Source: Aliikangiella coralliicola
Lineage (GTDB): Bacteria; Pseudomonadota; Gammaproteobacteria; Enterobacterales; Kangiellaceae
NCBI RefSeq assembly: GCF_007004725.1
Contig: NZ_ML660160.1
Span: forward strand, 682,001-746,000
Length of the DNA: 64,000 nt
Reading direction: 5' to 3'
The stretch's first letter is position 1. Each line of letters begins with the position of its first letter. Both the position numbers and the translations under genes were made by a program. The notes beneath the pieces are model-generated. The model searched no databases. It saw only the letters and a program-made list of their open reading frames with translations, and had not been told where the DNA came from. Below are positions 1 to 64,000 of the stretch, piece after piece.

Positions 1-457
1 CGTTGTGATAAATCATTATCGTCAGTCCTTAAAGTTTTTTAGTCGTGTTTGTCATTGACCCCAAAATTGTCGCTTATTCGAATTTTTTACTTTACGACAA
101 CTGGTCGGATGACTTAAGCTGTGCTTCAATCATACCGATTTAAATCTAGATTTCAAACAATTGTTTAAATAAATCTGGAAAGGGCCAACAAGCCAAGGTT
201 AATATACATAAACTTGTTACTCATGGCTAAGGCCAACCGGTTGTTAAGACTGAAGTTACGACTAAAGTATAGGCGAGCATTTGCGGCTTGGAAGGTAGTA
301 TGCTATCTGAACGCGTTATTCATAATTATTAAAGGGTTTTGCGTGTCAGTTTAGCGCTACTATTAAATTCATACTAAATACAAACGGTGTCGTGCTATTT
401 GAAATAGTGCTAGTCACCCAATAAAACACAAATTGTAAATAACTAAAGGAGTAAGAC
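1..457. other. gene-free upstream region
   Basis: No convincing coding region or RNA gene is seen on either strand. The stretch is AT-rich and has a TCTAGA palindrome near 145-150 and a 13-bp palindrome (CTATTTGAAATAG, about 394-406). A good ribosome binding site (AAAGGAG) ends just before the ATG at 458. The region presumably carries the promoter of the lyase gene, but no clear -35/-10 pair could be chosen. Confidence 0.5.
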
Positions 458-1450
458 ATGTCGGTTAGCGTTCATCCAAATGAGGCACTCTTTGACGAGG
501 AAAAACCTTTTCCAGTCGTTCCCAGTTGTGAACACTTTGCGGGTAGTGAAAAGCTCATTCTTAAAGCCCTTGAGTTACAGCAAAAAATGGGGCCTGTATT
601 TGATATTACCTGTGATTGCGAAGATGGCGCCGCTGCTGGAAAAGAAGCAGAGCACGCGGAAATGGTCGCTAGAGTTATTGGTAGTGATAACAATATTCAT
701 CACATGATGGGGGTAAGAATTCACGACTATACCCACCCTCATTGGCGCGCTGATGTTGATATTCTTATTCCTAAAATAGGCGATAAAGTGGCTTATGTGA
801 CTTTGCCAAAATCAACCAACGCTGCGCAAATCGAAGAGATGGTTGCTTATATCAAGAAAGTTTCAGAAGAAAATGGTATTACTCGCGAAATACCTATTCA
901 CGTTTTAATTGAAACTCATGGCGCGTTGAGAGACGTATGGAAAATAGCGGAAGTTGATTGGATTCAAGTACTAGATTTCGGCATGATGGATTTTGTGAGT
1001 GGTCATAACGGTGCAATCCCTGCGGCTTGCATGCGCAGCCCTGGTCAATTCGAGCATCCTTTGTTGGCAAGAGCCAAAACTGAAATGGTGGCGGCAGCCT
1101 TGGCCAACGGTGTTGTTCCTGCACACAATGTAACTCTTGATCTAAAAAATTCAGAACAAACTCAAAGTGATGCGTCGCGCGCGCGAAATGAATTTGGTTT
1201 TCTTCGCATGTGGAGCATTTACCCAACTCAAATACGAGCCATCGTTGACGCAATGAAACCTGATTATTCAGAAGTAGAAGATGCACAAGGGATTTTATTA
1301 GCAGCACAAGCGGCTGACTGGGGACCTATCCAGTATAAAGGTGAGTTGCATGACCGGGCGACTTATCGATATTACTGGCAGCTACTTCAACGAGCTAATT
1401 TAAGTGGCAATGAAATTTCTGTAGAAGCTAGAACAGCTTTTTTTGATTAA
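458..1450 (+). CDS. HpcH/HpaI aldolase / citrate lyase beta-like (CitE superfamily) protein
   Basis: This 330-residue protein belongs to the TIM-barrel CitE/malyl-CoA lyase superfamily, whose members cleave or form beta-hydroxyacyl-CoA esters with Mg2+ in the cytosol. Visible support is an early acidic motif DITCDCEDGAA (about 49-59), the family's Mg-binding Asp/Glu region, a conserved Arg in MMGVRIHD, the strand IPIHVLIETHGAL carrying the second metal Glu, and a late MWSIYPTQI segment resembling the 'K/S-IHPxQ' motif of malyl-CoA lyases. The ATG at 458 follows AAAGGAG closely, so the start is secure. It lies 82 bp upstream of a hotdog thioesterase on the same strand, which fits a small acyl-CoA unit. 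The exact substrate cannot be read from sequence; malyl-CoA or citramalyl-CoA lyase-like activity are the obvious candidates. Confidence 0.85.
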   Translation: MSVSVHPNEALFDEEKPFPVVPSCEHFAGSEKLILKALELQQKMGPVFDITCDCEDGAAAGKEAEHAEMVARVIGSDNNIHHMMGVRIHDYTHPHWRADVDILIPKIGDKVAYVTLPKSTNAAQIEEMVAYIKKVSEENGITREIPIHVLIETHGALRDVWKIAEVDWIQVLDFGMMDFVSGHNGAIPAACMRSPGQFEHPLLARAKTEMVAAALANGVVPAHNVTLDLKNSEQTQSDASRARNEFGFLRMWSIYPTQIRAIVDAMKPDYSEVEDAQGILLAAQAADWGPIQYKGELHDRATYRYYWQLLQRANLSGNEISVEARTAFFD

Positions 1451-1532
1451 CAGAAATTATACTAGATCTTTTAATTTTGATTATTAAATCTGGGTGGTTA
1501 AGCCCAGATTTTGTTAGTGAACACTGATTACG

Positions 1533-1967
1533 ATGACTAATGAGCTGCACTATCGCCGGCTGGAAAGTATGTACCAGGCGGCACCACTCAATGATTTCTA
1601 CACGCCAGTAATGCAGGTTAGTGAGGGACAGGCAGAAATTTCTATCGATATTGAAGAGAAGTATTTTCATGCAGGAATGGCTGTACATGGTTCGGTTTAT
1701 TTCAAAATGCTGGATGACGCCGCTTTTTTTGCTGCCAATTCACTAGAAACTGAAGTGTTTGTTTTAACCACATCGTTTACGACTTATCTAACCAAACCTG
1801 TTTCTAGTGGGAAGATGCGTGCGGTTGGTAGAGTGGTTAATAAAAATCGAACTCAGTTTATTGCTGAATCAGTTGTTTACAATGGTAAAGGACAAGAAAT
1901 TGGCAGAGGAAACGGAATTTTTGTCAGAAGTAAGAACCGATTGATGGATGTGAAAGGTTATCAATAA
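1533..1967 (+). CDS. PaaI-type hotdog-fold thioesterase
   Basis: A 144-residue single hotdog-domain protein, the usual size for PaaI/YigI-type acyl-CoA thioesterases. The segment FHAGMAVHGSVYFKMLDDAAFF (about 49-70) matches the helix-start signature 'N..G.vHGG.l..llD.a' that carries the active-site Asp, and is followed by the strand pattern TTSFTTYLTKPV and GRVVNKNRTQFIAESVVYNGKGQEIGRGNG, typical of the family. No signal peptide, so cytosolic. It sits 82 bp after the CitE-like lyase and may hydrolyse a CoA ester made or used by that enzyme, which is inference from context only. The ATG at 1533 has a weak upstream ribosome site. Confidence 0.82.
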   Translation: MTNELHYRRLESMYQAAPLNDFYTPVMQVSEGQAEISIDIEEKYFHAGMAVHGSVYFKMLDDAAFFAANSLETEVFVLTTSFTTYLTKPVSSGKMRAVGRVVNKNRTQFIAESVVYNGKGQEIGRGNGIFVRSKNRLMDVKGYQ

Positions 1968-2065
1968 AGTTTTAATTTCCAACGAAAAACAAAAGCTAAA
2001 TCTGTGTAAGGCATTGGTTTGTTTGGTTTGATTGAAAATTTTTTCCTAAGGCGTGAGCGTGTTAA

Positions 2066-2297
2066 TTAACCTGAGATTCGGATAAGGAAATTCCCGTGCG
2101 CCCCTATTTTTGCGGCTCTCTATGTTAAGTCTGTTTTCAATAGCTTGCTATTGCTTCACAGCCTTGCCTTGATAGCCACAAAAATAGTGGCACTGGCCAA
2201 CATTGAGTTAATCAATTCATCAAAAATTATTTTAAATGATTGAAATAATAGTCTTTTGGGAAGTATGTTGAATTCCCTTATCCGAACCTCAGGTTAA
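2066..2297. repeat. MITE-like element with terminal and nested inverted repeats
   Basis: A non-coding segment of about 230 bp is bounded by imperfect terminal inverted repeats of 28 bp (left 2066-2093, right 2270-2297, 26 of 28 matching; shared core CCTGAG-TTCGGATAAGG). Inside lies a second inverted pair (2101-2120 against 2171-2190, 17 of 20 matching, core CTATTTTTG.GGCT), and in the centre a perfect 7-bp stem hairpin (CAATAGC/GCTATTG, 2138-2153). Ends abut AT-rich sequence (TTAATT on the left, AAATTAAG on the right), with no unambiguous target duplication. There is no transposase. Architecture is that of a miniature inverted-repeat element or large REP-like palindrome; no second copy is visible in the window. 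Confidence 0.65.
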
Positions 2298-2344
2298 ATT
2301 AAGTAGTTTGGTTTTGCGAGCTTGATCTCTGGAGAGAAATAAAT

Positions 2345-2398
2345 CCTCCCCAGCCCTTCTTTTGTAAAGAAGAGAGCAGTACGGGGAGGTTAATTTTT
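2345..2398 (+). terminator. long hairpin terminator-like repeat
   Basis: An outer stem CCTCCCC/GGGGAGG (2345-2351 and 2383-2389) encloses an inner stem CTTCTTT/AAAGAAG (2356-2362 and 2366-2372), and TTAATTTTT follows on the plus strand. It lies between the plus-strand thioesterase and a minus-strand gene. Its layout resembles the hairpin at 13425, suggesting a dispersed repeat used as a terminator. Confidence 0.55.
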
Positions 2399-2436
2399 AA
2401 TGCTTCGAAAACTGTTGATTATTATTCAGTGAATTT

Positions 2437-3627
2437 CTATTCAGTGAATTTCCGAGAATAAATGCCTAATCCATCACCATCTTGTTGATAGCTCGTCCAG
2501 GCTGCGATAAATTCTCCACCAGTTAAGCGAGAAATTGACACGCTTTTTTGTTGTCCAGTAGTGTAAGCATTCAAGCGAGTTTTAGCTGACTGGTTTGTTC
2601 CATCGGCCGAAAAACTTGCCGCATAGACTTCGCGATCGTCGCCTTCATCTCGATTCCATGCCACTAAAAAACCATAGTCGTCGAAGATTGCACGAGCGGT
2701 AGGTTCCCACATACTCGACTGCTGATTAATTTGAAATACCGCACCATCTTTTCTACCGTTAGAATCGTACTTTCGGGCGTAAACATTCCAGTAATTTCCG
2801 GCACCATAATTTTTCGGCATGCTCGACCAATAGATCATATGTTCGCCATTCGACTGATTCACCGCCACTTTTGGATATCCCTGGTTTCTAAGTATTGTGG
2901 TAAATACACTGGCTGTATTGCGCTTAACATTGCCTCCTTTATAGAAGTGTTTACTGTAAGCCCGACGACTCTTGCTTTCAATCCAGGCCACAACAAAATC
3001 GCCCCAAGGATCAATACCAATACTTGAGCCGTAAGTTGACGAAGTACTTGAAGAACCGCTGCTAATTTTTATCTCGTTACTTAACCAGTATCCATCTGCA
3101 TGCAATTGACGAGTGTACACATCGCAACGATAAGGTGACGAGCCACAACCAAGCCAGGTAATAGCTATTTCACCGTTACTATTAATCGCGATACCTTGAG
3201 AAGAGTAACTCAGGTTCTGGTTACTGTTTAATCGAACAAATCCCGAAAATTTTGGCAGACCTTGAGCATCATAAATTTGCAGGTAGGAGTTAGAGTTGGC
3301 AGTGAATACCGCTGCTGAAACGCCGAACTCATTCATTGCTACTTGTTGTTGGGTAATTTTTGTAGAGCCTCCATTATATCGATTAGACCTGATTAGAGAT
3401 CCATCTTGACGGTAAAAGTTAACATAGGTGCTATAGGTTTTGTTGACCGACTCATTATAAGCAATCACATAATTTCCCTGGTTGTCGCTGGCGACAATCG
3501 GAAAGTTCTGGTGCCCAGCGGTATCTGGATTAACTCGGTTTTCGCTGGTGATTGGTGTAATCTCGGCATTCGCTATTGAACAACAAAGTAAAAGCGAAGC
3601 TTGGGTTAAATATTTAAAAAATGACAC
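2437..3627 (-). CDS. secreted beta-propeller-type repeat protein
   Basis: A 396-residue protein with a signal peptide (hydrophobic stretch LLLCCSIANA, cleavage likely before EITP). The rest is about seven repeats, each ending in a strand like GNYVIAYNES, GEIAITWLGC, GDFVVAWIES, GFLVAWNRDE and GEFIAAWTSYQQDGDGLGIY. This 'G-[DE]-F-V-V-A-W' blade pattern is common in large secreted calcium-associated proteins; I infer a beta propeller. No catalytic residues are recognised and no sorting domain is seen. It begins with GTG at 3627, chosen because AAGGAG lies 8-9 bases upstream. It is 660 bp downstream of, and co-oriented with, the BNR/PPC protein gene; both are predicted exported propellers. Function unknown. 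Confidence 0.72.
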   Translation of the reverse strand: MSFFKYLTQASLLLCCSIANAEITPITSENRVNPDTAGHQNFPIVASDNQGNYVIAYNESVNKTYSTYVNFYRQDGSLIRSNRYNGGSTKITQQQVAMNEFGVSAAVFTANSNSYLQIYDAQGLPKFSGFVRLNSNQNLSYSSQGIAINSNGEIAITWLGCGSSPYRCDVYTRQLHADGYWLSNEIKISSGSSSTSSTYGSSIGIDPWGDFVVAWIESKSRRAYSKHFYKGGNVKRNTASVFTTILRNQGYPKVAVNQSNGEHMIYWSSMPKNYGAGNYWNVYARKYDSNGRKDGAVFQINQQSSMWEPTARAIFDDYGFLVAWNRDEGDDREVYAASFSADGTNQSAKTRLNAYTTGQQKSVSISRLTGGEFIAAWTSYQQDGDGLGIYSRKFTE

Positions 3628-4289
3628 TGTTAGATTTCTCCTTGTTTTATTAACTTTATTTTGTTTTGCAAAAAATATTAAAAAACAGGTAGCCGGAACA
3701 AAGGCTATTCCAGATAACCTGATTTTTAATCAGGCGCGACTAAACTTAATCGTTATCGGAAATTGAAAGTAAGTACAAATATTAAGCAGGTAATTTGAAT
3801 TCACTAGCGATCCCTCGACATAAAAGTGATTTGAAAATTTAGAGTATTAGTAACGGAAATTTTAAAGTTATTAATAAGTACAATAAAACATTAATATCAA
3901 AAAATACCGAACTAACTTAACGCTAATAGCAAAATAAATTGAGCTATTTTTTCCTTGTTTTTGCGTAGGCAATTTTATCAATTTTACACCCTGCTTGGCA
4001 ATTAAATGCTGTGAAAATTTTGTGGTATTTTTACACTTGATTTAGGACTTTTTTATCGAGCTTTTTTTGTTGCAAAAACTTGGCTTTCGAGTCCAGACAG
4101 TCACCAGGTGAGAAATAAAAAAACATTATGATTTAGAGATTTTTTCAATGTGATGTGCCACGGAAAAAAAGAGATAGCCATAGAAATAAGAAGAAGGAAA
4201 TAAACACGCAATGACTCAATTAAAGTCGCTCCGAAAAGTTGAAATCAGAGCGACTCTAGCGATATTAACGAGGTCAAAAGGAATGAAAA
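3628..4289. other. AT-rich intergenic region, no gene seen
   Basis: Very AT-rich sequence between two minus-strand genes. Apart from the hairpin at 4224-4255 and the ribosome site of the downstream gene at about 3637-3642, no gene, RNA or clear promoter could be picked out. An apparent plus-strand reading frame across 3482-3766 is antisense to the propeller gene and has no support. Confidence 0.5.
4224..4255 (-). terminator. possible terminator of the BNR/PPC gene
   Basis: A perfect 8-bp stem AGTCGCTC/GAGCGACT (4224-4231 and 4248-4255) lies 35 bases past the stop of the minus-strand BNR/PPC gene. The minus strand after it is not clearly U-rich, so the call is tentative. Confidence 0.35.
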
Positions 4290-7200
4290 TTAATTCGAAT
4301 CAGCTTTAACCTCAGTTCCCGAAATGCTGTTCCAGGCATGAACTGTGACATGATAACGCCCCGCTTGAATATTATTGATGGTGCAAGTTTCGCTACTGTT
4401 GGAGGAGGTTGACTTGCAATCATAATTGTTGGTATCGGCAACGGAACCAAATTTGACATAAAGATCTGCATCACCGCTGACTCCCTGTGTAGAAAATGAC
4501 AATGAGCTGGTTCCAGCGGATACATCATAGAAGTATTCCAACAGCGCATTTCTTGGGCTAGCAGGGACACTTTTCCACTGGTGGTTAACCAGTTCATTAT
4601 CGTTACCGCCTTCATTGTATGTCATCACAATCGTTGCGTTAGTAAATGCTGAGTAAGCAAACACTTTGACGTAATAAACGCCAGCCGTATCACCCGGACT
4701 ACAACTTTCAATGCTGTTGGACGAGATTGAGCGGCAGTCGTAATCATTATTGTCAGGTCTGGCTCCTTTTTTGACATAAAGGTCAAGGTCGCCGTTACTT
4801 CCATTGGTGCTTACTTTGACATTTGATACGCCTTCTGGAACGGTAAATTGATAATAAGTCGAATCATTTTTTGCCAGGTTGGGTACATTTTGCGTAACGT
4901 CTTTGACTAACTCCGTATCGCCGGAATTACCGGTTGTGTAGGTCGCGGTAATTTTAAGATTAGTGAAACCTGCATAGGCATAAACTCGCGCATAATAAGT
5001 TCCAGCCTGGGCTGATAAGGAACAGCTTTCATTACTATTGGAGCTAGTTGATTTGCAATCATTTACTTCATTTGTGGGTTGTTCACCAAACCTGACGTAG
5101 AGATCGGCATCACCGTTATTCCCCGTTATTTCAAATACGACATCGGTAGCCTCGGCAGGCACTTCGAGTTTAAACATTTTGGCTTCCCGGGTTGCCAGGT
5201 TAGGCACTGCTGTTTCTTGGCCGTTAACCAACTCTATTACGTCGGGTGGTGTTGTTCCGTCGCCACCGCGTTGCTCGTCATTTAACCTGACAGAGTAAAT
5301 TGCTCGTCCATAAGTGCCTGAGTGAAGAACGATGTCAGCGCCATCGACAACCAGTTTTAGATCAGCATGGAGCACCACTGGAAGACCTGTACCTAAAACT
5401 TGCCAGGTTGAACCCGTGTCGTATGAAACATAAACGGCGTAATCATTGGCTGCGTATAAGGTTGAAGAGTAAGTTGGGTCAACCAGAATATCTGAAACCG
5501 GGGAGTTCGGCAGATTGCCTGAAATATTAGTCCAGCTTTGGCCATAATTGTCAGTTCGGTAGAGATTAGCTGCTGATTCACCGTTTCTAAAACCAGAAAA
5601 ACTGACGTAAGCGATGGCATCATTTTGTGGGTCAGCGGTCACGCGAGTTACCCAGCGTTCAGGTAATCCAGTATCAATTTGTGTCCAGTTGCTGCCTCGG
5701 TTTGTACTGACCCAGACATTGCCGTCATCGGTCCCCAGGTAGATGATATTCCCGTTACCACTAATCGGTACGTGAATGGAACTGATGGTGCCGTAACTGC
5801 CATTAAAACTGCCACTATGTGGGCCATTTGAAAAATCAATTGGCGATACTTTCTCGGGGGAGCTGATGCTATTTCCGGTGCGATAGGTTCGATAGAGATA
5901 TTGTGATCCGTAATAAACATACCGGTTGTTACTTTCGTCAAACATCATTTGTGTATGCCAGGGTTTTCTACCACTGATATTCACGCTTCCGCCGCAAGTT
6001 GTATAAATATTGCCGTACTGCGATTCTGAATAGATACAGTTACTATCTTGATTGTCCACCAGCACTGTGAAGCCATCGCCACCGTTTAAATTATTCCATG
6101 ACGAACCGTTAGTAGTGTAACCTGAGCCATTGTCTTGAAGCCCACCGAGCAACTTACTGTGGTTAGTTGGGTCTACTTCGATGGCGTAAAATTGTGAGAT
6201 GGGTAGGGGCAAGTGAGTGTAAGTGCTTCCACTATTAGTCGAACGATAAATGCCACCGTCATTGCCCTCATAAATCGTGTTTCCGTTGGGTGAGATCCAC
6301 ATCGCCTGATGGTCCACGTGGAATCCTTTGTTGTACGAGCCAAAACTGTTACCACCATTGGTAGAGCGATGGAGCTGGATGGAATTCGCGAAAACATGAT
6401 CTTTATTGGTGGGGCTGACAGTTAACACGCCAAACCACCAGCAATAAGTCGAGCAGTTGTACGAACCGCTTGTTGTCGTCCAACTTTGGCCATAATTGTC
6501 AGAGCGATGGAAGCTTCTGAAAGTACCGTCATCGTTGGAATATGACGCGTATAACCTCGATGGATCTGAAGGTGCCACTCCAATCGCAATTCGGCCATAC
6601 TGATTATTGGTGGAGGGGAGTCCATTGTTGAGTTGCGACCAGTTATCACCACCATCTGTGGATTTCCAGATTCCGCTACCCAGCCCGCCATAGTCTCTGG
6701 TATTCGGTGCGCGATAATGTTCCCATAGAACAGCGTATAAGCGCTCAGGGTTAGAAGGGTCCATCTTTACGTCAATTGCGCCGGTGAAGCCGTTTCGACC
6801 AGCAAGCACTTTCGTCCAGGTTTGGCCGCCATCCTGGCTTCTAAAGACACCACGGTTCTCACTGGAGGATACAAATAAACTGCCCACTGCAGCGACAAAG
6901 ATTTCGCTGGTATTGTTTGGGTTGATAACGATACTGCCAATCCTGGTACTGTTTTCCAGGCCTAATTGTTGCCAGGTTTGTCCACCGTCTGAACTTTTCC
7001 ATAAACCGTCACCCAGATGAGTGACTGATCCACCACCAGGATTGGCTTCGCCGGTGCCGACATAAATGATATCTGAGTTTGTTGGATCCAGGGCCAGTGC
7101 ACCAATGGAAGGGCTACCAGCACCGTCAAAAACTTGCGAAAAATTACTACCGCCATTAGTACTTTTCCACACACCGCCCAATGCGGCGCCAACATAAACT

Positions 7201-7574
7201 TTATTCGGGTTTTGTGGGTCAGCGACTACCGCTGTGACTCGTCCCATAAAGTTGGTTGGACCACGAAGTTGCCACTGGGGAACATTCATTGGGTTTCGCA
7301 ATAATGAACGTGATTGAATGGCAACTTGTTGGCGGTGCTGTTGCCGGGCTTGCTTGACGGCTTCTGGCGTGTAATTGCCGCCCGACATCCTCATCAAAGC
7401 TTGGTGCATACCCGGTTTTTCCGGGCCAACCAGTTTAATGGCTTTGCTTGAGGTATTTTCATTTTGTGGTTGGATAACGAAAAAAATGCCTAAGGTTACC
7501 AGTGCTGCAATGAGAATCTTAAAGATTTTTTTTCGTCGCGATAACGATAAAATTTCTGAGCTTGATTGGTTCAT
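4290..7574 (-). CDS. exported VPS10/BNR-repeat protein with three C-terminal PPC domains
   Basis: A 1094-residue protein. Residues about 14-36 form a basic-then-hydrophobic segment (RRKKIFKILIAALVTLGIFF), a signal peptide or anchor. From about 95 to 765 there are roughly ten Asp-box/BNR motifs (SSDGGQTW, SQDGGQTW, STDGGDNW, SDNYGQSW, STNRGSNW, SYDTGSTW), which build the tandem propellers of sortilin/GH74-like proteins. Three PPC (pre-peptidase C-terminal) domains follow at about 778-885, 890-985 and 990-1094, each with DADLYV or DLDLYV and a two-Cys motif like CKSTSSNSNESC. PPC domains are usual in type II secreted marine enzymes. Candidates are a polysaccharide-binding or glycosidase role or a protease-processed surface protein; no catalytic pair is assigned. 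The start has only a weak ribosome site. Confidence 0.8.
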   Translation of the reverse strand: MNQSSSEILSLSRRKKIFKILIAALVTLGIFFVIQPQNENTSSKAIKLVGPEKPGMHQALMRMSGGNYTPEAVKQARQQHRQQVAIQSRSLLRNPMNVPQWQLRGPTNFMGRVTAVVADPQNPNKVYVGAALGGVWKSTNGGSNFSQVFDGAGSPSIGALALDPTNSDIIYVGTGEANPGGGSVTHLGDGLWKSSDGGQTWQQLGLENSTRIGSIVINPNNTSEIFVAAVGSLFVSSSENRGVFRSQDGGQTWTKVLAGRNGFTGAIDVKMDPSNPERLYAVLWEHYRAPNTRDYGGLGSGIWKSTDGGDNWSQLNNGLPSTNNQYGRIAIGVAPSDPSRLYASYSNDDGTFRSFHRSDNYGQSWTTTSGSYNCSTYCWWFGVLTVSPTNKDHVFANSIQLHRSTNGGNSFGSYNKGFHVDHQAMWISPNGNTIYEGNDGGIYRSTNSGSTYTHLPLPISQFYAIEVDPTNHSKLLGGLQDNGSGYTTNGSSWNNLNGGDGFTVLVDNQDSNCIYSESQYGNIYTTCGGSVNISGRKPWHTQMMFDESNNRYVYYGSQYLYRTYRTGNSISSPEKVSPIDFSNGPHSGSFNGSYGTISSIHVPISGNGNIIYLGTDDGNVWVSTNRGSNWTQIDTGLPERWVTRVTADPQNDAIAYVSFSGFRNGESAANLYRTDNYGQSWTNISGNLPNSPVSDILVDPTYSSTLYAANDYAVYVSYDTGSTWQVLGTGLPVVLHADLKLVVDGADIVLHSGTYGRAIYSVRLNDEQRGGDGTTPPDVIELVNGQETAVPNLATREAKMFKLEVPAEATDVVFEITGNNGDADLYVRFGEQPTNEVNDCKSTSSNSNESCSLSAQAGTYYARVYAYAGFTNLKITATYTTGNSGDTELVKDVTQNVPNLAKNDSTYYQFTVPEGVSNVKVSTNGSNGDLDLYVKKGARPDNNDYDCRSISSNSIESCSPGDTAGVYYVKVFAYSAFTNATIVMTYNEGGNDNELVNHQWKSVPASPRNALLEYFYDVSAGTSSLSFSTQGVSGDADLYVKFGSVADTNNYDCKSTSSNSSETCTINNIQAGRYHVTVHAWNSISGTEVKADSN

Positions 7575-7866
7575 AGTGTTTCCATTTGTTGTATAGCATT
7601 TGAGTTTTTGTGGCTAGTTCAAAGCCTCAATACTCAATGCTATTTAGTTATTGGATGGGTATCACTTGCTCGGAAATACATTGGCCAAAATTTGAGCGGA
7701 GTCAGTATACAGAATAGTGTTTTCTGTATACATAATCATATTGAGATAAAAATTCAGTTTGTTTTATTCTTAGTATGTTCAAGTAATTCTGAACAAAAAA
7801 ATTCATTTCACAGCCGTTTCACACTGGTTTTGTCACACTTGTTTAAAACCCCAGAGGAGAAATACT

Positions 7867-9012
7867 GTGAAAACAAAATATTCTTTAATTAATCGCGGAG
7901 TCACAAAAAGTGTTTCCGCGTTATTTTTTGCCATCATGGCTTTTTTATCGATGAACTTATATGCCGGTGGTCAAACCTCGCCAAAAGTTCTGGTTGTTGT
8001 TTCAGGATATGGCGTTGATGAAGGCGAAACTCAGCCTGGTTTTGAGTTTGATGAATTTGCGAAAGCCTACCTAGTATTTAAGGCTAACGGGATCGATGTC
8101 GATGTGGCTAGCCCCAATGGCGGTAAAGTAGTCGCCGATAAATATAACCCGGAAAAAGAATATAATAGCCGGGTTGTTGTTGATTCTGTTGCAATGAAAA
8201 AACTCTCAAATACTTTATCGACTCAATCAGTAAAAGCGTCGGATTACGATGGTGTATTTATTGTCGGAGGAAAGGGGGCGATGTTTGATTTACCGAAAGA
8301 TAGCGCATTACAAAAAATCATTGCGACGGTTTATGAAAACAACGGCAGCATCTCTGCAGTTTGTCATGGACCAGCTGCATTGACCGATGTTAAGCTTTCC
8401 GATGGTACTTACCTGGTTTCCGGAAAAAGCGTCAACGGTTTCACCAATGTTGAAGAAAAAGCATTCGGGAAAAAGTGGTTGCCTAAGTTTGAGTTTTTAT
8501 TAGAAGATCGATTAAAAGAGCGCGGCGCGAAATTTGAAAGTTCAGCAATGATGTTAAAACATGTTGCAGAAGATGAGCGATTAATTACCGGACAAAATCC
8601 GTTTTCTACCGCGGCGACAGCAGAAGCTTTGGTGCGATCACTGGGAGTCAAACCGGTTAAGCGAGAGATGTTCAAAGATGATCGAACCATCGAGCTAGTT
8701 GCAGAAATACTTGATGGTAAAAAGCACGCTAAAGCTTCGTTTGCAAAGCAGGCAGAAAAGTATCAACCTGAATTGATAGCGATGTACGGTTATTATCGAC
8801 TGCAATTCGCACAAAATAATCGCGAGTTATCTCAAGCGGTAGAGTTAATGGAAATGTCTGTGCCATATATGAAAAATCCACGTTTATCATTAGCGATTGC
8901 GCAAGGATATAAGAAGCTAGGCGAAAATGATAAGGCCAAGAGTAAGCTAGTGGCATTGTTAAAAGAGCACCCGGAAATGGATGCTGCTCAAAAAATGCTG
9001 GATGCCATGTAG
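7867..9012 (+). CDS. exported DJ-1/PfpI-family (Hsp31-like) protein with TPR-like C-terminus
   Basis: A 381-residue protein with a signal peptide (hydrophobic SALFFAIMAFLSMNLYA, about 17-33). Residues about 38-260 form a type 1 glutamine amidotransferase-like DJ-1/PfpI domain: PKVLVVVSG start, GFEFDEFAKAY supplying the acidic residue, DGVFIVGGKGAM, and the nucleophile elbow AVCHGPAAL with the catalytic-type Cys. The family includes Hsp31 chaperone/glyoxalase III-like proteins. Residues about 290-381 are helical with a TPR-like pattern (ELSQAVELME, PRLSLAIAQGYKKLGENDKAKSKL). Export plus a TPR tail is not the usual layout. GTG start at 7867 is set by AGAGGAGA six bases upstream. A two-component system follows 109 bp downstream on the same strand, so a shared stress role is possible but unproven. 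Confidence 0.8.
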   Translation: MKTKYSLINRGVTKSVSALFFAIMAFLSMNLYAGGQTSPKVLVVVSGYGVDEGETQPGFEFDEFAKAYLVFKANGIDVDVASPNGGKVVADKYNPEKEYNSRVVVDSVAMKKLSNTLSTQSVKASDYDGVFIVGGKGAMFDLPKDSALQKIIATVYENNGSISAVCHGPAALTDVKLSDGTYLVSGKSVNGFTNVEEKAFGKKWLPKFEFLLEDRLKERGAKFESSAMMLKHVAEDERLITGQNPFSTAATAEALVRSLGVKPVKREMFKDDRTIELVAEILDGKKHAKASFAKQAEKYQPELIAMYGYYRLQFAQNNRELSQAVELMEMSVPYMKNPRLSLAIAQGYKKLGENDKAKSKLVALLKEHPEMDAAQKMLDAM

Positions 9013-9121
9013 AAAGCTGGTTTGAAAAATTACGCTGAGACATAACAATGTCAGTCATGGTTAAGAGCTTTCAACAGGACATTTAAAAGCAGAGTATAGA
9101 AGCGTTTTAAAACGAGAACAG

Positions 9122-9811
9122 ATGAAAAGTTTAGCACTCAATATACTAGTGATAGAAGATCAGACAACTATCGCAAAAAACATCGCTGATTTTATGGAAG
9201 CGAAGGGTCATATACTTGATTTTGCGGACGATGGTAAGCGAGGGTTGAGTCTGGCTTTATCGAACTTCTACGACGTGATTGTGCTTGATTTAATGTTACC
9301 TGGTATGGATGGTTGGGAAGTTTGTCGGGAAATCCGGCAGGCTTCTTCGCGTCATGTTCCAATTTTAATGTTAACGGCTCGTGATAGTTTAACTGACAAA
9401 GTGAAAGGTTTTGAATTAGGCGCTGATGATTACCTGACGAAACCTTTCGCCTTAGAAGAGTTACTAGTACGTTGTCTGGCGTTGTCCAGGCGTAATCAAT
9501 TGCAAACCGAGCACGTCATTCAGATCGGTAGTTTGCAAATTGATCGCAAGAGTCAAAAAGTTAAACGTGGCGACAATTTAATTAATCTCAATCAAATACC
9601 TTATTCGATATTATTAACTTTGGCCGAGGCTTATCCTCGAGTGGTAAGCCGCAGTGAATTATGCCAACGGATCTGGGGAGACGATTTAACTGAGTCAGAT
9701 TCGTTGCGGTCACATATCTATCAACTACGACAGAACCTGGATAAACCTTTCGAAAAACCAATGATTAAGACTGTGCATGGCGTCGGTTTTTCACTGGAGC
9801 CTGATGAATGA
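9122..9811 (+). CDS. OmpR/PhoB-family response regulator
   Basis: A 229-residue DNA-binding response regulator. The receiver domain (about 8-120) shows the acidic pair IEDQ, the phospho-acceptor Asp56 in VLDLMLPGMDGW, Thr in LMLTARD and Lys in YLTKPF. The C-terminal half (about 130-225) is a winged helix with the OmpR-type ending KTVHGVGFSLEP. It acts in the cytosol by binding target promoters once phosphorylated by its partner. Its stop codon overlaps the start of the kinase gene (ATGA), showing translational coupling. The target genes are unknown; the outer-membrane barrel gene 292 bp past the kinase is a natural candidate. Confidence 0.92.
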   Translation: MKSLALNILVIEDQTTIAKNIADFMEAKGHILDFADDGKRGLSLALSNFYDVIVLDLMLPGMDGWEVCREIRQASSRHVPILMLTARDSLTDKVKGFELGADDYLTKPFALEELLVRCLALSRRNQLQTEHVIQIGSLQIDRKSQKVKRGDNLINLNQIPYSILLTLAEAYPRVVSRSELCQRIWGDDLTESDSLRSHIYQLRQNLDKPFEKPMIKTVHGVGFSLEPDE

Positions 9812-11079
9812 AAAAAAGTTCTGTGAGCATTCGCAAACGTATCGTTTTTGGATTTAGTTTTTCTGCGATATTTATTTCGCTGGTATTTAGTCTTCATAAT
9901 TTCTTATTTATTTATTCAATTGAAGATGCCTTTTTTGAACGCTTGATTAATGAAGAAGTTCAAAGCATTCACCATCACTATCAGAAAACTCAGGAGTTAC
10001 CGGAACCGAGTAAAGCGTTTATGTCGATTTACCCTGATTTAGAATCTGCTCCAGAAGAAATAAAAAAAATTCTAAAAGAGGAACCAGAACGAAAAGAAAT
10101 TTCTGGCGATAACAACCGGCATTATCATGTTTATTTATCGAAAAAACAGCCGCGCTTCTTGTTAATCGCGGAGGTGAGTAGTTATTTATTTGTTAGACCC
10201 ATTCGCGGGAAAATTCTTATGTTTTTCGCGATTTCATCATTAGTTATGCTGCTACTGGTATGGGGGGTTGGATACTGGATCGCCGGAAAAACAATCAATC
10301 CATTGTCTAAGTTAGCATCGCTAATTAAAGAAACTGAACCCGATAAATTACCTAAAGCATTTGCCAAAGAATTTCCATCAAACGAAATTGGAATATTAGC
10401 AAGTTCTTTGGAAGTTGCAATGAATCGTATTCGTACGTTTATTGAAAGAGAGCAACAATTTACGCGAGACGCAAGCCACGAATTGCGAACGCCTATTGCG
10501 AGTATAAAGGGGGCGGTAGAATTGTTCGCTGTAAGAGAGCTAAAGCCGACAGAGAGAGAGTTACTGGAACGAATTAGTTCAGCAATTTTTCAGATGGAAC
10601 AATCGGTTGAGACTTTACTGATGCTTGCCAGAGAAGAGTCGAGTAATCAGCACTATGTGCCGATAAGACTACTACCAATTGTTGAGCAAGTTGTTATTCA
10701 AAATGCCTATCTGATAGAAGAAAAATCGGTTGAAGTTGATGTTAATATTTCTGTGCAACAAGTGGTGTCGACAACTGAAGGAACACTGCAAATTTTGTTA
10801 GCCAACTTGATCAGTAATGCTTTTCGTTATACCCAAAGTGGAACAGTAACAATTTCGATGTCGGATAATTTGCTATTAATTTCCGATAGCGGTGAAGGGA
10901 TAGAGGATTCAATCAAGCACCAGGTAACAGAGTCGATGGTTAAGGGAGCAAACAGTATCGGTTTTGGCATTGGTTTATCGATTGTTAAACGCATTTGCGA
11001 AAAGCATGGGTTGGAACTTAAAATCGACAGTGATGAAAAAGGGACTGTGGTGAGTATCGATTTCAGCACTAGTCATTAA
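9808..11079 (+). CDS. membrane sensor histidine kinase
   Basis: A 423-residue kinase partner of the preceding regulator. TM1 is at about 12-33, a periplasmic sensor region of roughly 100 residues follows (mostly charged, with EEIKKILKEEPERKEIS), and TM2 lies at about 140-162 (MFFAISSLVMLLLVWGVGYWI). A HAMP linker then leads to the DHp motif RDASHELRTPIAS with phospho-accepting His near 224. The ATP-binding domain shows an N box (LLANLISNAFRYT), G1 (ISDSGEGIED) and G2 (GFGIGLSIV). It overlaps the regulator gene by 4 bp. The sensor domain is not one I recognise, so the stimulus is unknown. Confidence 0.92.
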   Translation: MKKSSVSIRKRIVFGFSFSAIFISLVFSLHNFLFIYSIEDAFFERLINEEVQSIHHHYQKTQELPEPSKAFMSIYPDLESAPEEIKKILKEEPERKEISGDNNRHYHVYLSKKQPRFLLIAEVSSYLFVRPIRGKILMFFAISSLVMLLLVWGVGYWIAGKTINPLSKLASLIKETEPDKLPKAFAKEFPSNEIGILASSLEVAMNRIRTFIEREQQFTRDASHELRTPIASIKGAVELFAVRELKPTERELLERISSAIFQMEQSVETLLMLAREESSNQHYVPIRLLPIVEQVVIQNAYLIEEKSVEVDVNISVQQVVSTTEGTLQILLANLISNAFRYTQSGTVTISMSDNLLLISDSGEGIEDSIKHQVTESMVKGANSIGFGIGLSIVKRICEKHGLELKIDSDEKGTVVSIDFSTSH

Positions 11080-11371
11080 AAGCTTTTGGAATTGAATTTT
11101 TGTTCGAATTTTGGCCATCCAATTTCCTTAAAAAAGATAATCATTCTTTAGATTTTCGGCCTACAAAGTTTTTTATCAATCGACTTTTCTGTATTTATAT
11201 TTGAGTTAAATTATTTTGAAATTTACAATAATTATTCCCTGTGTGAGTCGGTGGTTAATATTTAAACAAATACGCTAAATGTAACCAAACTTTTCTGTTC
11301 AGTTTGAGTTAATCGTGATCTGACTATTCTGGCCTCGAACATTTAAACAAACTGTCTGAGGAGTTAGACAC

Positions 11372-11920
11372 ATGAAAAAATCACTTTTAACAGCAGCTAT
11401 TTTGTCGACACTGTCTTTTGGGGCGATGGCCGAAACACCTTCGTTTAACTTTTTTGAAATCGGAAAAACACAACTGGATGTTGACGGTACTAGTGCTGAG
11501 CCAGATGGCTACGAATTCAAGTGGAACTACGAGTTTAACGATAATGTTTATCTAAATCTTGATTATTCAAAAGTTGACGAGTCTAACGCTGAATTGAAGA
11601 TGACCAATGCCGGTGTAGGTTACAAGTCTGAAATCAGTAATAGCAGTGTTGTCTTTGTGCAACTTGACTGGGCGAAACTCGAAAATAACGCTGGTTTTGA
11701 TGAAGATGGTTATCGGTTAGGGCTTGGTGTGCGAACTAACTTAACTAAAAATTTCGAAGTAAAAGCTGTTTATGAAAGACTGGATGTTGATTCTGATGAA
11801 TCAGATCTTTACACCCTGGGTGGCGCTTACAACTTTACTGATACTTTGGCGGTTTATGCCGATTACACAAAAGAATCAGACTTTGATCAGACATCCATTG
11901 GTGTTAGATGGAGTTTCTAG
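11372..11920 (+). CDS. small outer-membrane beta-barrel protein
   Basis: A 182-residue protein with a classic signal peptide (KKSLLTAAILSTLSFGAMA, cleaved before ETPS). The mature part is a run of alternating amphipathic strands separated by Asp/Asn-rich turns (YEFKWNYEFNDNVYLNLDYS, GAYNFTDTLAVYADYTKES) and ends in GVRWSF, the terminal-Phe signal recognised by the BAM complex. This fits an eight-stranded OmpA/OmpX-type barrel. Ribosome site GAGGAG lies 11 bases before the ATG. A strong terminator follows, so it is transcribed alone. Its partner or ligand is unknown. Confidence 0.8.
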   Translation: MKKSLLTAAILSTLSFGAMAETPSFNFFEIGKTQLDVDGTSAEPDGYEFKWNYEFNDNVYLNLDYSKVDESNAELKMTNAGVGYKSEISNSSVVFVQLDWAKLENNAGFDEDGYRLGLGVRTNLTKNFEVKAVYERLDVDSDESDLYTLGGAYNFTDTLAVYADYTKESDFDQTSIGVRWSF

Positions 11921-11931
11921 TTAATCAGTAA

Positions 11932-11966
11932 CAAAACTCGGGCAATCGCCCGAGTTTTGTTTTTTT
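11932..11966 (+). terminator. rho-independent terminator of the outer-membrane barrel gene
   Basis: A perfect 12-bp stem (CAAAACTCGGGC/GCCCGAGTTTTG, 11932-11943 and 11948-11959) with loop AATC is followed by a run of seven T. Confidence 0.93.
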
Positions 11967-12063
11967 CTTCACCTATTTTCAAGTTTTATTTCACTCAAAA
12001 CTATTGCCTGTCATTTAACCATAAGCTAGTCTTGTCAGTTGTTTTGACTAACAGGACCATTTA

Positions 12064-13356
12064 ATGAATAAGAAAAACATCTTTGGATTGATTCTCTTTA
12101 TCCCTTTTTCGCTGCAGGTTTATGCTGAAAACTATCTCATTCACGCGGGTAAACTTCTCGATGTTAAAAAACTGAAAGTTAATCAAAACTACTCGATTCG
12201 AATTAAAGACAATAAAATCACTGCTGTGGAAAAAGGTTTTATAAAGCCAAAATCTGATGAAAAACTAATCGACCTGAAAAATAAAACCGTGATGCCTGGG
12301 TTAATGGATATGCATGTCCATCTGTCTGGTGAAATCAATAAGACCTCTTACTCTGAGCGATTTTTTCTTAATAATGCCGATGCAGCGTTTCGCAGCACTG
12401 TATTTGCCCGCAAAACGCTGGAAGCCGGTTTCACAACTGTGCGGGATTTAGGGGAGCTTTTTAAAGGTGTGCCCATTTCTCTCAGAAAAGCCATCGATAA
12501 AGGTTATGTTATCGGGCCTAGAATTTATGCTGCTGGTAAAAGTATTGCGACAACTGGGGGACATGCGGATCCGACCAATGGTGTAAGGCATGAACTGATG
12601 GGCGATCCAGGACCGGAACAAGGTGTCGTTAATGGGCCTGACGAAGCAATGAAAGCTGTACGCCAAAGATACAAAGAAGGTGCTGATGTTATTAAGCTGA
12701 CGGTAACCGGCGGCGTTTTAAGCTTGGCAAAAAGTGGTTCTAATCCGCAATTTACGCAAGAAGAGTTAGAAGCTGTGGTGAAAGCGGCGAAAGACTATGA
12801 CTTTGTTGTCGCGGTTCATGCTCATGGAGCGGAAGGTATGAAAAGAGCGGTAAGAGCGGGAGTCGACTCTGTGGAGCATGGTACTTATATGGATAAGGAA
12901 ACCATTCGTCTGATGAAAAAACACGGTACTTATTATGTACCAACGATTACCGCGGGAAAATGGGTGGGTGAGAAGGCTGCGGAAGAAGGTTACTATCCTA
13001 AAGTGGTTCAGCCTAAAGCGGCAGCTATCGGTCCGAAGATTCAATCGACATTTAAGAAAGCCTATAAGAAAGGGGTAAAAATAGCCTTTGGAACAGATGC
13101 AGGTGTATTCCCACACGGTCTAAATGGTAGAGAGTTTCGTTATATGGTTGAAGCTGGAATGTCTGCTTTCGAGACGATTCAATCTGCAACTTTAAATACT
13201 GCCAAGTTGCTTAGAATTGAGGATAAACTCGGAACTATTGAAAATGGAAAGCTGGCAGATATTGTGGCTGTTGACGGTGATCCGTTAAAAAATATTTCGT
13301 TGATGGAAAATGTTTCTTTTGTGATGAAAGACGGAAAGGTCTACGTTAACAAATAA
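12064..13356 (+). CDS. exported amidohydrolase (imidazolonepropionase/Xaa-Pro dipeptidase-like)
   Basis: A 430-residue metal-dependent hydrolase with a signal peptide ([16 protein letters not shown], cleavage before ENYL), so probably periplasmic. Amidohydrolase landmarks appear in order: the strand-1 HxH motif in [13 protein letters not shown], the likely carboxylated Lys in [10 protein letters not shown], His in VVAVHAHG, His in DSVEHGTY, and the metal Asp in [13 protein letters not shown]. The tail [20 protein letters not shown] is the usual composite beta-sandwich end. Related enzymes are dipeptidases acting on Xaa-Pro or Xaa-Lys/Arg substrates; the specificity here cannot be assigned. 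It is a single gene, 143 bp after the barrel gene, ending just before a hairpin repeat. Confidence 0.85.
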
Positions 13357-13424
13357 GTTATCTGAAGTTAGGGAAACTGAGAAACAGGGGGAGAGCGCTC
13401 GAAAACATCTTTACCTCTCCCTGG

Positions 13425-13446
13425 CCCTCTCCTTTGAAGGAGAGGG
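13425..13446 (+). terminator. palindromic GC-rich hairpin repeat
   Basis: A perfect 10-bp inverted repeat CCCTCTCCTT/AAGGAGAGGG (13425-13434, 13437-13446) is preceded by CCTCTCCCTGG and followed by GGAAAAGAT. This 'CCTCTCCCTGGCCCTCTCC' type of palindrome is common as a dispersed bacterial repeat at gene ends. It lies between convergent genes and has no U-tract, so it may be a repeat rather than a true terminator. Confidence 0.5.
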
Positions 13447-13465
13447 GAAAAGATAATCGGCTAAA

Positions 13466-14380
13466 TCAAAGTTGATAGCTAATTGCCTTTCTTAATAATT
13501 TTTCTTTAGAGTCACAATTCTTAACATCGCTATATTCGAATACGTAAACCTGATCTTTGTTATCGGCATAATTGCTAAATACCAAGGTAACATGTTCATT
13601 GTTTTTTAATGAACGTAAGGTCGCGCCGTAATCACAAAGTGTACTGATGATTGTATCAGAGCGCTGCTTGGAACTTGCCGTATATTTTTCATCGCGCTTC
13701 TTGCGATATTCGTTCATCGAATGATTGTATTCGGACATGCGTTGTTTCAAGGTATCAACTTTCTCTGCTAATTCGTCTTTGAGTTTTTCTACTCGGTTAC
13801 CAGAATCCCTTTCGCGATCTTTTTTACGCTCCAGGCTACGAATTTCTCTTTGAATTTCGCGAATATGTTCGCGTTGTTCTTGCTGTTTTTCACGCAATAC
13901 TTCGAGTGCTTCTCTTCTTTCCTGATATCCGTCATAAACGTCTTCGAAATCGATATTAAATTCAGGAAAGTCTGGTGCAACGGGGGCAACAGGCACTTCA
14001 GCGATGGCCGCGCCAACTTCAGAGGCGATACCTTCAACAAAGTGGCCAATGCCCTGACCAAACGCAGCCCAATCGTCGGCGCTGGAAAAGCTGTTTCTAC
14101 CAAAACTGAAAGTGAATACCATTCCCTGATTCGCGAGGTAGGTCGCTTCAGCTCGTTGCAAGCGCGAACTGAGGTAGCGACGTTTTGTCGGCGTTTGTTC
14201 GCTCAACGAAGTTTCAAAAATTTTACTCATAATTTTGATTTCTTTTTGAGCTCGCTCAAAATTATATTCTTTGGCGAAAATGCTAGTGCCCATTACCGTC
14301 GCTAGACTAGCAATCGCTAAGAGCGCTTTTTTTACTGAACTGGTTTTAACCATAGAGTTTCTAGTCAATTGAGTTCTCAT
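13466..14380 (-). CDS. exported coiled-coil protein of the ECF sigma operon
   Basis: A 304-residue protein I do not recognise. The N-terminus has a signal-like segment (VKKALLAIASLATVMGTSIFA, about 16-36). A small Gly/Ala/Pro-rich part (GIGHFVEGIASEVGAAIAEV, then PVAPVAPDFPEF) precedes a long charged coiled coil at about 155-240 (many EREH, REIRSLERKKD, EKLKDELAEK heptads). The last about 60 residues form a globular-looking end with two Cys (TLCDYG, VKNCDS). Its ATG overlaps the anti-sigma stop (ATGA), and the order sigma, anti-sigma, this gene suggests a periplasmic partner or main target of the signalling pair. An alternative start is the Met at codon 10 (VKTSS after it), which trims the basic leader. 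Confidence 0.65.
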   Translation of the reverse strand: MRTQLTRNSMVKTSSVKKALLAIASLATVMGTSIFAKEYNFERAQKEIKIMSKIFETSLSEQTPTKRRYLSSRLQRAEATYLANQGMVFTFSFGRNSFSSADDWAAFGQGIGHFVEGIASEVGAAIAEVPVAPVAPDFPEFNIDFEDVYDGYQERREALEVLREKQQEQREHIREIQREIRSLERKKDRERDSGNRVEKLKDELAEKVDTLKQRMSEYNHSMNEYRKKRDEKYTASSKQRSDTIISTLCDYGATLRSLKNNEHVTLVFSNYADNKDQVYVFEYSDVKNCDSKEKLLRKAISYQL

Positions 14381-15051
14381 TGGTCGTCTCCCTTATTAAA
14401 GTTTGCAGACTGGATTAACTGGTTAATATATTGATTATTTTCTATCTGGTTGTCGGTTAAAGAAGCTAACCGCTTTTCAACTTTTCTCTGGTCTTCGAAG
14501 CGTTGTGACTGTATGCCGGTGACAAGAAAGTTCAAATCATCGCGCCTTTCTTCTCGTGTTTTTTCTAACAAGTTGGCGACTAATAGTTGGTTAGCTGTAG
14601 CCTGTTTATCACTTTGCGCGACGAAGCGCGCTTCGATTAATAAGGCTTGTTGCTTTTTATATTCATTTAGTTTTTCTTCAATCAGGGTGTTAACCTGTTG
14701 ATTGGATTGGTTGCCAAAGGCGATATTAAATCCACTATCGTTAACCGAAAATTGAACTTGAAAAATAACCATCAAAATTGCCAGCGTTGAAGTCGCCATT
14801 GCCGCCCAATTTAACCAACCGGGCTGACGTTGCCTGGGTCTTACTGCGTATTCCGTGCGGTGCCATTCAGGAACCGGTTCTTGTTTCCACTGGTGAGCAG
14901 CCTGGTGCAGCGCTATTGCTTGCTGGTAGCAGGATTGACAGGTTTCACAGTTATCCAATGCCTGTTCAACTTGCTTTCTGACTGCAGGCGATAACTTTTC
15001 GTCGATGTAGTCTAACAGATGGTCAGATACTAATTGATGATCACACAACAT
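14377..15051 (-). CDS. membrane anti-sigma factor (zf-HC2-like)
   Basis: A 224-residue protein directly after the sigma gene, overlapping it by 11 bp. The N-terminal about 45 residues look like a zinc-finger anti-sigma domain (HLLDYIDEKLSP then CETCQSC). The His that normally lies four residues before the CxxC appears to be Ala here, and a third Cys follows, so zinc binding may differ. One membrane helix is at about 83-102 (WAAMATSTLAILMVIFQVQF). The rest is a periplasmic charged helical region (KLNEYKKQQALLIEARFV). It probably holds the sigma factor at the membrane until a signal arrives. Confidence 0.8.
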   Translation of the reverse strand: MLCDHQLVSDHLLDYIDEKLSPAVRKQVEQALDNCETCQSCYQQAIALHQAAHQWKQEPVPEWHRTEYAVRPRQRQPGWLNWAAMATSTLAILMVIFQVQFSVNDSGFNIAFGNQSNQQVNTLIEEKLNEYKKQQALLIEARFVAQSDKQATANQLLVANLLEKTREERRDDLNFLVTGIQSQRFEDQRKVEKRLASLTDNQIENNQYINQLIQSANFNKGDDQ

Positions 15052-15598
15052 TTTGAATCTCCAATTGACCTTTCAATTTTTGTAAGGCGCTATAAAGTCG
15101 GGTTTTGATGGTACTAATAGCAACACCGGTCTGATGGCTGATTTCTTCAAAAGTAAAGTGTTGAAAAAATTTCAACTCAACCACTAGTCGCTGTTCTTCC
15201 GGTAGAGTTGCCAGCATTGCCATTATTCTTCGATTGTCAGCGAATGCTTCATACTCGTTTTCCGGAGAGTGATGGGAATGAAAACTATCTTCTTCAACGT
15301 CGTCAGCGCGATGAAGTGGGTTTCTGCCTCTGGCTCGTAAAAAGTCAGTTGTTTTGTTGGCAGCGATTCGCATCATCCAGCCTTTAAATTTACCGTCGCC
15401 TCGATAGGCTGGTAAATTGCGATACACGGCCAGAAAGACTTCCTGCATCAAGTCCATTGCGTCAGAGCTGTTAAATGTCATTCTTAAACAGTAGTTGTAC
15501 ACTAGCCCTTCATATCTTTTTACCAGCGTTATCCAGCTGGATTGAGAGCCGCTGAGGGCTTTCTCTATTAGTTTTTCGTCTTTGCGTAAATTAAACAT
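15041..15598 (-). CDS. ECF-type RNA polymerase sigma factor
   Basis: A 185-residue sigma-70 family ECF factor of RpoE-like length. Region 2 (about 25-92) includes YNYCLRMTFNSSDAMDLMQEVFLAVYRNL and FKGWMMRIAANKTTDFLR. A variable acidic linker (DDVEEDSFHSHHSPENEYE) follows. Region 4 (about 130-180) shows LPEEQRLVVELKFFQHFTFEEIS and the HTH GVAISTIKTRLYSALQKLK. First gene of a three-gene operon with its anti-sigma factor. A pair of 13-bp direct repeats lies 70-99 bp upstream and may be part of the promoter. Confidence 0.92.
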   Translation of the reverse strand: MFNLRKDEKLIEKALSGSQSSWITLVKRYEGLVYNYCLRMTFNSSDAMDLMQEVFLAVYRNLPAYRGDGKFKGWMMRIAANKTTDFLRARGRNPLHRADDVEEDSFHSHHSPENEYEAFADNRRIMAMLATLPEEQRLVVELKFFQHFTFEEISHQTGVAISTIKTRLYSALQKLKGQLEIQNVV

Positions 15599-15667
15599 TA
15601 ATATGCCGCGGTTGTTGTTGATAACAAATGGTCGTTGATGACCGGTTCATTTCAATGACCCATTGTA

Positions 15668-15697
15668 TCGAAGGTGTTTCTGTTTCGAAGGTATTTC
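15668..15697 (-). promoter_or_regulatory. direct repeat upstream of the ECF sigma gene
   Basis: TCGAAGGTGTTTC (15668-15680) and TCGAAGGTATTTC (15685-15697) are near-identical direct repeats with a period of 17 bp, upstream of the minus-strand sigma gene. On the minus strand the second copy reads GAAATACC after GG, loosely like an ECF -35 element. Possible autoregulatory or operator site; no -10 assigned. Confidence 0.35.
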
Positions 15698-15906
15698 CTA
15701 TGTCGATGCAATTTTCGAAATAGTTTGAATTTGTCTGAAAAATTGACAAAAAGTCAGTTGTTTTAACCCAAAAGGCGAATAAGGACCAGTTCTTCTAATG
15801 TAAAAAGCGGCCACGACCAATCAAGTTGATTATAACGCATTAATGCTTAACTCACTGAATATAAAGGAAATACATCTTTGCTCACAAGATTCGGTTGTTT
15901 TTTGTG

Positions 15907-15935
15907 CTAAGTGATATCATAATGATATCACTTAG
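15907..15935. promoter_or_regulatory. perfect 29-bp palindromic operator
   Basis: CTAAGTGATATCAT, one central A, then ATGATATCACTTAG: two perfect 14-bp arms. It ends 18 bp before the SPFH start codon, with the ribosome site GGGAGA after it. It is AT-rich and not followed by a T-run, so it reads as a dimeric regulator's operator rather than a terminator. The Arc-like protein encoded at the end of the same unit is the obvious candidate ligand. Confidence 0.75.
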
Positions 15936-15953
15936 ATGCATGGGAGATGATTT

Positions 15954-16817
15954 ATGATAACTGAGAAAGAGATAAAAGCGCCGAACGGAATTTTGATGAT
16001 TTTTGTGTTGTTAATCGCACAAGTGGTATCTGTCCTGCTATTTATAGCGTTAATCAAATCGAGCCCTGTTTTGGCTGTCTTGGCATTTTTATTGAGTTTG
16101 ACGGTATTGGTTTGCTGGTTTGGACTTTTTATGGTGAATCCAAAGGAAGGGCGCGTGCTTCAATTATTCGGAAAGTATGTCGGCACAGTCCATGAGCCAG
16201 GATTACGGTGGGCTAATCCTTTTTATTCAAAATCTGCGGTGTCATTGAGAGTGCGTAATTTCGAGAGCAGTAAACTCAAGGTCAATGATAAAAATGGCAA
16301 TCCAATTGAAATAGCGGCGGTTATTGTGTGGGAAGTTATTGATACTGCTGAAGCGGTATTTCAGGTGGATGATTATGAAGATTTTGTATCCATTCAGAGT
16401 GAATCTGCCTTACGAAATTTAGCGACCAGCTACGCGTACGATGATCACGAAGAAGGTGATATTGCATTGAGGAGTAATCCTGTTGAAATATCCGAAGCGC
16501 TTAAAACCGAGGTGCAAGATCGTCTTGAAAAGGCTGGAGTCAGAGTGATTGAGTCTCGGATCAGCCACTTGGCCTATGCACCTGAAATTGCAAACGCCAT
16601 GCTGCGAAGACAACAGGCTATGGCGATTATAGCTGCTCGCAAAAAGGTTGTTGAAGGGGCTGTGGGTATGGTTGAAATGGCATTATTGCACTTATCGGAA
16701 AGGGATATCGTTGAGTTGGACAGCGAGAGGAAAGCAGCGATGGTCAGTAATCTGTTGGTTGTTTTATGTAGTGATGAAGCAGCCCAGCCTGTGGTTAATA
16801 CCGGTAGTTTGTACTGA
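15954..16817 (+). CDS. SPFH/band 7 (prohibitin-like) membrane protein
   Basis: A 287-residue SPFH protein. Two hydrophobic segments near the N-terminus (about 11-31 and 35-57) anchor it in the inner membrane. The band 7 domain (about 60-230) shows [52 protein letters not shown] and [12 protein letters not shown], then the [26 protein letters not shown] helix-strand pattern. SPFH proteins form oligomeric rings or lipid-microdomain scaffolds, often regulating proteases. It is followed within 130 bp by an Arc-like small protein, a pairing I have seen in other gammaproteobacteria, and is preceded by a long palindrome. ATG at 15954 has GGGAGA seven bases upstream. Confidence 0.88.
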
Positions 16818-16859
16818 TAGTTTGTATTGATAGACATGCGATTAAAATTGTCATGCAAT

Positions 16860-16878
16860 GGCCGCTTCTTTTGCGGCC
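16860..16878 (+). other. hairpin between SPFH and Arc-like genes
   Basis: A 6-bp GC-only stem GGCCGC/GCGGCC (16860-16865, 16873-16878) with loop TTCTTTT. The tail TGATAAAAAC is not U-rich, so it may be an mRNA-stabilising or weak attenuating structure rather than a terminator. Just upstream, TAGTTTGTACTGA/TAGTTTGTATTGA is a short direct duplication at the SPFH stop codon. Confidence 0.4.
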
Positions 16879-16943
16879 TGATAAAAACAGGTCAAGTACC
16901 GCTGTTTTCTGGATGGGTAGAGAAATGCTGAGTGGAGACAATC

Positions 16944-17129
16944 GTGGCTAAAAAGGCTTATCCGTTACGAATCAACGAAGACATACTCAGGGCAATGCAG
17001 GTTTGGGCTGATGACGAATTAAGAAGTATTAATGCGCAAATAGAGTATGTATTGCGTGATGCCTTAAGAAAAGCCGGCCGAGTAAAAAATAATAAGACTG
17101 AACCAATTGATGAACCTGAAGAAAACTAA
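16944..17129 (+). CDS. Arc-like ribbon-helix-helix DNA-binding protein
   Basis: A small protein (61 residues from GTG 16944) with an Arc/MetJ-type ribbon-helix-helix: the N-terminal strand KKAYPLRINED is the DNA-reading ribbon, followed by helices ILRAMQVWADDELRS and NAQIEYVLRDALRKAGR. The tail is acidic and disordered. I chose GTG 16944 because GGAGA lies five bases upstream; an in-frame GTG at 16932 would add four residues but lies on top of that ribosome site. Proteins of this family act as dimeric or tetrameric repressors of their own operon. The palindrome at 15907-15935 is a plausible target. Confidence 0.82.
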   Translation: MAKKAYPLRINEDILRAMQVWADDELRSINAQIEYVLRDALRKAGRVKNNKTEPIDEPEEN

Positions 17130-17342
17130 CGGCAGTTTAGTGCCTAAGTTTTTCGATTTGGTAATGTGAATTGCTCGCAGGGTGACTCCGATCTTTGGTG
17201 AGTTCCGTCTGGTTCTCAACGATTTTCTGTATTTTGTCGCTATAAATTTGCTTCAATGCCTGATATCTTTAGGGATTGAAGCTCACCTAAGCTGTTTGTT
17301 GGGCTCTACAATAACAATAAAATTTTAAGTCTAAGGGTTTAT

Positions 17343-18692
17343 ATGCAACAACCAGTTACTTACCTGATTACAAACAGTGCCGTTGTTTTTGGTATTTTAG
17401 CAGTCATTTTAGGACTCATTTTTTACACTCATAAAAGTGATAATGTTTATTGTCGGCGATTTTATAAATTCGTTCCGGCGTTACTTTTATGTTATTTCAT
17501 TCCGTCACTATTACACACGTTTCACATCGTCCCATATGATTATTCCTGCACAGATATTTTAAGTGGCGCGGTCGATGCTGGTAAAGGGGTTTTGGAACAA
17601 TGCCAATTGGCAAAGAGTCCCGAGGACGCCAAAATAGCGGCAAGTGGCTCGCAACTCTATTATGTTGCATCACGGTTTTTATTACCCACGAGTTTGGTGC
17701 TTTTGACATTAAGTATCGATTTCAAAAAGATTAAAGCGCTTGGTCCTAAAGCCATTATTCTGTTTTTGACCGGGACCCTTGGAATCGTTATCGGTGGGCC
17801 GATTGCGCTGCTAATAATGTCGCTGATTAATCCTGATATTGTTGCTGGTGATGTTTGGCGAGGAATGACCACTGTGGCGGGTAGCTGGATTGGCGGCGGT
17901 GCAAATCAGGCGGCGATGAAAGAAGTTTATGATGTTTCCGGTGAATTGTTTTCCAGCATGATTGCTGTTGACGTCATAATCGCCAATATCTGGATGGCGG
18001 TTTTATTATTAATGGCAGGACGCGCAAAACAAATTGACACTGCCTCAGGCGCAGATACCTCGGCGATTGAAGACCTTAAGGCTACTGTGGAGCGATTCCA
18101 GAAAAAGCATGCCAGAATTCCAGACTTAACTGACTTAATGCTCATTTTGGCAATTGGTTTTGGTGCAACTGCCGTTGGTCATTTAGTCGCAGATAATGTT
18201 GCGCCTTTTATTGCTGAAAACTGGCCCGCAGCGAGCAAGTATTCGTTGACCAGTAAATTTTTCTGGCTGGTCGTCACTGCGACGAGTATTGGACTCGTGC
18301 TTTCAACGACTAAGTTAAAGCAATTTGAAGCGGCAGGTGCTTCTCGAGTTGGTTCTGTGTTTATCTATGTGCTAGTGGCATCGATAGGATTACACATGGA
18401 TATTTCAGCAATTGTTGAGCGTCCCTGGTTGTTTCTTGTTGGCGGGATCTGGATGCTTGTTCATGCTTCACTGATGTTAATTGTTGCGAAAGCAATTAAA
18501 GCTCCCTTGTTTTACATGGCTGTTGGCAGTCAGGCAAATGTTGGTGGTGCGGCGTCTGCACCAGTTGTTGCGTCAGCGTTTCATCCCTCACTGGCGCCGG
18601 TTGGTGTATTGTTAGCGGTGTTAGGTTATGCTCTTGGCACATACGCAGCGTGGTTCTGTGGTCAGATTCTGATGGTTGCTGCCGGAGCCTGA
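17343..18692 (+). CDS. DUF819 family multi-spanning membrane protein
   Basis: A 449-residue integral membrane protein with about eleven to twelve hydrophobic spans and the DUF819 (YjcL-like) hallmarks: CRRFYKFVPALLLCYFIPSL near the N-terminus, LPTSLVLLTLSIDFKKI, AGSWIGGGANQAAMKE in the middle (a re-entrant-like Gly-rich motif), and GSQANVGGAASAPVVASAFHPSLAPVGVLLAVLGYALGTYAAW near the C-terminus. The inverted arrangement of two Gly-rich motifs suggests a secondary transporter of the CPA/AT-like fold. The substrate is unknown. Single gene closed by a strong terminator; the ATG at 17343 has a weak ribosome site (AAGGG). Confidence 0.85.
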   Translation: MQQPVTYLITNSAVVFGILAVILGLIFYTHKSDNVYCRRFYKFVPALLLCYFIPSLLHTFHIVPYDYSCTDILSGAVDAGKGVLEQCQLAKSPEDAKIAASGSQLYYVASRFLLPTSLVLLTLSIDFKKIKALGPKAIILFLTGTLGIVIGGPIALLIMSLINPDIVAGDVWRGMTTVAGSWIGGGANQAAMKEVYDVSGELFSSMIAVDVIIANIWMAVLLLMAGRAKQIDTASGADTSAIEDLKATVERFQKKHARIPDLTDLMLILAIGFGATAVGHLVADNVAPFIAENWPAASKYSLTSKFFWLVVTATSIGLVLSTTKLKQFEAAGASRVGSVFIYVLVASIGLHMDISAIVERPWLFLVGGIWMLVHASLMLIVAKAIKAPLFYMAVGSQANVGGAASAPVVASAFHPSLAPVGVLLAVLGYALGTYAAWFCGQILMVAAGA

Positions 18693-18714
18693 GATTAATC
18701 CAGCTAAAGTGAGT

Positions 18715-18745
18715 AAAAACAGCGCGTGAGGCGCTGTTTTTGTTC
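18715..18745 (+). terminator. rho-independent terminator after the DUF819 gene
   Basis: Stem AAAAACAGCGC/GCGCTGTTTTT (18715-18725, 18731-18741, loop GTGAG), whose last arm runs into TTTTTG. Confidence 0.9.
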
Positions 18746-18927
18746 TTATAGAGATTATCTGTGCTATATAAAGTAAAGAGATAACCAATAACATAAACTC
18801 ATTTGCTACAAATTTGACAAAAAAATCGTTTTGATATTCACCATAAGTCGTTATTATACTAAGAAAAATTGGTACAATAGTGTCAGATAAATTCTGAACT
18901 AGAAAAACAATAGGAATTGCTCCACCT

Positions 18928-20088
18928 ATGCTAAAAATCCAATTCAAGGATCGAAGAAAGCCTGCAATATGGTTGGTAGATTCTACCTTCACTATCGGCT
19001 CTGATCCTGGCTGCGATATTGTTGTGGATGAAGATCAAGTTGACCCGCAACATGTTGAACTGGTTATCCAGCAAGATGAGATTCTACTAAAAAATGTTAG
19101 CGCTAAACGTAGCGTTTTTATTAATGAGGTTCCGGTTGTCAATGAGCATCAGCTAGTTGCCTGGGATATCATCAGGCTAGGAACTAGCGAATTAGAAATC
19201 ATTGATCCGCTAAGCGAACGCACGCCTGTTCCTGAGAAAGTGCCAGAGCAGGCCACGGTTATTCGCCCGTCTGTCAGTCCCTGGATGTTGAAGGCAATTT
19301 CCCCACCATTAGATGGCCAGTATTTTTCCTTAGCCAATGGCTTTGATATTGGCCGTGAAAAGAGCTGCGATGTTTTGGTTCCTTTAAGTTATGTGTCACG
19401 AAAGCACGCTAAATTTGCACTTAGAAAAGATAAGCTTTATATCGAAGATCTTAACTCGTCTAACGGTACGTACGTGAATGGCGAGAGGATCAAGTCTTGT
19501 GAATTGAGAAATGGCGATGAATTAAGACTAGATGAATTTATTTTTAGCGTGATTGGACCGGTCACTAAAGTTGAGAGTAAGCCTCGCACTATTGTCAGAG
19601 AAAAGGTAGCAAAACCCAAAAAAGAAAACCGGGTAACTGCAAATCATGGACTGATTAAAAAATCTGAAGCCAGTCATAAGGTGTTTCTGCATGGAATGTC
19701 GCCTGATGTTCAGGGGAAAATCTATGAAATTACCAAAACGCAAAACCACATATCCAGAATGCTAGGACATCATTTATCAACGAGTGAGCGAAGCGTTTCA
19801 GCCAGACATGTTTATTTGCAAGAAACCGATTTGGGTTGGCAAATTAAAAATGATGGCGCCGCGGACGGCTTAATGGTTAATGGAAAAATGCAAGCAAGAA
19901 GTGTCTTACAAGATGGCGACGAATTAGTTGTTGGTGGCACTTTACTCAAGTTTCAATGTGTAGGCGATAAGCCATTAAATTATGCCAAACCTTCTGGCGG
20001 TTCTTCGGGCACAGGGAAGGCTATCGCTGCTGTTGTTGTCGTGGTTGTGGTTGCTTTAGGCGCTTTTTATTTGGGGCTGTTTGGCTAA
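18928..20088 (+). CDS. three-FHA-domain tail-anchored membrane protein
   Basis: A 386-residue protein with three forkhead-associated repeats. FHA1 covers about 1-90 (FTIGSDPGCDIVVDEDQVDPQHVEL, lacking the classical SxxH). FHA2 covers about 120-210 and is the most canonical (GFDIGREKSCDVLVPLSYVSRKHAKF, EDLNSSNGTYVNG). FHA3 covers about 250-350 (SRMLGHHLSTSERSVSARHVYLQE, DGLMVNG). A single C-terminal hydrophobic helix with a seven-Val run (VVVVVVV, about 363-383) makes it tail-anchored with its FHA domains in the cytosol. FHA domains bind phosphothreonine. The gene converges on a Ser/Thr kinase gene also carrying a C-terminal membrane helix, so the two products probably meet at the membrane. 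Targets are unknown. Confidence 0.87.
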   Translation: MLKIQFKDRRKPAIWLVDSTFTIGSDPGCDIVVDEDQVDPQHVELVIQQDEILLKNVSAKRSVFINEVPVVNEHQLVAWDIIRLGTSELEIIDPLSERTPVPEKVPEQATVIRPSVSPWMLKAISPPLDGQYFSLANGFDIGREKSCDVLVPLSYVSRKHAKFALRKDKLYIEDLNSSNGTYVNGERIKSCELRNGDELRLDEFIFSVIGPVTKVESKPRTIVREKVAKPKKENRVTANHGLIKKSEASHKVFLHGMSPDVQGKIYEITKTQNHISRMLGHHLSTSERSVSARHVYLQETDLGWQIKNDGAADGLMVNGKMQARSVLQDGDELVVGGTLLKFQCVGDKPLNYAKPSGGSSGTGKAIAAVVVVVVVALGAFYLGLFG

Positions 20089-20226
20089 TATTTAACCTGT
20101 CTGTGCAAACAGCCGATCAATTTTTCACCTGATTAGCGTGAAGTCGTGTTCAGGTTTTCTTATTTGGTTGTATGCGCAGCTTGTTCAATTGAATAGTTGT
20201 TCAGTTTACTGACCGCCTATGGAAAA

Positions 20227-21957
20227 TCACTTCACAAAGTCTTTGATCAGTAATCCTATGATACACAAAATGGCGATTGCCAACGCAATGGAAAGCCAGA
20301 CTGTGTGATCTTTTTTGTGTCTGGTTTGAGACAATCTCCTTACTCGTGGCTCCACAGTGTCTTGTTTGGTTGACTTTCCCATATTGGAACGAAACTGCTT
20401 GTTCGAACTATTGCTGGCGATTCGTTGCAATTCCACCAGAATTTGCTGAGCTGAACTCGGTCGATGCAATGGATCAATTGCGATCATATTATCGATTAAT
20501 TTTTCCAGCCGGATTGAGACTTTCTTGGTCGGTGAGGGAAGGGGAGTGGCAGGCGGTACGCCATAAAGCATATGATGAAAAATGGCACCCATACAGTAGA
20601 TATCGTATTTTTCACTAAAAGCCTGGTTACCGGGTGGTTGGTATGCGCGGATTGCTTGCGGGTCATCGTTGCTGCTTGCCGCCTGACCAAAGTCACTGAG
20701 TTTCAGATTTTGTTTCGCGTCAAAGAGAATGTTATTCGGTGAAAGGTTTCGGTGCAAAATATTATTCTGATGCGCAAAGTAGAGCGCTGAACAGATTTGA
20801 CACGCTTGCACCAGAAAGCTCTGTTCATTCATGTCCTGAATAAGCTGGTTACTTAAACTTCCGCCTGACAGATATTCACTAATAATGGTGACATTACTCT
20901 GGCTTTTTACCGCAGCGAAGACGTTAAGAATGTTGGGGTGTTTCAAACTTGATAGATATTTTGCCTCTTTTAGTCCACTGGTGTCGCCGATGGTTCGTTT
21001 AATAACGAACAACTGCCGATTACTTTTTTTCTGAAACAGGTATACGCGTTTTCCGTGCGTCTTACTTAAAACATCGAGTAAGTTAAAGTTGCTGGTAAGA
21101 TCCTTATTTTCCTGCTCTAGTTCTTTGATGTTGGTTTTTCCAAGGTGACTACCCTGAGATATGCCGAGCAACTTGTCTCGTACTTCAGATAAGGACTGGT
21201 ATCTTTTGGCCGCCGAATCATGACAACACTTTTCTATCATGTTGACAAGCTCGTCCGGCAATTGATTCTCTAGTCTGTCGCGGGATTTTTTATCCGTCGT
21301 AGTGCAGGGCTTGCCAAACAGATCATAAAAAAGAATTCCAACAGAATAGATATCGCTCGCAAAGGTAGCTTTACTGTAGTCGGCTTCCTGCTCTGGGGCG
21401 ACGTAACCTTCGGTGCCCATAACACTGGTTTGACTTTCGTTAGCGGCATCTCTATCGCGGTTGCTTTTTCGGGGATTGACCGGTTCTTCAGCAATGGCGA
21501 TGCCAAAGTCTAGTATCCTGACGTTTCCATGTTGGTCAATAATGATATTTGAGGGCTTTATATCTCTGTGAATAACGCCATTTTTGTGAGCGTAAGCCAG
21601 GCCTCTACAAAGCTGAATAGCGATGTCGAGCTTTTTACCAAGAGGGAGTTCTCCACCTGAGAGCATGTAAGACAGATCGATTCCTTTGATCTTTTCCATG
21701 ACAAAAAATGGCTGAGAATCATCAGTAATGCCCTTATCAATGACCTGGACAATATTCGGATGATTGAGCTGGGCGATAATCAGAGATTCTCGCTCAAACA
21801 GTTTTTTGGCTTCGGGGTGGGTTAACAGCTTCTTGCTTAGAAACTTGATTGCGACGGGGCGATTAAGGGAAACCTGGATGGCATCATAAATTTTTGCCAT
21901 TCCGCCCGACGCCAACTCCTGGTTAATTTTATAGCCTGCTAAGATGGGAAATCCCAT
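20227..21957 (-). CDS. membrane Ser/Thr protein kinase with a second, degenerate kinase domain
   Basis: A 576-residue protein. Residues about 8-270 are a complete PknB-type kinase: Gly loop QELASGGMAKIYDA, VAIKF Lys, HRDIKPSN with catalytic Asp near 130, DFG, and APEQ. Residues about 290-510 form a second kinase fold (FVIKR, SEYLSGGSL, HRNLSPNN, SDFGQAA, YDIYCMGAIFHHML, HRPSSAQQIL) in which the HRD catalytic Asp is Asn (near 404) and the Gly loop is not recognisable, so it is probably a pseudokinase. A basic segment then leads to a C-terminal helix (VWLSIALAIAILCIIGLLI, about 552-572). It converges on the three-FHA protein with 138 bp between them. The likely role is phospho-Thr signalling to FHA partners, with the second domain regulatory. 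ATG start at 21957. Confidence 0.88.
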   Translation of the reverse strand: MGFPILAGYKINQELASGGMAKIYDAIQVSLNRPVAIKFLSKKLLTHPEAKKLFERESLIIAQLNHPNIVQVIDKGITDDSQPFFVMEKIKGIDLSYMLSGGELPLGKKLDIAIQLCRGLAYAHKNGVIHRDIKPSNIIIDQHGNVRILDFGIAIAEEPVNPRKSNRDRDAANESQTSVMGTEGYVAPEQEADYSKATFASDIYSVGILFYDLFGKPCTTTDKKSRDRLENQLPDELVNMIEKCCHDSAAKRYQSLSEVRDKLLGISQGSHLGKTNIKELEQENKDLTSNFNLLDVLSKTHGKRVYLFQKKSNRQLFVIKRTIGDTSGLKEAKYLSSLKHPNILNVFAAVKSQSNVTIISEYLSGGSLSNQLIQDMNEQSFLVQACQICSALYFAHQNNILHRNLSPNNILFDAKQNLKLSDFGQAASSNDDPQAIRAYQPPGNQAFSEKYDIYCMGAIFHHMLYGVPPATPLPSPTKKVSIRLEKLIDNMIAIDPLHRPSSAQQILVELQRIASNSSNKQFRSNMGKSTKQDTVEPRVRRLSQTRHKKDHTVWLSIALAIAILCIIGLLIKDFVK

Positions 21958-22066
21958 AGACGTTCAATTTATTATTTTGTCTTCGAGTATTCTTATTTTA
22001 GACCCATTTATTTGAGTTTGCCCTGAATTGCCATAATGTCATCTTCTTTCGAACTCGTTGAAATCA

Positions 22067-23953
22067 TTAGCGAACAATGGCTCGATCGCGACCCGAATTT
22101 TTGGCCTGGTAAAGTGCTAAATCGGCCCTGTGTATAATTGATTCAATGTCGTCGTTTATTTGTAAGGCGGTAACGCCAAGGCTGATAGTGACTGATTGAG
22201 CCATGGGGTTGACTATCGTTTCCGCTAGTGATTTTTTAATGCGGTTACAAACTTGTAGCGATTTTTCCGGATCAGTATGTGGAAAAATAAATAACCATTC
22301 TTCGCCGCCAATACGGCCAAAATTATCGTCAGATCGAAGATGTTGCTGGCATGTTTCTGCGAAATGTTTAAGGACTTTATCTCCGACGTGATGACCATAG
22401 CTATCATTAACTTTTTTAAAGTGATCCAAGTCAATTACACTGATTGTTAATGGGAATTGATAACGCTTTGCACGTTCGATTTCGTTGGTCAGTGTTTCGA
22501 AGATATGTCTTCGATTGGACGCGCCGGTCAATTCATCGGTGAGCGCAAGTTTCGTCATTTGTTTTTTTATACGAGTTTCCCGCCGGTAGGCATGTATTGA
22601 AAATAGTAATAATAATATGAGTAAAACGCCGACTAATAAGTGAAGCCTTTGTTTCGACTGTTGCTTTTCCAGCTCGAGTTGCTGGGCTCGGTTTTGCTCT
22701 TGTAACAGCGCGTTTTCTGTTTGCTGGTGTTCGAAATTAAAACGGTATGCCATCTCTTTTAAGTTTCGATCATTTTGATTTTTAAATGCCTTATATTGAA
22801 GTTGAATTGATTTCTGTTGTAAGCGGTAAGCTTGCTCATAATTTTGTGTGGCCGCAAAGTAGCGAGATTCGATAGCCGCTAATCGCGAATTGATAAGAGG
22901 ATTATCCTTAGTTTTTAAAATCTCTTTTGTTTTCGCAATGAGAGTGCTTACTCTATCGAGCTCATGAGTTTGTAATCCTAGTTGTGCCTGGAATGTAAAC
23001 AACTCAACTAACCAGTTATTGTCAGCATGCCGGAGGGCAATTTCTTGTGCAAGCTCCAGGTTGTCAAAAGTTTCTTTTATTTTATGTTGTTGGCTAGCGA
23101 TTTGCGCGAGTTGAAAGTAGGCTGAAATCAAACCATATTCGTTGTTGTACTTTTGCCCAATTTTAATTGTATTTAAAGTATGCTCTTGGGCTAACGCTAA
23201 TTTATTACTCGCTAAATAGTAACTACCCTTAGTGTATTCCAATATTCCTGAGTCATGTAACATTGGTCGTTGTTTAAATAAGGTTTCCGCTTCATCAAGA
23301 TATTCTCCGGCAGGTACAAGGCTGTTGGTATAGGCCGATGCGCGGGAAAGATAAATTAGCGAGATAAATGTTTTTCTCAACAATTGGTTTTTTTTACTTA
23401 TTTCATAAGCTTTATTATAACTATTGATAGCTTGAGTGATTGAACCTCTGTTTTGTGCGATACCGCCTTCGACCCATGCAAAATCAACCTGTAGATTTGG
23501 GTCGTTTAGTTCGCCACTACAAGTTTCCGCCAGGTTCTTTGCGTTGAACTCTTGATCAATGTCTGTTTTCGATGAAAGTATTTTATAATGAAAAATTTGA
23601 AGTAAGCAGCGTTTATAATCATCGCCCAATTGTTGAGCTAAAATTATTGATTCGTTTAATTCATCTTCTATGTCGAGCTTTCCAATTTCTGCTCGCGCCA
23701 ATATCATCTGATAGAGGAGTTCTAACTTTTCGTGATTTGAAGATACTTGCTTTATTTTGAGGGCCAACTCTTTATAAACTGCTACAGGATTAGTCCCTAA
23801 AGAATTCTCTATTTCAGAGTTTTTATGAGGAGCCGCCATGGCGTAGGTGAAGTGGCAGACGAAACATAATGCAATAGTTAATCTAAGGCAACTAATCGAG
23901 TGTCGAACTTTTTTATTTGCAAAGGAAATTTTCGGCGACCATACAACGAGCAC
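22067..23953 (-). CDS. TPR-containing membrane diguanylate cyclase (GGDEF)
   Basis: About 628 residues. An N-terminal hydrophobic segment (CLRLTIALCFVCHFTYAMA) exports a roughly 400-residue TPR-like helical sensor region (repeats such as AINSYNKAYEISKKNQL, ALAQEHTLNTIKIGQKY). A coiled coil and one membrane helix (LHLLVGVLLILLLLFSIHAYR) follow, then a cytosolic GGDEF domain. The signature reads GGEEW, with Trp for Phe, and an RxxD inhibitory site (RSDD) lies five residues before it, so c-di-GMP synthesis with product inhibition is expected. The start is uncertain: GTG 23953 follows GGAGG, a TTG at 23974 is also open, and both overlap the end of the CtlX gene, suggesting coupling. Confidence 0.85.
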   Translation of the reverse strand: MLVVWSPKISFANKKVRHSISCLRLTIALCFVCHFTYAMAAPHKNSEIENSLGTNPVAVYKELALKIKQVSSNHEKLELLYQMILARAEIGKLDIEDELNESIILAQQLGDDYKRCLLQIFHYKILSSKTDIDQEFNAKNLAETCSGELNDPNLQVDFAWVEGGIAQNRGSITQAINSYNKAYEISKKNQLLRKTFISLIYLSRASAYTNSLVPAGEYLDEAETLFKQRPMLHDSGILEYTKGSYYLASNKLALAQEHTLNTIKIGQKYNNEYGLISAYFQLAQIASQQHKIKETFDNLELAQEIALRHADNNWLVELFTFQAQLGLQTHELDRVSTLIAKTKEILKTKDNPLINSRLAAIESRYFAATQNYEQAYRLQQKSIQLQYKAFKNQNDRNLKEMAYRFNFEHQQTENALLQEQNRAQQLELEKQQSKQRLHLLVGVLLILLLLFSIHAYRRETRIKKQMTKLALTDELTGASNRRHIFETLTNEIERAKRYQFPLTISVIDLDHFKKVNDSYGHHVGDKVLKHFAETCQQHLRSDDNFGRIGGEEWLFIFPHTDPEKSLQVCNRIKKSLAETIVNPMAQSVTISLGVTALQINDDIESIIHRADLALYQAKNSGRDRAIVR

Positions 23954-24860
23954 TTCCACCTCCAATGTGTTCAATTGTCGGAATATCGCAAACTATGAGT
24001 TCGCCATGTTTTTCTAGTTGTTTTCGTTGGCTATTGCTAAAGCCAGAATGAGCGGATGAAGACATTATTATGCATGATTGTTGTTGTTTGTTTTTGACCT
24101 GAATGATGTTACCGCAAAAATTTTCAGTCATTTGTTGTTCTGAAATACTGATAAGATCTGTGACAGTGTCTGTTAACTGTAGCATCGAAGTACGATTGCT
24201 GCTAGATTCCTTCAGCACCGATTCTGCAATGACAGCAAAGGATTCCCCACAGGACATCAACACGTTGGTGTGATAAACCGGCTTTCCGCTAGCTGTCGAG
24301 GTTTCAAATGTCGATAGCTGGTATTGATATTTATCTGCAAACTGAATAAGCGCTGATTGATGACAGCGTTCTGACAAAGCCGCGAATACTTGGCCGGTTG
24401 GATGGTGGAATATAAGGCTGCCGGTTCCCTCCAAAAAAGAGTCACTGGTAAATTCCTGGCGTAAATCGATAACATTTTTGATTGTGTAACCTTTGCTTTT
24501 AAGACTATTTTGAAGCGGTTCTATCTGAATTTCGGCGCGACGATTAGGTGTTTTCATCGGATAAATAAAAATATTTCCATCTTCCCGAGTTGAAAACCAA
24601 TTATTGGGGAAAATAGCATCAGGTAATTTTTGTGTTGTTTGTTGCTTTTCTAAAATTAAAATCTCTATTCCGTGGGACTCTAATTGCTCGACCATTTGAG
24701 AAAATTCACCGAGCGCTTTCTGGGTGATTTCATTGGCTTGACTATCTACAGGTTTGTTTTGAAATTCGTTATCTTGCCCTGTTTGTTCGTTGTAGCCGAA
24801 ATCAGTGGGTCTAACCATTACCAACGAACTTGTAAGATGGGATTGCGTAAAGGTTGTCAT
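23913..24860 (-). CDS. ctlX: CtlX-type amidinohydrolase (arginine deiminase superfamily)
   Basis: A 315-residue cytosolic protein of the guanidino-group-modifying enzyme superfamily. It has PDAIFPNNWFST (substrate/Asp motif, about 82-93), FLEGTGSLIFH with the catalytic Glu, VYHTNVLMSCGESFAVI with the catalytic His, and a late Cys nucleophile in HIGGGSARCMVAENF (about 297-311). This set matches the CtlX/citrulline-utilisation hydrolase branch rather than ArcA or DDAH proper; the annotation of the exact reaction is uncertain. The gene is minus-strand and its end overlaps the diguanylate cyclase gene. Upstream it is separated from the gcvA promoter by a minus-strand terminator, so its own promoter must lie in 24861-24916 or it depends on read-through. 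Confidence 0.8.
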   Translation of the reverse strand: MTTFTQSHLTSSLVMVRPTDFGYNEQTGQDNEFQNKPVDSQANEITQKALGEFSQMVEQLESHGIEILILEKQQTTQKLPDAIFPNNWFSTREDGNIFIYPMKTPNRRAEIQIEPLQNSLKSKGYTIKNVIDLRQEFTSDSFLEGTGSLIFHHPTGQVFAALSERCHQSALIQFADKYQYQLSTFETSTASGKPVYHTNVLMSCGESFAVIAESVLKESSSNRTSMLQLTDTVTDLISISEQQMTENFCGNIIQVKNKQQQSCIIMSSSAHSGFSNSQRKQLEKHGELIVCDIPTIEHIGGGSARCMVAENFLCK

Positions 24861-24916
24861 AAGGATAGGAAAGGTTGGTTAGCAATTAATAGGCAATACT
24901 AACTCAAATCTCAGGC

Positions 24917-24944
24917 AAAAAAAAAGCTTGCCGAAGCAAGCTTT
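24917..24944 (-). terminator. strong minus-strand intrinsic terminator with UUCG tetraloop
   Basis: Read on the minus strand: stem AAAGCTTGC, loop TTCG, stem GCAAGCTTT, then six more T (nine in total with the stem end). It is a perfect 9-bp stem with a C(UUCG)G tetraloop. It cannot serve ctlX, which starts downstream of it; it must end a transcript that starts further upstream on the minus strand. Confidence 0.9.
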
Positions 24945-25356
24945 ACTAGTAATTTGCTGTGAAATATAGGACCAAAAAGGGGTAGGAGGCCACAGCATTC
25001 ACTAATAAACTCTGTTGGGACAGAAACAAAAAACAACTCTCAAAACAGTTCAACTTAAAACTGTGTTCTTGCTAATTCGCTATATAGAGCGGCTTAACAA
25101 GCGTGGTATGGGCTAATCATACCGTTGAGGCTATGCCTCAAATTCATGACTAAGACCTGATTAAGGAAAAACTCAACAATCCAATCGGAATGCTTGCTTT
25201 CTCAGTCATTCGTGTAAATTTCAACACTCACCTGCTTACTGGAAACATTAATTCAGATATCTCACTTTGCATCAAAGTGATTAATCCAAAAATACTACGA
25301 ACAACCAAAGTGGTATCGTTCAATTAGTACTTTGAAGTTCTTTAGACTCTGAACTT
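24917..25356 (-). ncRNA. putative structured non-coding RNA divergent from gcvA
   Basis: A promoter-to-terminator unit of about 440 nt on the minus strand without a credible protein gene. It begins at a near-consensus sigma-70 promoter (25364-25392) and ends at the UUCG terminator at 24917. Visible stems in RNA sense are CACUUUG/CAAAGUG near 25262-25278, GAGGC/GCCUC near 25126-25140, and GGUAUG/CAUACC near 25103-25123. GU-rich single-strand-looking stretches occur near 25299, 25165 and 25025 (for example GUUGUUUUUUGUUUCUG). Divergence from gcvA is the arrangement of the small RNA GcvB in enteric bacteria, but this unit is about twice as long and I see no firm GcvB sequence match. Alternatives are a decayed rRNA-operon leader/trailer (the promoter has an rrn-like TCGCCCC discriminator) or a leader RNA. 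Confidence 0.6.
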
Positions 25357-25363
25357 GGGGCGA

Positions 25364-25392
25364 ACTATACTTATCAAATTGTACCTTTTCAA
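25364..25392 (-). promoter_or_regulatory. near-consensus sigma-70 promoter (minus strand)
   Basis: On the minus strand TTGAAA (25392-25387), a 17-bp spacer, then TATAGT (25369-25364): five of six matches in each box. The discriminator TCGCCCC is GC-rich, as in stringently controlled stable-RNA promoters. Transcription would start at about 25356 and run toward the UUCG terminator. Confidence 0.75.
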
Positions 25393-25436
25393 ACGATCAT
25401 TTATAATGATTCGCATTAGAAAAACTAATCCATTAG
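25379..25436 (+). promoter_or_regulatory. gcvA promoter region with CTAAT boxes
   Basis: A perfect -10 (TATAAT, 25402-25407) has a weak -35 (TTGTAC, 25379-25384) 17 bp upstream, overlapping the divergent promoter. Downstream lie CTAAT-type pentamers: ATTAG 25415-25419, CTAAT 25425-25429 and ATTAG 25432-25436; the last two form CTAAT-CC-ATTAG. CTAAT is the core described for Escherichia coli GcvA sites, so autoregulation is likely. Confidence 0.6.
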
Positions 25437-25445
25437 CGAGCCACA

Positions 25446-26348
25446 ATGGGGAAAAGACTACCACCACTAAAAAGCCTGCGGGCTTTTGAGGCCGCGGCGC
25501 GGCATTTAAGTTTTACCAAAGCAGCGGATGAACTTTTTGTGACTCAGGCAGCTGTTAGTCATCAAATAAAATCGTTAGAAGAATTTTTGGGCGTTCCGCT
25601 ATTTGTCAGGCGAAATAGAAAGCTATTGTTAACCGATGAAGGCCAGAATTATTGGCCGAAAATTCGGGACATTTTTGAGACTTTAAGTAGTGCAACAGAG
25701 CAAATAAAGGCTCAAGGTGCCAGCGGTGCTTTAACAGTTAGCGTTGTGCCGACATTTGCGACCGTCTGGCTAGTGCCCAGACTTTCTCATTTTAGCCAGA
25801 TTTACCCTGAGATTGAGGTTCGCCTGAAGGCTAGCGATGACACGGTCGATTTTGTCAGGGAAGATGTTGATGTCGCTATTTACTATGATACCGGTGATTA
25901 TCCCGGAGTTCATTCCGTGACCTTGTTGAGTGAGCGACTCACACCACTCTGTTCTCCAGCGCTGCTTGAAGGAAATAAGCCTCTCAAATCGCCGCAAGAT
26001 TTGAAACATCATACTTTGTTACATGATGGGAGTACCGGAGATTGGCGACGCTGGTTAAAATTTGCGGGAGTTAAGGGAATTAATCTGAATCATGGGCCCG
26101 TTTTTAGCCATACCTCGATGGTTCAGCAGGCGGCGATTTATGGACAAGGTATCGCGATGGGGCATTTGGTGCTTTCGCAAGCAGATGTTCAGGCGGGGCG
26201 CCTGGTTCGTCCTTTTGAGCTGATGATGGAAAGTGACTTTTCCTATGACATTGTTTGCCCTAAGGAATCTGCCGAAAGACCAAAAATCAAGGCATTTACT
26301 GACTGGTTGTTGCAGACAGTGCGGCAGGAGAGTGGGAATCTTATGTAA
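25446..26348 (+). CDS. gcvA: GcvA-type LysR transcriptional regulator
   Basis: A 300-residue LysR regulator closely following the GcvA pattern. The N-terminal helix-turn-helix region reads LPPLKSLRAFEAAARHLSFT and ELFVTQAAVSHQIKSLE (about 4-50), then LFVRRNRKLLLTDEGQ. The effector domain contains GALTVSVVPTFATVWLVPRL, DVDVAIYYDTGDYPGVH, LLHDGSTGDWRRWL and GPVFSHTSMVQQAAIYGQGIAMGH, all GcvA-like. In enteric bacteria GcvA controls the glycine-cleavage operon and the small RNA GcvB. Here the gcv genes are not in the window, but a divergent RNA-like unit and CTAAT boxes lie directly upstream. The ATG at 25446 has only a weak ribosome site (GCGAG). Confidence 0.88.
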   Translation: MGKRLPPLKSLRAFEAAARHLSFTKAADELFVTQAAVSHQIKSLEEFLGVPLFVRRNRKLLLTDEGQNYWPKIRDIFETLSSATEQIKAQGASGALTVSVVPTFATVWLVPRLSHFSQIYPEIEVRLKASDDTVDFVREDVDVAIYYDTGDYPGVHSVTLLSERLTPLCSPALLEGNKPLKSPQDLKHHTLLHDGSTGDWRRWLKFAGVKGINLNHGPVFSHTSMVQQAAIYGQGIAMGHLVLSQADVQAGRLVRPFELMMESDFSYDIVCPKESAERPKIKAFTDWLLQTVRQESGNLM

Positions 26349-26474
26349 TTTTTGTGGTCGAATGAGAGTAATCGTATTTTCACTCTATACCATGATTATA
26401 TGGTCATTATAGAAAGTTATTGAGTTTTGATGTTAATGAATAGAAGTTAACAAATCACTATTGGAGCGTATTCA

Positions 26475-27176
26475 GTGCTGGCAAGATTTTGGAAAAATAA
26501 TAAAGGCGTTATTTCATTTATTTTTTTGATGCTATTTTTTCGTACCGCAGTAGCAGATTGGTATCATGTTCCATCCGGCTCAATGCAACCGAATATTTTG
26601 ATTGGCGATAGAGTCTGGGTTAATAAACTTGCCTATGACGTTAAAATTCCATTTTCCAGCATTAATTTGAACCGACATCACGAACCACAAGCAGGTGATG
26701 TTGTTGTTTTCCAATCGGAAAAAGCTGGTGAACGCCTGATTAAGCGAGTTGTTGGTGTGTCCGGTGATCGTGTTTCTATGAATAAAAACCGCTTGATGAT
26801 CAATGGTAAGCAAGTTAATACCGAGTTGCTGGAGAGCGATCTGACAATTGATCAATTTATGCAAGATCGAGAGGACGCGGTGTATTTTAAGGAAAAGCCA
26901 GTTAAAAGCGGCTACGATAACATTGCGCAATCGCAAGGCTATCCTATTCGAGTTAGCCGAACAATGCGCTCCTCGCTAGATTCGTTTGACGAAACGACTA
27001 TTCCTGAAGACTATCTACTGGTGCTGGGAGACAATCGTGATAACAGTGCTGATTCGCGGGTAATTGGACTAATACCTAGAAGTGAACTCGTTGGAAGGGC
27101 TGAAAGAGTGGTTGTGTCATTCGATAGTGATAATTATTATTTACCGCGCGACGGGCGATACTGGCAAAGACTCTAG
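26475..27176 (+). CDS. lepB: signal peptidase I (S26)
   Basis: A 233-residue inner-membrane peptidase that removes signal peptides from exported proteins. There is one N-terminal helix (GVISFIFLMLFFRTAVA, about 10-26). The Ser nucleophile lies in VPSGSMQPN, the Lys general base in RLIKRVVGVSGDRV, and the box LVLGDNRDNSADSR follows, with GLIPRSELVGRA as the last conserved element. It is shorter at the N-terminus than the two-helix enteric LepB and is not next to lepA, so it may be an additional signal peptidase. GTG start at 26475 follows TTGGAG by eight bases. Single gene, convergent with ptsO. Confidence 0.87.
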   Translation: MLARFWKNNKGVISFIFLMLFFRTAVADWYHVPSGSMQPNILIGDRVWVNKLAYDVKIPFSSINLNRHHEPQAGDVVVFQSEKAGERLIKRVVGVSGDRVSMNKNRLMINGKQVNTELLESDLTIDQFMQDREDAVYFKEKPVKSGYDNIAQSQGYPIRVSRTMRSSLDSFDETTIPEDYLLVLGDNRDNSADSRVIGLIPRSELVGRAERVVVSFDSDNYYLPRDGRYWQRL

Positions 27177-27204
27177 TTGATCATTAGGTTTTACATCAAA
27201 TAAC

Positions 27205-27468
27205 TTATTCTCCAAAGCCTTCCGCGAAAAGCAATTGAATTGCTTGCAGGAAGGCGTCGGCATCATCGCCACTCGCTTCAATACAAATCAGAGAACCTTT
27301 GGGTGCATTTAAAGTTAATAGTTTGATCAGGCTATCACCTGGCGCGCTTTTATCGCCGTGATTAAGTGTCACCGAGCATTGATAATCACAGACTAACGCC
27401 ACTATCTTAGCGGCGGCTCTTGCATGCATTCCTTTGATGTTTACGACTTCACAATCGATACTCGGCAT
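27205..27468 (-). CDS. ptsO: NPr phosphocarrier (nitrogen PTS HPr)
   Basis: An 87-residue HPr-family protein. The phosphorylated His lies in KGMHARAAAKIV (about His15), and the family's second block NHGDKSAPGDSLIKLLTLNAPKGS follows. It relays phosphate from PtsP (EI-Ntr) to PtsN. It is the last gene of the rpoN-hpf-ptsN-rapZ-ptsO series, eight bp after rapZ, which is the standard gammaproteobacterial order and distinguishes it from the sugar HPr. Confidence 0.9.
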   Translation of the reverse strand: MPSIDCEVVNIKGMHARAAAKIVALVCDYQCSVTLNHGDKSAPGDSLIKLLTLNAPKGSLICIEASGDDADAFLQAIQLLFAEGFGE

Positions 27469-27476
27469 ATCAAGCC

Positions 27477-28328
27477 TTAAGACTCTCTAAGTTCTCGATG
27501 GCGAATTTGCGTGTCAGGATAAAGAGAGGCGAAGTTCTTGGCCAATTTTTCAGCGACGTACACAGAACGATGTTGGCCGCCGGTGCAGCCAATGGCAATG
27601 GTTAAATAGTTTCGGTTATCTTCTTCGAATCTTGGTATCCAGGTTTGCAAAAATACTTTAAGTTGCCAGTAAAACTCTTGTGCCGTGGGTTGTGATTCTA
27701 AATAGTGAATAATGGGCTCGTCTTTTCCTGTATAAGGCCGCAGTTTTTCTTCCCAATAGGGATTCGGCAGACAACGCGCATCAAATACAAAATCAGCGTC
27801 ATTAGGTGCGCCGTTTTTAAACCCAAAAGATTCAAACAATAAACTTAAGCGAGAGGATTTTGTTCCTAACACTCTCTCGACGATCACTTCACATAATTCA
27901 TGGGGAGATTTGGAAGTGGTATCAATGACCAACTGGGCGTAGCGGGTAACCGGTTCTAGCCTTTCCTTTTCCAATTGGATGGCTTCTGAAAGGGAAAGAC
28001 CTTCAGTGGTCAAGGGATGGCGACGTCTGGTTTCGCTAAAGCGTTTTAGTAGTGTTGTGTCATTCGCGTCGATAAAAACCACATCAAGCTGAAACTTACT
28101 TTGCCTGATTTGTTTGATGAGTGAATCAAATTCTTCTGAGGTATGAGTAACATTACGTGCATCTATACCAATAGCCAAACCTGGGTAATGTGAGTCTATT
28201 TGGTCCAATAAGGCCGGAATAAGTTTTATTGGAATATTGTCAACGCAATAAAAACCCTGATCTTCCAAAGCTCTAAGCGCAACTGTTTTTCCTGAACCAG
28301 AACGACCGCTGACAATTATCCTCTTCAT
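27477..28328 (-). CDS. rapZ: RNase adapter protein RapZ
   Basis: A 283-residue RapZ/YvcJ-family protein with the Walker A motif GRSGSGKT (about 8-15), VDNIPIKL, and the C-terminal domain motif IGCTGGQHRSVYVAEKLA. In enteric bacteria RapZ binds glucosamine-6-phosphate and hands the small RNA GlmZ to RNase E, controlling GlmS. It lies between ptsN and ptsO with an eight-bp gap to ptsO. A 304-bp gene-free gap separates it from ptsN, longer than usual. ATG at 28328. Confidence 0.95.
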   Translation of the reverse strand: MKRIIVSGRSGSGKTVALRALEDQGFYCVDNIPIKLIPALLDQIDSHYPGLAIGIDARNVTHTSEEFDSLIKQIRQSKFQLDVVFIDANDTTLLKRFSETRRRHPLTTEGLSLSEAIQLEKERLEPVTRYAQLVIDTTSKSPHELCEVIVERVLGTKSSRLSLLFESFGFKNGAPNDADFVFDARCLPNPYWEEKLRPYTGKDEPIIHYLESQPTAQEFYWQLKVFLQTWIPRFEEDNRNYLTIAIGCTGGQHRSVYVAEKLAKNFASLYPDTQIRHRELRES

Positions 28329-28632
28329 GTGGATAAATATTCCTTTGTGGTTTGATTATTTTTTAATGAACGTAATTATTAATATAGTTGTTTATTGATA
28401 TCACTGTAAATTAATTAGGCGCAAATTCAATCTACGCAGATCATTATTACGGAATACCTCTGATGATAAAAGTTAATATCACTCAATTTCATATCATTTT
28501 GCTTAAATAGTTAAATTGAGCGTTACCTGATTTACAGTTTTCAGGTTAATTATATTCAATTCAAATAAATTAGATGTAGTTTAAGTTAATATAACCTTAT
28601 GACATCAGTATGTCGGATTATCTTATTTTGAG
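28329..28632. other. AT-rich gap between ptsN and rapZ
   Basis: No coding region. The sequence is strongly AT-rich. A small inverted repeat ACCTGA/TCAGGT (about 28527-28548) is the only structure noted. The length suggests that rapZ-ptsO may have a promoter of its own here, but no box pair stood out. Confidence 0.45.
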
Positions 28633-29094
28633 TTATTGGAGCTTTTCCGTCGCTTTTTCAATTATCTCAAATAATGCGTCACCGCAATGGGCATGCCTAA
28701 TTTGTGATACTAATGTCGGCTTTGAAAGGACTTGCGCAATCTCCGCGAGATATTTTAATTGCTCGCTGTCCGCTTTTTCGGGAACCATAATTGCGAAGAT
28801 TATGTCGACCGGTTGGCCATCAGGTGCATCATAATCAACGGCTTCATCCAGTAAAATGAAAACCGCAGTTGCTTCAGTGCAGGCCTCAACACGACCGTGG
28901 GGAATTGCTATTCCATGCCCTAGTGCTGTTGTGCCCAGGCGCTCTCTAGCAAACAGACTATTAAATATGTCTTGCGAGGGACAGTCGATAAACTCAGCCA
29001 TTACTTCGCTGACCTTTTCCAGAACTTTCTTTTTGCTAGATAGCTTCAAGCTGCAGAAAGTTGATTCTGGAGAGAGAATTTGACTAATTTTCAT
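28633..29094 (-). CDS. ptsN: nitrogen-regulatory PTS EIIA protein
   Basis: A 153-residue EIIA-Ntr. The fructose-type EIIA domain fills the protein, with the phospho-accepting His in GHGIAIPHGRVE (about His73), preceded by ARERLGTTALG, and VDIIFAIMVPEKAD in the middle. It takes phosphate from NPr and regulates potassium uptake, the stringent response and other targets in relatives. It lies downstream of hpf with a 97-bp gap containing a strong hairpin. Confidence 0.93.
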   Translation of the reverse strand: MKISQILSPESTFCSLKLSSKKKVLEKVSEVMAEFIDCPSQDIFNSLFARERLGTTALGHGIAIPHGRVEACTEATAVFILLDEAVDYDAPDGQPVDIIFAIMVPEKADSEQLKYLAEIAQVLSKPTLVSQIRHAHCGDALFEIIEKATEKLQ

Positions 29095-29119
29095 TGAATT
29101 GAGGTGGTGTTAAAGGTTT

Positions 29120-29155
29120 GGGGCGATTAGGTGCCAACTTTAGCATAATCGCCCC
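29120..29155. other. intercistronic hairpin between hpf and ptsN
   Basis: A perfect 10-bp inverted repeat GGGGCGATTA/TAATCGCCCC (29120-29129, 29146-29155) with a 16-base loop. In the direction of the operon (minus strand) it is followed by AAACC, not a U-tract, so it looks like an mRNA-processing or stabilising element. On the plus strand GATTTTT follows. Confidence 0.6.
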
Positions 29156-29191
29156 GATTTTTCGTAATAAATTTTACCGAAAAAATGATAA

Positions 29192-29479
29192 TTAATGACG
29201 GGTGAGTTTTTCCTTATGTTTAATAACTTGACGATCGAGCTTATCGATCAAGGTATCTATCGCTGCATACATATCTTCCGACTCACTATTCGCAAATATT
29301 TCGCCTCCATTGACATTGAGTTTGGCTTCTGCAATTTGGCGGAGCTTCTCAACTTGTAAAATAACATGGACGTTATTTATATGATCAAAATGACGTTCGA
29401 TTCTCTCAAACTTCTCGTAAACGTAGTTTCGAAGAGAGTCAGTAATGTCTAAGTGATGACCAGTCAGGTTAATTTGCAT
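29192..29479 (-). CDS. hpf: ribosome hibernation promoting factor, short form
   Basis: A 95-residue protein of the YfiA/HPF family (MQINLTGHHLDITDSLRNYVYEK start, LRQIAEAKLNVNGGEIFANSESEDMYAAIDTLIDKLDRQVIKHKEKL). Length and position directly after rpoN identify the short HPF, which binds the 30S decoding region and promotes 100S ribosome dimers in stationary phase. An AAGGA-type ribosome site lies before the ATG at 29479. Confidence 0.93.
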   Translation of the reverse strand: MQINLTGHHLDITDSLRNYVYEKFERIERHFDHINNVHVILQVEKLRQIAEAKLNVNGGEIFANSESEDMYAAIDTLIDKLDRQVIKHKEKLTRH

Positions 29480-29565
29480 AGTAGTATTCCTTCTTTTGTT
29501 GACGGAAATATCAGGTTTCGCTTCACATGTTTAGATTACAACATTGAGAAGTGATCCCTAATGCC

Positions 29566-31071
29566 TTAGATCAATTTCTTTCGTTCGTTCGAAGGTGGTA
29601 TCGACATTGCTTCTCGATACTTCGCCACTGTTCTTCGAGCGACCTTGATTCCTTGCTCTTTGAGCAAATTCGCTAATTTGCTATCGCTAAGCGGTTTTGC
29701 CTGGTTTTCAGCTGCGATCAACTTTTTGATGACCGCTCTGATGGCTGTTGATGAACATTCTCCACCCGTTGTCGTGCCAACATGGCTGGAGAAAAAGTAT
29801 TTCAGTTCGAAAATTCCCCGAGGTGTATGCATATATTTTTGCGTAGTCACGCGGGAAATGGTTGATTCGTGCATTTCAACTTCTTCAGCGACGTCATTAA
29901 GGACCAGAGGCTTCATCGCTTCTTCGCCATATTCAAGAAAGCCGATTTGTTTTGCAACAATGCAGCTGGTTACCTTTAGCAAGGTTTCATTGCGGCTTTG
30001 CAGGCTTTTGATAAACCACTTGGCATCTTGTAAATTATTTTTCAGGTAAACATTTTCAGCGCTGTTGTCGGCTCTTTTAATCAAGCTGGCATAGTCACTA
30101 TTGATTTTCAATTTAGGAGAGGAGCTGTTGTTTAATTCAACTCCCCATACACCTTTACTATCTTTCGTAACGTAAACATCGGGCGTGATATATTGCGCCG
30201 TGTTTTGGCTGATTTGGTTGCCTGGCCGCGGATCCAGCGACTGGATTATTTCAATTGCTTCTTTCAGTTGCAGTTCTGAAGTGCCGGTAGCGCGCATGAT
30301 CTGTCGATAATTTCGACTAGAAAGGAGCGGGAATTGTTCCTGAACGATTTTTTGTGCCAGTTTATGCGATGGAGTATCGTTGGAATCTCGTTTTAGCTGA
30401 AGTAACAAGCACTCTTGCAAGTTACGGGCTGCAATGCCCGCGGGTTCAAAGCTTTGTAATAGATGAAGTACCGCGCTAACTTCTTCCAATTCAATTTGTG
30501 ATTCACTTTCAGGATCTTCAATTAAGTCTTCATTTTCTTCGGCAAACATTTCAACCACATCTTCCAGGTTGAGTTGTACGTAGCCTCTTTCATCGATTGC
30601 ATCAATCAAAATGGTGGCAATAGCTTTATCGACATCACTAATATTCATCATGTCAATTTGCCACTGAAGTTGATCTTGCAGAGATTCAGATGTTTCGCCC
30701 TGATAATCAAAACTTGAAGAGTCGTCGTTATTTCGTCCAGAGTTTGAACCCTGAGAAACATAACCCCAATCTTCCCACTTGGTATCAATTGTTAAGTCAG
30801 TTTCAATTTTGTCACTTTGAATTTGTGTGCTGGTATCGAAGTCGTCGCTTGAGTTTTCCACTTGATTTTGTGACTCAGCATTATTGGCATTACTTTCGAT
30901 TTCGCTTAGAGATTCGTTGTTTTCCGATTCAAGTAGTGGATTAGAGTCAAGCGCCTGTTGAATTTCACTTTGTAAATCGAGACTTGACAACTGCAACAGC
31001 TTAATTGCTTGCTGCAATTGGGGGGTCATTGTCAAAGATTGACTGATTTTAAGTTGTAAAGATTGTTTCAT
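29566..31071 (-). CDS. rpoN: RNA polymerase sigma-54 factor
   Basis: A 501-residue RpoN. Region I is the Gln/Leu-rich activator-interacting segment (LQLKISQSLTMTPQLQQAIKLLQL). A long acidic, Ser/Asn-rich region II spans about 50-125. Core-binding region III follows (FEPAGIAARNLQECLLLQL). The HTH region includes HESTISRVTTQKYMHTPRGIFELKYFF, and the RpoN box ARRTVAKYREAM lies near the C-terminus. It directs transcription from -24/-12 promoters with enhancer-binding ATPases. Heads the minus-strand hpf-ptsN-rapZ-ptsO series, 307 bp after lptB. Confidence 0.97.
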   Translation of the reverse strand: MKQSLQLKISQSLTMTPQLQQAIKLLQLSSLDLQSEIQQALDSNPLLESENNESLSEIESNANNAESQNQVENSSDDFDTSTQIQSDKIETDLTIDTKWEDWGYVSQGSNSGRNNDDSSSFDYQGETSESLQDQLQWQIDMMNISDVDKAIATILIDAIDERGYVQLNLEDVVEMFAEENEDLIEDPESESQIELEEVSAVLHLLQSFEPAGIAARNLQECLLLQLKRDSNDTPSHKLAQKIVQEQFPLLSSRNYRQIMRATGTSELQLKEAIEIIQSLDPRPGNQISQNTAQYITPDVYVTKDSKGVWGVELNNSSSPKLKINSDYASLIKRADNSAENVYLKNNLQDAKWFIKSLQSRNETLLKVTSCIVAKQIGFLEYGEEAMKPLVLNDVAEEVEMHESTISRVTTQKYMHTPRGIFELKYFFSSHVGTTTGGECSSTAIRAVIKKLIAAENQAKPLSDSKLANLLKEQGIKVARRTVAKYREAMSIPPSNERKKLI

Positions 31072-31378
31072 TAATGTTTTTTTCCAGAGGCGCTTTTACC
31101 CGTTGCCTCTCTTGTTACTAACTATAGCAGTTATTCGGTTTAATTGAGAAAAAACACCCCGCACAGCTAGTTAGTAAATACGTTTATTTATTAGTTAGCG
31201 ATGTTGTTAATATGATGGCGAATGCGCCAGGAATCAAGCATATTAACTAATAAATTTTATTTTTATTACCTGTTGGTTTAAATTTGTTCATTTATCGATT
31301 AAATCAGTCATTAATAGTTTAAAAAGCAAACAATGACTGTGACTACTATCAAGGTTACTTCAAGTCTAGCCTTTACTA
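31072..31378. other. gene-free gap between lptB and rpoN
   Basis: An AT-rich region without a gene. It probably holds the rpoN promoter on the minus strand. A short hairpin AGAGGC/GCCTCT (about 31087-31112) lies close to the rpoN start codon and could affect its translation. No clear promoter boxes were found. Confidence 0.45.
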
Positions 31379-32104
31379 TTAAAGTTTAAAGTTTTCGCCC
31401 AGATAAACTTTTTTAACCTGTTGATTACTAAGAATTTCACCTGGGCTGCCCTGGGCTAGTAATTTTCCAGATTCAACGATATAGGCCCGCTCACAAACAT
31501 CCAGAGTTTCTCTCACATTATGATCGGTAATTAAAACACCCAGACCACGGTCTCGTAGTTGTTGAATAACGTTCTTTATATCAGTAACCGAAATAGGGTC
31601 AACACCGGCAAAGGGCTCATCTAACAAAATAAAATTGGGATCATTGGCGAGTGCGCGAGCTATTTCCACGCGGCGCCTTTCACCGCCGGAAAGCGCCATC
31701 CCCGGGCTCTTTTGTATGTGTGTAATTTGAAACTCATCTAACAACTCCATCATCTTTCGATAGCGTTGTTTTTTGCTCAACTCAGTATTCAGTTCCAGTA
31801 TCGCCATAATATTATCTTCAACCGAAAGTTTACGAAATACCGAAGCTTCCTGGGGAAGATACCCAATACCCAGTTTGGCTCGCTGGTGCATGGCCAAATA
31901 AGTAATTTCTTGATTATCCAGCCAAATCTCACCACCGTCAGCATTCACTAATCCTACAATCATATAAAACGAAGTGGTTTTTCCTGCGCCGTTCGGGCCC
32001 AGCAGCCCTACGATTTCTCCGATGCTGACTTCGAGCGAAACATCTGAAACGACTTTTCGCCCAGAATAGACTTTAGCTAAGTGCTGTGCTGAAAGTTTAC
32101 TCAT
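31379..32104 (-). CDS. lptB: LPS export ABC transporter ATP-binding protein
   Basis: A 241-residue ATPase with Walker [10 protein letters not shown] (about 36-44), Q-loop [12 protein letters not shown], signature [15 protein letters not shown], Walker [14 protein letters not shown] and switch [10 protein letters not shown]. It drives LPS extraction from the inner membrane with LptF/LptG, which are not in the window. The start overlaps the lptA stop by four bp, and the gene closes the kdsD-kdsC-lptC-lptA-lptB run. Confidence 0.96.
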
Positions 32105-32817
32105 TGCTCTTTCTTTTTATTTTGAGTCATTTCGACTTGTTGGTTAGGGGATTTAGGGATTTGCATCACGCGGGTTTCGCCATTGTAATGAATTTTGTGT
32201 GCCTTAATGGTTTCTCTTTCCGTGGTTAGTTTTACCTTACCGGTGAGCTCAAACTGTTGTGTTTTCTGATTGTAAACTAGTTCCGATGCTGTCGCTTTTA
32301 ACGTACTTTCGGGTTGCGAAATCGTCACCTCTAGTGGGTTTCCATAGGCTGTGAGTAAACCTGACGGTAGAGAAGCAAAGCTGAGTTTTTGACTGCTGAT
32401 TTTTACCTGGTTGTTTGCATTTTCACGCAGGTTCAGCTCTATGTTCCCACGTGCGTTAATTGACTCTGTTTTAAGAACATAATTTATATTTTCTGCAGTG
32501 AAATCAATTTTTTTGTTAGACGGGTCGTTGAAAGTGAAATGAGCGGGGTGTCCCGATATTTTAATCGATTCTGTTTCACCTCTGTTTTTACTGTTAGTTT
32601 CAATCTGGTTGCCGGCGACGCGGACATTTTCACTCGTAAACTTGGCGTTACCCGTGTAACGCAGTACTCGATTGGCGAGATCGAAAACAGAGCTTTCGCT
32701 GGTAATTCCCCAATCGGATTCGCGACTAACTGCAGTGTTTGATTGAAAGAACAAAAGCAATCCTATTGCTGATATGCGGGCCATCAAAAGGCGAGACGGT
32801 TTGTTAGTCAACAACAT
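32101..32817 (-). CDS. lptA: LPS transport periplasmic protein LptA
   Basis: A 238-residue protein, a little longer than the E. coli form. There is a signal peptide ([20 protein letters not shown]) after a short basic leader, then the OstA-like beta-jellyroll repeats ([44 protein letters not shown]) that form the LPS bridge across the periplasm. ATG 32817 is preceded by AGGA at seven bases and overlaps lptC; the Met at codon 12 is an alternative. Identity rests on repeats and position between lptC and lptB. Confidence 0.92.
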
Positions 32818-33382
32818 TCTTTTTTCCTATAGTATGAACTTGCTCACCAAGTTCAATATGTTCTTTTTTAAAATTTGCTTGCATACCTTTTGCAAAAGTT
32901 TCAGTTCCCATCACGGAAATGGTGACGGTTTCATCTGTGGTTGCAGTATTTTGCTCCAAGTTAAAGGAGAGCTGCTCGCCATAAATTCTGGCCCACGAGT
33001 TTTGTGCTTGATCCGCTTTGTCTGTTTGTGTCAGTTCAACTTTATTGATGAGATCAAGCTGATTCGTTTGATGAGTCAACTTTCCCTGTTTTGCCTGAAT
33101 AAGCCAATCGGAATCTTTGACGCCTAATGTCTTTATTTTCGGTGCTTCAAAAACTGAGACGTTATCCAGCAAAAAATGTTCAACTTTTTTTGCATCAACT
33201 TGATTGATCAGTTTTCCATTTTCATCATAATTTTTCAGCGAAACCTGCTTAAAAAAATAATCAGCGCTTGATGGTTTCTTTTCGACAATAGAATCCGCTG
33301 GTTGATCGGAGCGCCAGTAACTTGTCGTCAATAAAACAACTGCTATTGAGGAAATGATAAAAATTAGCGTGCGTTTTTTCAC
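32804..33382 (-). CDS. lptC: LPS export system protein LptC
   Basis: A 192-residue bitopic inner-membrane protein with an N-terminal helix (TLIFIISSIAVVLLTTSYW, about 4-22) and a periplasmic beta-jellyroll (YFFKQVSLKNYDENGKLINQVDAKKVEHF, then LIQAKQGKLTHQTNQLDLINKVELTQ). It passes LPS from LptBFG to LptA. It overlaps kdsC by four bp and lptA by 14 bp. Confidence 0.93.
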   Translation of the reverse strand: MKKRTLIFIISSIAVVLLTTSYWRSDQPADSIVEKKPSSADYFFKQVSLKNYDENGKLINQVDAKKVEHFLLDNVSVFEAPKIKTLGVKDSDWLIQAKQGKLTHQTNQLDLINKVELTQTDKADQAQNSWARIYGEQLSFNLEQNTATTDETVTISVMGTETFAKGMQANFKKEHIELGEQVHTIGKKNVVD

Positions 33383-33918
33383 GTCATATAACCATCAAGA
33401 ATATCATCTAGCCTTTGCTGTGCATGAAGCAATAAATCGGCTACTTCTCTAACTGCCCCCTGGCCGCCGGAAGTCGTAGTAACCCAGTCAGCTTGCTCGC
33501 GAACAAATTCATATCCATCAGCGACGCTAATTCCCAAGCCGGCGCGTTTCATCAATGGCAAATCAGGCAAGTCATCGCCAATGTGAGCGACCTGAGCAGG
33601 AGTCAGACTTAGCAGAGAAACAATTTCATCAAAGGTTGAACGCTTATCCGAACGCCCTTGATACACATGTTGAATTCCTAATTCTTTGGCTCGACGTTCA
33701 ACGATAGTTGAATGTCGGCCAGTAATTATTGCAACTTGAATACCTGATTTTTGCAGGAGCTTGATACCCAATCCGTCTTTGATGTTAAAGCTTTTTATTT
33801 CATCACCCTGGTTGGTCAGGTAGACTTTTCCATCGCTGAGTACACCGTCTACATCACAAATAAGCAGTTTGATGTTTTTGGCAATAGCTAAAATGTTGGC
33901 TGGATAATTAGGTAACAT
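33379..33918 (-). CDS. kdsC: 3-deoxy-D-manno-octulosonate 8-phosphate phosphatase
   Basis: A 179-residue HAD-family phosphatase. Motif I is LLICDVDGVLSDGKVY with the nucleophile Asp (about 20), motif II is AIITGRHS, and the late motif is HIGDDLPDLPLMKRAG. It lacks a cap domain, as KdsC tetramers do. It dephosphorylates Kdo-8-P in lipid A/core synthesis. ATG overlaps the kdsD stop (TGATG), a tight coupling. Confidence 0.95.
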   Translation of the reverse strand: MLPNYPANILAIAKNIKLLICDVDGVLSDGKVYLTNQGDEIKSFNIKDGLGIKLLQKSGIQVAIITGRHSTIVERRAKELGIQHVYQGRSDKRSTFDEIVSLLSLTPAQVAHIGDDLPDLPLMKRAGLGISVADGYEFVREQADWVTTTSGGQGAVREVADLLLHAQQRLDDILDGYMT

Positions 33919-34928
33919 CAGACTACGCCTGCCTTAAGAAGATCATGCATGTTGAGCGCGCCGATGGGGTGGTTATTTTCGTCGGTAATAACCAGGGCGT
34001 TGATTGCTTTACTTTCCATAATTTGCAAAGCTTCGGCAGCAAGTTTATTTGCACTGATTGTTTTTCCACCCTGGGTCATTACTTGACTGATGGGGGTGGT
34101 TTTAAAATTTAGTTCTGTTTCTAAAGTTCGGCGTAAATCACCATCGGTGTAAATTCCTTTTAGAACGCCTTGTTCGTCAACAACACAGGTCATTCCCAAT
34201 CGCTTTTCACTCATTTCGAGTAAAGCCAAATGAATTGGCGTATCTAAATTGACAATAGGTACCAGTTGATCTTTATGCATAATATCATCAACTTTTAGTA
34301 GTAGTCGTCTGCCCAGACTACCGCCGGGGTGAGATAGTGCGAAATCGTCTTCGGTAAAACCGCGAGCATCTAATAGGGCCACAGCGAGTGCGTCTCCCAT
34401 GACCAATGAAACGGTTGTTGACGCGGTAGGAGCCAGGTTCATTGGACAGGCTTCTTTTTCAACGCTGGTGTCCAGGTTAACAGTTGCAAACCTTGAAAGG
34501 GTTGAGTTGGCATTGCCGGTCATGCTAATTAGAGGAACATTTTTACGCTTGATAACGGGTAAAATAGTTGTGACTTCGCTGGTTTCCCCTGAGTTAGATA
34601 ACGCTAAGACGACGTCTTTGGTAGTAATCATTCCCAGATCGCCGTGACTGGCTTCGCCTGGATGAACAAAAAATGCCGGGCTTCCGGTGCTAGCCAAAGT
34701 GGCCGCAATTTTGTTGCCGATATGCCCTGATTTACCCATACCAATGACGACTATGCGACCTTCACAGTTGAATAAAATTTCACAGGCTTTTGCAAAATCG
34801 TCATTGAGCTTTTGCTTGAGTGACAAAACTGCGCTTTGCTCAATTTCTATGACATTCTTGGCGCGTTCGATAAACTGGTTTCTAAGAGACATGCGATCTT
34901 CTTGGGGCATAGTGTTTTTTTCAGGCAT
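33918..34928 (-). CDS. kdsD: arabinose-5-phosphate isomerase
   Basis: A 336-residue KpsF/GutQ-family enzyme that makes D-arabinose-5-phosphate for Kdo. The SIS domain (about 50-185) contains RIVVIGMGKSGHIGNKIAATLASTGSPAFFVHPGEASHGDLGM and SNSGETSEV. Two CBS domains follow (IMHKDQLVPIVNLDTPIHLAL; MTQGGKTISANKLAAEALQIM). The first gene of the Kdo/Lpt run; the ATG at 34928 has a modest ribosome site. Confidence 0.95.
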   Translation of the reverse strand: MPEKNTMPQEDRMSLRNQFIERAKNVIEIEQSAVLSLKQKLNDDFAKACEILFNCEGRIVVIGMGKSGHIGNKIAATLASTGSPAFFVHPGEASHGDLGMITTKDVVLALSNSGETSEVTTILPVIKRKNVPLISMTGNANSTLSRFATVNLDTSVEKEACPMNLAPTASTTVSLVMGDALAVALLDARGFTEDDFALSHPGGSLGRRLLLKVDDIMHKDQLVPIVNLDTPIHLALLEMSEKRLGMTCVVDEQGVLKGIYTDGDLRRTLETELNFKTTPISQVMTQGGKTISANKLAAEALQIMESKAINALVITDENNHPIGALNMHDLLKAGVV

Positions 34929-35174
34929 GATTTTTGTCAGACATGAGGTTTAATTGAAACATGGCATTGCCGTTGTCGAATATTCTATCAGCTAAAGGGT
35001 TCAATAATTTTGACTTGAAGTATATCTTAAATAGTCATGATATCGTTAAAAATATATTATTTTTAACATTTTCAAGCCATGACAGTCGGATTGAATATTG
35101 GGGAAGTGTGCTCAGCCCAGACAGAGACCTGGAGATAAGCTTTTAAGGTATTCGTTTAGATGTCGTTCTGATTA

Positions 35175-36152
35175 TCAAGCGTTCGAGGCAACAAGAAACT
35201 GGTAGGCCTGATAACCAATAAATAATGATAATAGTATTGCGCCTTCAAAGCGAGTGATCTCGCCCGGTCCATTTTTTTGCCCCCAGGCCATAAAACAAAC
35301 GGCAACTGTAATACCGAACATAAAGGCATAGTCGATCATCAATGCATCACGAGATACTTCAACTGAAGTCAGTATCGCTGGAACGCCTAATACTGCCAAC
35401 AGGTTAAAGATATTGGAACCTATCACATTTCCAATCGCAAGTTCATGCTCTCCCTTTAACACGCCAGTTATTGAGGCGGCGAGTTCTGGGAGACTCGTTC
35501 CAACGGCGACGATCGTTACCCCGATCAAAAAATCACTCACGCCGAATTCGCTGGCTATTTCAGTTGCGCCCGTGACTAAAAGGTTAGAACTGATTTGAAG
35601 TAGGATAAGTCCAACCACTACCCATAAGCTGGCTTTCCAGTTCGGCATTTGCTCGGGTAGTTCTTCTATAATCTCTTCTAACATTAAGTCATTTTTGTTA
35701 CGTGTTTTAATGGCTGAGCGGGTTAACCAGGTCAGGTAAGCGCCGAGAGAAAAAAGCAGAATAACGCCGTCAATTTTTGAGATGTGTAAGTCGATAATTA
35801 GCATAAATGCAAGAATCATCACGCTAAACAGAACCGGAATTTCTCGTTTTAGAGTGGCTGACTGAACATTTAGAGGAACAACAAGTGCGGCAATTCCGAG
35901 TACCAATCCGACGTTGGCAATATTGGAGCCAATGGCGTTGCCGATGGCAAGTCCGGGCGTGCCTTTCAGAGCTGCATTTATGGACACTACAACTTCCGGC
36001 GCAGATGAACCCATAGCGACAATGGTCAACCCAACAATCAGTGGTGGTATGCCCAAGTTGCGAGCAATGGCCGCGGCACCGTCTGTAAATCTATCGGCAC
36101 TCCAGACAAGCAGCGAAATGCCGGAGATAACCATCGCGAAATAAAGTAGCAT
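35175..36152 (-). CDS. yrbG: calcium/sodium antiporter family protein YrbG
   Basis: A 325-residue CaCA exchanger with ten hydrophobic spans in two inverted halves. Each half carries an alpha repeat: GLTIVAMGSSAPEVVVSINAALKG...GNAIGSNIANVG in the first and GVTIVAVGTSLPELAASITGVLKG...GNVIGSNIFNLLAVLG in the second, with the ion-binding Glu in SAPEV and SLPEL. It lies upstream of kdsD in the usual order, separated by 246 bp, so it may be transcribed separately. Confidence 0.92.
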   Translation of the reverse strand: MLLYFAMVISGISLLVWSADRFTDGAAAIARNLGIPPLIVGLTIVAMGSSAPEVVVSINAALKGTPGLAIGNAIGSNIANVGLVLGIAALVVPLNVQSATLKREIPVLFSVMILAFMLIIDLHISKIDGVILLFSLGAYLTWLTRSAIKTRNKNDLMLEEIIEELPEQMPNWKASLWVVVGLILLQISSNLLVTGATEIASEFGVSDFLIGVTIVAVGTSLPELAASITGVLKGEHELAIGNVIGSNIFNLLAVLGVPAILTSVEVSRDALMIDYAFMFGITVAVCFMAWGQKNGPGEITRFEGAILLSLFIGYQAYQFLVASNA

Positions 36153-36461
36153 TTGTGTGTTGTTGACCTAATGAATCCCAAATACAGCGCTAGCCGTGTA
36201 TGTTAGTAATCTAATTATCTGATTAGCAAGAAAAAAAATGTTTCAATCCATTAAGATATATCAGCTTCCGATCGAATTTGCTGCCACTTTACCGTTAGTC
36301 AAACCTGCCGCCATTTTGGCTTTCAGATTGTAAAAAGTCCGCATTATACTTGATTCTGCCACACTTGTACTCGATATCAGCAGAAAATTACGAGGCGGAA
36401 AGTGTATACTTCAGATTAATTCGGGGTACAATGTGCGGCTAACTGGTTCGTTGATATTTAA
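36153..36461. other. divergent intergenic region between yrbG and ibaG
   Basis: No gene. It separates the minus-strand yrbG group from plus-strand ibaG-murA. It has TATACT- and TACAAT-like hexamers (about 36349 and 36427) that could be -10 boxes for ibaG, without good -35 partners. The mlaFEDCB operon often found here in other gammaproteobacteria is absent. Confidence 0.5.
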
Positions 36462-36473
36462 TTGAGTAATTTA

Positions 36474-36704
36474 ATGACTGAAATCGATGTAAAAAAACTA
36501 ATTGAAGCTGGGATGGATTGTGAGTCAGTGACAGTCTCCGGTGACGGTTACCACTTTGAAGCGAAAGTCGTTTCTGCCGCTTTTGAAGGTAAAAGACCTG
36601 TAGCGCGCCAACAGATGGTGTATGCGACAGTACAATCTGAAATTTCTTCGGGCGAACTACACGCGCTATCGTTGAAAACTTTAACGCCTGCTGAAGCAGA
36701 GTAA
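36474..36704 (+). CDS. ibaG: BolA-family protein IbaG
   Basis: A 76-residue BolA-like protein (VKKLIEAGMDCESVTVSGDGYHFEAKVVSAAFEGKRPVARQQMVYATV), which partners monothiol glutaredoxins in iron-sulfur handling in relatives. The conserved His is in GYHFEA and the late HALSLKTLTP matches the family. I chose ATG 36474 over the in-frame TTG at 36462 because GAG lies seven bases before it. Directly followed by murA (24 bp), as in E. coli. Confidence 0.9.
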   Translation: MTEIDVKKLIEAGMDCESVTVSGDGYHFEAKVVSAAFEGKRPVARQQMVYATVQSEISSGELHALSLKTLTPAEAE

Positions 36705-38054
<1,350 letters not shown>

Positions 38055-38066
38055 CTATCTGTAGTG

Positions 38067-38093
38067 CAGGCTTTGCTGTGAGAGCAAAGCCTG
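38067..38093 (+). terminator. probable murA terminator hairpin
   Basis: A perfect 11-bp stem CAGGCTTTGCT/AGCAAAGCCTG (38067-38077, 38083-38093) with loop GTGAG, 79 bases after murA. The tail ATAATGCC is not U-rich, so termination efficiency is uncertain. Confidence 0.55.
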
Positions 38094-38198
38094 ATAATGC
38101 CTTAGCGAAAAATACCGATCATTTTTAAAGGCGGGCTATCGCGTTCAGGTTAATTTGATGTTGCAAGGCGGTCAACTTTCGATTAACTTTTTTCTTAC

Positions 38199-39350
38199 CT
38201 AACTGATTGGCTGAATCGATTTTTCAACCAGTTTTATTTTGGTCATCAGTTTTATTCCATCTCTGATTAACTCAACTTCAACTTCTTTGCCGATCGGCGT
38301 GTCATAAAAAAGCTTATAAAAGGAAGCAACGCCTGAAATGCTTTGTTTCTCAAATCGAGTGATAAAATCGCCTTTTTGAATACCTGCCTTTTGCGCAGGA
38401 CTATCAATGTCTATCTTGCGAACGAAAAAACCGGTTCCAAATTCAATATCGGGAAAGCGCTGCCTATGTGCATATTCGGTAAATTCCGCGGCGTCAATAC
38501 CTAACCAGTTCTTGCGAACCCGTCCATACGAAATAATTTCCTCGGCGATTTTTTTCACTCGGTCGATAGGAATTGCATAGTTGATACCTGTTTGCCCTCC
38601 GCCTAGCGAACTCAGTATCATTTGATTGATACCAACAACTTCGCCACTCGAGTTGATTAACGCACCACCAGAATTTCCATTATTAATGGCTGCGTCAGTC
38701 TGTATTCGGGGAGCGAAAGATTGATAAGTAATTGCACTCACTATACCCAGAGAGACCGATTGATTTCGGCCAAATGGGCTTCCAATAGCCAACACCAGAT
38801 CACCGGTTTTTACTCCACTGGAAGTTGCCAACTTCGCTGAGTCTAGTGCTTGCAGGTTGGTTTTGAGCACGGCAATGTCAGTTTCGACATCATAGCCGAC
38901 GACTTCGACGAAACGTCGTCTTCCGTCAGGTAAACTGATACTGATTCTTTCCGCGTTGTTAATCACATGGTAATTAGTAACGATATATCCCTCACTACTC
39001 AGAATGACGCCGGAACCAATTCCAACGGCAACATCCAGTATTTTTTCGTTTGGCGCTAAGTTTTCGCTTTCTCTGAATCTTTTCGGATGATATGTGTTGA
39101 TAGTGATGACCGATGGTGAAGCTTTTTCAACTGCTTCGGCAAAAGAAAGATTATCAATAGTAAGGGTTGCCTGAGAGGCTGGTTGGGCTTCCAATCTGGA
39201 ATGGGTTTGATAAAAATGAAATATATCTTGAGCCACGTGCCAATTGAAAGGTAACTGACTATTTGGCATAAAGAAAAGAATTAGTAGTCCAGCTAATGCG
39301 CCCCAAAAAATATATTTGATTAAAAATGTCATCGAGCTGATTATTTTCAT
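38199..39350 (-). CDS. degS: DegS-type membrane-anchored serine protease
   Basis: A 383-residue HtrA-family protease with an N-terminal membrane anchor (FLIKYIFWGALAGLLILFFM, about 9-28) and a single PDZ domain (about 275-365), the DegS layout. The catalytic triad is seen as His in YIVTNYHVI, Asp in ETDIAVLKT, and Ser in NNGNSGGALINSSGEV, where the usual NPGNSGG is NNGNSGG. DegS begins cleavage of the RseA anti-sigma factor when unfolded outer-membrane proteins bind its PDZ. It lies 212 bp downstream of degQ, both on the minus strand. Confidence 0.9.
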   Translation of the reverse strand: MKIISSMTFLIKYIFWGALAGLLILFFMPNSQLPFNWHVAQDIFHFYQTHSRLEAQPASQATLTIDNLSFAEAVEKASPSVITINTYHPKRFRESENLAPNEKILDVAVGIGSGVILSSEGYIVTNYHVINNAERISISLPDGRRRFVEVVGYDVETDIAVLKTNLQALDSAKLATSSGVKTGDLVLAIGSPFGRNQSVSLGIVSAITYQSFAPRIQTDAAINNGNSGGALINSSGEVVGINQMILSSLGGGQTGINYAIPIDRVKKIAEEIISYGRVRKNWLGIDAAEFTEYAHRQRFPDIEFGTGFFVRKIDIDSPAQKAGIQKGDFITRFEKQSISGVASFYKLFYDTPIGKEVEVELIRDGIKLMTKIKLVEKSIQPIS

Positions 39351-39562
39351 TAGAGCGATACTTATATTGAGTGGTTACTGTCATCGGAGTTTTATTGCTT
39401 AAAACTCCGATTTGAAAAAGCCGCTATTTTAACAGACCAATAGTCTAGCACTAGTATGCGAGGTCTCTAAAAAGCAGCAAGTCGTCATTTTAGTCAATGA
39501 GCTTAACTTTTTCGTTCTTAATCCTTATTTCGTTCTTTATCCAGTAAAAATCAGCTTGAGAT

Positions 39563-40897
39563 TTATTTAATAAAGAGCAGAAGATTTTCGTTATTTCGCT
39601 CAATCGTCAATGGTAAGGTACGACCGGCCCGACTAGCAAGGTCTACGAGTTGTGAATATTTAAAAATACGATATCGGCCAACTCCCACAATTTTATCGCC
39701 TTTTCTCAGACCTGCGTAATAGGCCCGCGAATTAGTGTCGATTTGCTGAACTTTCAAATGGGCGCGTTCTTCGTCGAGGTTGCTAGACTCGCCAATGATA
39801 ACGCCTTTTAAATAAGGATGCGCATCGAATCCGGAATATTTTTTGTAGCTCGGCTCATCAAGGCGAGTATTGATGGTAATTTCGCGGTTATCTCTTATCA
39901 GATTGAGCTTTACATCGCTATTACCAGGAAGCAGCCCTAGTTGGTTAACCAACTCGCCGTTACTGCGGATCCTTCTGCCGTTTAAATGGGTAATTATATC
40001 GTACTGCTTAACGCCTGCTTTCTCCGCTGCGGAATTTTCAGTAATGCGAGTAATAATGACACCTTTATTCGTTGATAAGCCTAATGCATTGGCAATTCGA
40101 GGTGTCAAGTCTTGCCCTTTAACACCAAGTAAGCCACGCCGAACTTCGCCAAATTCGAGCAGTTGCTCCATGACGTTAAGGGCCAATTTTATCGGAATAG
40201 CAAAGCCGATACCGACATTTCCCCCTGATGGTCCCAAGATCGCAGTATTAACACCGATGAGCTCTCCTCGCAAATTAACGAGCGCGCCGCCGGAGTTACC
40301 CGGATTTATCGCCGCGTCAGTTTGAATAAAGTCTTCGTATTTTTCAATGCCGAGACCTTGTCGCCCTTTAGCGCTCACAATTCCGGAAGTCACACTATTT
40401 CCTAATGAGAAAGGATTTCCTATCGCAACCACAAAGTCGCCAACTCTAAGAGCATCGGAGTCTCCGGTAGGCAGAGCTGTGAGGTTTTCAGCCGCGATCT
40501 TGATTACTGCAACATCTGTTTCTTTATCACTACCAAGCATTTCAGCGTCGAATTCTCGACCATCGACTAAAGAAACTTTGATTGCCTCAGCCCCTTGAAT
40601 GACATGGTGGTTTGTTAAAACAAGGCCCTTTTCAGCGTCAATAATGACCCCGGAACCAAGGCTGGCTGGACGTATTTGCCTCCTTGGACTTTCGAAGAAA
40701 CGAAAGAATGGATCCCGATCATAGCGAGAGTCGACGATTGCAGTGGTTGAAATATTAACAACAGCTGGATTCGCCTGTTCGAGCATTGGTGCCAAAGAGG
40801 GGAGTTTTTGGCCATTAACTGCGGTTGGCAAACTCGCCATTGATGGTGCCGAAATTAAGCCTATTCCTAATAAAAATAGTAATGTTCTCAATAGCAT
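39563..40897 (-). CDS. degQ: DegQ/DegP-type periplasmic serine protease
   Basis: A 444-residue HtrA protease with a cleaved signal peptide (LLRTLLFLLGIGLISAPSMA). The triad is His in LVLTNHHVIQGA, Asp in ETDVAVIKI and Ser in NPGNSGGALVNLRGE, followed by two PDZ domains (about 250-345 and 350-440). The length matches DegQ rather than DegP. The open frame continues 97 codons further upstream, but ATG 40897 has AAGGA at a good distance and starts the signal peptide, so the extension is rejected. It degrades or refolds misfolded periplasmic proteins. Confidence 0.93.
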   Translation of the reverse strand: MLLRTLLFLLGIGLISAPSMASLPTAVNGQKLPSLAPMLEQANPAVVNISTTAIVDSRYDRDPFFRFFESPRRQIRPASLGSGVIIDAEKGLVLTNHHVIQGAEAIKVSLVDGREFDAEMLGSDKETDVAVIKIAAENLTALPTGDSDALRVGDFVVAIGNPFSLGNSVTSGIVSAKGRQGLGIEKYEDFIQTDAAINPGNSGGALVNLRGELIGVNTAILGPSGGNVGIGFAIPIKLALNVMEQLLEFGEVRRGLLGVKGQDLTPRIANALGLSTNKGVIITRITENSAAEKAGVKQYDIITHLNGRRIRSNGELVNQLGLLPGNSDVKLNLIRDNREITINTRLDEPSYKKYSGFDAHPYLKGVIIGESSNLDEERAHLKVQQIDTNSRAYYAGLRKGDKIVGVGRYRIFKYSQLVDLASRAGRTLPLTIERNNENLLLFIK

Positions 40898-41192
40898 ATT
40901 GGTTTCCTTAAGGACCTTTTTTTGGCTTACCTTATACAGGAAAAATTGGTTTGTGAAGGTAAAAATAATCTTTTCAATGTTATTGAAAATATTATGTAAT
41001 AAATATTGAATTATTGAATTTTTGTTGTTGTTGGAAATAACATGGTGTAAGGTCTTTTTGGTCCTTTGATAAGATAAGCTCTTAATAACAATAATATTAT
41101 CGCGTAATAATAAAGGGCTTTCCTTATTTTTGACTGTAATATCAATAACTAGCAAAACTTTTAATAACAACGAGTCTAGGGAATTCACGACA

Positions 41193-44147
41193 ATGAAAAT
41201 TTCTGATATAGAACTTAAGAAAAAGCCACTGATTCATGCCGTAAGCTGTGTTCTCGCTGCTTCTGCGTTGAATATCAGTGCACAAGAATCGTCTGACGAC
41301 GAGCAGGGTGCGACCGACGATGAAAACGAGAAAATCGTTATTGTTGGTTCGCGTATTCGTAGAGATGGTTTTAACAGTGAACAACCTGTTGAAATTATTA
41401 TGGCTGATGACGCAGCAGCACAAGGTATAGGTAGCCTTGCGGAGCTGTTAAGAAAGTCTACTGTGGCGTCAGGGTCCTCTCAGGTCACTGCAGCGACATC
41501 TACGGCGTTTGTTCAGAACGGTGGTACAGGTGCTGAAACCCTGTCACTTCGCGGTTTAGGTGCTAATCGAACACTTTTCTTGCTTAACGGCCGACGAGCC
41601 GGACCAGCAGGAACTCGTGGTGGAGTCTCTGCGTTTGACCTCAATGTTATTCCATTGAGTGCGATTGAGAGAGTCGAAATCTTGAAAGATGGTGCATCAT
41701 CTTTGTATGGTTCCGATGCGGTAGCGGGTGTGGTTAACATCATCACTAAAGCTAAAGATGGCGGTGAGGTTGATTTTTTCTCCTCTATTCCAGAAGAATC
41801 AAGTGGTGAGAATACGAGACTGAGTGGCTCGTGGGGCAAAACCTACGATAAAGGCTCTATCAGCGTCACTGCAGATTTTTATCGCCAAAGCGAGCTGGCA
41901 AGAGGCGATAGAGATTTCTTTGCCTGTAGCCAACGATACATCTTTGACCAAAATACCGGACAACAGGTGGATCCGATTGATCCTAGAACTGGAAGGCCAC
42001 ACTGTAATGACCTCTTGTGGGGGCATGTGTGGATTTACGACTATCAGGGGGCTGGTGGTAATGTTCCTTCGGGGGCGTTGGCGCAGTTTGATTATGATGG
42101 AGATTTAGCGAACTATATTCCTGGTTTTGCTGTAGACCCAAGCAACCCTGGTTTTATGGTAACTCCTCCCGGTTGGTTCCCAGTTCGATATGACGCTGCT
42201 TCTGATGCGGTTGCCAATGCTGATCACCCATTCCAGGATTTGCAATCGTTTATTCCAGAAATCAATCGCTCCACAATTTTTGCTCAAGGCGAATATGAAT
42301 TTGGCGATAACTTGCAAGGTTATGCCGAAGTTCTGTTAAACCGCCGTAAGACTGAAAGCAATGGTTACCGTCAGTTCTGGGGTTACATCTACAACGAAAA
42401 CTTTTTTGCTGGTAACCCGCTAAGCGCTGGTTGGACAGGATCTCAATGGTTTAGTCCGACGGCAATCACCGATCATAGCGGCTCCGAAATCACTGTTGAT
42501 TACCAGCGCTTTGTGGTTGGTTTAACCGGTGATATTGGTGATTGGTACTGGGATGTTTCCTATCAATTCTCGAAATCTGAAGGTGAGTACAAAACTGCTG
42601 TTATTTTTAATGACTCGGTTGCGGATCAAAACTTCCTGTCAGGCTCGTGTGTTGGTACCAATACTTCAGTACGAGGGGTTCCTTGCCAGGATATTCCATG
42701 GTTAGACCCACAGTTCTTAGCAGGTAATATTTCTCCAGATATGAGAGATTTCTTATTTGGTTATGATACTGGTGAGACAATTTATGAGCAAGATACGCTA
42801 GAAGCTGTTTTCTCTGGTGATATTGCGGAACTTGATTCTGGACCTATTTCGGTTGCGATCGGTTTCCACTATCGAAATGATGAAATTGATGATACCCCTG
42901 GTCCGCACACTTTAGCGGGTAACTTATGGGGATCAACCAGTGCCGGTAGAACCGTTGGTGATGATACGACTCAGGCATTTTTTGGTGAGGCCGTTATTCC
43001 ATTGTTAACCGATTTACCTGGTGTTCAACTACTCGACGTTTCGCTCTCAGCGCGTAACACAGATGTTGATTCTTATGGTAGCGAAACGACCTATAAAATA
43101 GGTGTTAACTGGTCAATCACAGACGAGATTCGATTCAGAGGTTCCAGAGGTACTTCGTTCCGATCACCGGCGTTGTTTGAACTTTATCTTGCAGATCAAA
43201 CTTCTTTCCTTGGGCAGCGAGCGATTGACCCTTGTATTAACTGGGGAACTGAGTTGGCAAACGGCAACATTACTCAGAGAACTGCAGATAACTGTGCTGC
43301 TGATGGAATCGCTGCTGACTTTGCTGGTGCTGCTATTAGTGCAACAATATTCACTGGTGGTGGTTTAGGTGTTCTGGATGCAGAGACTTCTGAAGCTGAG
43401 TCTTTTGGATTTGTCTGGCAGCCTGAATTTGCTGATTTAAGCGTGTCGATTGATTACTTTGATTTCTTAATCGAAGACGAAGTTACTCAATTGGGGGCCG
43501 CTAACATTACCGCTAGATGTTATGCATCTGAAAATTTTGCAACAGAGGCGTTATGTGATCAGTTTGACAGAAACGCGACTGACCAACGAATTGAAACAGT
43601 TAGAGATAGCTTTATTAACATTGCTTCTCAAGTTAACCGTGGTTACGATTTAGCGGTTAACTATAACACTGACCTCGACTTTGGTCGTTTGTCTATATCA
43701 ACCCGCCATACTTATCAGAAAAAATCGTCTCAAGCGTTATTTCCTGATTCGATTCTTGATACCAATGGTGAGTTCGGCGATCCTCGTCTGACTGCGACAT
43801 TAAATGCGCAATTGGAAATGGATGATTGGACTTATAACTGGGGTATCAACTATATCGGCTCTGTTTCAAACGTTGGGCGAGATGACGGCGATACCATCAC
43901 TTATCGAGGGACGACTGTTCGTGCTGTTAACTCCAGCGACGCTGTGATTTATCACTCACTTTCAGCTCAGTATAGATTTGACCAAGGGTTAACCGCACTA
44001 TTTGGTGTGGCTAATGTGGCCGATGAGAGACCACCACAAGTTACTACCATTGGTACTTCGGTAACAACTGCGGGTGATTCTGCGTTCTATTCTCAATATG
44101 ATTGGTTAGGACGAAGACTCTTCGTTAACTTAAACTATAAGTTCTAG
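41193..44147 (+). CDS. TonB-dependent outer-membrane receptor
   Basis: A 984-residue receptor with a signal sequence (HAVSCVLAASALNISA), a TonB-box-like segment (EKIVIVGSRIRRD), a plug domain (SLAELLRKSTVASGSSQ, TLSLRGLGANRTLFLLNGRRAG, IERVEILKDGASSLYGSDAVAGVVNIITK) and a long beta-barrel ending in YDWLGRRLFVNLNYKF. It is the long, carbohydrate/aromatic-type receptor class abundant in marine and Caulobacter-like bacteria. ATG 41193 is chosen as the start of the signal peptide, with AGGGA upstream; a GTG/TTG-type extension to 41130 is not supported. A flavin-dependent halogenase gene follows 201 bp downstream, behind a terminator, suggesting the receptor imports the halogenase's substrate. Confidence 0.9.
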   Translation: MKISDIELKKKPLIHAVSCVLAASALNISAQESSDDEQGATDDENEKIVIVGSRIRRDGFNSEQPVEIIMADDAAAQGIGSLAELLRKSTVASGSSQVTAATSTAFVQNGGTGAETLSLRGLGANRTLFLLNGRRAGPAGTRGGVSAFDLNVIPLSAIERVEILKDGASSLYGSDAVAGVVNIITKAKDGGEVDFFSSIPEESSGENTRLSGSWGKTYDKGSISVTADFYRQSELARGDRDFFACSQRYIFDQNTGQQVDPIDPRTGRPHCNDLLWGHVWIYDYQGAGGNVPSGALAQFDYDGDLANYIPGFAVDPSNPGFMVTPPGWFPVRYDAASDAVANADHPFQDLQSFIPEINRSTIFAQGEYEFGDNLQGYAEVLLNRRKTESNGYRQFWGYIYNENFFAGNPLSAGWTGSQWFSPTAITDHSGSEITVDYQRFVVGLTGDIGDWYWDVSYQFSKSEGEYKTAVIFNDSVADQNFLSGSCVGTNTSVRGVPCQDIPWLDPQFLAGNISPDMRDFLFGYDTGETIYEQDTLEAVFSGDIAELDSGPISVAIGFHYRNDEIDDTPGPHTLAGNLWGSTSAGRTVGDDTTQAFFGEAVIPLLTDLPGVQLLDVSLSARNTDVDSYGSETTYKIGVNWSITDEIRFRGSRGTSFRSPALFELYLADQTSFLGQRAIDPCINWGTELANGNITQRTADNCAADGIAADFAGAAISATIFTGGGLGVLDAETSEAESFGFVWQPEFADLSVSIDYFDFLIEDEVTQLGAANITARCYASENFATEALCDQFDRNATDQRIETVRDSFINIASQVNRGYDLAVNYNTDLDFGRLSISTRHTYQKKSSQALFPDSILDTNGEFGDPRLTATLNAQLEMDDWTYNWGINYIGSVSNVGRDDGDTITYRGTTVRAVNSSDAVIYHSLSAQYRFDQGLTALFGVANVADERPPQVTTIGTSVTTAGDSAFYSQYDWLGRRLFVNLNYKF

Positions 44148-44164
44148 TTTAAGAAAGTAATAAG

Positions 44165-44192
44165 CAAAAAGCCGACGCGAGTCGGCTTTTTG
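44165..44192 (+). terminator. rho-independent terminator after the TonB receptor
   Basis: A perfect 12-bp stem CAAAAAGCCGAC/GTCGGCTTTTTG with loop GCGA, then TTTTC. It separates the receptor from the halogenase, so the two are not a simple operon unless it is read through. Confidence 0.9.
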
Positions 44193-44348
44193 TTTTCTAT
44201 AGTTAATTTTATTCAGTAGATAAATTACGAACTCTTTATGTGAGTCCAGAATAATAATGCAATCTGTTTTAACCTGGCTCAATTCTCAATTCAAGTCGAC
44301 AAGGCTTAATTGAGCTAGATTTTATTGAACAATACAACCGGAGCTCAG

Positions 44349-45983
44349 ATGTACACTAGAAGAATACTTATAGTTGGTGGTGGTTCATCGGGGTGGATGA
44401 CCGCCGCGTATCTGAATGGTGCCTTGAACTTCCAGGGTAATCAGAAAAATGTAGAAATCAAATTAATCGAGTCGCCTGACATACCCAGGATATCCGTTGG
44501 CGAAGCGACCATTCCTTCCATTCGACACATCTTGTCGGTGATTGGTGTTAATGAAATTGACTTTATGAAGGCTACTGATGCTTCATTTAAGCAATCAATC
44601 AAATACGTAAACTGGGTTAACAATAACAATACCTTTTATCACCATCCGTTTAGTCGATTTAGGACGCAGCCGATTGATCGAAGTGGCATGAATTGGCTGC
44701 GTAGTTCGCGAAATATTCCATTTATGGAAACCTGTTCAGCACAGCCGATTATTTGTGAAATGGGATTGTCTGCCCAAATGCTAGGCCAATGGGAGTTGGG
44801 ACCGCCGCTGAGCTATGCCTATCACTTTAACGCGCAACTATTTGCTGATTATTTACGCGATTTTTCGGTGGCACGGGGAGTGGAGCATATTCTTGCAAAC
44901 GTGACTGATATCGATATGGATGAATCGGGGGATATTAAATCTGTGGCGACCGATACAGGAAATCATTTAGAAGCTGATTTGTTTATTGATTGCACTGGTT
45001 TTAAAGCCAAACTGATTGAAGAAAAAATGGACGTTACCTTCGAGGATTGTTCTCAATGGTTGTTGTGCGACCGCGCGGTTACTATGCACGTGCCATATGA
45101 TAATTTTTATCCGGGAATGATAAGGCCCTATACCACAGCAACCGCGTTATCAAACGGTTGGATATGGGATATTCCCATGAGATCGAGACGTTCAGTTGGT
45201 TATGTTCATTCAAGTCAGTTTATTAGTGAGCAAGACGCTGAAGCGGAAATGAGAGCTTATCAGGGAGCGGGATGTGAAGATTTACCTGCACGTTTCGTTC
45301 ATTTCAAAGTAGGGCGACGACAGCAAAATTGGAAAGGTAATTGTATTGCTATCGGGCTGTCGGGAGGTTTTATCGAACCTTTGGAATCTACAGGATTGTA
45401 TCTTGCCGATCTGGGTGCGGTAATGCTTGCAGAACACTTTCCATACAGACGTGAGCATATGAAAGAGATGGCATTTCGCTACAACCGAATACTATCGAAT
45501 CGTTTCTATGAGATTCTAGATTTTATCAATATGCATTATTGTATGACCCGTCGCACTGATACTGAGTTTTGGCGAGAGGTACAAAAGCCAGAAAGAATTA
45601 CTGAGCGATTAAAGGCGAAACTCGAATATTGGAAGATGAAACCGCCGAGCGCAACAGACTTTGAAGACCAGTGTTTTCCTGGAATGCAACAAGTTGGAAT
45701 ATCAACCGGTGGGCAATGTTTTGATGGACGCGCTGCAGTTGATACTGCGGGACTATGGAATCACGAAAGTTATGAATGTATTTTGTATGGAATGGGTTTT
45801 TTAGATAAGGAGTTCGATGAGTTATTTGGTACAAATAGACCGCCTAGTCAGGTTCATCCTCACGTTCTTCATCGCCTTCAAGCTGCGAAACAAAAAATTC
45901 CGCCTCATGCTGTCTGGTTAAAACAAAAGCTTGGAATGGAAGACTATACTATTGCGCAAAAGCCTGCAGGCTGGGTTTGCTAA
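44349..45983 (+). CDS. flavin-dependent tryptophan-halogenase family protein
   Basis: A 544-residue FAD enzyme. The N-terminal dinucleotide motif is ILIVGGGSSGWMTAAYL, the halogenase-diagnostic WxWxIP motif appears as NGWIWDIPM, and the Lys expected to form the chloramine or bind hypohalite is in DASFKQSIKYVNW (about 79). GLSGGFIEPLESTGLYL is the FAD-contact region. These enzymes halogenate indole rings or other aromatics using FADH2, halide and O2. ATG 44349 follows GGAG by five bases; an in-frame TTG at 44325 is ignored. It follows a TonB receptor, the pairing seen for the substrate-promiscuous halogenases of Caulobacterales and Xanthomonas. Flavin reductase is not in the window. Confidence 0.9.
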   Translation: MYTRRILIVGGGSSGWMTAAYLNGALNFQGNQKNVEIKLIESPDIPRISVGEATIPSIRHILSVIGVNEIDFMKATDASFKQSIKYVNWVNNNNTFYHHPFSRFRTQPIDRSGMNWLRSSRNIPFMETCSAQPIICEMGLSAQMLGQWELGPPLSYAYHFNAQLFADYLRDFSVARGVEHILANVTDIDMDESGDIKSVATDTGNHLEADLFIDCTGFKAKLIEEKMDVTFEDCSQWLLCDRAVTMHVPYDNFYPGMIRPYTTATALSNGWIWDIPMRSRRSVGYVHSSQFISEQDAEAEMRAYQGAGCEDLPARFVHFKVGRRQQNWKGNCIAIGLSGGFIEPLESTGLYLADLGAVMLAEHFPYRREHMKEMAFRYNRILSNRFYEILDFINMHYCMTRRTDTEFWREVQKPERITERLKAKLEYWKMKPPSATDFEDQCFPGMQQVGISTGGQCFDGRAAVDTAGLWNHESYECILYGMGFLDKEFDELFGTNRPPSQVHPHVLHRLQAAKQKIPPHAVWLKQKLGMEDYTIAQKPAGWVC

Positions 45984-46006
45984 ATTCTCGGGTTTACTGA
46001 GATAAA

Positions 46007-46038
46007 AAAAGCCGCAAAATTTGCGGCTTTTGGTTATT
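46007..46038. terminator. bidirectional terminator between halogenase and DUF945 genes
   Basis: The stem AAAAGCCGCAAA/TTTGCGGCTTTT has a minimal loop, with A-tract upstream (ATAAAAAAA) and TTTTGG downstream. It lies between the convergent halogenase and DUF945 genes and can work in both directions. Confidence 0.85.
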
Positions 46039-46051
46039 CTTCTTTGAAGAA

Positions 46052-47347
46052 TTAGAAGCCACCTAATGGCATTGGATTACCATTAAGGAGCGCCTGGCCA
46101 CTCTTGAATGTAAATTCAAACTTTAAATTGCCTTGATCACGTACTAGAAAATTTTGTTGGACGAGTTGTTCAACATTTGGTCCTAATCCTAGCCCTGCAA
46201 AAAAAGCCTCAGGAGCATGGCCCTTAGCGTCAGCATCAATCGCTATCATCATCGTCATTGGGTTAGCTGCATCATAGATGTTTTTGTCGATAGTAAATCT
46301 GAGGTTACTATCAATTTCACCCGCTGCAGTATTGACACCAAACTTGTTGATTTTAATCAGCGGCCCTTTTTCGACAAGTTTAGGTAACAACCCTTGAACC
46401 TGAGCTGCTGCTGCCATTGGATTGCCACCAGCATTACTTTGCGATTCGATCATTATTTTATTCAGTTCTTGAAGAACTTCTGTGTCGAGATTTTCAAAAG
46501 AAATATCATAGGTCAGGTCGGTAAAAGTTTGTTGAATGGCTTCTATTGTTTTAGCGCCAAAAACAACATTGATGTTGGCTAACTTTTCGTTGATATCAGA
46601 TTTCGCTGTAATTGCGAAGTCTTTTATTCCAAGACTCTCGCCCGGATTTTTACCATTAACATTCAAGTTTGCCAGGCTAACATTGAAGTCGCCTTCAAAC
46701 AGTGCCAAAGGGCTGAACATTTCGCCGCTCACGAGGTTTTGGTCCATTGATAAAGACATCTTGCCGATTTCAAGCATTTTAACGTCGCTCTCGGTGACCG
46801 ACATTCCGTCCCAGTAACCGTTTCCGGTCATTTTGCCGCTTTTTTGCAGTGAAGATTGGATATCAGCCGCTTTAACATCGACTGTTACGCCTTCATGATT
46901 AACAACGAATGGTTTGACGACAACCTGAGAGTCAACAGATGAATCAAATGCCATACGTGAAGTAATCGATATCGTGTTTTCATCAATTTCTTTTATCTTG
47001 TCGAGTTCAGCCTGGAGTTCTGCCGGCAGTTCTACGCCAAAGATAGTGTCAACAAGCCCGGTTCCAAAACCGCCGCTAGTCCACAGAAAAGGACCATGTT
47101 GCATCTTTTGAGTAACGACAACCGGAGGAATTGAGATTTCCTGCGGCAAGGTTAATACTAACTCTAGTTTCGCATCAGAATAAAACCAGCCCTTATTGTA
47201 TTCGGTGATTTTCAATTGATAAGTTGGGTTTTCATTCACTTTTGCGTAAACATCTTTAATGGCTGTTTCAGCCTTAGAGCCGACGAAGAACGGAGTAATC
47301 AGCACAATGGCTGCAATGGCAAAAATAAGAATAATTATTTTTTTCAT
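46052..47347 (-). CDS. DUF945 (YdgA-like) membrane-anchored protein
   Basis: A 431-residue protein with an N-terminal signal-anchor (KKIIILIFAIAAIVLITPFFVG) followed by the DUF945 pattern: AETAIKDVYAKVNENPTYQLKITEYNKGWFYSDAKLEL, then HGPFLW and a string of beta-rich AsmA-like segments, ending in FLVRDQGNLKFEFTFKSGQALLNGNPMP. YdgA family members are periplasmic and of unknown biochemistry. The gene lies downstream of zapG beyond a terminator, inside the degQ-zapG block that is normally compact. Confidence 0.85.
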   Translation of the reverse strand: MKKIIILIFAIAAIVLITPFFVGSKAETAIKDVYAKVNENPTYQLKITEYNKGWFYSDAKLELVLTLPQEISIPPVVVTQKMQHGPFLWTSGGFGTGLVDTIFGVELPAELQAELDKIKEIDENTISITSRMAFDSSVDSQVVVKPFVVNHEGVTVDVKAADIQSSLQKSGKMTGNGYWDGMSVTESDVKMLEIGKMSLSMDQNLVSGEMFSPLALFEGDFNVSLANLNVNGKNPGESLGIKDFAITAKSDINEKLANINVVFGAKTIEAIQQTFTDLTYDISFENLDTEVLQELNKIMIESQSNAGGNPMAAAAQVQGLLPKLVEKGPLIKINKFGVNTAAGEIDSNLRFTIDKNIYDAANPMTMMIAIDADAKGHAPEAFFAGLGLGPNVEQLVQQNFLVRDQGNLKFEFTFKSGQALLNGNPMPLGGF

Positions 47348-47513
47348 GGATTAACTTCCTGATTTTAGTAGTAAATTCCTAACATTTAAGAACAGTGATG
47401 ATTTTTATGACTTGCGAATTCTACCACACAGCAACGAGCAATGGAGCCGCTTATTCCCTTTGAGATCACAGAAATATGGATTTTATTGATTTTTTGATGG
47501 GGCAATTAAAATA

Positions 47514-47534
47514 AAAGGGCCTAATCGGCCCTTT
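47514..47534 (-). terminator. terminator after zapG
   Basis: Stem AAAGGGCC/GGCCCTTT with loop TAATC; on the minus strand the tail reads TTTTATTTT. It ends the zapG transcript 50 bases after its stop. Confidence 0.85.
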
Positions 47535-47583
47535 AAAAATCTATCATTTTGGTTTCAACAAATGTTTGGTTTTAACAAAATCC

Positions 47584-48159
47584 TTATTTTGAGGTTTTTA
47601 CGCCGTCAATATCAAGACTATTGTGGTTAATAACGCCTTCTTCCTTTATCGCATAATCTAATGCAGGTTCGCTCTTTTCTTCTTTCGCTGATTCAATATC
47701 AACAACCTTGTCATCTTGAAAGTCTACGTTTAGTTTTTCGGTCTCTTCTAATTCTTCAGTATTATTTCGGTAATCGTGGGCGTTATATAACTTGTTCGCA
47801 TCAAACAGGTTTTCTGAATCTGTATTTGTTTTATGAACTGGGTTCGGTTTTGATTCTATTTGCTCATCGGTTGATTGAGGCAAAGATTGAAATGTTGCTG
47901 TTGAGCATAATTGGGTAGAGCTCTTGGCAATATGATCGTATAGGGACTGATAGCTATCAGAAACCTGATTAAACAGAACCGCTGTTTTTTCAAAGTGGTT
48001 AGTCACTTTATTTCGAAAAGCATCTAATTCGCTCTGCTTTTCTTTCAGTTCGGTTTCAAGACGGCTTTTTTCGTTAGCATTGCCAGAGAAATTACGGCCA
48101 AAGTAAAAACCACCGGCTGCGCCAGCAATGATCCCTAAAACTATTGAGATTACTTCCAT
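47584..48159 (-). CDS. zapG: YhcB/ZapG (DUF1043) cell-division protein
   Basis: A 191-residue DUF1043 protein with an N-terminal membrane helix (VISIVLGIIAGAAGGFYFG) followed by a coiled coil (EKSRLETELKEKQSELDAFRNKVTNHF) and the conserved motif LFNQVSDSYQSLYDHIAKSS. The last about 100 residues are acidic and low-complexity, longer than in E. coli. ZapG/YhcB couples envelope growth and division in relatives. Its position near zapE and degQ matches the E. coli neighbourhood. ATG at 48159 has GAGG nearby. Confidence 0.88.
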   Translation of the reverse strand: MEVISIVLGIIAGAAGGFYFGRNFSGNANEKSRLETELKEKQSELDAFRNKVTNHFEKTAVLFNQVSDSYQSLYDHIAKSSTQLCSTATFQSLPQSTDEQIESKPNPVHKTNTDSENLFDANKLYNAHDYRNNTEELEETEKLNVDFQDDKVVDIESAKEEKSEPALDYAIKEEGVINHNSLDIDGVKTSK

Positions 48160-48577
48160 TGACTTACCTCGATAATGATTGTTCAGACAACATAGAAACT
48201 GAAATATCTACTTTATAAATATATACCAGATAGTCCAAGGAGTCGAATGACAATTAGTTTAAATTGGCCAGTAGTTAACAAAAATTTCATGTCTATGATC
48301 CAGGTCATTGTTGGGTTGTGAGTGAGTTGGCTCGCCTAAATGAAGTCATTGAAAAGAGTGTAATTAATAATGTCAAATGGATGACTGGTACATATTAAGG
48401 AAAATAAGTTGGCTATATTTAAATTTGCGTTCACGGAGCATTGTAAAGCTTGATTGTTGTTGCAAATGGAAATCAATTAGATAGCAAATTGATTTGGGCT
48501 GGACATAGAAGGAAGCTGGTAAAGCTCATTATTTAGTGAGAAAATGCGCGGCATTTAGCCAATTGGACTCATTTCCA
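48160..48577. other. gene-free divergent region zapG / hydrolase
   Basis: AT-rich, with no supported gene. It should contain promoters in both directions. Short open stretches exist but are under 30 codons and lack ribosome sites. Confidence 0.45.
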
Positions 48578-49279
48578 ATGCAAATTAATTCTCAAGATGT
48601 TCAAATTTCTGGGCCTGCTGGAAAAATACAGGCGATTCTGGATTTACCAAAAGGATCATCGTTAACCGGGGGAGCGTCTGGAGATAGTTCTGTGTCCGAT
48701 TGTGATGCCTCATTTATATCGGTGAACTGTCATCCACATTCCTTACACGGTGGTACCATGACAAATAAAGTCGTGCACACTGTATCGAGGAGCATTGCTG
48801 GACTTGGAATTCCTAGCCTTAGATTTAATTTCCGCGGGGTTGGTGCTAGTGAAGGGAGTTATGATGAAGGTCGAGGTGAGCAGTTAGATTTGCTTGCTGT
48901 GGTGGATTGGATGAAAAGCCGATATCCGGGCAAACAGCTAATTGTCACTGGATTTTCCTTTGGTTCTTTTGTGTCGGCGTTAGCTGCATCGCAGCTTCAA
49001 CCATCGATGTTGCTCAGTGTCGCGCCGCCGGTGCAGCGGTTTGATTTTGGAGATTTTGTCAGACCTGAGTGCGATTGGACAATTATCATCGGTAGTAAAG
49101 ACGAGTTAGTGGAGTATTCCGGGGTAGTTGAATGGGTCAACTCATTTTCAGATCGGCCTCAAATGATCACGATGGACGATGCAAGTCATTTTTTTCACGG
49201 TCGTTTGATAGAGCTGAGAGAGAAAGTTGAAAACATAGTCACCCAGCACATCAATAACCAGGCTAACGAGAAAGATTGA
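48578..49279 (+). CDS. alpha/beta hydrolase of the Tex30/KANL3-like type
   Basis: A 233-residue alpha/beta hydrolase with the oxyanion region CHPHSLHGGTMTNKVV (about 47-62), a strand-turn motif LRFNFRGVGASEGSYD, the nucleophile elbow VTGFSFGSFVSA (Ser), an Asp in IIGSKDELVE, and the catalytic His in DDASHFFHGRL. Cytosolic. The substrate is unknown. ATG 48578 (MQINSQD) chosen as the conserved N-terminus; an in-frame GTG at 48536 would add 14 residues. It is followed directly by zapE, with two bases between, so the two are probably cotranscribed. Confidence 0.84.
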   Translation: MQINSQDVQISGPAGKIQAILDLPKGSSLTGGASGDSSVSDCDASFISVNCHPHSLHGGTMTNKVVHTVSRSIAGLGIPSLRFNFRGVGASEGSYDEGRGEQLDLLAVVDWMKSRYPGKQLIVTGFSFGSFVSALAASQLQPSMLLSVAPPVQRFDFGDFVRPECDWTIIIGSKDELVEYSGVVEWVNSFSDRPQMITMDDASHFFHGRLIELREKVENIVTQHINNQANEKD

Positions 49280-49281
49280 TT

Positions 49282-50379
49282 ATGACAATGACGCCGCTGG
49301 AAAAATACCAAATTGATATGCAGTCGGGAGAGTTTACTGAAGATCCTGCGCAGGCACAGGCGATTCAACTGCTCGATGATTTATATCAGAGATTAGTTAA
49401 AGCCAATCAACCAAAGGGTTTTTTCGCAAATTTGACATCCGTATTTTCCAACGATCAACTTCCGGAAAAAGGACTCTATTTTTGGGGCGGTGTGGGGAGA
49501 GGAAAAACTTATCTGATGGATATGTTTTACGATCAGTTGCCGTTTGAAAACAAAATGCGGCTGCATTTTCATCGATTCATGCACCAGTTGCACGAGCAAC
49601 TGACGACCCACAAAGGCCAAAGAGATCCTTTGATCAAAATTGCTGATGATATCGCCCAGCAGACATGTGTAATCTGTTTTGATGAATTTTTCGTGAGTGA
49701 TATTACTGATGCGATGTTGTTAGGGGGCTTGTTTGAAGCGCTATTTGAGCGTGGCGTTAGCTTAGTTGCGACCTCTAATATTCCTCCTGAACGACTTTAT
49801 TGGAATGGCTTGCAGCGAGAAAGATTTATTCCTGCAATTAAGCTTATCCAACAGCACACACAGGTAGTGAATGTTGATGGTGGAATCGATTATCGGTTAA
49901 GAACATTGGAACAAGCAGATATTTTTCACTGCCCACACGACCAGGAGGCAATCGATAACCTGAACTACAGTTTTGAGCATCTGAGTACTGAAGAGCAACC
50001 AGAGGCCAGTTCTATCGAGGTTGAACACCGCCAGATTCAAACTGTTCGCTGTGCTGAAGGTGTCGTGTGGTTTCGATTTAGTGATATTTGTGAAACGGCG
50101 CGTAGTCATACTGACTATATCGAGTTGTCTCGCTGTTACCATACGGTGATAGTCAGTGAGATTCCTCAACTAGAGTCAAAGGATGATTCTGCGGCGCGAC
50201 GATTTATCAGTATGGTTGATGAATTCTACGAGCGAAATGTGAAGCTGATGTTAACTGCGGCTGTGAGATTAGAAGAATTGTATTTGGGAAATCAGCTAGC
50301 GTTTGAGTTTAAAAGAACATTAAGTCGGTTACAGGAGATGCAATCTCACGATTATTTGGCAAAAGAACATCTTGCTTGA
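49282..50379 (+). CDS. zapE: ZapE cell-division ATPase (AFG1-like)
   Basis: A 365-residue ATPase of the AFG1/LACE1 family with MTPLEKYQIDMQSGEF start, Walker A YFWGGVGRGKTYLMDMF (about 65-81), FHRFMHQLHEQL, Walker B VICFDEFFVSDI, and SNIPPERLYWNGLQRERFIPAI. In E. coli it interacts with FtsZ at the constricting ring under stress. ATG 49282 lies two bases after the stop of the hydrolase; the TTG at 49276 used by longer predictions overlaps it and is unlikely. Position next to zapG and rplM matches the E. coli order. Confidence 0.94.
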   Translation: MTMTPLEKYQIDMQSGEFTEDPAQAQAIQLLDDLYQRLVKANQPKGFFANLTSVFSNDQLPEKGLYFWGGVGRGKTYLMDMFYDQLPFENKMRLHFHRFMHQLHEQLTTHKGQRDPLIKIADDIAQQTCVICFDEFFVSDITDAMLLGGLFEALFERGVSLVATSNIPPERLYWNGLQRERFIPAIKLIQQHTQVVNVDGGIDYRLRTLEQADIFHCPHDQEAIDNLNYSFEHLSTEEQPEASSIEVEHRQIQTVRCAEGVVWFRFSDICETARSHTDYIELSRCYHTVIVSEIPQLESKDDSAARRFISMVDEFYERNVKLMLTAAVRLEELYLGNQLAFEFKRTLSRLQEMQSHDYLAKEHLA

Positions 50380-50441
50380 ACCGTCGATGATGCTTCATCA
50401 GATGTTTATGGGACTGCTTTTGTTTCAATAAACAATAGAAA

Positions 50442-50475
50442 ATTAAGGGCTTATAATAGCTAATAAGCCCTTAAT
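50442..50475. terminator. bidirectional terminator between zapE and HU genes
   Basis: A perfect 13-bp stem ATTAAGGGCTTAT/ATAAGCCCTTAAT (50442-50454, 50463-50475). On the minus strand TTTTC follows, which suits the HU gene; the plus side is less U-rich. Confidence 0.78.
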
Positions 50476-50503
50476 GGCATTCAATAATATACTGGCAGTT
50501 AAA

Positions 50504-50842
50504 TTAACTGGTTGCCATATCTTTCATTTTCTTTAACGGGCGAACTTTTACCTGAGTTGAAGCTGGTTTCGCTTTGAACATGGTCTCTTCGCCAGTGAAA
50601 GGGTTGATACCTTTACGCGCTTTAGTTGCTTTCTTCTTAACCGTTGTTACTTTTAATAAGCCTGGAAGAACAAACTCACCGCATGCACGCTTTTTGATGT
50701 GGCGTTCGATAACGTCTGATAGCTCGTCAAATACAGAAGATACCTGTTTCTTGGTTAGACCTGTAGAGTCGGCAATTTCCGTCATGATTTGAGTTTTGGT
50801 GTATCTTTCTTTGATAGTTTTTGGTTTTTTTGCTGTAGCCAT
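50504..50842 (-). CDS. HU-family DNA-binding protein with basic extensions
   Basis: A 112-residue histone-like protein. The HU/IHF fold spans about 17-105 (TKTQIMTEIADSTGLTKKQVSSVFDELSDVIERHI, then PGLLKVTTVKKKATKARKGINPFTGEETMFKAKPASTQVKVRP). GINPFTGEE corresponds to the beta-arm tip, usually 'RNPxTGE'. A Lys-rich N-terminal tail (MATAKKPKTIKERY) and a KKMKDMATS C-terminus make it longer than the 90-residue HupA/B. This is a nucleoid-associated protein, likely a divergent HU paralogue rather than IHF. Confidence 0.88.
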   Translation of the reverse strand: MATAKKPKTIKERYTKTQIMTEIADSTGLTKKQVSSVFDELSDVIERHIKKRACGEFVLPGLLKVTTVKKKATKARKGINPFTGEETMFKAKPASTQVKVRPLKKMKDMATS

Positions 50843-51173
50843 AATCAGTTCCTGATTAGATTAGTTAAAGAAAAGAACTATTGGGCAAGTATCGCCCGGA
50901 TAAATAAGCACTTAGCTGATGTGCTTTTTAACTTAGAAACCGCTGGAAATAAAGCATTATTTTAATATTTTTATATTTATTTGCACTCTGTAGCCAAGTA
51001 TTTAAGGGGATTGAGTGAATTTTAATGAAAATCAACAGCAAAAATCAGTCAAAGTTAGTATTTTTTAACTAAAATAGGTTGTGTCTTAGCTATCATTTCT
51101 GTAAAATTCGCGCTCTTTTTTAAAGGTATTAACGAACGCTAGGCATAAGCAAAGCCCTGAACTGGAGCTAAAA
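50843..51173. other. divergent region HU / rplM
   Basis: No protein gene. It holds the HU promoter (minus) and the rplM promoter and leader (plus). The leader just before rplM contains GCTAGGC...GCCCTGAACTGGAGC, which could fold, but no clear L13-binding structure was identified. The ribosome site of rplM is TGGAG. Confidence 0.45.
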
Positions 51174-51602
51174 ATGAGAACTTTTAGTGCAAAACCAGAG
51201 TCTGTAAAACGTGATTGGTACGTTGTAGACGCAACTGGTAAAACTCTAGGCCGTTTGGCTACAGAGATTGCCCGCAGATTACGCGGCAAGCATAAAGCAG
51301 AATATACACCTCACGTTGACACCGGCGATTATATCGTTGTTGTAAACGCTGAGAAAATAGCAGTAACTGGTAATAAAGAAGCTGCTAAAACATACTACCA
51401 CCATACAGGTTATCCTGGTGGTATCCGTGGCATTACTCTTGAGAAATTAAGAGAAAAAGCGCCGGAAAGAATCTTACAAAATGCTGTAAAAGGTATGATC
51501 CCAAGCAATCCTTTGGGCCGTGCATGTTTACGCAAGCTAAAGATTTTTGTTGGTCCTGAGCATTCTCATCAGGCACAACAGCCAAAAGAACTTAACATTT
51601 AA
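51174..51602 (+). CDS. rplM: 50S ribosomal protein L13
   Basis: A 142-residue L13 of standard length: [77 protein letters not shown]. It is an early assembly protein of the 50S subunit. In E. coli L13 represses its own operon through the mRNA leader. First gene of the rplM-rpsI operon, 13 bp before rpsI. Confidence 0.98.
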
Positions 51603-51615
51603 TTGGTGAAGAATA

Positions 51616-52008
51616 ATGTCTAATACACAATACTATGGTACAGGTCGTCGCAAGAGCTCTACCGCACGAGTCTTTCTTCGTCCAGGCAAAGGTGACATTG
51701 TTGTTAACCAGCAACCGCTAGACGAATATTTTGGTCGTGAGACTTCAAGAATGGTTGTTCGCCAACCGCTTGAACTTACTGAAAACGTAGAAAAGTTTGA
51801 TGCATATGTGACAGTTAAAGGCGGTGGTGACACTGGACAAGCTGGCGCAATTCGTCTTGGAATTACCAGAGCGTTGATGGAGTTTGATGAAGAAACACGT
51901 CCAGCACTACGTAAAGCGGGTTATGTAACTCGTGATGCACGTGAAGTTGAGCGTAAGAAAGTTGGTCTTCACAAAGCTCGTAAACGTCCTCAGTTCTCGA
52001 AGCGTTAA
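51616..52008 (+). CDS. rpsI: 30S ribosomal protein S9
   Basis: A 130-residue S9: [42 protein letters not shown], and the invariant C-terminal tail [11 protein letters not shown] that reaches the ribosomal P site. It has a GAAG-type ribosome site and ends 43 bp before a strong terminator. Confidence 0.98.
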
Positions 52009-52051
52009 AATTTGCTTTTGGGGAATTTATTCCTCAAAGTCTTGCGTTCGG

Positions 52052-52081
52052 AAAGCGCCTCCTTTTGGAGGCGCTTTTTTT
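52052..52081 (+). terminator. rho-independent terminator of rplM-rpsI
   Basis: A perfect 11-bp stem AAAGCGCCTCC/GGAGGCGCTTT with loop TTTT and a continuing T-run. Confidence 0.95.
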
Positions 52082-52270
52082 CGTTCTAGCGAAACGGTTT
52101 CTTTCGTGATAATTGCCTGGTTTTCTGAATTGTTAATAATAACGAAATATTCAGCAATCGAACGCGTTACAATCGAAGTGAATAGTGTGAGGTAACCTGT
52201 TTAGAAAGAAATAGGTTGCTTCCTGGTGTGCTGATTATCAATTCAGCAAATCGTGATCAAGGAGCAATGA

Positions 52271-53263
52271 ATGGCATTTGCATTGGAAGCCAGGAATCTG
52301 GTGAAGAATTTCGGTGAATTATCTGCAGTCGACAAGGTTTCATTTAATATTCCTGAAGGTGCAGTGTTTGGATTGTTGGGCAGAAATGGTGCCGGCAAAA
52401 CAACCACCATACGTCTGTTAATGAACATTTACTTTCCCGACGAAGGAGAGGTTCTACTACGTGGGGTTAATGTTGGGCAAGAGTTTCGCGACAAAGTCGG
52501 TTATTTACCGGAGGAGCGTGGGCTTTACAAAAAAATGAAAGTTTTAGACACCATTCTGTTTTTTGCGGAATTAAAAGGTGTGCAAGGACCACAAGTAAAA
52601 TCTAAAGCGCTGGAATACTTAGAACGATTTGAATTACTTGACCGCAAAGATGCCAAAGTTGAAGATCTTTCAAAAGGTAACCAGCAAAAAATTCAATTTA
52701 TCTGTACTGTTATTCATGATCCCGAATTCATTATTCTTGATGAGCCATTTTCCGGACTCGACCCCGTCAACACCAACATTCTTAAAGATATTATTCTGGA
52801 ACTAAAAAAAGCCGGTAAGATTATTATTTTTTCTACACACCTAATGGATTTTGCCGAAAAAATGTGCGATCACATCGCCATTATCCATGAGGGAAAAATT
52901 ATTGAGCAAGGGGATTTATCAGAGCTTAAGCGAAGCTACAGCCAAAAAAATATTAGCCTCGTTTATGAAGGAGACATCAAGTTTTTAGAATCTCAATCTT
53001 GTGTAGAAAAAATGGAAGATTTTGGCAGGTTTACAGGAATTCAGGTAAAGGAAAAGGAAGACGTACAAACATTATTAAGACTGCTTGTTGAAAATAATAT
53101 TACTGTGAAAAGATTCGACGCTAATGATATTTCATTACATGAAATTTTCATTAATCTTACTGCAGACAGAAGTTCACCAAGCTCAACTATTGAGCAACAA
53201 GAAGTTGATGCTGTATCAACCAATTCTTCTGAAAGCAAACAGGAGACTTTACAAAATGCGTAA
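52271..53263 (+). CDS. ABC transporter ATP-binding protein (NatA-like)
   Basis: A 330-residue ATPase with Walker A LLGRNGAGKTTTIRLL (about 36-51), Q-loop VGYLPEERGLYKKM, signature-like LSKGNQQKIQFI, Walker B FIILDEPFSGLDP and switch FSTHLMDFAEK. A C-terminal DUF4162-type extension (about 215-300) is typical of NatA/Na+-efflux-type exporters. The tail is Ser/Gln-rich. It overlaps the permease gene by eight bp. The ribosome site AAGGAG lies before ATG 52271. The exported substrate is unknown. Confidence 0.92.
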   Translation: MAFALEARNLVKNFGELSAVDKVSFNIPEGAVFGLLGRNGAGKTTTIRLLMNIYFPDEGEVLLRGVNVGQEFRDKVGYLPEERGLYKKMKVLDTILFFAELKGVQGPQVKSKALEYLERFELLDRKDAKVEDLSKGNQQKIQFICTVIHDPEFIILDEPFSGLDPVNTNILKDIILELKKAGKIIIFSTHLMDFAEKMCDHIAIIHEGKIIEQGDLSELKRSYSQKNISLVYEGDIKFLESQSCVEKMEDFGRFTGIQVKEKEDVQTLLRLLVENNITVKRFDANDISLHEIFINLTADRSSPSSTIEQQEVDAVSTNSSESKQETLQNA

Positions 53264-54530
53264 TTTATTTTCATTCAGAACTTATGCTGTGATAAAGAGA
53301 GAGTTGAAGGCCCAGGTGATGACAAAAACATTTATCATCACGACAGTTCTCGTTCCTCTTCTTATTTTTGGTGGACTCGGGTTTCAGAGTTTCTTGATGA
53401 TGTTCGAAGAAGAGAAACAGGTTAGTATCGAAGTGGTTGCGGAAGATTCTACGCTAGTTGCTTTGCTTAGAAAAGAATTCGATGAATCAGAAAACATCAA
53501 CCAGTCATTGTATGAAATCAATGTGCAGTCAATGCCTGAATCTGACTTGAAAAGTTTCGTCGAGGAAAATAAATCCAGGTTGCTCAATGGTGAGCTGAAT
53601 GGCATCTTTTTTGTAGGGAAGTCTGTTGATTACGAAAAGGAAATTGCCTATTACTCAAACAATCCAAAGAATAATAATATTACCGGCCGGATTAAAAGAC
53701 TGGTCAATAACGTCCTTGTCGATCAGCATTTTTCTGGTAAGGCGATATCTGATAGAGATCTAGAATTCGCTCGCAATAACGTCAAACTAACCAGCTTTAA
53801 AGTCAGCGAAAAAGAAGATATTGAAGAAGATAATTATGGTGCTTATATTGTAGCATTTGTGCTCGCGTTTTTACTCTACATGAGTTTGTTAATGATCGGT
53901 TTGCAAATTTTGCGAGCAGTAATAGAGGAAAAAGAAAATCGGGTGGTAGAAGTGTTACTTTCATCGCTTCATGCCAATGAGCTAATGACTGCCAAAATTA
54001 TTGCGACGACAACTGCAGGATTATTACAAATTATAATCTGGATGTTACCTTTTGTTTTATTAAGTGTGACCACTTTATTTGTTCTTCCGGAACAATTTCA
54101 AGTTTCAATTACGCTAGGTCAGATCGCTTATTTTGTTATTAACTATGGTATCGGACTTGTTACTTTTCTTGGTTTGTACGCAGCAGTTGGTGCTATTTTT
54201 GATAACATTAGCGAAGCTCAGCAGGGCGCTACACCTTTAATGTTTTTGATATTAATTCCATTTTACATTTGTTTTACCATCATCAAAGATCCATCTAACT
54301 CGATTGCCCAGGTGTCCTCGCTAATTCCTTTCGCATCAATAATTGTAATGCCAGTTCGCATGGCAGTTATTGATATTCCCATGTGGGAAGTTGCAGTAGC
54401 GTTAAGCGTTAATATTGCCACGTTGTTTTTTGTATTTTCCTTCGCAGGGAAAATTTACCGAATTGGAATTCTAAAGACAGGTAAAAAACCAAAGTGGTCT
54501 GAAGTCTATCGCTGGATACGTCAGAGTTAG
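53256..54530 (+). CDS. ABC-2 type permease (NatB-like)
   Basis: A 424-residue membrane protein: one N-terminal span (TKTFIITTVLVPLLIFGGLGF), a large extracytoplasmic domain (about 45-185, charged), then five spans (GAYIVAFVLAFLLYMSLLMIG, TTAGLLQIIIWMLPFVLL, IAYFVINYGIGLVTFLGLYAAVGA and so on) with the ABC-2 motif EEKENRVVEVLLSS on the coupling side. The start ATG 53256 follows AGGAGA; an open extension to 53124 lies inside the ATPase gene and is rejected. Pair partner of the upstream ATPase. Confidence 0.9.
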   Translation: MRNLFSFRTYAVIKRELKAQVMTKTFIITTVLVPLLIFGGLGFQSFLMMFEEEKQVSIEVVAEDSTLVALLRKEFDESENINQSLYEINVQSMPESDLKSFVEENKSRLLNGELNGIFFVGKSVDYEKEIAYYSNNPKNNNITGRIKRLVNNVLVDQHFSGKAISDRDLEFARNNVKLTSFKVSEKEDIEEDNYGAYIVAFVLAFLLYMSLLMIGLQILRAVIEEKENRVVEVLLSSLHANELMTAKIIATTTAGLLQIIIWMLPFVLLSVTTLFVLPEQFQVSITLGQIAYFVINYGIGLVTFLGLYAAVGAIFDNISEAQQGATPLMFLILIPFYICFTIIKDPSNSIAQVSSLIPFASIIVMPVRMAVIDIPMWEVAVALSVNIATLFFVFSFAGKIYRIGILKTGKKPKWSEVYRWIRQS

Positions 54531-54533
54531 CGG

Positions 54534-55460
54534 CTATCGAAGGAGCTTATTCATTATTTTCTGTTTGTTGGTGAGAATGATATTGGCTTGTTTGTTAGTA
54601 GTAAAAACGAAGTTAACTTTATCATTCGCTTTAAGCTGACCTAACAGCGATAAGTCGGCAGTTATGACGTTTGCAATTCGTGGATAACCGCCGATAGTTT
54701 GTCCGTCGACAGATGATATTATTGGTTCGCCTGAGGGAGGTATTTGAATGCTTCCCTGGGTTAAGCCACTTGATAATATTTCGAGTTTGTTATCTAGCTG
54801 GATTGGGTTATCTGAAAGTCGAATTCCCATGCGATTAGAATCTGTTGAAACTTTGTAGCTTGAAGCGTAAAACTGATTTTTGTTCTGCTGTTTAAATAAA
54901 CTGGATTCAACGCTTGAAACACAACGGAGAAGGTAGTTTCCTGAGTAGAACATTTCACATTCTTTTGGTAACTTTCTAGCGTCTTTTATCTGTGTTTGGT
55001 GAAGTTCTAATGAGTCGTTGAGCTTAAATTGCCGTCCCTGATAGCCGCCAAAACCTGCAGTAATATGTGTCGAATAACTAGCTAAAACTTTTGCTAACTT
55101 GAGCTCTCCTGAAAACGCGAGATAAGCTCGGGCGCCAGTTTTTAGCTTGTCAAATTGAAGCTTATCGCCGGGTTTGACATTGAAACTTTCATTGTTGAAG
55201 ACCTGGTTTCCATTTAGAAAAAGCTCGAATTCAGCACCACATACGCCAAGGGTCATTGCTTTTTCGAACGCCAGAGTTGGACCAACTAAGGTTATTTCCA
55301 GAACGGCAGAGTCAAGCGGCTTTGAGACTAACCAGTTCGCCATTTGCATGGCAACGGTATCCATTGCGCCACTACGAGAAATTCCTTTGTGCATTTGACC
55401 GATTCGCCCCAGATCCTGAAGGCTAGTTTGCAAACCAGGTTTAACAAAGTGAATGCTCAT
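54534..55460 (-). CDS. pxpC: 5-oxoprolinase subunit PxpC (KipA-like)
   Basis: A 308-residue protein of the biotin-dependent carboxyltransferase-like family: VKPGLQTSLQDLGRIGQMHKGISRSGAMD start, NWLVSKPLDSAVLEITLVGPTL, then GIRLSDNPIQL, GLTQGSIQIPPSGEPIISSVDGQTIGGYPRIANV. With PxpA and PxpB it hydrolyses 5-oxoproline to glutamate with ATP. It overlaps pxpB by four bp. Confidence 0.93.
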   Translation of the reverse strand: MSIHFVKPGLQTSLQDLGRIGQMHKGISRSGAMDTVAMQMANWLVSKPLDSAVLEITLVGPTLAFEKAMTLGVCGAEFELFLNGNQVFNNESFNVKPGDKLQFDKLKTGARAYLAFSGELKLAKVLASYSTHITAGFGGYQGRQFKLNDSLELHQTQIKDARKLPKECEMFYSGNYLLRCVSSVESSLFKQQNKNQFYASSYKVSTDSNRMGIRLSDNPIQLDNKLEILSSGLTQGSIQIPPSGEPIISSVDGQTIGGYPRIANVITADLSLLGQLKANDKVNFVFTTNKQANIILTNKQKIMNKLLR

Positions 55461-56164
55461 GATTGTTTCTTCTTTAGTGCTATGAATTCTTTTTTACTAA
55501 TGGGAACAAACTGTATTTTATCTAATGGAGCTGCAATAAACGGCTCTGTGTTTAATGGGTTAAAGAGATTGACCGGTGTTTGTCCGATAATATTCCAACC
55601 ACCTGGGCTCGCTACTGGATAGATCCCTGTTTGTTGACCGCCAATACCAATGGCCCCTGCCGGTATTCTAGTTGCTGGTGTTGATTTTCGCGGGCAATGA
55701 AGTTTGTCAGTTAAGCCACCAAGATATAAAAAACCAGGCAAAAAACCTAACATGTGGACCAGGTAAGTTGTTTGCGTGTGAAGATGAATGACTTCTTTGA
55801 TCGATAATTGACAATAGTTGGCCAGAGGCAAAAGGTCGGGTGCTAACTCGTGATCGTAGCATGCCGGGATTTGAATAAGTCTGCCATGGATTGGTTGTTG
55901 TTGAATCGGTTTCTCAAGTAACTCTTTCAACACCTGTTCAAATCGCTCTATCGATATTTTCAGGGGAGAGAAAACAACGGTGAGTGTCTGATAGCCAGGG
56001 ATGAACTCTGTGGCATAATTCTTGAGTTGTTTTGTCAGGTAGTGCGTTGTTTGAATTATGTGTTCAGTTAATTTCTCATCAATGACAGCTTGATATTCAA
56101 TGGTAATTGCCGCATCACCATTAGTGATTAATTGATGGGGAATATGCGTTGTTAAGTTGGTCAT
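55457..56164 (-). CDS. pxpB: 5-oxoprolinase subunit PxpB (KipI-like)
   Basis: A 235-residue cyclophilin-like-fold protein. GDAAITIEYQAVID at the start, YQTLTVVFSP, HTQTTYLVHMLGFLPGFLYLGGL, and the diagnostic TRIPAGAIGIGGQQTGIYPVASPGGWNIIGQTP. The partner of PxpC in 5-oxoprolinase; the homologue KipI of Bacillus also inhibits a sporulation kinase. It lies 28 bp after pxpA. Confidence 0.93.
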   Translation of the reverse strand: MTNLTTHIPHQLITNGDAAITIEYQAVIDEKLTEHIIQTTHYLTKQLKNYATEFIPGYQTLTVVFSPLKISIERFEQVLKELLEKPIQQQPIHGRLIQIPACYDHELAPDLLPLANYCQLSIKEVIHLHTQTTYLVHMLGFLPGFLYLGGLTDKLHCPRKSTPATRIPAGAIGIGGQQTGIYPVASPGGWNIIGQTPVNLFNPLNTEPFIAAPLDKIQFVPISKKEFIALKKKQS

Positions 56165-56192
56165 AAAAAGGTTTAAGTCACCGTGAAACTTT

Positions 56193-56945
56193 TTACTGAA
56201 TTGTCACTTTGGCAAGTTTCAATGCGTCAGCTAGATTCTTTATAATCGATAGTGCTCTCGGGTTGTCGCCATGTAAACATATGGTATCGACTTTCGGGTG
56301 AATCGTTTTGTTTTCTATTGTTTGAATCGGTTTTTGAGCAGCAAGTGCGACAGCTTGTCGTATGCTTGTTTGTTCATCTTCTAAAACCGCACCAGCAATG
56401 CTTCTTGGTGCTAACTGACCATTAGCGAGATAAGCCCGATCCATAAATCCTTCGGCGACAAATTCAACGCCAATTTCGTGACTCGCTTGCTGCAATTTTC
56501 CACCGGCTAAACCGAAAATTTTTAGTTTTGCAAATTGTGACTTTATTAGTGTTGCTACGCGAGTTGCTAATTCTGAAGATTTCTCAACGTCATTATATAA
56601 AGCGCCGTGCAATTTTACATGGTTGAGTTGAATCGATTGTTGCTCAGCGATTTCAGTTATCAGGTTGAGTTGCTGATAAATAGTTGACTCAAGTTCGGTC
56701 ACATTGATTGACATCGAAACTCGACCAAAATTTTTTTTATCGGGATAGCCGGGATGAGCACCAATATTGAGCTGATGTTTGGAAGCGTTTAGTAGGGATA
56801 TTAATATTGTTTTTTCGTTACCTGCGTGACCGCCACAAGCGATATTACAACTTGAAATAAAGGGCATTAAGCGCGCGTCTTTTTCGCAATCCTCTGCGGA
56901 GTTGCCTTCGCCCAAATCACAATTGATGTCGATGGTTGAATTCAT
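56193..56945 (-). CDS. pxpA: 5-oxoprolinase subunit PxpA (LamB/YcsF family)
   Basis: About 250 residues. IDINCDLGEGNSAED at the N-terminus, ISSCNIACGGHAGNEKTILISLL, IGAHPGYPDKKNFGR, VKLHGALYNDVEKS, and a C-terminal VDTICLHGDNPRAL. It is the LamB/YcsF-family TIM-barrel-like subunit. ATG 56945 (MNSTIDI) places the start as in relatives; an in-frame GTG at 56960 would add five residues and neither has a good ribosome site, so translation may be coupled to the upstream transporter gene. Confidence 0.92.
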   Translation of the reverse strand: MNSTIDINCDLGEGNSAEDCEKDARLMPFISSCNIACGGHAGNEKTILISLLNASKHQLNIGAHPGYPDKKNFGRVSMSINVTELESTIYQQLNLITEIAEQQSIQLNHVKLHGALYNDVEKSSELATRVATLIKSQFAKLKIFGLAGGKLQQASHEIGVEFVAEGFMDRAYLANGQLAPRSIAGAVLEDEQTSIRQAVALAAQKPIQTIENKTIHPKVDTICLHGDNPRALSIIKNLADALKLAKVTIQ

Positions 56946-56980
56946 AGGACTGTTAGCCACTTGTCAAAATTATTTGAAAA

Positions 56981-58198
56981 TTATAGCCAGCCAAAAGCAA
57001 GCATCAAACTGCGGCCGCTAAGAATCAAAGTAACTGCTAAAACGGCTAAACCAAGAATGTTTTGCATGGCCGAATTACGATGACTTCCTAATTTTTCGCT
57101 GTTCATAATCCACAATAAAAACGCACAGATAATTGGTAATAGAATACCGTTTGCCACTTGCGCAAACCAGATAATGGAAATCGGTTTGTATCCGATACTC
57201 GAAACCACCACGCCTGAAATTAAAATAATAATCCAGATAGCCTTAAACTCAATAGTATCAAGGTTGTTTTTCAAGTTGAGAATTCCACTCAGGGCGTATG
57301 CAGATGCGAGTGGGGCTGTTACTGCGGAGGATATACCGGCGGCAAACAGACCAATGGCCATGAATGTTTTGGCAAGTTCGCCAAAAACGGGTTCTAATGC
57401 CGGGGCCAGATCGGCGGCAGACTGAATTGTTACCTGCTTTCCAAAAAAGGCTGCGGCGGCTGTTGAAACTATTGCGATAGAAATCAATCCACCGAGGGGA
57501 ATGGAAATAAAAAGGTCTTTCGTCGCTTCGGGCAAATCATCCGGTGATTGCCATTTTTGTTTGACGCTCGCAGAATGCAGAAACAAATTATAAGGAACAA
57601 CAGTGGTTCCTATCAATGCAATAATGGTTAGTGTTGAACCGTCAGGCATGCTGGGAATTAGTAAACCAGAGAATAACTCAGATAAGTCAGGCTGAGTGAT
57701 GATGAAAGTCGTCAGGAATGCCAGACTCATAATACAGACCAATAGGATCAATGCCTTTTCGACGATTTTGTAACTACCACTCCACAATAGAATAAATGCG
57801 ACAACGCCGATGATTAAAGGCCATAGTGAAAGATCTGATGAACCTGATAGTTGAAGTTCTAATAAGCCTGATAGGCCAAGACTGGCCCCAGAGATATTGC
57901 CGCTTTGATACGCCGCATTGCCAACCACAATGGCACTGACGACCAGTAAAATTGAAATTGCCCTTAGTAACGGCTGTTGGAAGCTGCTGCGTATGTTTTC
58001 TCCTAGCCCCTGTTGCGTGACAATTCCCAGGCGGGCTGTCATTTCTTGCAAAATGATAGTTGCAATGACAGAAAATAATAAAGCCCAAATCAGAGAATAG
58101 CCAAAGTGAGTACCGGCCAAGCTGGCAGTAATCACTGTTCCGGGGCCGATAAATGCGGCCGTAACCAAAAATGCGGGACCAACCTGAGGTAGTTTCAT
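56981..58198 (-). CDS. NRAMP-fold transporter of the 5-oxoprolinase operon
   Basis: A 405-residue protein with about eleven spans and clear NRAMP similarity (VTAAFIGPGTVITASLAGTHFGYSLIWALL; VVPYNLFLHSASVKQKW). The metal-site residues of true NRAMP metal/H+ symporters are replaced: the TM1 DPGN motif reads GPGT (residues 18-21) and the TM6 MPH reads VPY (about 200). So it should not carry divalent metals in the usual way. It heads the pxpA-pxpB-pxpC operon, as the NRAMP-like YcsG does in the Bacillus kip operon, so transport of 5-oxoproline or a related substrate is the best inference. Confidence 0.85.
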   Translation of the reverse strand: MKLPQVGPAFLVTAAFIGPGTVITASLAGTHFGYSLIWALLFSVIATIILQEMTARLGIVTQQGLGENIRSSFQQPLLRAISILLVVSAIVVGNAAYQSGNISGASLGLSGLLELQLSGSSDLSLWPLIIGVVAFILLWSGSYKIVEKALILLVCIMSLAFLTTFIITQPDLSELFSGLLIPSMPDGSTLTIIALIGTTVVPYNLFLHSASVKQKWQSPDDLPEATKDLFISIPLGGLISIAIVSTAAAAFFGKQVTIQSAADLAPALEPVFGELAKTFMAIGLFAAGISSAVTAPLASAYALSGILNLKNNLDTIEFKAIWIIILISGVVVSSIGYKPISIIWFAQVANGILLPIICAFLLWIMNSEKLGSHRNSAMQNILGLAVLAVTLILSGRSLMLAFGWL

Positions 58199-58622
58199 TG
58201 CGTTTGTAATCTCTCTTTTATTATTGAGCCTGGTTAACTCTAATTGAACTATTATTAATTTACCGAGATCTTGAAGCCCTATAATACCGGATAATAACGT
58301 CGATAAAAGTTATCAATTTACCCGCTTAAACAGTAAAACTGATAATTGCACCGAATTAAATAAATTTTGATACTTGATAGAGGGCTTTATGGTGGCTATG
58401 TCGAAGTTTAATGTAAAAAATAAATATTATTATATATCAATAAGATACAAACAAAAAACGGCATTTCCTTGTAAAAGTCATGGTATTTCTTTATGATCTG
58501 CCCGCGAATCCTGTTTATAAGGGAATTTGGCGGTTAAAACAAACATTCTTGCCGACAAGTTTACCTGTTAAAAAGAAATTATTATCAAGTATTAGTTACT
58601 GGTCGATGGGGAGACTATCCGA
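58199..58622. other. divergent region between the NRAMP-type gene and petA
   Basis: No gene. It contains the petABC promoter (58469-58497) on the plus strand and presumably a minus-strand promoter for the pxp operon. Otherwise AT-rich and featureless. Confidence 0.5.
58469..58497 (+). promoter_or_regulatory. sigma-70 promoter of petABC
   Basis: TTGTAA (58469-58474), a 17-bp spacer and TATGAT (58492-58497). A GC-rich discriminator (CTGCCCGCG) follows; transcription would start near 58504, leaving a leader of about 120 bases. Confidence 0.65.
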
Positions 58623-59204
58623 ATGAGTAATGATGGTGTAGATAGCGGCAAACGTCGTTTCCTTACACTTGCAACGAGTGCCGTTGGAGTGGTTGGAGCG
58701 GGCTTTGTAGCGGTTCCATTTCTAGGTTCTTGGAAGCCGAGCGCGAAAGCTCAGGCCGCTGGGGCGCCGGTTGAAGTGCCGCTCGACAAGCTTGAAGAAG
58801 GGCAAATGGTAAAAGTTGAGTGGCGCGGAAAACCTGTTTTTGTAGTTAAACGAAGTGAAACAGTCGTTGACGCACTAAAGAATACAACGCAGGAATTAAA
58901 AGATCCTGAGTCACAAAATATTGAGCAACAGCCTGAATATGTTGATGGCGTCACTCGATCAATTCGTCCTGACGTGATTGTGCTAGTTGGTATTTGTACT
59001 CACCTGGGTTGTGTACCTCAGCATCTGAAAGAAACTGAAGTTGATTGGGGCGGCGGGTTCTTCTGTCCTTGCCACGGTTCACGCTTTGATTTAGCCGGTC
59101 GTGTATTTGCCGGTGTACCTGCTTCGAAGAATCTTCAAGTGCCGCCATACTCTTATCAAGGAAATAACAAGATCGTAATCGGCGTAGATGAGGGGGCTGC
59201 ATAA
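58623..59204 (+). CDS. petA: ubiquinol-cytochrome c reductase Rieske iron-sulfur subunit
   Basis: A 193-residue Rieske protein. A Tat-like N-terminus (GKRRFLTLATSAVGVVGAGF) forms the membrane anchor. The 2Fe-2S ligands lie in CTHLGC and CPCHGS (about 128-160), the standard bc1 Rieske pair. It takes electrons from quinol at the Qo site and passes them to cytochrome c1. The stop overlaps the petB start by one base (TAATG). Confidence 0.97.
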   Translation: MSNDGVDSGKRRFLTLATSAVGVVGAGFVAVPFLGSWKPSAKAQAAGAPVEVPLDKLEEGQMVKVEWRGKPVFVVKRSETVVDALKNTTQELKDPESQNIEQQPEYVDGVTRSIRPDVIVLVGICTHLGCVPQHLKETEVDWGGGFFCPCHGSRFDLAGRVFAGVPASKNLQVPPYSYQGNNKIVIGVDEGAA

Positions 59205-60424
59205 TGACTAAAATGGCTCAGCTGATGCAGTGGATTGATGATCGTTTTCCACTGACCAAAGTTTGGAACGAACATCTGGCAGAATATTATGCACCAAAGA
59301 ATTTTAACTTTTGGTACTTCTTTGGTTCACTAGCGCTTCTCGTTTTGGTGAATCAAATTCTAACCGGTATCTGGTTAACGATGAACTATAACCCATCTGG
59401 CGAACATGCTTATGCTTCGGTTGAGTTCATCATGCGAGACGTTAACTGGGGATGGCTGTTACGCTACATGCACTCCACCGGCGCTTCCGCGTTTTTCGTG
59501 GTTGTCTATCTCCATATGTTCCGCGGCCTGATTTATGGCTCTTTCAGAAAACCCCGCGAGTTAGTCTGGCTTTTCGGTATGATCATCTTCGTATTACTGA
59601 TGGCTGAAGCATTTATGGGTTACTTACTTCCATGGGGTAACATGTCATACTGGGGAGCTCAGGTTATTATCAATCTGTTTAGCGCGGTTCCTTATGTTGG
59701 CGATTACTTAACAGAATGGATTCGAGGTGACTTTATCATTTCGGGTGCAACCTTGAATCGTTTCTTTGCACTACATGTTGTTGCACTACCAATAGCATTG
59801 TTATTGATGGTTTTCTTACATATCGTTGCATTGCATAAAGTTGGTTCAAACAACCCTGACGGAATAGAAATTAAGAAATATAAAGATGAAAATGGTATCC
59901 CATTAGACGGTATTCCTTTCCATCCTTACTATACTGTTAAAGATATTGTTGGTGTTGCAGGCTTCTTGTTCTTCTTCTGCCTGATTATCTTTTTCGCCCC
60001 AGAGTTAAATGGTTTCTTCCTAGAGCCACCTAACTTTACACCGGCAGATCCACTAAAAACTCCAGCGCATATCGCGCCAGTCTGGTATTTCACACCATAC
60101 TACTCGATATTAAGAGCGGTCCCTGATCAACAACTTGGTGTTGTTGCGATGGCTGCCTCCCTGATTGTTATGTTCTTCTTGCCGTGGCTTGATCGAAGCA
60201 AAGTTAAATCTATTCGTTACAAACATTGGAGCTTTAAAGTTTGGTTAGGTTTATTTGTCATTGCTTTCTTTGTCCTGGGTTACCTTGGCATGAAAGGGCC
60301 AACGCCAATGCGGACTCTTGTTGCTCAAATAGCGACAGTTTATTATTTTGTATTCTTCCTGGGGATGCCTTGGTGGAGTACATGGGGAGACACTAAGCCT
60401 GTACCTGAGAGGGTGACTCACTAA
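59204..60424 (+). CDS. petB: cytochrome b of the bc1 complex
   Basis: A 406-residue, eight-span cytochrome b. The paired heme His are seen in LLRYMHSTGASAFFVVVYLHMFRG and RFFALHVVALPIALLLMVFLHIVALH. The Qo-site motif PEW is not obvious; the related stretch is FFAPELNG with PEL. MGYLLPWGNMSYWGAQVIINL is the characteristic loop. It forms the quinone sites of complex III. It overlaps petA and petC by one base each. Confidence 0.96.
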   Translation: MTKMAQLMQWIDDRFPLTKVWNEHLAEYYAPKNFNFWYFFGSLALLVLVNQILTGIWLTMNYNPSGEHAYASVEFIMRDVNWGWLLRYMHSTGASAFFVVVYLHMFRGLIYGSFRKPRELVWLFGMIIFVLLMAEAFMGYLLPWGNMSYWGAQVIINLFSAVPYVGDYLTEWIRGDFIISGATLNRFFALHVVALPIALLLMVFLHIVALHKVGSNNPDGIEIKKYKDENGIPLDGIPFHPYYTVKDIVGVAGFLFFFCLIIFFAPELNGFFLEPPNFTPADPLKTPAHIAPVWYFTPYYSILRAVPDQQLGVVAMAASLIVMFFLPWLDRSKVKSIRYKHWSFKVWLGLFVIAFFVLGYLGMKGPTPMRTLVAQIATVYYFVFFLGMPWWSTWGDTKPVPERVTH

Positions 60425-61302
60425 TGAAAAAGTTACTAATAACAATAAGCGCAATGTTATCGTTTTCATTATCTGCTGCTGAAGCAGGTTTGACTTTTCC
60501 TGATGATAAGTTGCCGATTCTTAATGATGATGCATTAATTGTTTCACAACAGCGTGGAATGCAGATCTACATGAACAATTGTATGGGATGTCACTCGCTT
60601 GAGTTTCAACGCTACAATCGTGCTGCAAAGGACTTGTTAATTCCAGAAGATATAATGATTGAAAACCTTTTGTTTTCCGAAGGAAAAGTCGGCGATTTGA
60701 TGGAAAACACCATGAAAACCAAAGCTGCTGCTAATTGGTTTGGCGCTGCGCCACCGGATTTATCAGTGGTATCTCGTGCTCGTGGAACTCATTGGTTGTA
60801 TAACTATATGCGTGGCTTTTATGTCGATGATTCACGGCCCTATGGTGTTAATAACGGCGTATTTAAAGACGTTGGTATGCCTCATGTGTTAGAGAATATG
60901 CAGGGATTACAGGCAAAAACTGAGAAAGTGAAAGGATTAGAAAACGATGTTCTTTATGCTCAAGCCGATATTGCTAATGCTCGTAAACAGTTAGAGGAAG
61001 GCAATAACACCAGCGAGGCAGAAAAAATGCTCAAGCAGGCAGAGAAAACGATTCACGACGCTGAGGCGGCGATGGTTGAGTTAGCAGCTGCAGGAGAGTT
61101 TTTTACAATCGTTAAAGAAGGTCGACTAAGTCCCCAAGAGTTCGATAGCGCAATGGCTGACTTGGTGAATTTCCTTGATTATGTCGGCGAGCCAATTAAG
61201 TTAGAGAGAGAAAGATTAGGCGTTTGGGTCTTATTGTTTATAGTAGGATTTGGATTTGTTGCTTATCTACTTAAGAAAGAATATTGGAAAGATATTCACT
61301 AG
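60424..61302 (+). CDS. petC: cytochrome c1 with a coiled-coil insertion
   Basis: A 292-residue c1. Signal peptide (LLITISAMLSFSLSAAEA), heme motif NNCMGCHSLEFQRYNR, GAAPPDLSVVSRARG, YNYMRGFYVDDSRPYGVNN, the axial-Met segment VFKDVGMPHVLENMQGLQ, and a C-terminal anchor LGVWVLLFIVGFGFVAYLLKKEYWKDIH. Between the axial-Met segment and LSPQEFDSAMADLVNFL there are about 70 residues of charged helix (KTEKVKGLENDVLYAQADI, KMLKQAEKTIHDAEAAMVEL) where other proteobacterial c1 proteins have a much shorter loop. It receives electrons from PetA and passes them to soluble cytochromes. Confidence 0.95.
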   Translation: MKKLLITISAMLSFSLSAAEAGLTFPDDKLPILNDDALIVSQQRGMQIYMNNCMGCHSLEFQRYNRAAKDLLIPEDIMIENLLFSEGKVGDLMENTMKTKAAANWFGAAPPDLSVVSRARGTHWLYNYMRGFYVDDSRPYGVNNGVFKDVGMPHVLENMQGLQAKTEKVKGLENDVLYAQADIANARKQLEEGNNTSEAEKMLKQAEKTIHDAEAAMVELAAAGEFFTIVKEGRLSPQEFDSAMADLVNFLDYVGEPIKLERERLGVWVLLFIVGFGFVAYLLKKEYWKDIH

Positions 61303-61337
61303 AATCTCTAATAGCAATTAAAAAAACATTAATCTAA

Positions 61338-61370
61338 AGAGTAACTACAATGGGTGGTTACTCTTTTTTC
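61338..61370 (+). terminator. terminator after petC
   Basis: Stem AGAGTAAC/GTTACTCT (61338-61345, 61357-61364) followed by TTTTTTC. It lies only 21 bases before sspA, so sspA may be read through or have its own start. Confidence 0.78.
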
Positions 61371-61390
61371 GCAAGTACGGAGAAGACTCC

Positions 61391-62020
61391 ATGGCAACAG
61401 TAGCCAAACGCTCAATAATGACCTTGTATACGGGTTCTGACGATGTGTACAGTCATCAGGTTCGAATTGTATTAGCTGAGAAAGGTGTTAATTTCGAAGC
61501 AATTGAAGTAGTGGGTAATCAACAACCACCAGAAGATTTAATCGACTTAAATCCTTACAACACAGTTCCGACTTTAGTTGATAGAGAACTCGTATTGTTT
61601 GAAGCGCCTATTATTATGGAATATCTTGACGAGCGCTTTCCTCATCCACCGCTAATGCCCGTTTATCCTGTTGCTCGTGCTCGCTCTCGTCTGATGATGC
61701 ATCGAATTGAAAAAGACTGGTACAGCTTGATGAATGCCATCTTAAATGGAAAAGAAAAGGAAGCTGAAAAGTCTCGTAAAGAACTTACCGAAAGCTTGTT
61801 AACCCTTGCCCCTGTTTTTAGCGAAACGCCTTACTTTTTAAGCGAAGAGTTTTCATTGATTGATTGCTGCCTGGCTCCTTTAATGTGGCGATTGCCTGCG
61901 ATGGGGATTAAATTGACCGGACGCGGTGCAAAAGAAGTCAGCAGCTATATGGAACTTCTTTTTGAGAGAGATTCTTTTCAAGCTAGTCTCACCGATGCTG
62001 AACGAGAGCTGCGAGACTAA
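61391..62020 (+). CDS. sspA: stringent starvation protein A
   Basis: A 209-residue glutathione S-transferase-fold protein: SIMTLYTGSDDVYSHQVRIVLAEKGVNFEAIEV, DLNPYNTVPTLVDRELVLFEAPIIMEYLDERFPHPPLMP, DWYSLMNAIL. The PHPP motif is the SspA surface contact with RNA polymerase in enteric bacteria, where SspA binds sigma-70 holoenzyme under stress. It shares one base with sspB. Confidence 0.95.
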   Translation: MATVAKRSIMTLYTGSDDVYSHQVRIVLAEKGVNFEAIEVVGNQQPPEDLIDLNPYNTVPTLVDRELVLFEAPIIMEYLDERFPHPPLMPVYPVARARSRLMMHRIEKDWYSLMNAILNGKEKEAEKSRKELTESLLTLAPVFSETPYFLSEEFSLIDCCLAPLMWRLPAMGIKLTGRGAKEVSSYMELLFERDSFQASLTDAERELRD

Positions 62021-62556
62021 TGCAGTTACCAGACACGTTTACGTCAAATAAACCTTACCTGTTTCGAGCAATTTATGAGTGGTTGCTCGATAATGAGGCT
62101 ACTCCCTATATTTTGGTTGATGCAACTAAACCATACGTGGACGTGCCACAAGAACATATCAAGAATGATCAAATTGTATTAAATGCGAATCCTTCTGCAG
62201 TGCGTGACTGGCACGTTGATAACGAAGCTGTTTCATTTAATGCCAGGTTTAGTGGTGTCTCTCGCCACATATATGTTCCTATGAATGCGTTAATGGCTAT
62301 TTATGCGCAGGAAAATGGATTAGGAATGGCATTTCCTCCGCAAGATGAATTGGAAGAAGAGTCTCAAAGTGGTCAACAAGAAACAGAGTTGAGTGATGCT
62401 GAAAAAATAGAGGAATCACAAAGTTTCCAGGATGCTAATCACTCGAAAAGTACTAATCACTTAAGGGATGCAAGTGAAATAAAAGAACAAGATCCGACAA
62501 CGCCTGATAAAAAGCCACCTTCTAAGAAAGGTTCACATCTTAAGATTGTTAAGTAA
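62020..62556 (+). CDS. sspB: ClpXP adaptor SspB
   Basis: A 178-residue adaptor that delivers ssrA-tagged proteins to ClpXP. The N-terminal domain (about 5-110) matches SspB: YLFRAIYEWLLDNEATPYILVDATKPYVDVPQEHI, AVSFNARFSGVSRHIYVPMNALMAIYA. The tail is acidic and disordered with a basic C-terminal tip (KKGSHLKIVK), the ClpX-binding module. It forms the sspAB operon. Confidence 0.95.
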   Translation: MQLPDTFTSNKPYLFRAIYEWLLDNEATPYILVDATKPYVDVPQEHIKNDQIVLNANPSAVRDWHVDNEAVSFNARFSGVSRHIYVPMNALMAIYAQENGLGMAFPPQDELEEESQSGQQETELSDAEKIEESQSFQDANHSKSTNHLRDASEIKEQDPTTPDKKPPSKKGSHLKIVK

Positions 62557-62617
62557 GATTTGATTATTATCAGTGAAGTAGAAACGAATAACTATACTAA
62601 CAAAAAGTAGCTAAATC

Positions 62618-62646
62618 AGAGTGGAATTTTTCCACTCTTTTTTTTA
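62618..62646 (+). terminator. terminator of sspAB
   Basis: A perfect 9-bp stem AGAGTGGAA/TTCCACTCT with loop TTT, followed by TTTTTTTT. Confidence 0.9.
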
Positions 62647-62737
62647 CTTGTTGATTATCACAATTTTAAATGTCAGTTGTATAAGTTGAGGTTATAAAAG
62701 TCTTTGCAGTCTAGTTCTCAACTGCGTCACCTTTCGA

Positions 62738-63939
<1,202 letters not shown>

Positions 63940-64000
63940 TTAAGCAGTAAATGCATTCTTGATCCAGTTGTAGCTAAGTCGTTCTGCGCTGCCCTCAATG
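63940..64000 (-). CDS. yraN: C-terminal end of YraN (UPF0102), partial
   Basis: On the minus strand an open frame enters from the window edge and ends at TAA 63940-63942, reading IEGSAERLSYNWIKNAFTA. The ending W-[IL]-K-N-A-F resembles the UPF0102/YraN C-terminus, and yraN is the standard gene directly upstream of diaA. Only about 19 codons are visible, so the call leans on synteny. Confidence 0.6.
   Translation of the reverse strand, partial: IEGSAERLSYNWIKNAFTA

Follow-up and report, generated by a model that had tools for sequence, protein, structure and literature searches.

The window, by which we mean the whole 64-kb stretch of Aliikangiella coralliicola DNA that was analysed, contains a gap of 585 bp between gcvA and a ctlX-like gene, with a predicted RNA unit on the minus strand of that gap (Table 1). 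gcvA and this unit are arranged as a divergent pair under LysR control. The regulator gene had been called gcvA in the original prediction, which was made from the letters of the window, and its protein family match bears this out. The ctlX-like protein scored just below the cut-off of NCBIfam model NF046062; by eye, a later Met ahead of VRPTDF may be its true start.

Table 1. Coordinates of the features in and around the gap between gcvA and ctlX
Feature	Position in window	Strand	Evidence
gcvA, LysR-type regulator	25446..26348	+	NF008352 424.8 bits, cut-off 288
Additional CTAAT core CTAATGGATTAG, also using the ATTAG of the palindrome	25425..25436	.	read from sequence
Palindrome ATTAGTTTTTCTAAT, putative GcvA/LysR-type site	25415..25429	.	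ATTAG-N5-CTAAT
TATAAT, probable -10 box of gcvA	25402..25407	+	read from sequence
-35 box TTGAAA of predicted RNA promoter	25387..25392	-	promoter scan; end of conserved block CATTATAAATGATCGTTTGAA
-10 box TATAGT of predicted RNA promoter	25364..25369	-	promoter scan
Predicted noncoding RNA, ~440 nt, predicted start to terminator T-run	24918..25356	-	promoter/terminator scan, fold
Variable 5' and middle part, genus-level hairpins	25024..25356	-	without similarity to relatives' ORF region
Conserved 3' module, 107 nt	24917..25023	-	model R1 120 bits (a training sequence); fold z -4.81
Hairpin 1, CUGU-CCCA-ACAG	25012..25023	-	alignment of relatives
Outer helix AUUAGU/ACUAGU	25006-25001 with 24950-24945	-	95.6% of cells paired
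Inner helix GCUGUG/CACAGC	24996-24991 with 24961-24956	-	79.3% of cells paired
Apical loop GCCUCCUACCCCUUUUUGGUCCUAUAUUU, candidate pairing region	24962..24990	-	conserved in alignments
Intrinsic terminator AAAGCUUGC-UUCG-GCAAGCUUU	24923..24944	-	terminator scan; 96.4% of cells paired
ctlX-like hydrolase, next gene past terminator	23913..24860	-	NF046062 324.1 bits, cut-off 334

Promoter, terminator and body of the predicted RNA

The minus-strand promoter that had been described, TTGAAA and TATAGT with a spacer of 17 nt, is present, and its -35 box adjoins the plus-strand TATAAT. By scan alone this promoter was no more than chance would give (2 promoter-like sites found in 1.1 kb vs 2.4 ± 1.6 in shuffles). 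However, a block of approximately 42 nt, from the palindrome into the -35 box, was 85-98% identical between the window and 7/7 Kangiellaceae loci that bear an open reading frame (ORF) in the corresponding transcript, and TATAGT or a near variant could be read downstream of the block in loci of the genus. We consider the promoter credible despite its chance-level scan because this block is conserved in relatives; the RNA would then start at 25356, as placed from the promoter position.

Three CTAAT cores ahead of gcvA had also been noted, and they are there as the palindrome plus one further core. The palindrome, which is a likely binding site for GcvA, is centred approximately 66 nt ahead of the predicted RNA start. 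Exact ATTAG-N5-CTAAT was found in 92/188 gcvA-upstream regions, a count that includes duplicates and outgroups, and 21 nt lay between the start of the site and an ATTATAA block in 51 of the 57 regions having both. At the sequence level, a divergent gcvA with upstream GcvA-type sites is found here as in the gcvB layout. The exact 15-bp site occurs in 2 copies in the A. coralliicola genome, the second with no glycine-cleavage gene among ORFs of at least 90 aa in the 3 kb examined around it, and 15-mers with up to 2 mismatches were not in excess in the genome (102 vs 108 for the control).

A UUCG-tetraloop terminator approximately 440 nt after the promoter was also confirmed. It has 9 pairs and a T-run of 9, of which 3 are inside the stem, and its helix showed two-sided changes at 8/8 pairs in the alignment of relatives; the scan found 2 terminator-like sites vs 1.0 ± 0.9 expected. 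The whole 440-nt strand folded at -131 kcal/mol compared to -98.4 ± 5.9 for shuffled sequences (z -5.57), with 0/100 shuffles equally low, in keeping with the prediction of a structured RNA. The longest ORF on the RNA strand is 41 aa with a TTG start and is absent from relatives, so the call that the unit holds no credible ORF also stands. A 531-bp query found no second copy of the unit in the 7.0 Mb assembly (best other match E 0.011, a terminator). The proposal that the unit could be a remnant of an rRNA-operon leader or trailer was not upheld, since neither this search nor Rfam on the 64 kb met any such resemblance.

Upstream of the 3' module, structure prediction on whole RNAs from five members of the genus gave 72 pairs, 18 of them with two-sided changes, and a summed covariation term of +0.46 kcal/mol, which gives weak covariation support to the predicted hairpins common to these members. 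A U-rich GAGAGUUGUUUUUUGUUU stretch occurs in the RNAs of the genus.

The conserved 3' module

In a search of 60 relatives' genomes, members of the genus matched both ends of the query, namely the block ahead of the start and the last ~135 nt. The 3' piece matched at E 2.6e-50 to 6.9e-17 in 5/6 other genus genomes; the sixth (G002) matched the 5' piece, and its module was found by covariance model at 44.5 bits, with a loop that is no longer C-rich. Among the 29 relatives' loci of the first search, gcvA was divergent in 27 and ctlX was the next gene in 18. Across Kangiellaceae (family f1), the promoter-to-terminator unit is found divergent from gcvA. Its conserved parts are the block with the GcvA site and promoter and the last 107 nt; the middle is not conserved.

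The module is present without an ORF in Aliikangiella and genera g3 and g5, and with an ORF in Pleionea (g6), g4 and g2. When 7 ORF-bearing and 15 ORF-less Kangiellaceae loci were compared, the promoter block and the 3' end aligned (E down to 1.8e-21), but between the two sets no alignment covered the ORF region. At E <= 0.01 some ORF-bearing/ORF-less pairs failed to align at the 3' end; for the window against the 7 ORF-bearing loci, the block aligned in 7/7 and the 3' end in 5/7. No remnant of the ORF was detectable in the ORF-less Kangiellaceae loci (best tblastn E 0.31). Its persistence in loci that lack the ORF means that the module does more than serve the ORF.

From 5' to 3' the module consists of a CUGU hairpin, which some relatives lack, an outer helix of the form AUUAG(C/U)...(G/A)CUA(A/G)U, an inner helix, a C-rich loop and the terminator. 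Both the outer and the inner helix had two-sided changes at 6/6 pairs. The C-rich stretch of the apical loop (CCUCC, CCUACCCC) falls at 24989-24979 and resembles an anti-Shine-Dalgarno sequence, and unpaired parts of the loop were invariant across the 15 rows of alignment A2. One member of the genus, L014, has kept the helices and largely lost the C-rich loop.

Covariance model R1 (107 positions, 27 pairs) was built on a 15-sequence alignment. Outside this training set it matched at the expected place in L015, L020, L021 and L014 (44.5-59 bits), L032 (38.3 bits) and L033-L036 (33.8-37.1 bits). Background matches reached 30.8 bits in a 152-kb search and 41.9 bits in whole genomes, so the weaker matches rest on position and structure. 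Across the order, 182/295 genomes gave a match at E <= 0.05, mostly terminators; the best outside the family scored 40.8-41.9 bits (G108, G282, G166) and others reached 36, and gcvA was absent beside the top out-of-family matches in those loci examined. Scores were 29.7-38.8 bits in g5 and g2, 20.9-32.0 bits in families f13 and f14, 19.1 bits in L031 and 20.2 bits in L029 (family f4). The g5, g2, f13 and f14 modules are not distinguishable by score within a whole genome, and the modules of f1, f13 and f14 were accepted on their position beside gcvA and their common structure.

The original prediction had suggested aligning the same gap in relatives for covarying stems, and the module does covary. 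In 35 aligned matches to the model, 91.1% of cells were paired and two-sided changes occurred at 25/27 pairs vs 14.5 ± 1.8 in shuffles, in an alignment that is fitted to the model and so favours structure, and with related rows, which can exceed shuffles. The covariation score was 0.453 compared to 0.172 ± 0.010 for shuffled alignments (0/500) and at most 0.097 with the partner slid. In this alignment (A5) the L012 row is an antisense artefact and four more rows fit poorly; with these five removed there were still 25/27 pairs with two-sided changes and 91.3% of cells paired. The 15 training rows alone had two-sided changes at 13/27 pairs. Six single modules, the window's included, were also folded independently of the model (z -3.67 to -6.43); all six took up this nested architecture and placed the C-rich stretch in the apical loop. 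These data show that the 3' module is a conserved structure.

Relation to GcvB and possible function

GcvB represses amino-acid and peptide uptake genes in an Hfq-dependent manner. The RNA of the window had been taken for a GcvB-like but longer, diverged RNA, to be checked with Rfam covariance models including RF00022, and that search returned no match above cut-off. At gathering thresholds Rfam gave nothing in the 64-kb window or in the loci of 20 relatives, and at E <= 10 the region gave ten matches, all far under gathering scores and none of them GcvB. RF00022 did not exceed its 42-bit cut-off in the window, the 20 relatives' loci, the A. coralliicola genome or the sampled Kangiellaceae genomes, one of which reached 27.4 bits. 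With strict filters that lose weak matches, 45/197 genomes of the order had RF00022 over the cut-off, none of them Kangiellaceae. All 30 of the RF00022 loci fetched have gcvA adjoining GcvB. Excerpts of PMC3536696 describe a conserved single-stranded GU-rich R1 seed in GcvB; tested as the motif seen in the fetched GcvB loci, it was present in 30/30 of these and absent from the scanned Kangiellaceae loci. Homology of the 3' loop to GcvB, suspected by eye and from weak model matches, was rejected, as the conserved loop went beyond shuffles (p <= 0.05) in 1 of 39 GcvB-type RNAs, and there at a different place.

By the RF00022 and R1 motif tests, then, the RNA of the window is not GcvB, yet as read from the sequence it occupies the gcvB locus and shares the promoter layout of gcvB; the GcvB-like description holds for locus and promoter layout and fails for sequence. 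Both RNAs are divergent from gcvA, with similar promoter blocks and CTAAT sites, and end in an intrinsic terminator. They differ in length (~200 nt for GcvB vs ~440 nt), and the conserved part of the window RNA is a C-rich loop module whose relatives' transcripts carry an ORF. A true GcvB by descent, with its R1 seed lost or no longer recognisable, is an unlikely explanation. The shared locus, the orthologous gcvA, the similar promoter block and the constant company of GcvB and gcvA speak for it, as does a weak alignment of model R1 on GcvB 3' ends (15.9-25.5 bits in 6 loci); however, those bits are within the range of unrelated terminators, the loop was no closer than shuffles in 38/39 GcvB-type RNAs, and neither RF00022 nor the seed motif was found in Kangiellaceae as described above.

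We are moderately confident that the unit encodes a GcvA-controlled noncoding RNA of approximately 440 nt ending in a conserved 107-nt base-pairing module, and the best reading is that the RNA acts in trans, with this 3' module as the working part. At the level of sequence the unit has the features of a base-pairing sRNA (its own promoter, a structured body, an exposed conserved loop and a U-run terminator) and may work like a GcvA-controlled sRNA. In E. coli, gcvB is activated by GcvA, which also represses its own gene; glycine exerts its effect via GcvR (PMC3536696). By analogy, the window RNA should rise with glycine: the site, its spacing and the gene order suggest that GcvA at ATTAG-N5-CTAAT would switch the divergent promoter by glycine as it does for gcvB. 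The 3' end of the transcript would fold into hairpin 1, two nested stems and the terminator, as covariation supports. The C-rich loop reads complementary to Shine-Dalgarno sequences, and the exposed CCUCCUACCCC loop could pair with the ribosome-binding sites of target mRNAs. Hfq would probably bind at the terminator U-run; an hfq gene is present in the genome (102.5 bits). Searches for targets used one crude pattern, GGGTAGGA-N(2-14)-ATG, which gave 46 matches vs 52 for the reversed control in seven genus genomes, and a longer GGGTAGGAGG form, which gave 1 match in these seven and none in the A. coralliicola genome.

Quite unlikely is that the module only stabilises the RNA, as a structured part of a 3' UTR or terminator region, and has no action in trans. 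That it adjoins the terminator and that the target searches gave none would fit such a role; its presence without an ORF does not, and the reading is further disfavoured because the invariance of parts of the unpaired loop in the 15 A2 rows would be unexpected there. It is distinctly improbable that the unit acts in cis on ctlX, as a leader or attenuator in which the terminator is the switch. In the window ctlX starts 62 nt past the terminator stem, and it lies downstream in 12/17 ORF-less Kangiellaceae loci (the window's included), but the unit persists in L012, L014, L015, L020 and L021, where ctlX was not found in the stretches examined. Because 5/17 ORF-less loci show the unit in this way, it does not depend on ctlX; the terminator stem is, moreover, kept by compensatory changes, and casual inspection noticed no alternative antiterminator. 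That the transcript is the mRNA of an unrecognised tiny peptide is very unlikely, for although relatives encode small exported proteins in the corresponding transcript, the ATG in TTAGTCATGGATTTGAGG opens ORFs of 2-34 codons without common sequence in five genus loci, and conservation of the module tracks helices. The RNA at this gcvB locus is conserved and structured, lacks a conserved ORF and is probably noncoding. As judged by sequence searches, its family has no counterpart in Rfam 15, and it is a new variant of the gcvA/gcvB arrangement.

Small exported proteins and the history of the locus

In g4, Pleionea and g2, an ORF of 93-97 codons that begins like a signal peptide occupies the transcript between the common promoter block and the common 3' module. 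The ratio dN/dS was 0.24-0.58 in g4 (10 pairs), 0.11-0.19 in Paraglaciecola (6 pairs), 0.18-0.39 in Aliiglaciecola (3 pairs) and 0.30-0.89 in Colwellia (21 pairs); judged by these values, the small ORFs of relatives are coding. A wider survey of gcvA-upstream regions (50 genomes of the order and 80 named loci) found comparable small signal-peptide-like ORFs next to gcvA in Alteromonadaceae, Colwelliaceae, Shewanella and others, and GcvB-motif RNAs beside gcvA in other families. Neither was recognised in a set of loci that includes L103, L109, L131, L134-L138, L140, L170 and L179; in L134-L138 and L140 (family f20 and part of f25) the RNA divergent from gcvA seems to be lost or different.

The small proteins are alike in size, signal peptide and place, and often end in [ASTG][DE] (52/66 in hand-picked groups; 62/90 in an unfiltered heuristic set that includes false ORFs and duplicates). 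None matched at cut-off in Pfam (14 tried) or NCBIfam (5 tried). A single family for all of them was set aside because profile comparison gave it no support: no two groups exceeded 7.2% probability over the mature parts or 56.6% over the full length, the latter value being that of the Alteromonas-like with the Shewanella-like group, and with L032 set aside the Kangiellaceae group stayed <4% with every other group.

Several loci differ in their layout. In L104-L106 and L110 (families f6 and f7) only ~30-70 nt separate, by eye, the ORF stop from the terminator stem or T-run, and the 3' module seems to be missing, so a regulatory RNA part, if any, may sit in the 5' UTR. L122 (G091) has a module-like structure with a CCCUCC loop ~390 nt past the ORF stop and ~995-1111 nt from gcvA; the stretch between stop and structure is unexplained. 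In L171, L217, L219 and L220, which are alphaproteobacterial or unplaced, the gene facing the gcvA-like LysR gene encodes a small protein whose end resembles DUF1127, and the proteins of L217 and L219 matched DUF1127 (36.3 and 34.6 bits; cut-off 23.3). CcaF1 of Rhodobacter is a DUF1127 protein, and the CcsR RNAs have CCUCC-type loops, like the module of the window.

A GcvA tree, built by quick search with SH-aLRT support on 112 rows chosen by hand, comprised 51 rows with an ORF, 31 with the GcvB motif, 17 ORF-less with the module, 3 with DUF1127 and 10 others. On it two changes account for the ORF-less rows: 12 of them form a clade of the window genus and its sister genus g3 (support 99), and the other 5 form genus g5 (support 85), with genomes of 2.3-2.9 Mb. 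Some labels were assigned manually: L143, L147 and 15 Kangiellaceae loci were called ORF-less, and nine loci were called other. A short motif decided the GcvB labels, and L035 was labelled ORF-less because its heuristic ORF overlaps the terminator. Rows were taken from 13/30 RF00022 loci and 33/67 of the named loci L161-L227; L148-L160 were left out as duplicates and L021 and L034 as near-copies.

Parsimony was run on a second GcvA tree made by a careful method. At equal costs, an ancestor of the order with an ORF needed 6 steps, one with GcvB 6 and an ORF-less one 7. An ORF ancestor was cheapest when ORF gain cost twice loss (6 vs 9 and 10), and a GcvB ancestor when loss cost twice gain (8 vs 9 and 10); parsimony by itself does not settle which way the change went. 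For the ancestor of Kangiellaceae the ORF and ORF-less states tied at 2, and we infer that ORF loss is favoured because the neighbouring f13, f14 and f4 all have the ORF. The tree is a gene tree, and 34 of its 109 forks are weak. In Pleionea and two sister genera the module would be the 3' UTR of a small exported-protein mRNA, and the RNA of the window would most simply be that mRNA minus its ORF with the RNA function kept; it probably descends from a small-protein mRNA after loss of the ORF. More tentatively, and with less than even confidence, the gcvB locus may ancestrally have encoded a small exported protein under GcvA control, and ORF loss may have made sRNAs from it repeatedly: twice in Kangiellaceae (Aliikangiella with its sister genus, and g5), with the 3' UTR module kept, and separately in the GcvB lineages, so that GcvB would itself descend from a small-protein mRNA.

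Parts of this arrangement have parallels, here taken from excerpts of the sources. CpxQ, derived from the 3' UTR of cpxP (PMC9438474), likewise places its module at an mRNA 3' end, as in the ORF-bearing relatives; it differs in that the window genus and two other genera have no parent ORF, so that the whole transcript would be noncoding. CcsR1-4 of Rhodobacter sphaeroides (PMC8625941) are sRNAs from the 3' UTR of a small-protein mRNA, ccaF1, but are alphaproteobacterial and induced by oxidative stress, with another protein and structure. VcdRP, a dual-function RNA of Vibrio cholerae (PMC8672173), combines a small ORF and a regulatory RNA in one transcript, whereas in the present case coding and noncoding versions are split between genera. 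Among the matches listed in a literature search that left subscription journals mostly outside, there was no small protein divergent from gcvA and no Kangiellaceae sRNA.

The locus adds small exported proteins that lack a Pfam match over cut-off among those tested. The origin of bacterial sRNAs is an open question, and living lineages show four states of one locus, which is marked by gcvA and its site: a small exported-protein mRNA, the same kind of mRNA ending in a structured 3' module, that module with no ORF, and GcvB. With these four states, a path from mRNA to sRNA could be tested by swapping parts between relatives, and the locus hints at how protein genes and regulatory-RNA genes may turn into one another.
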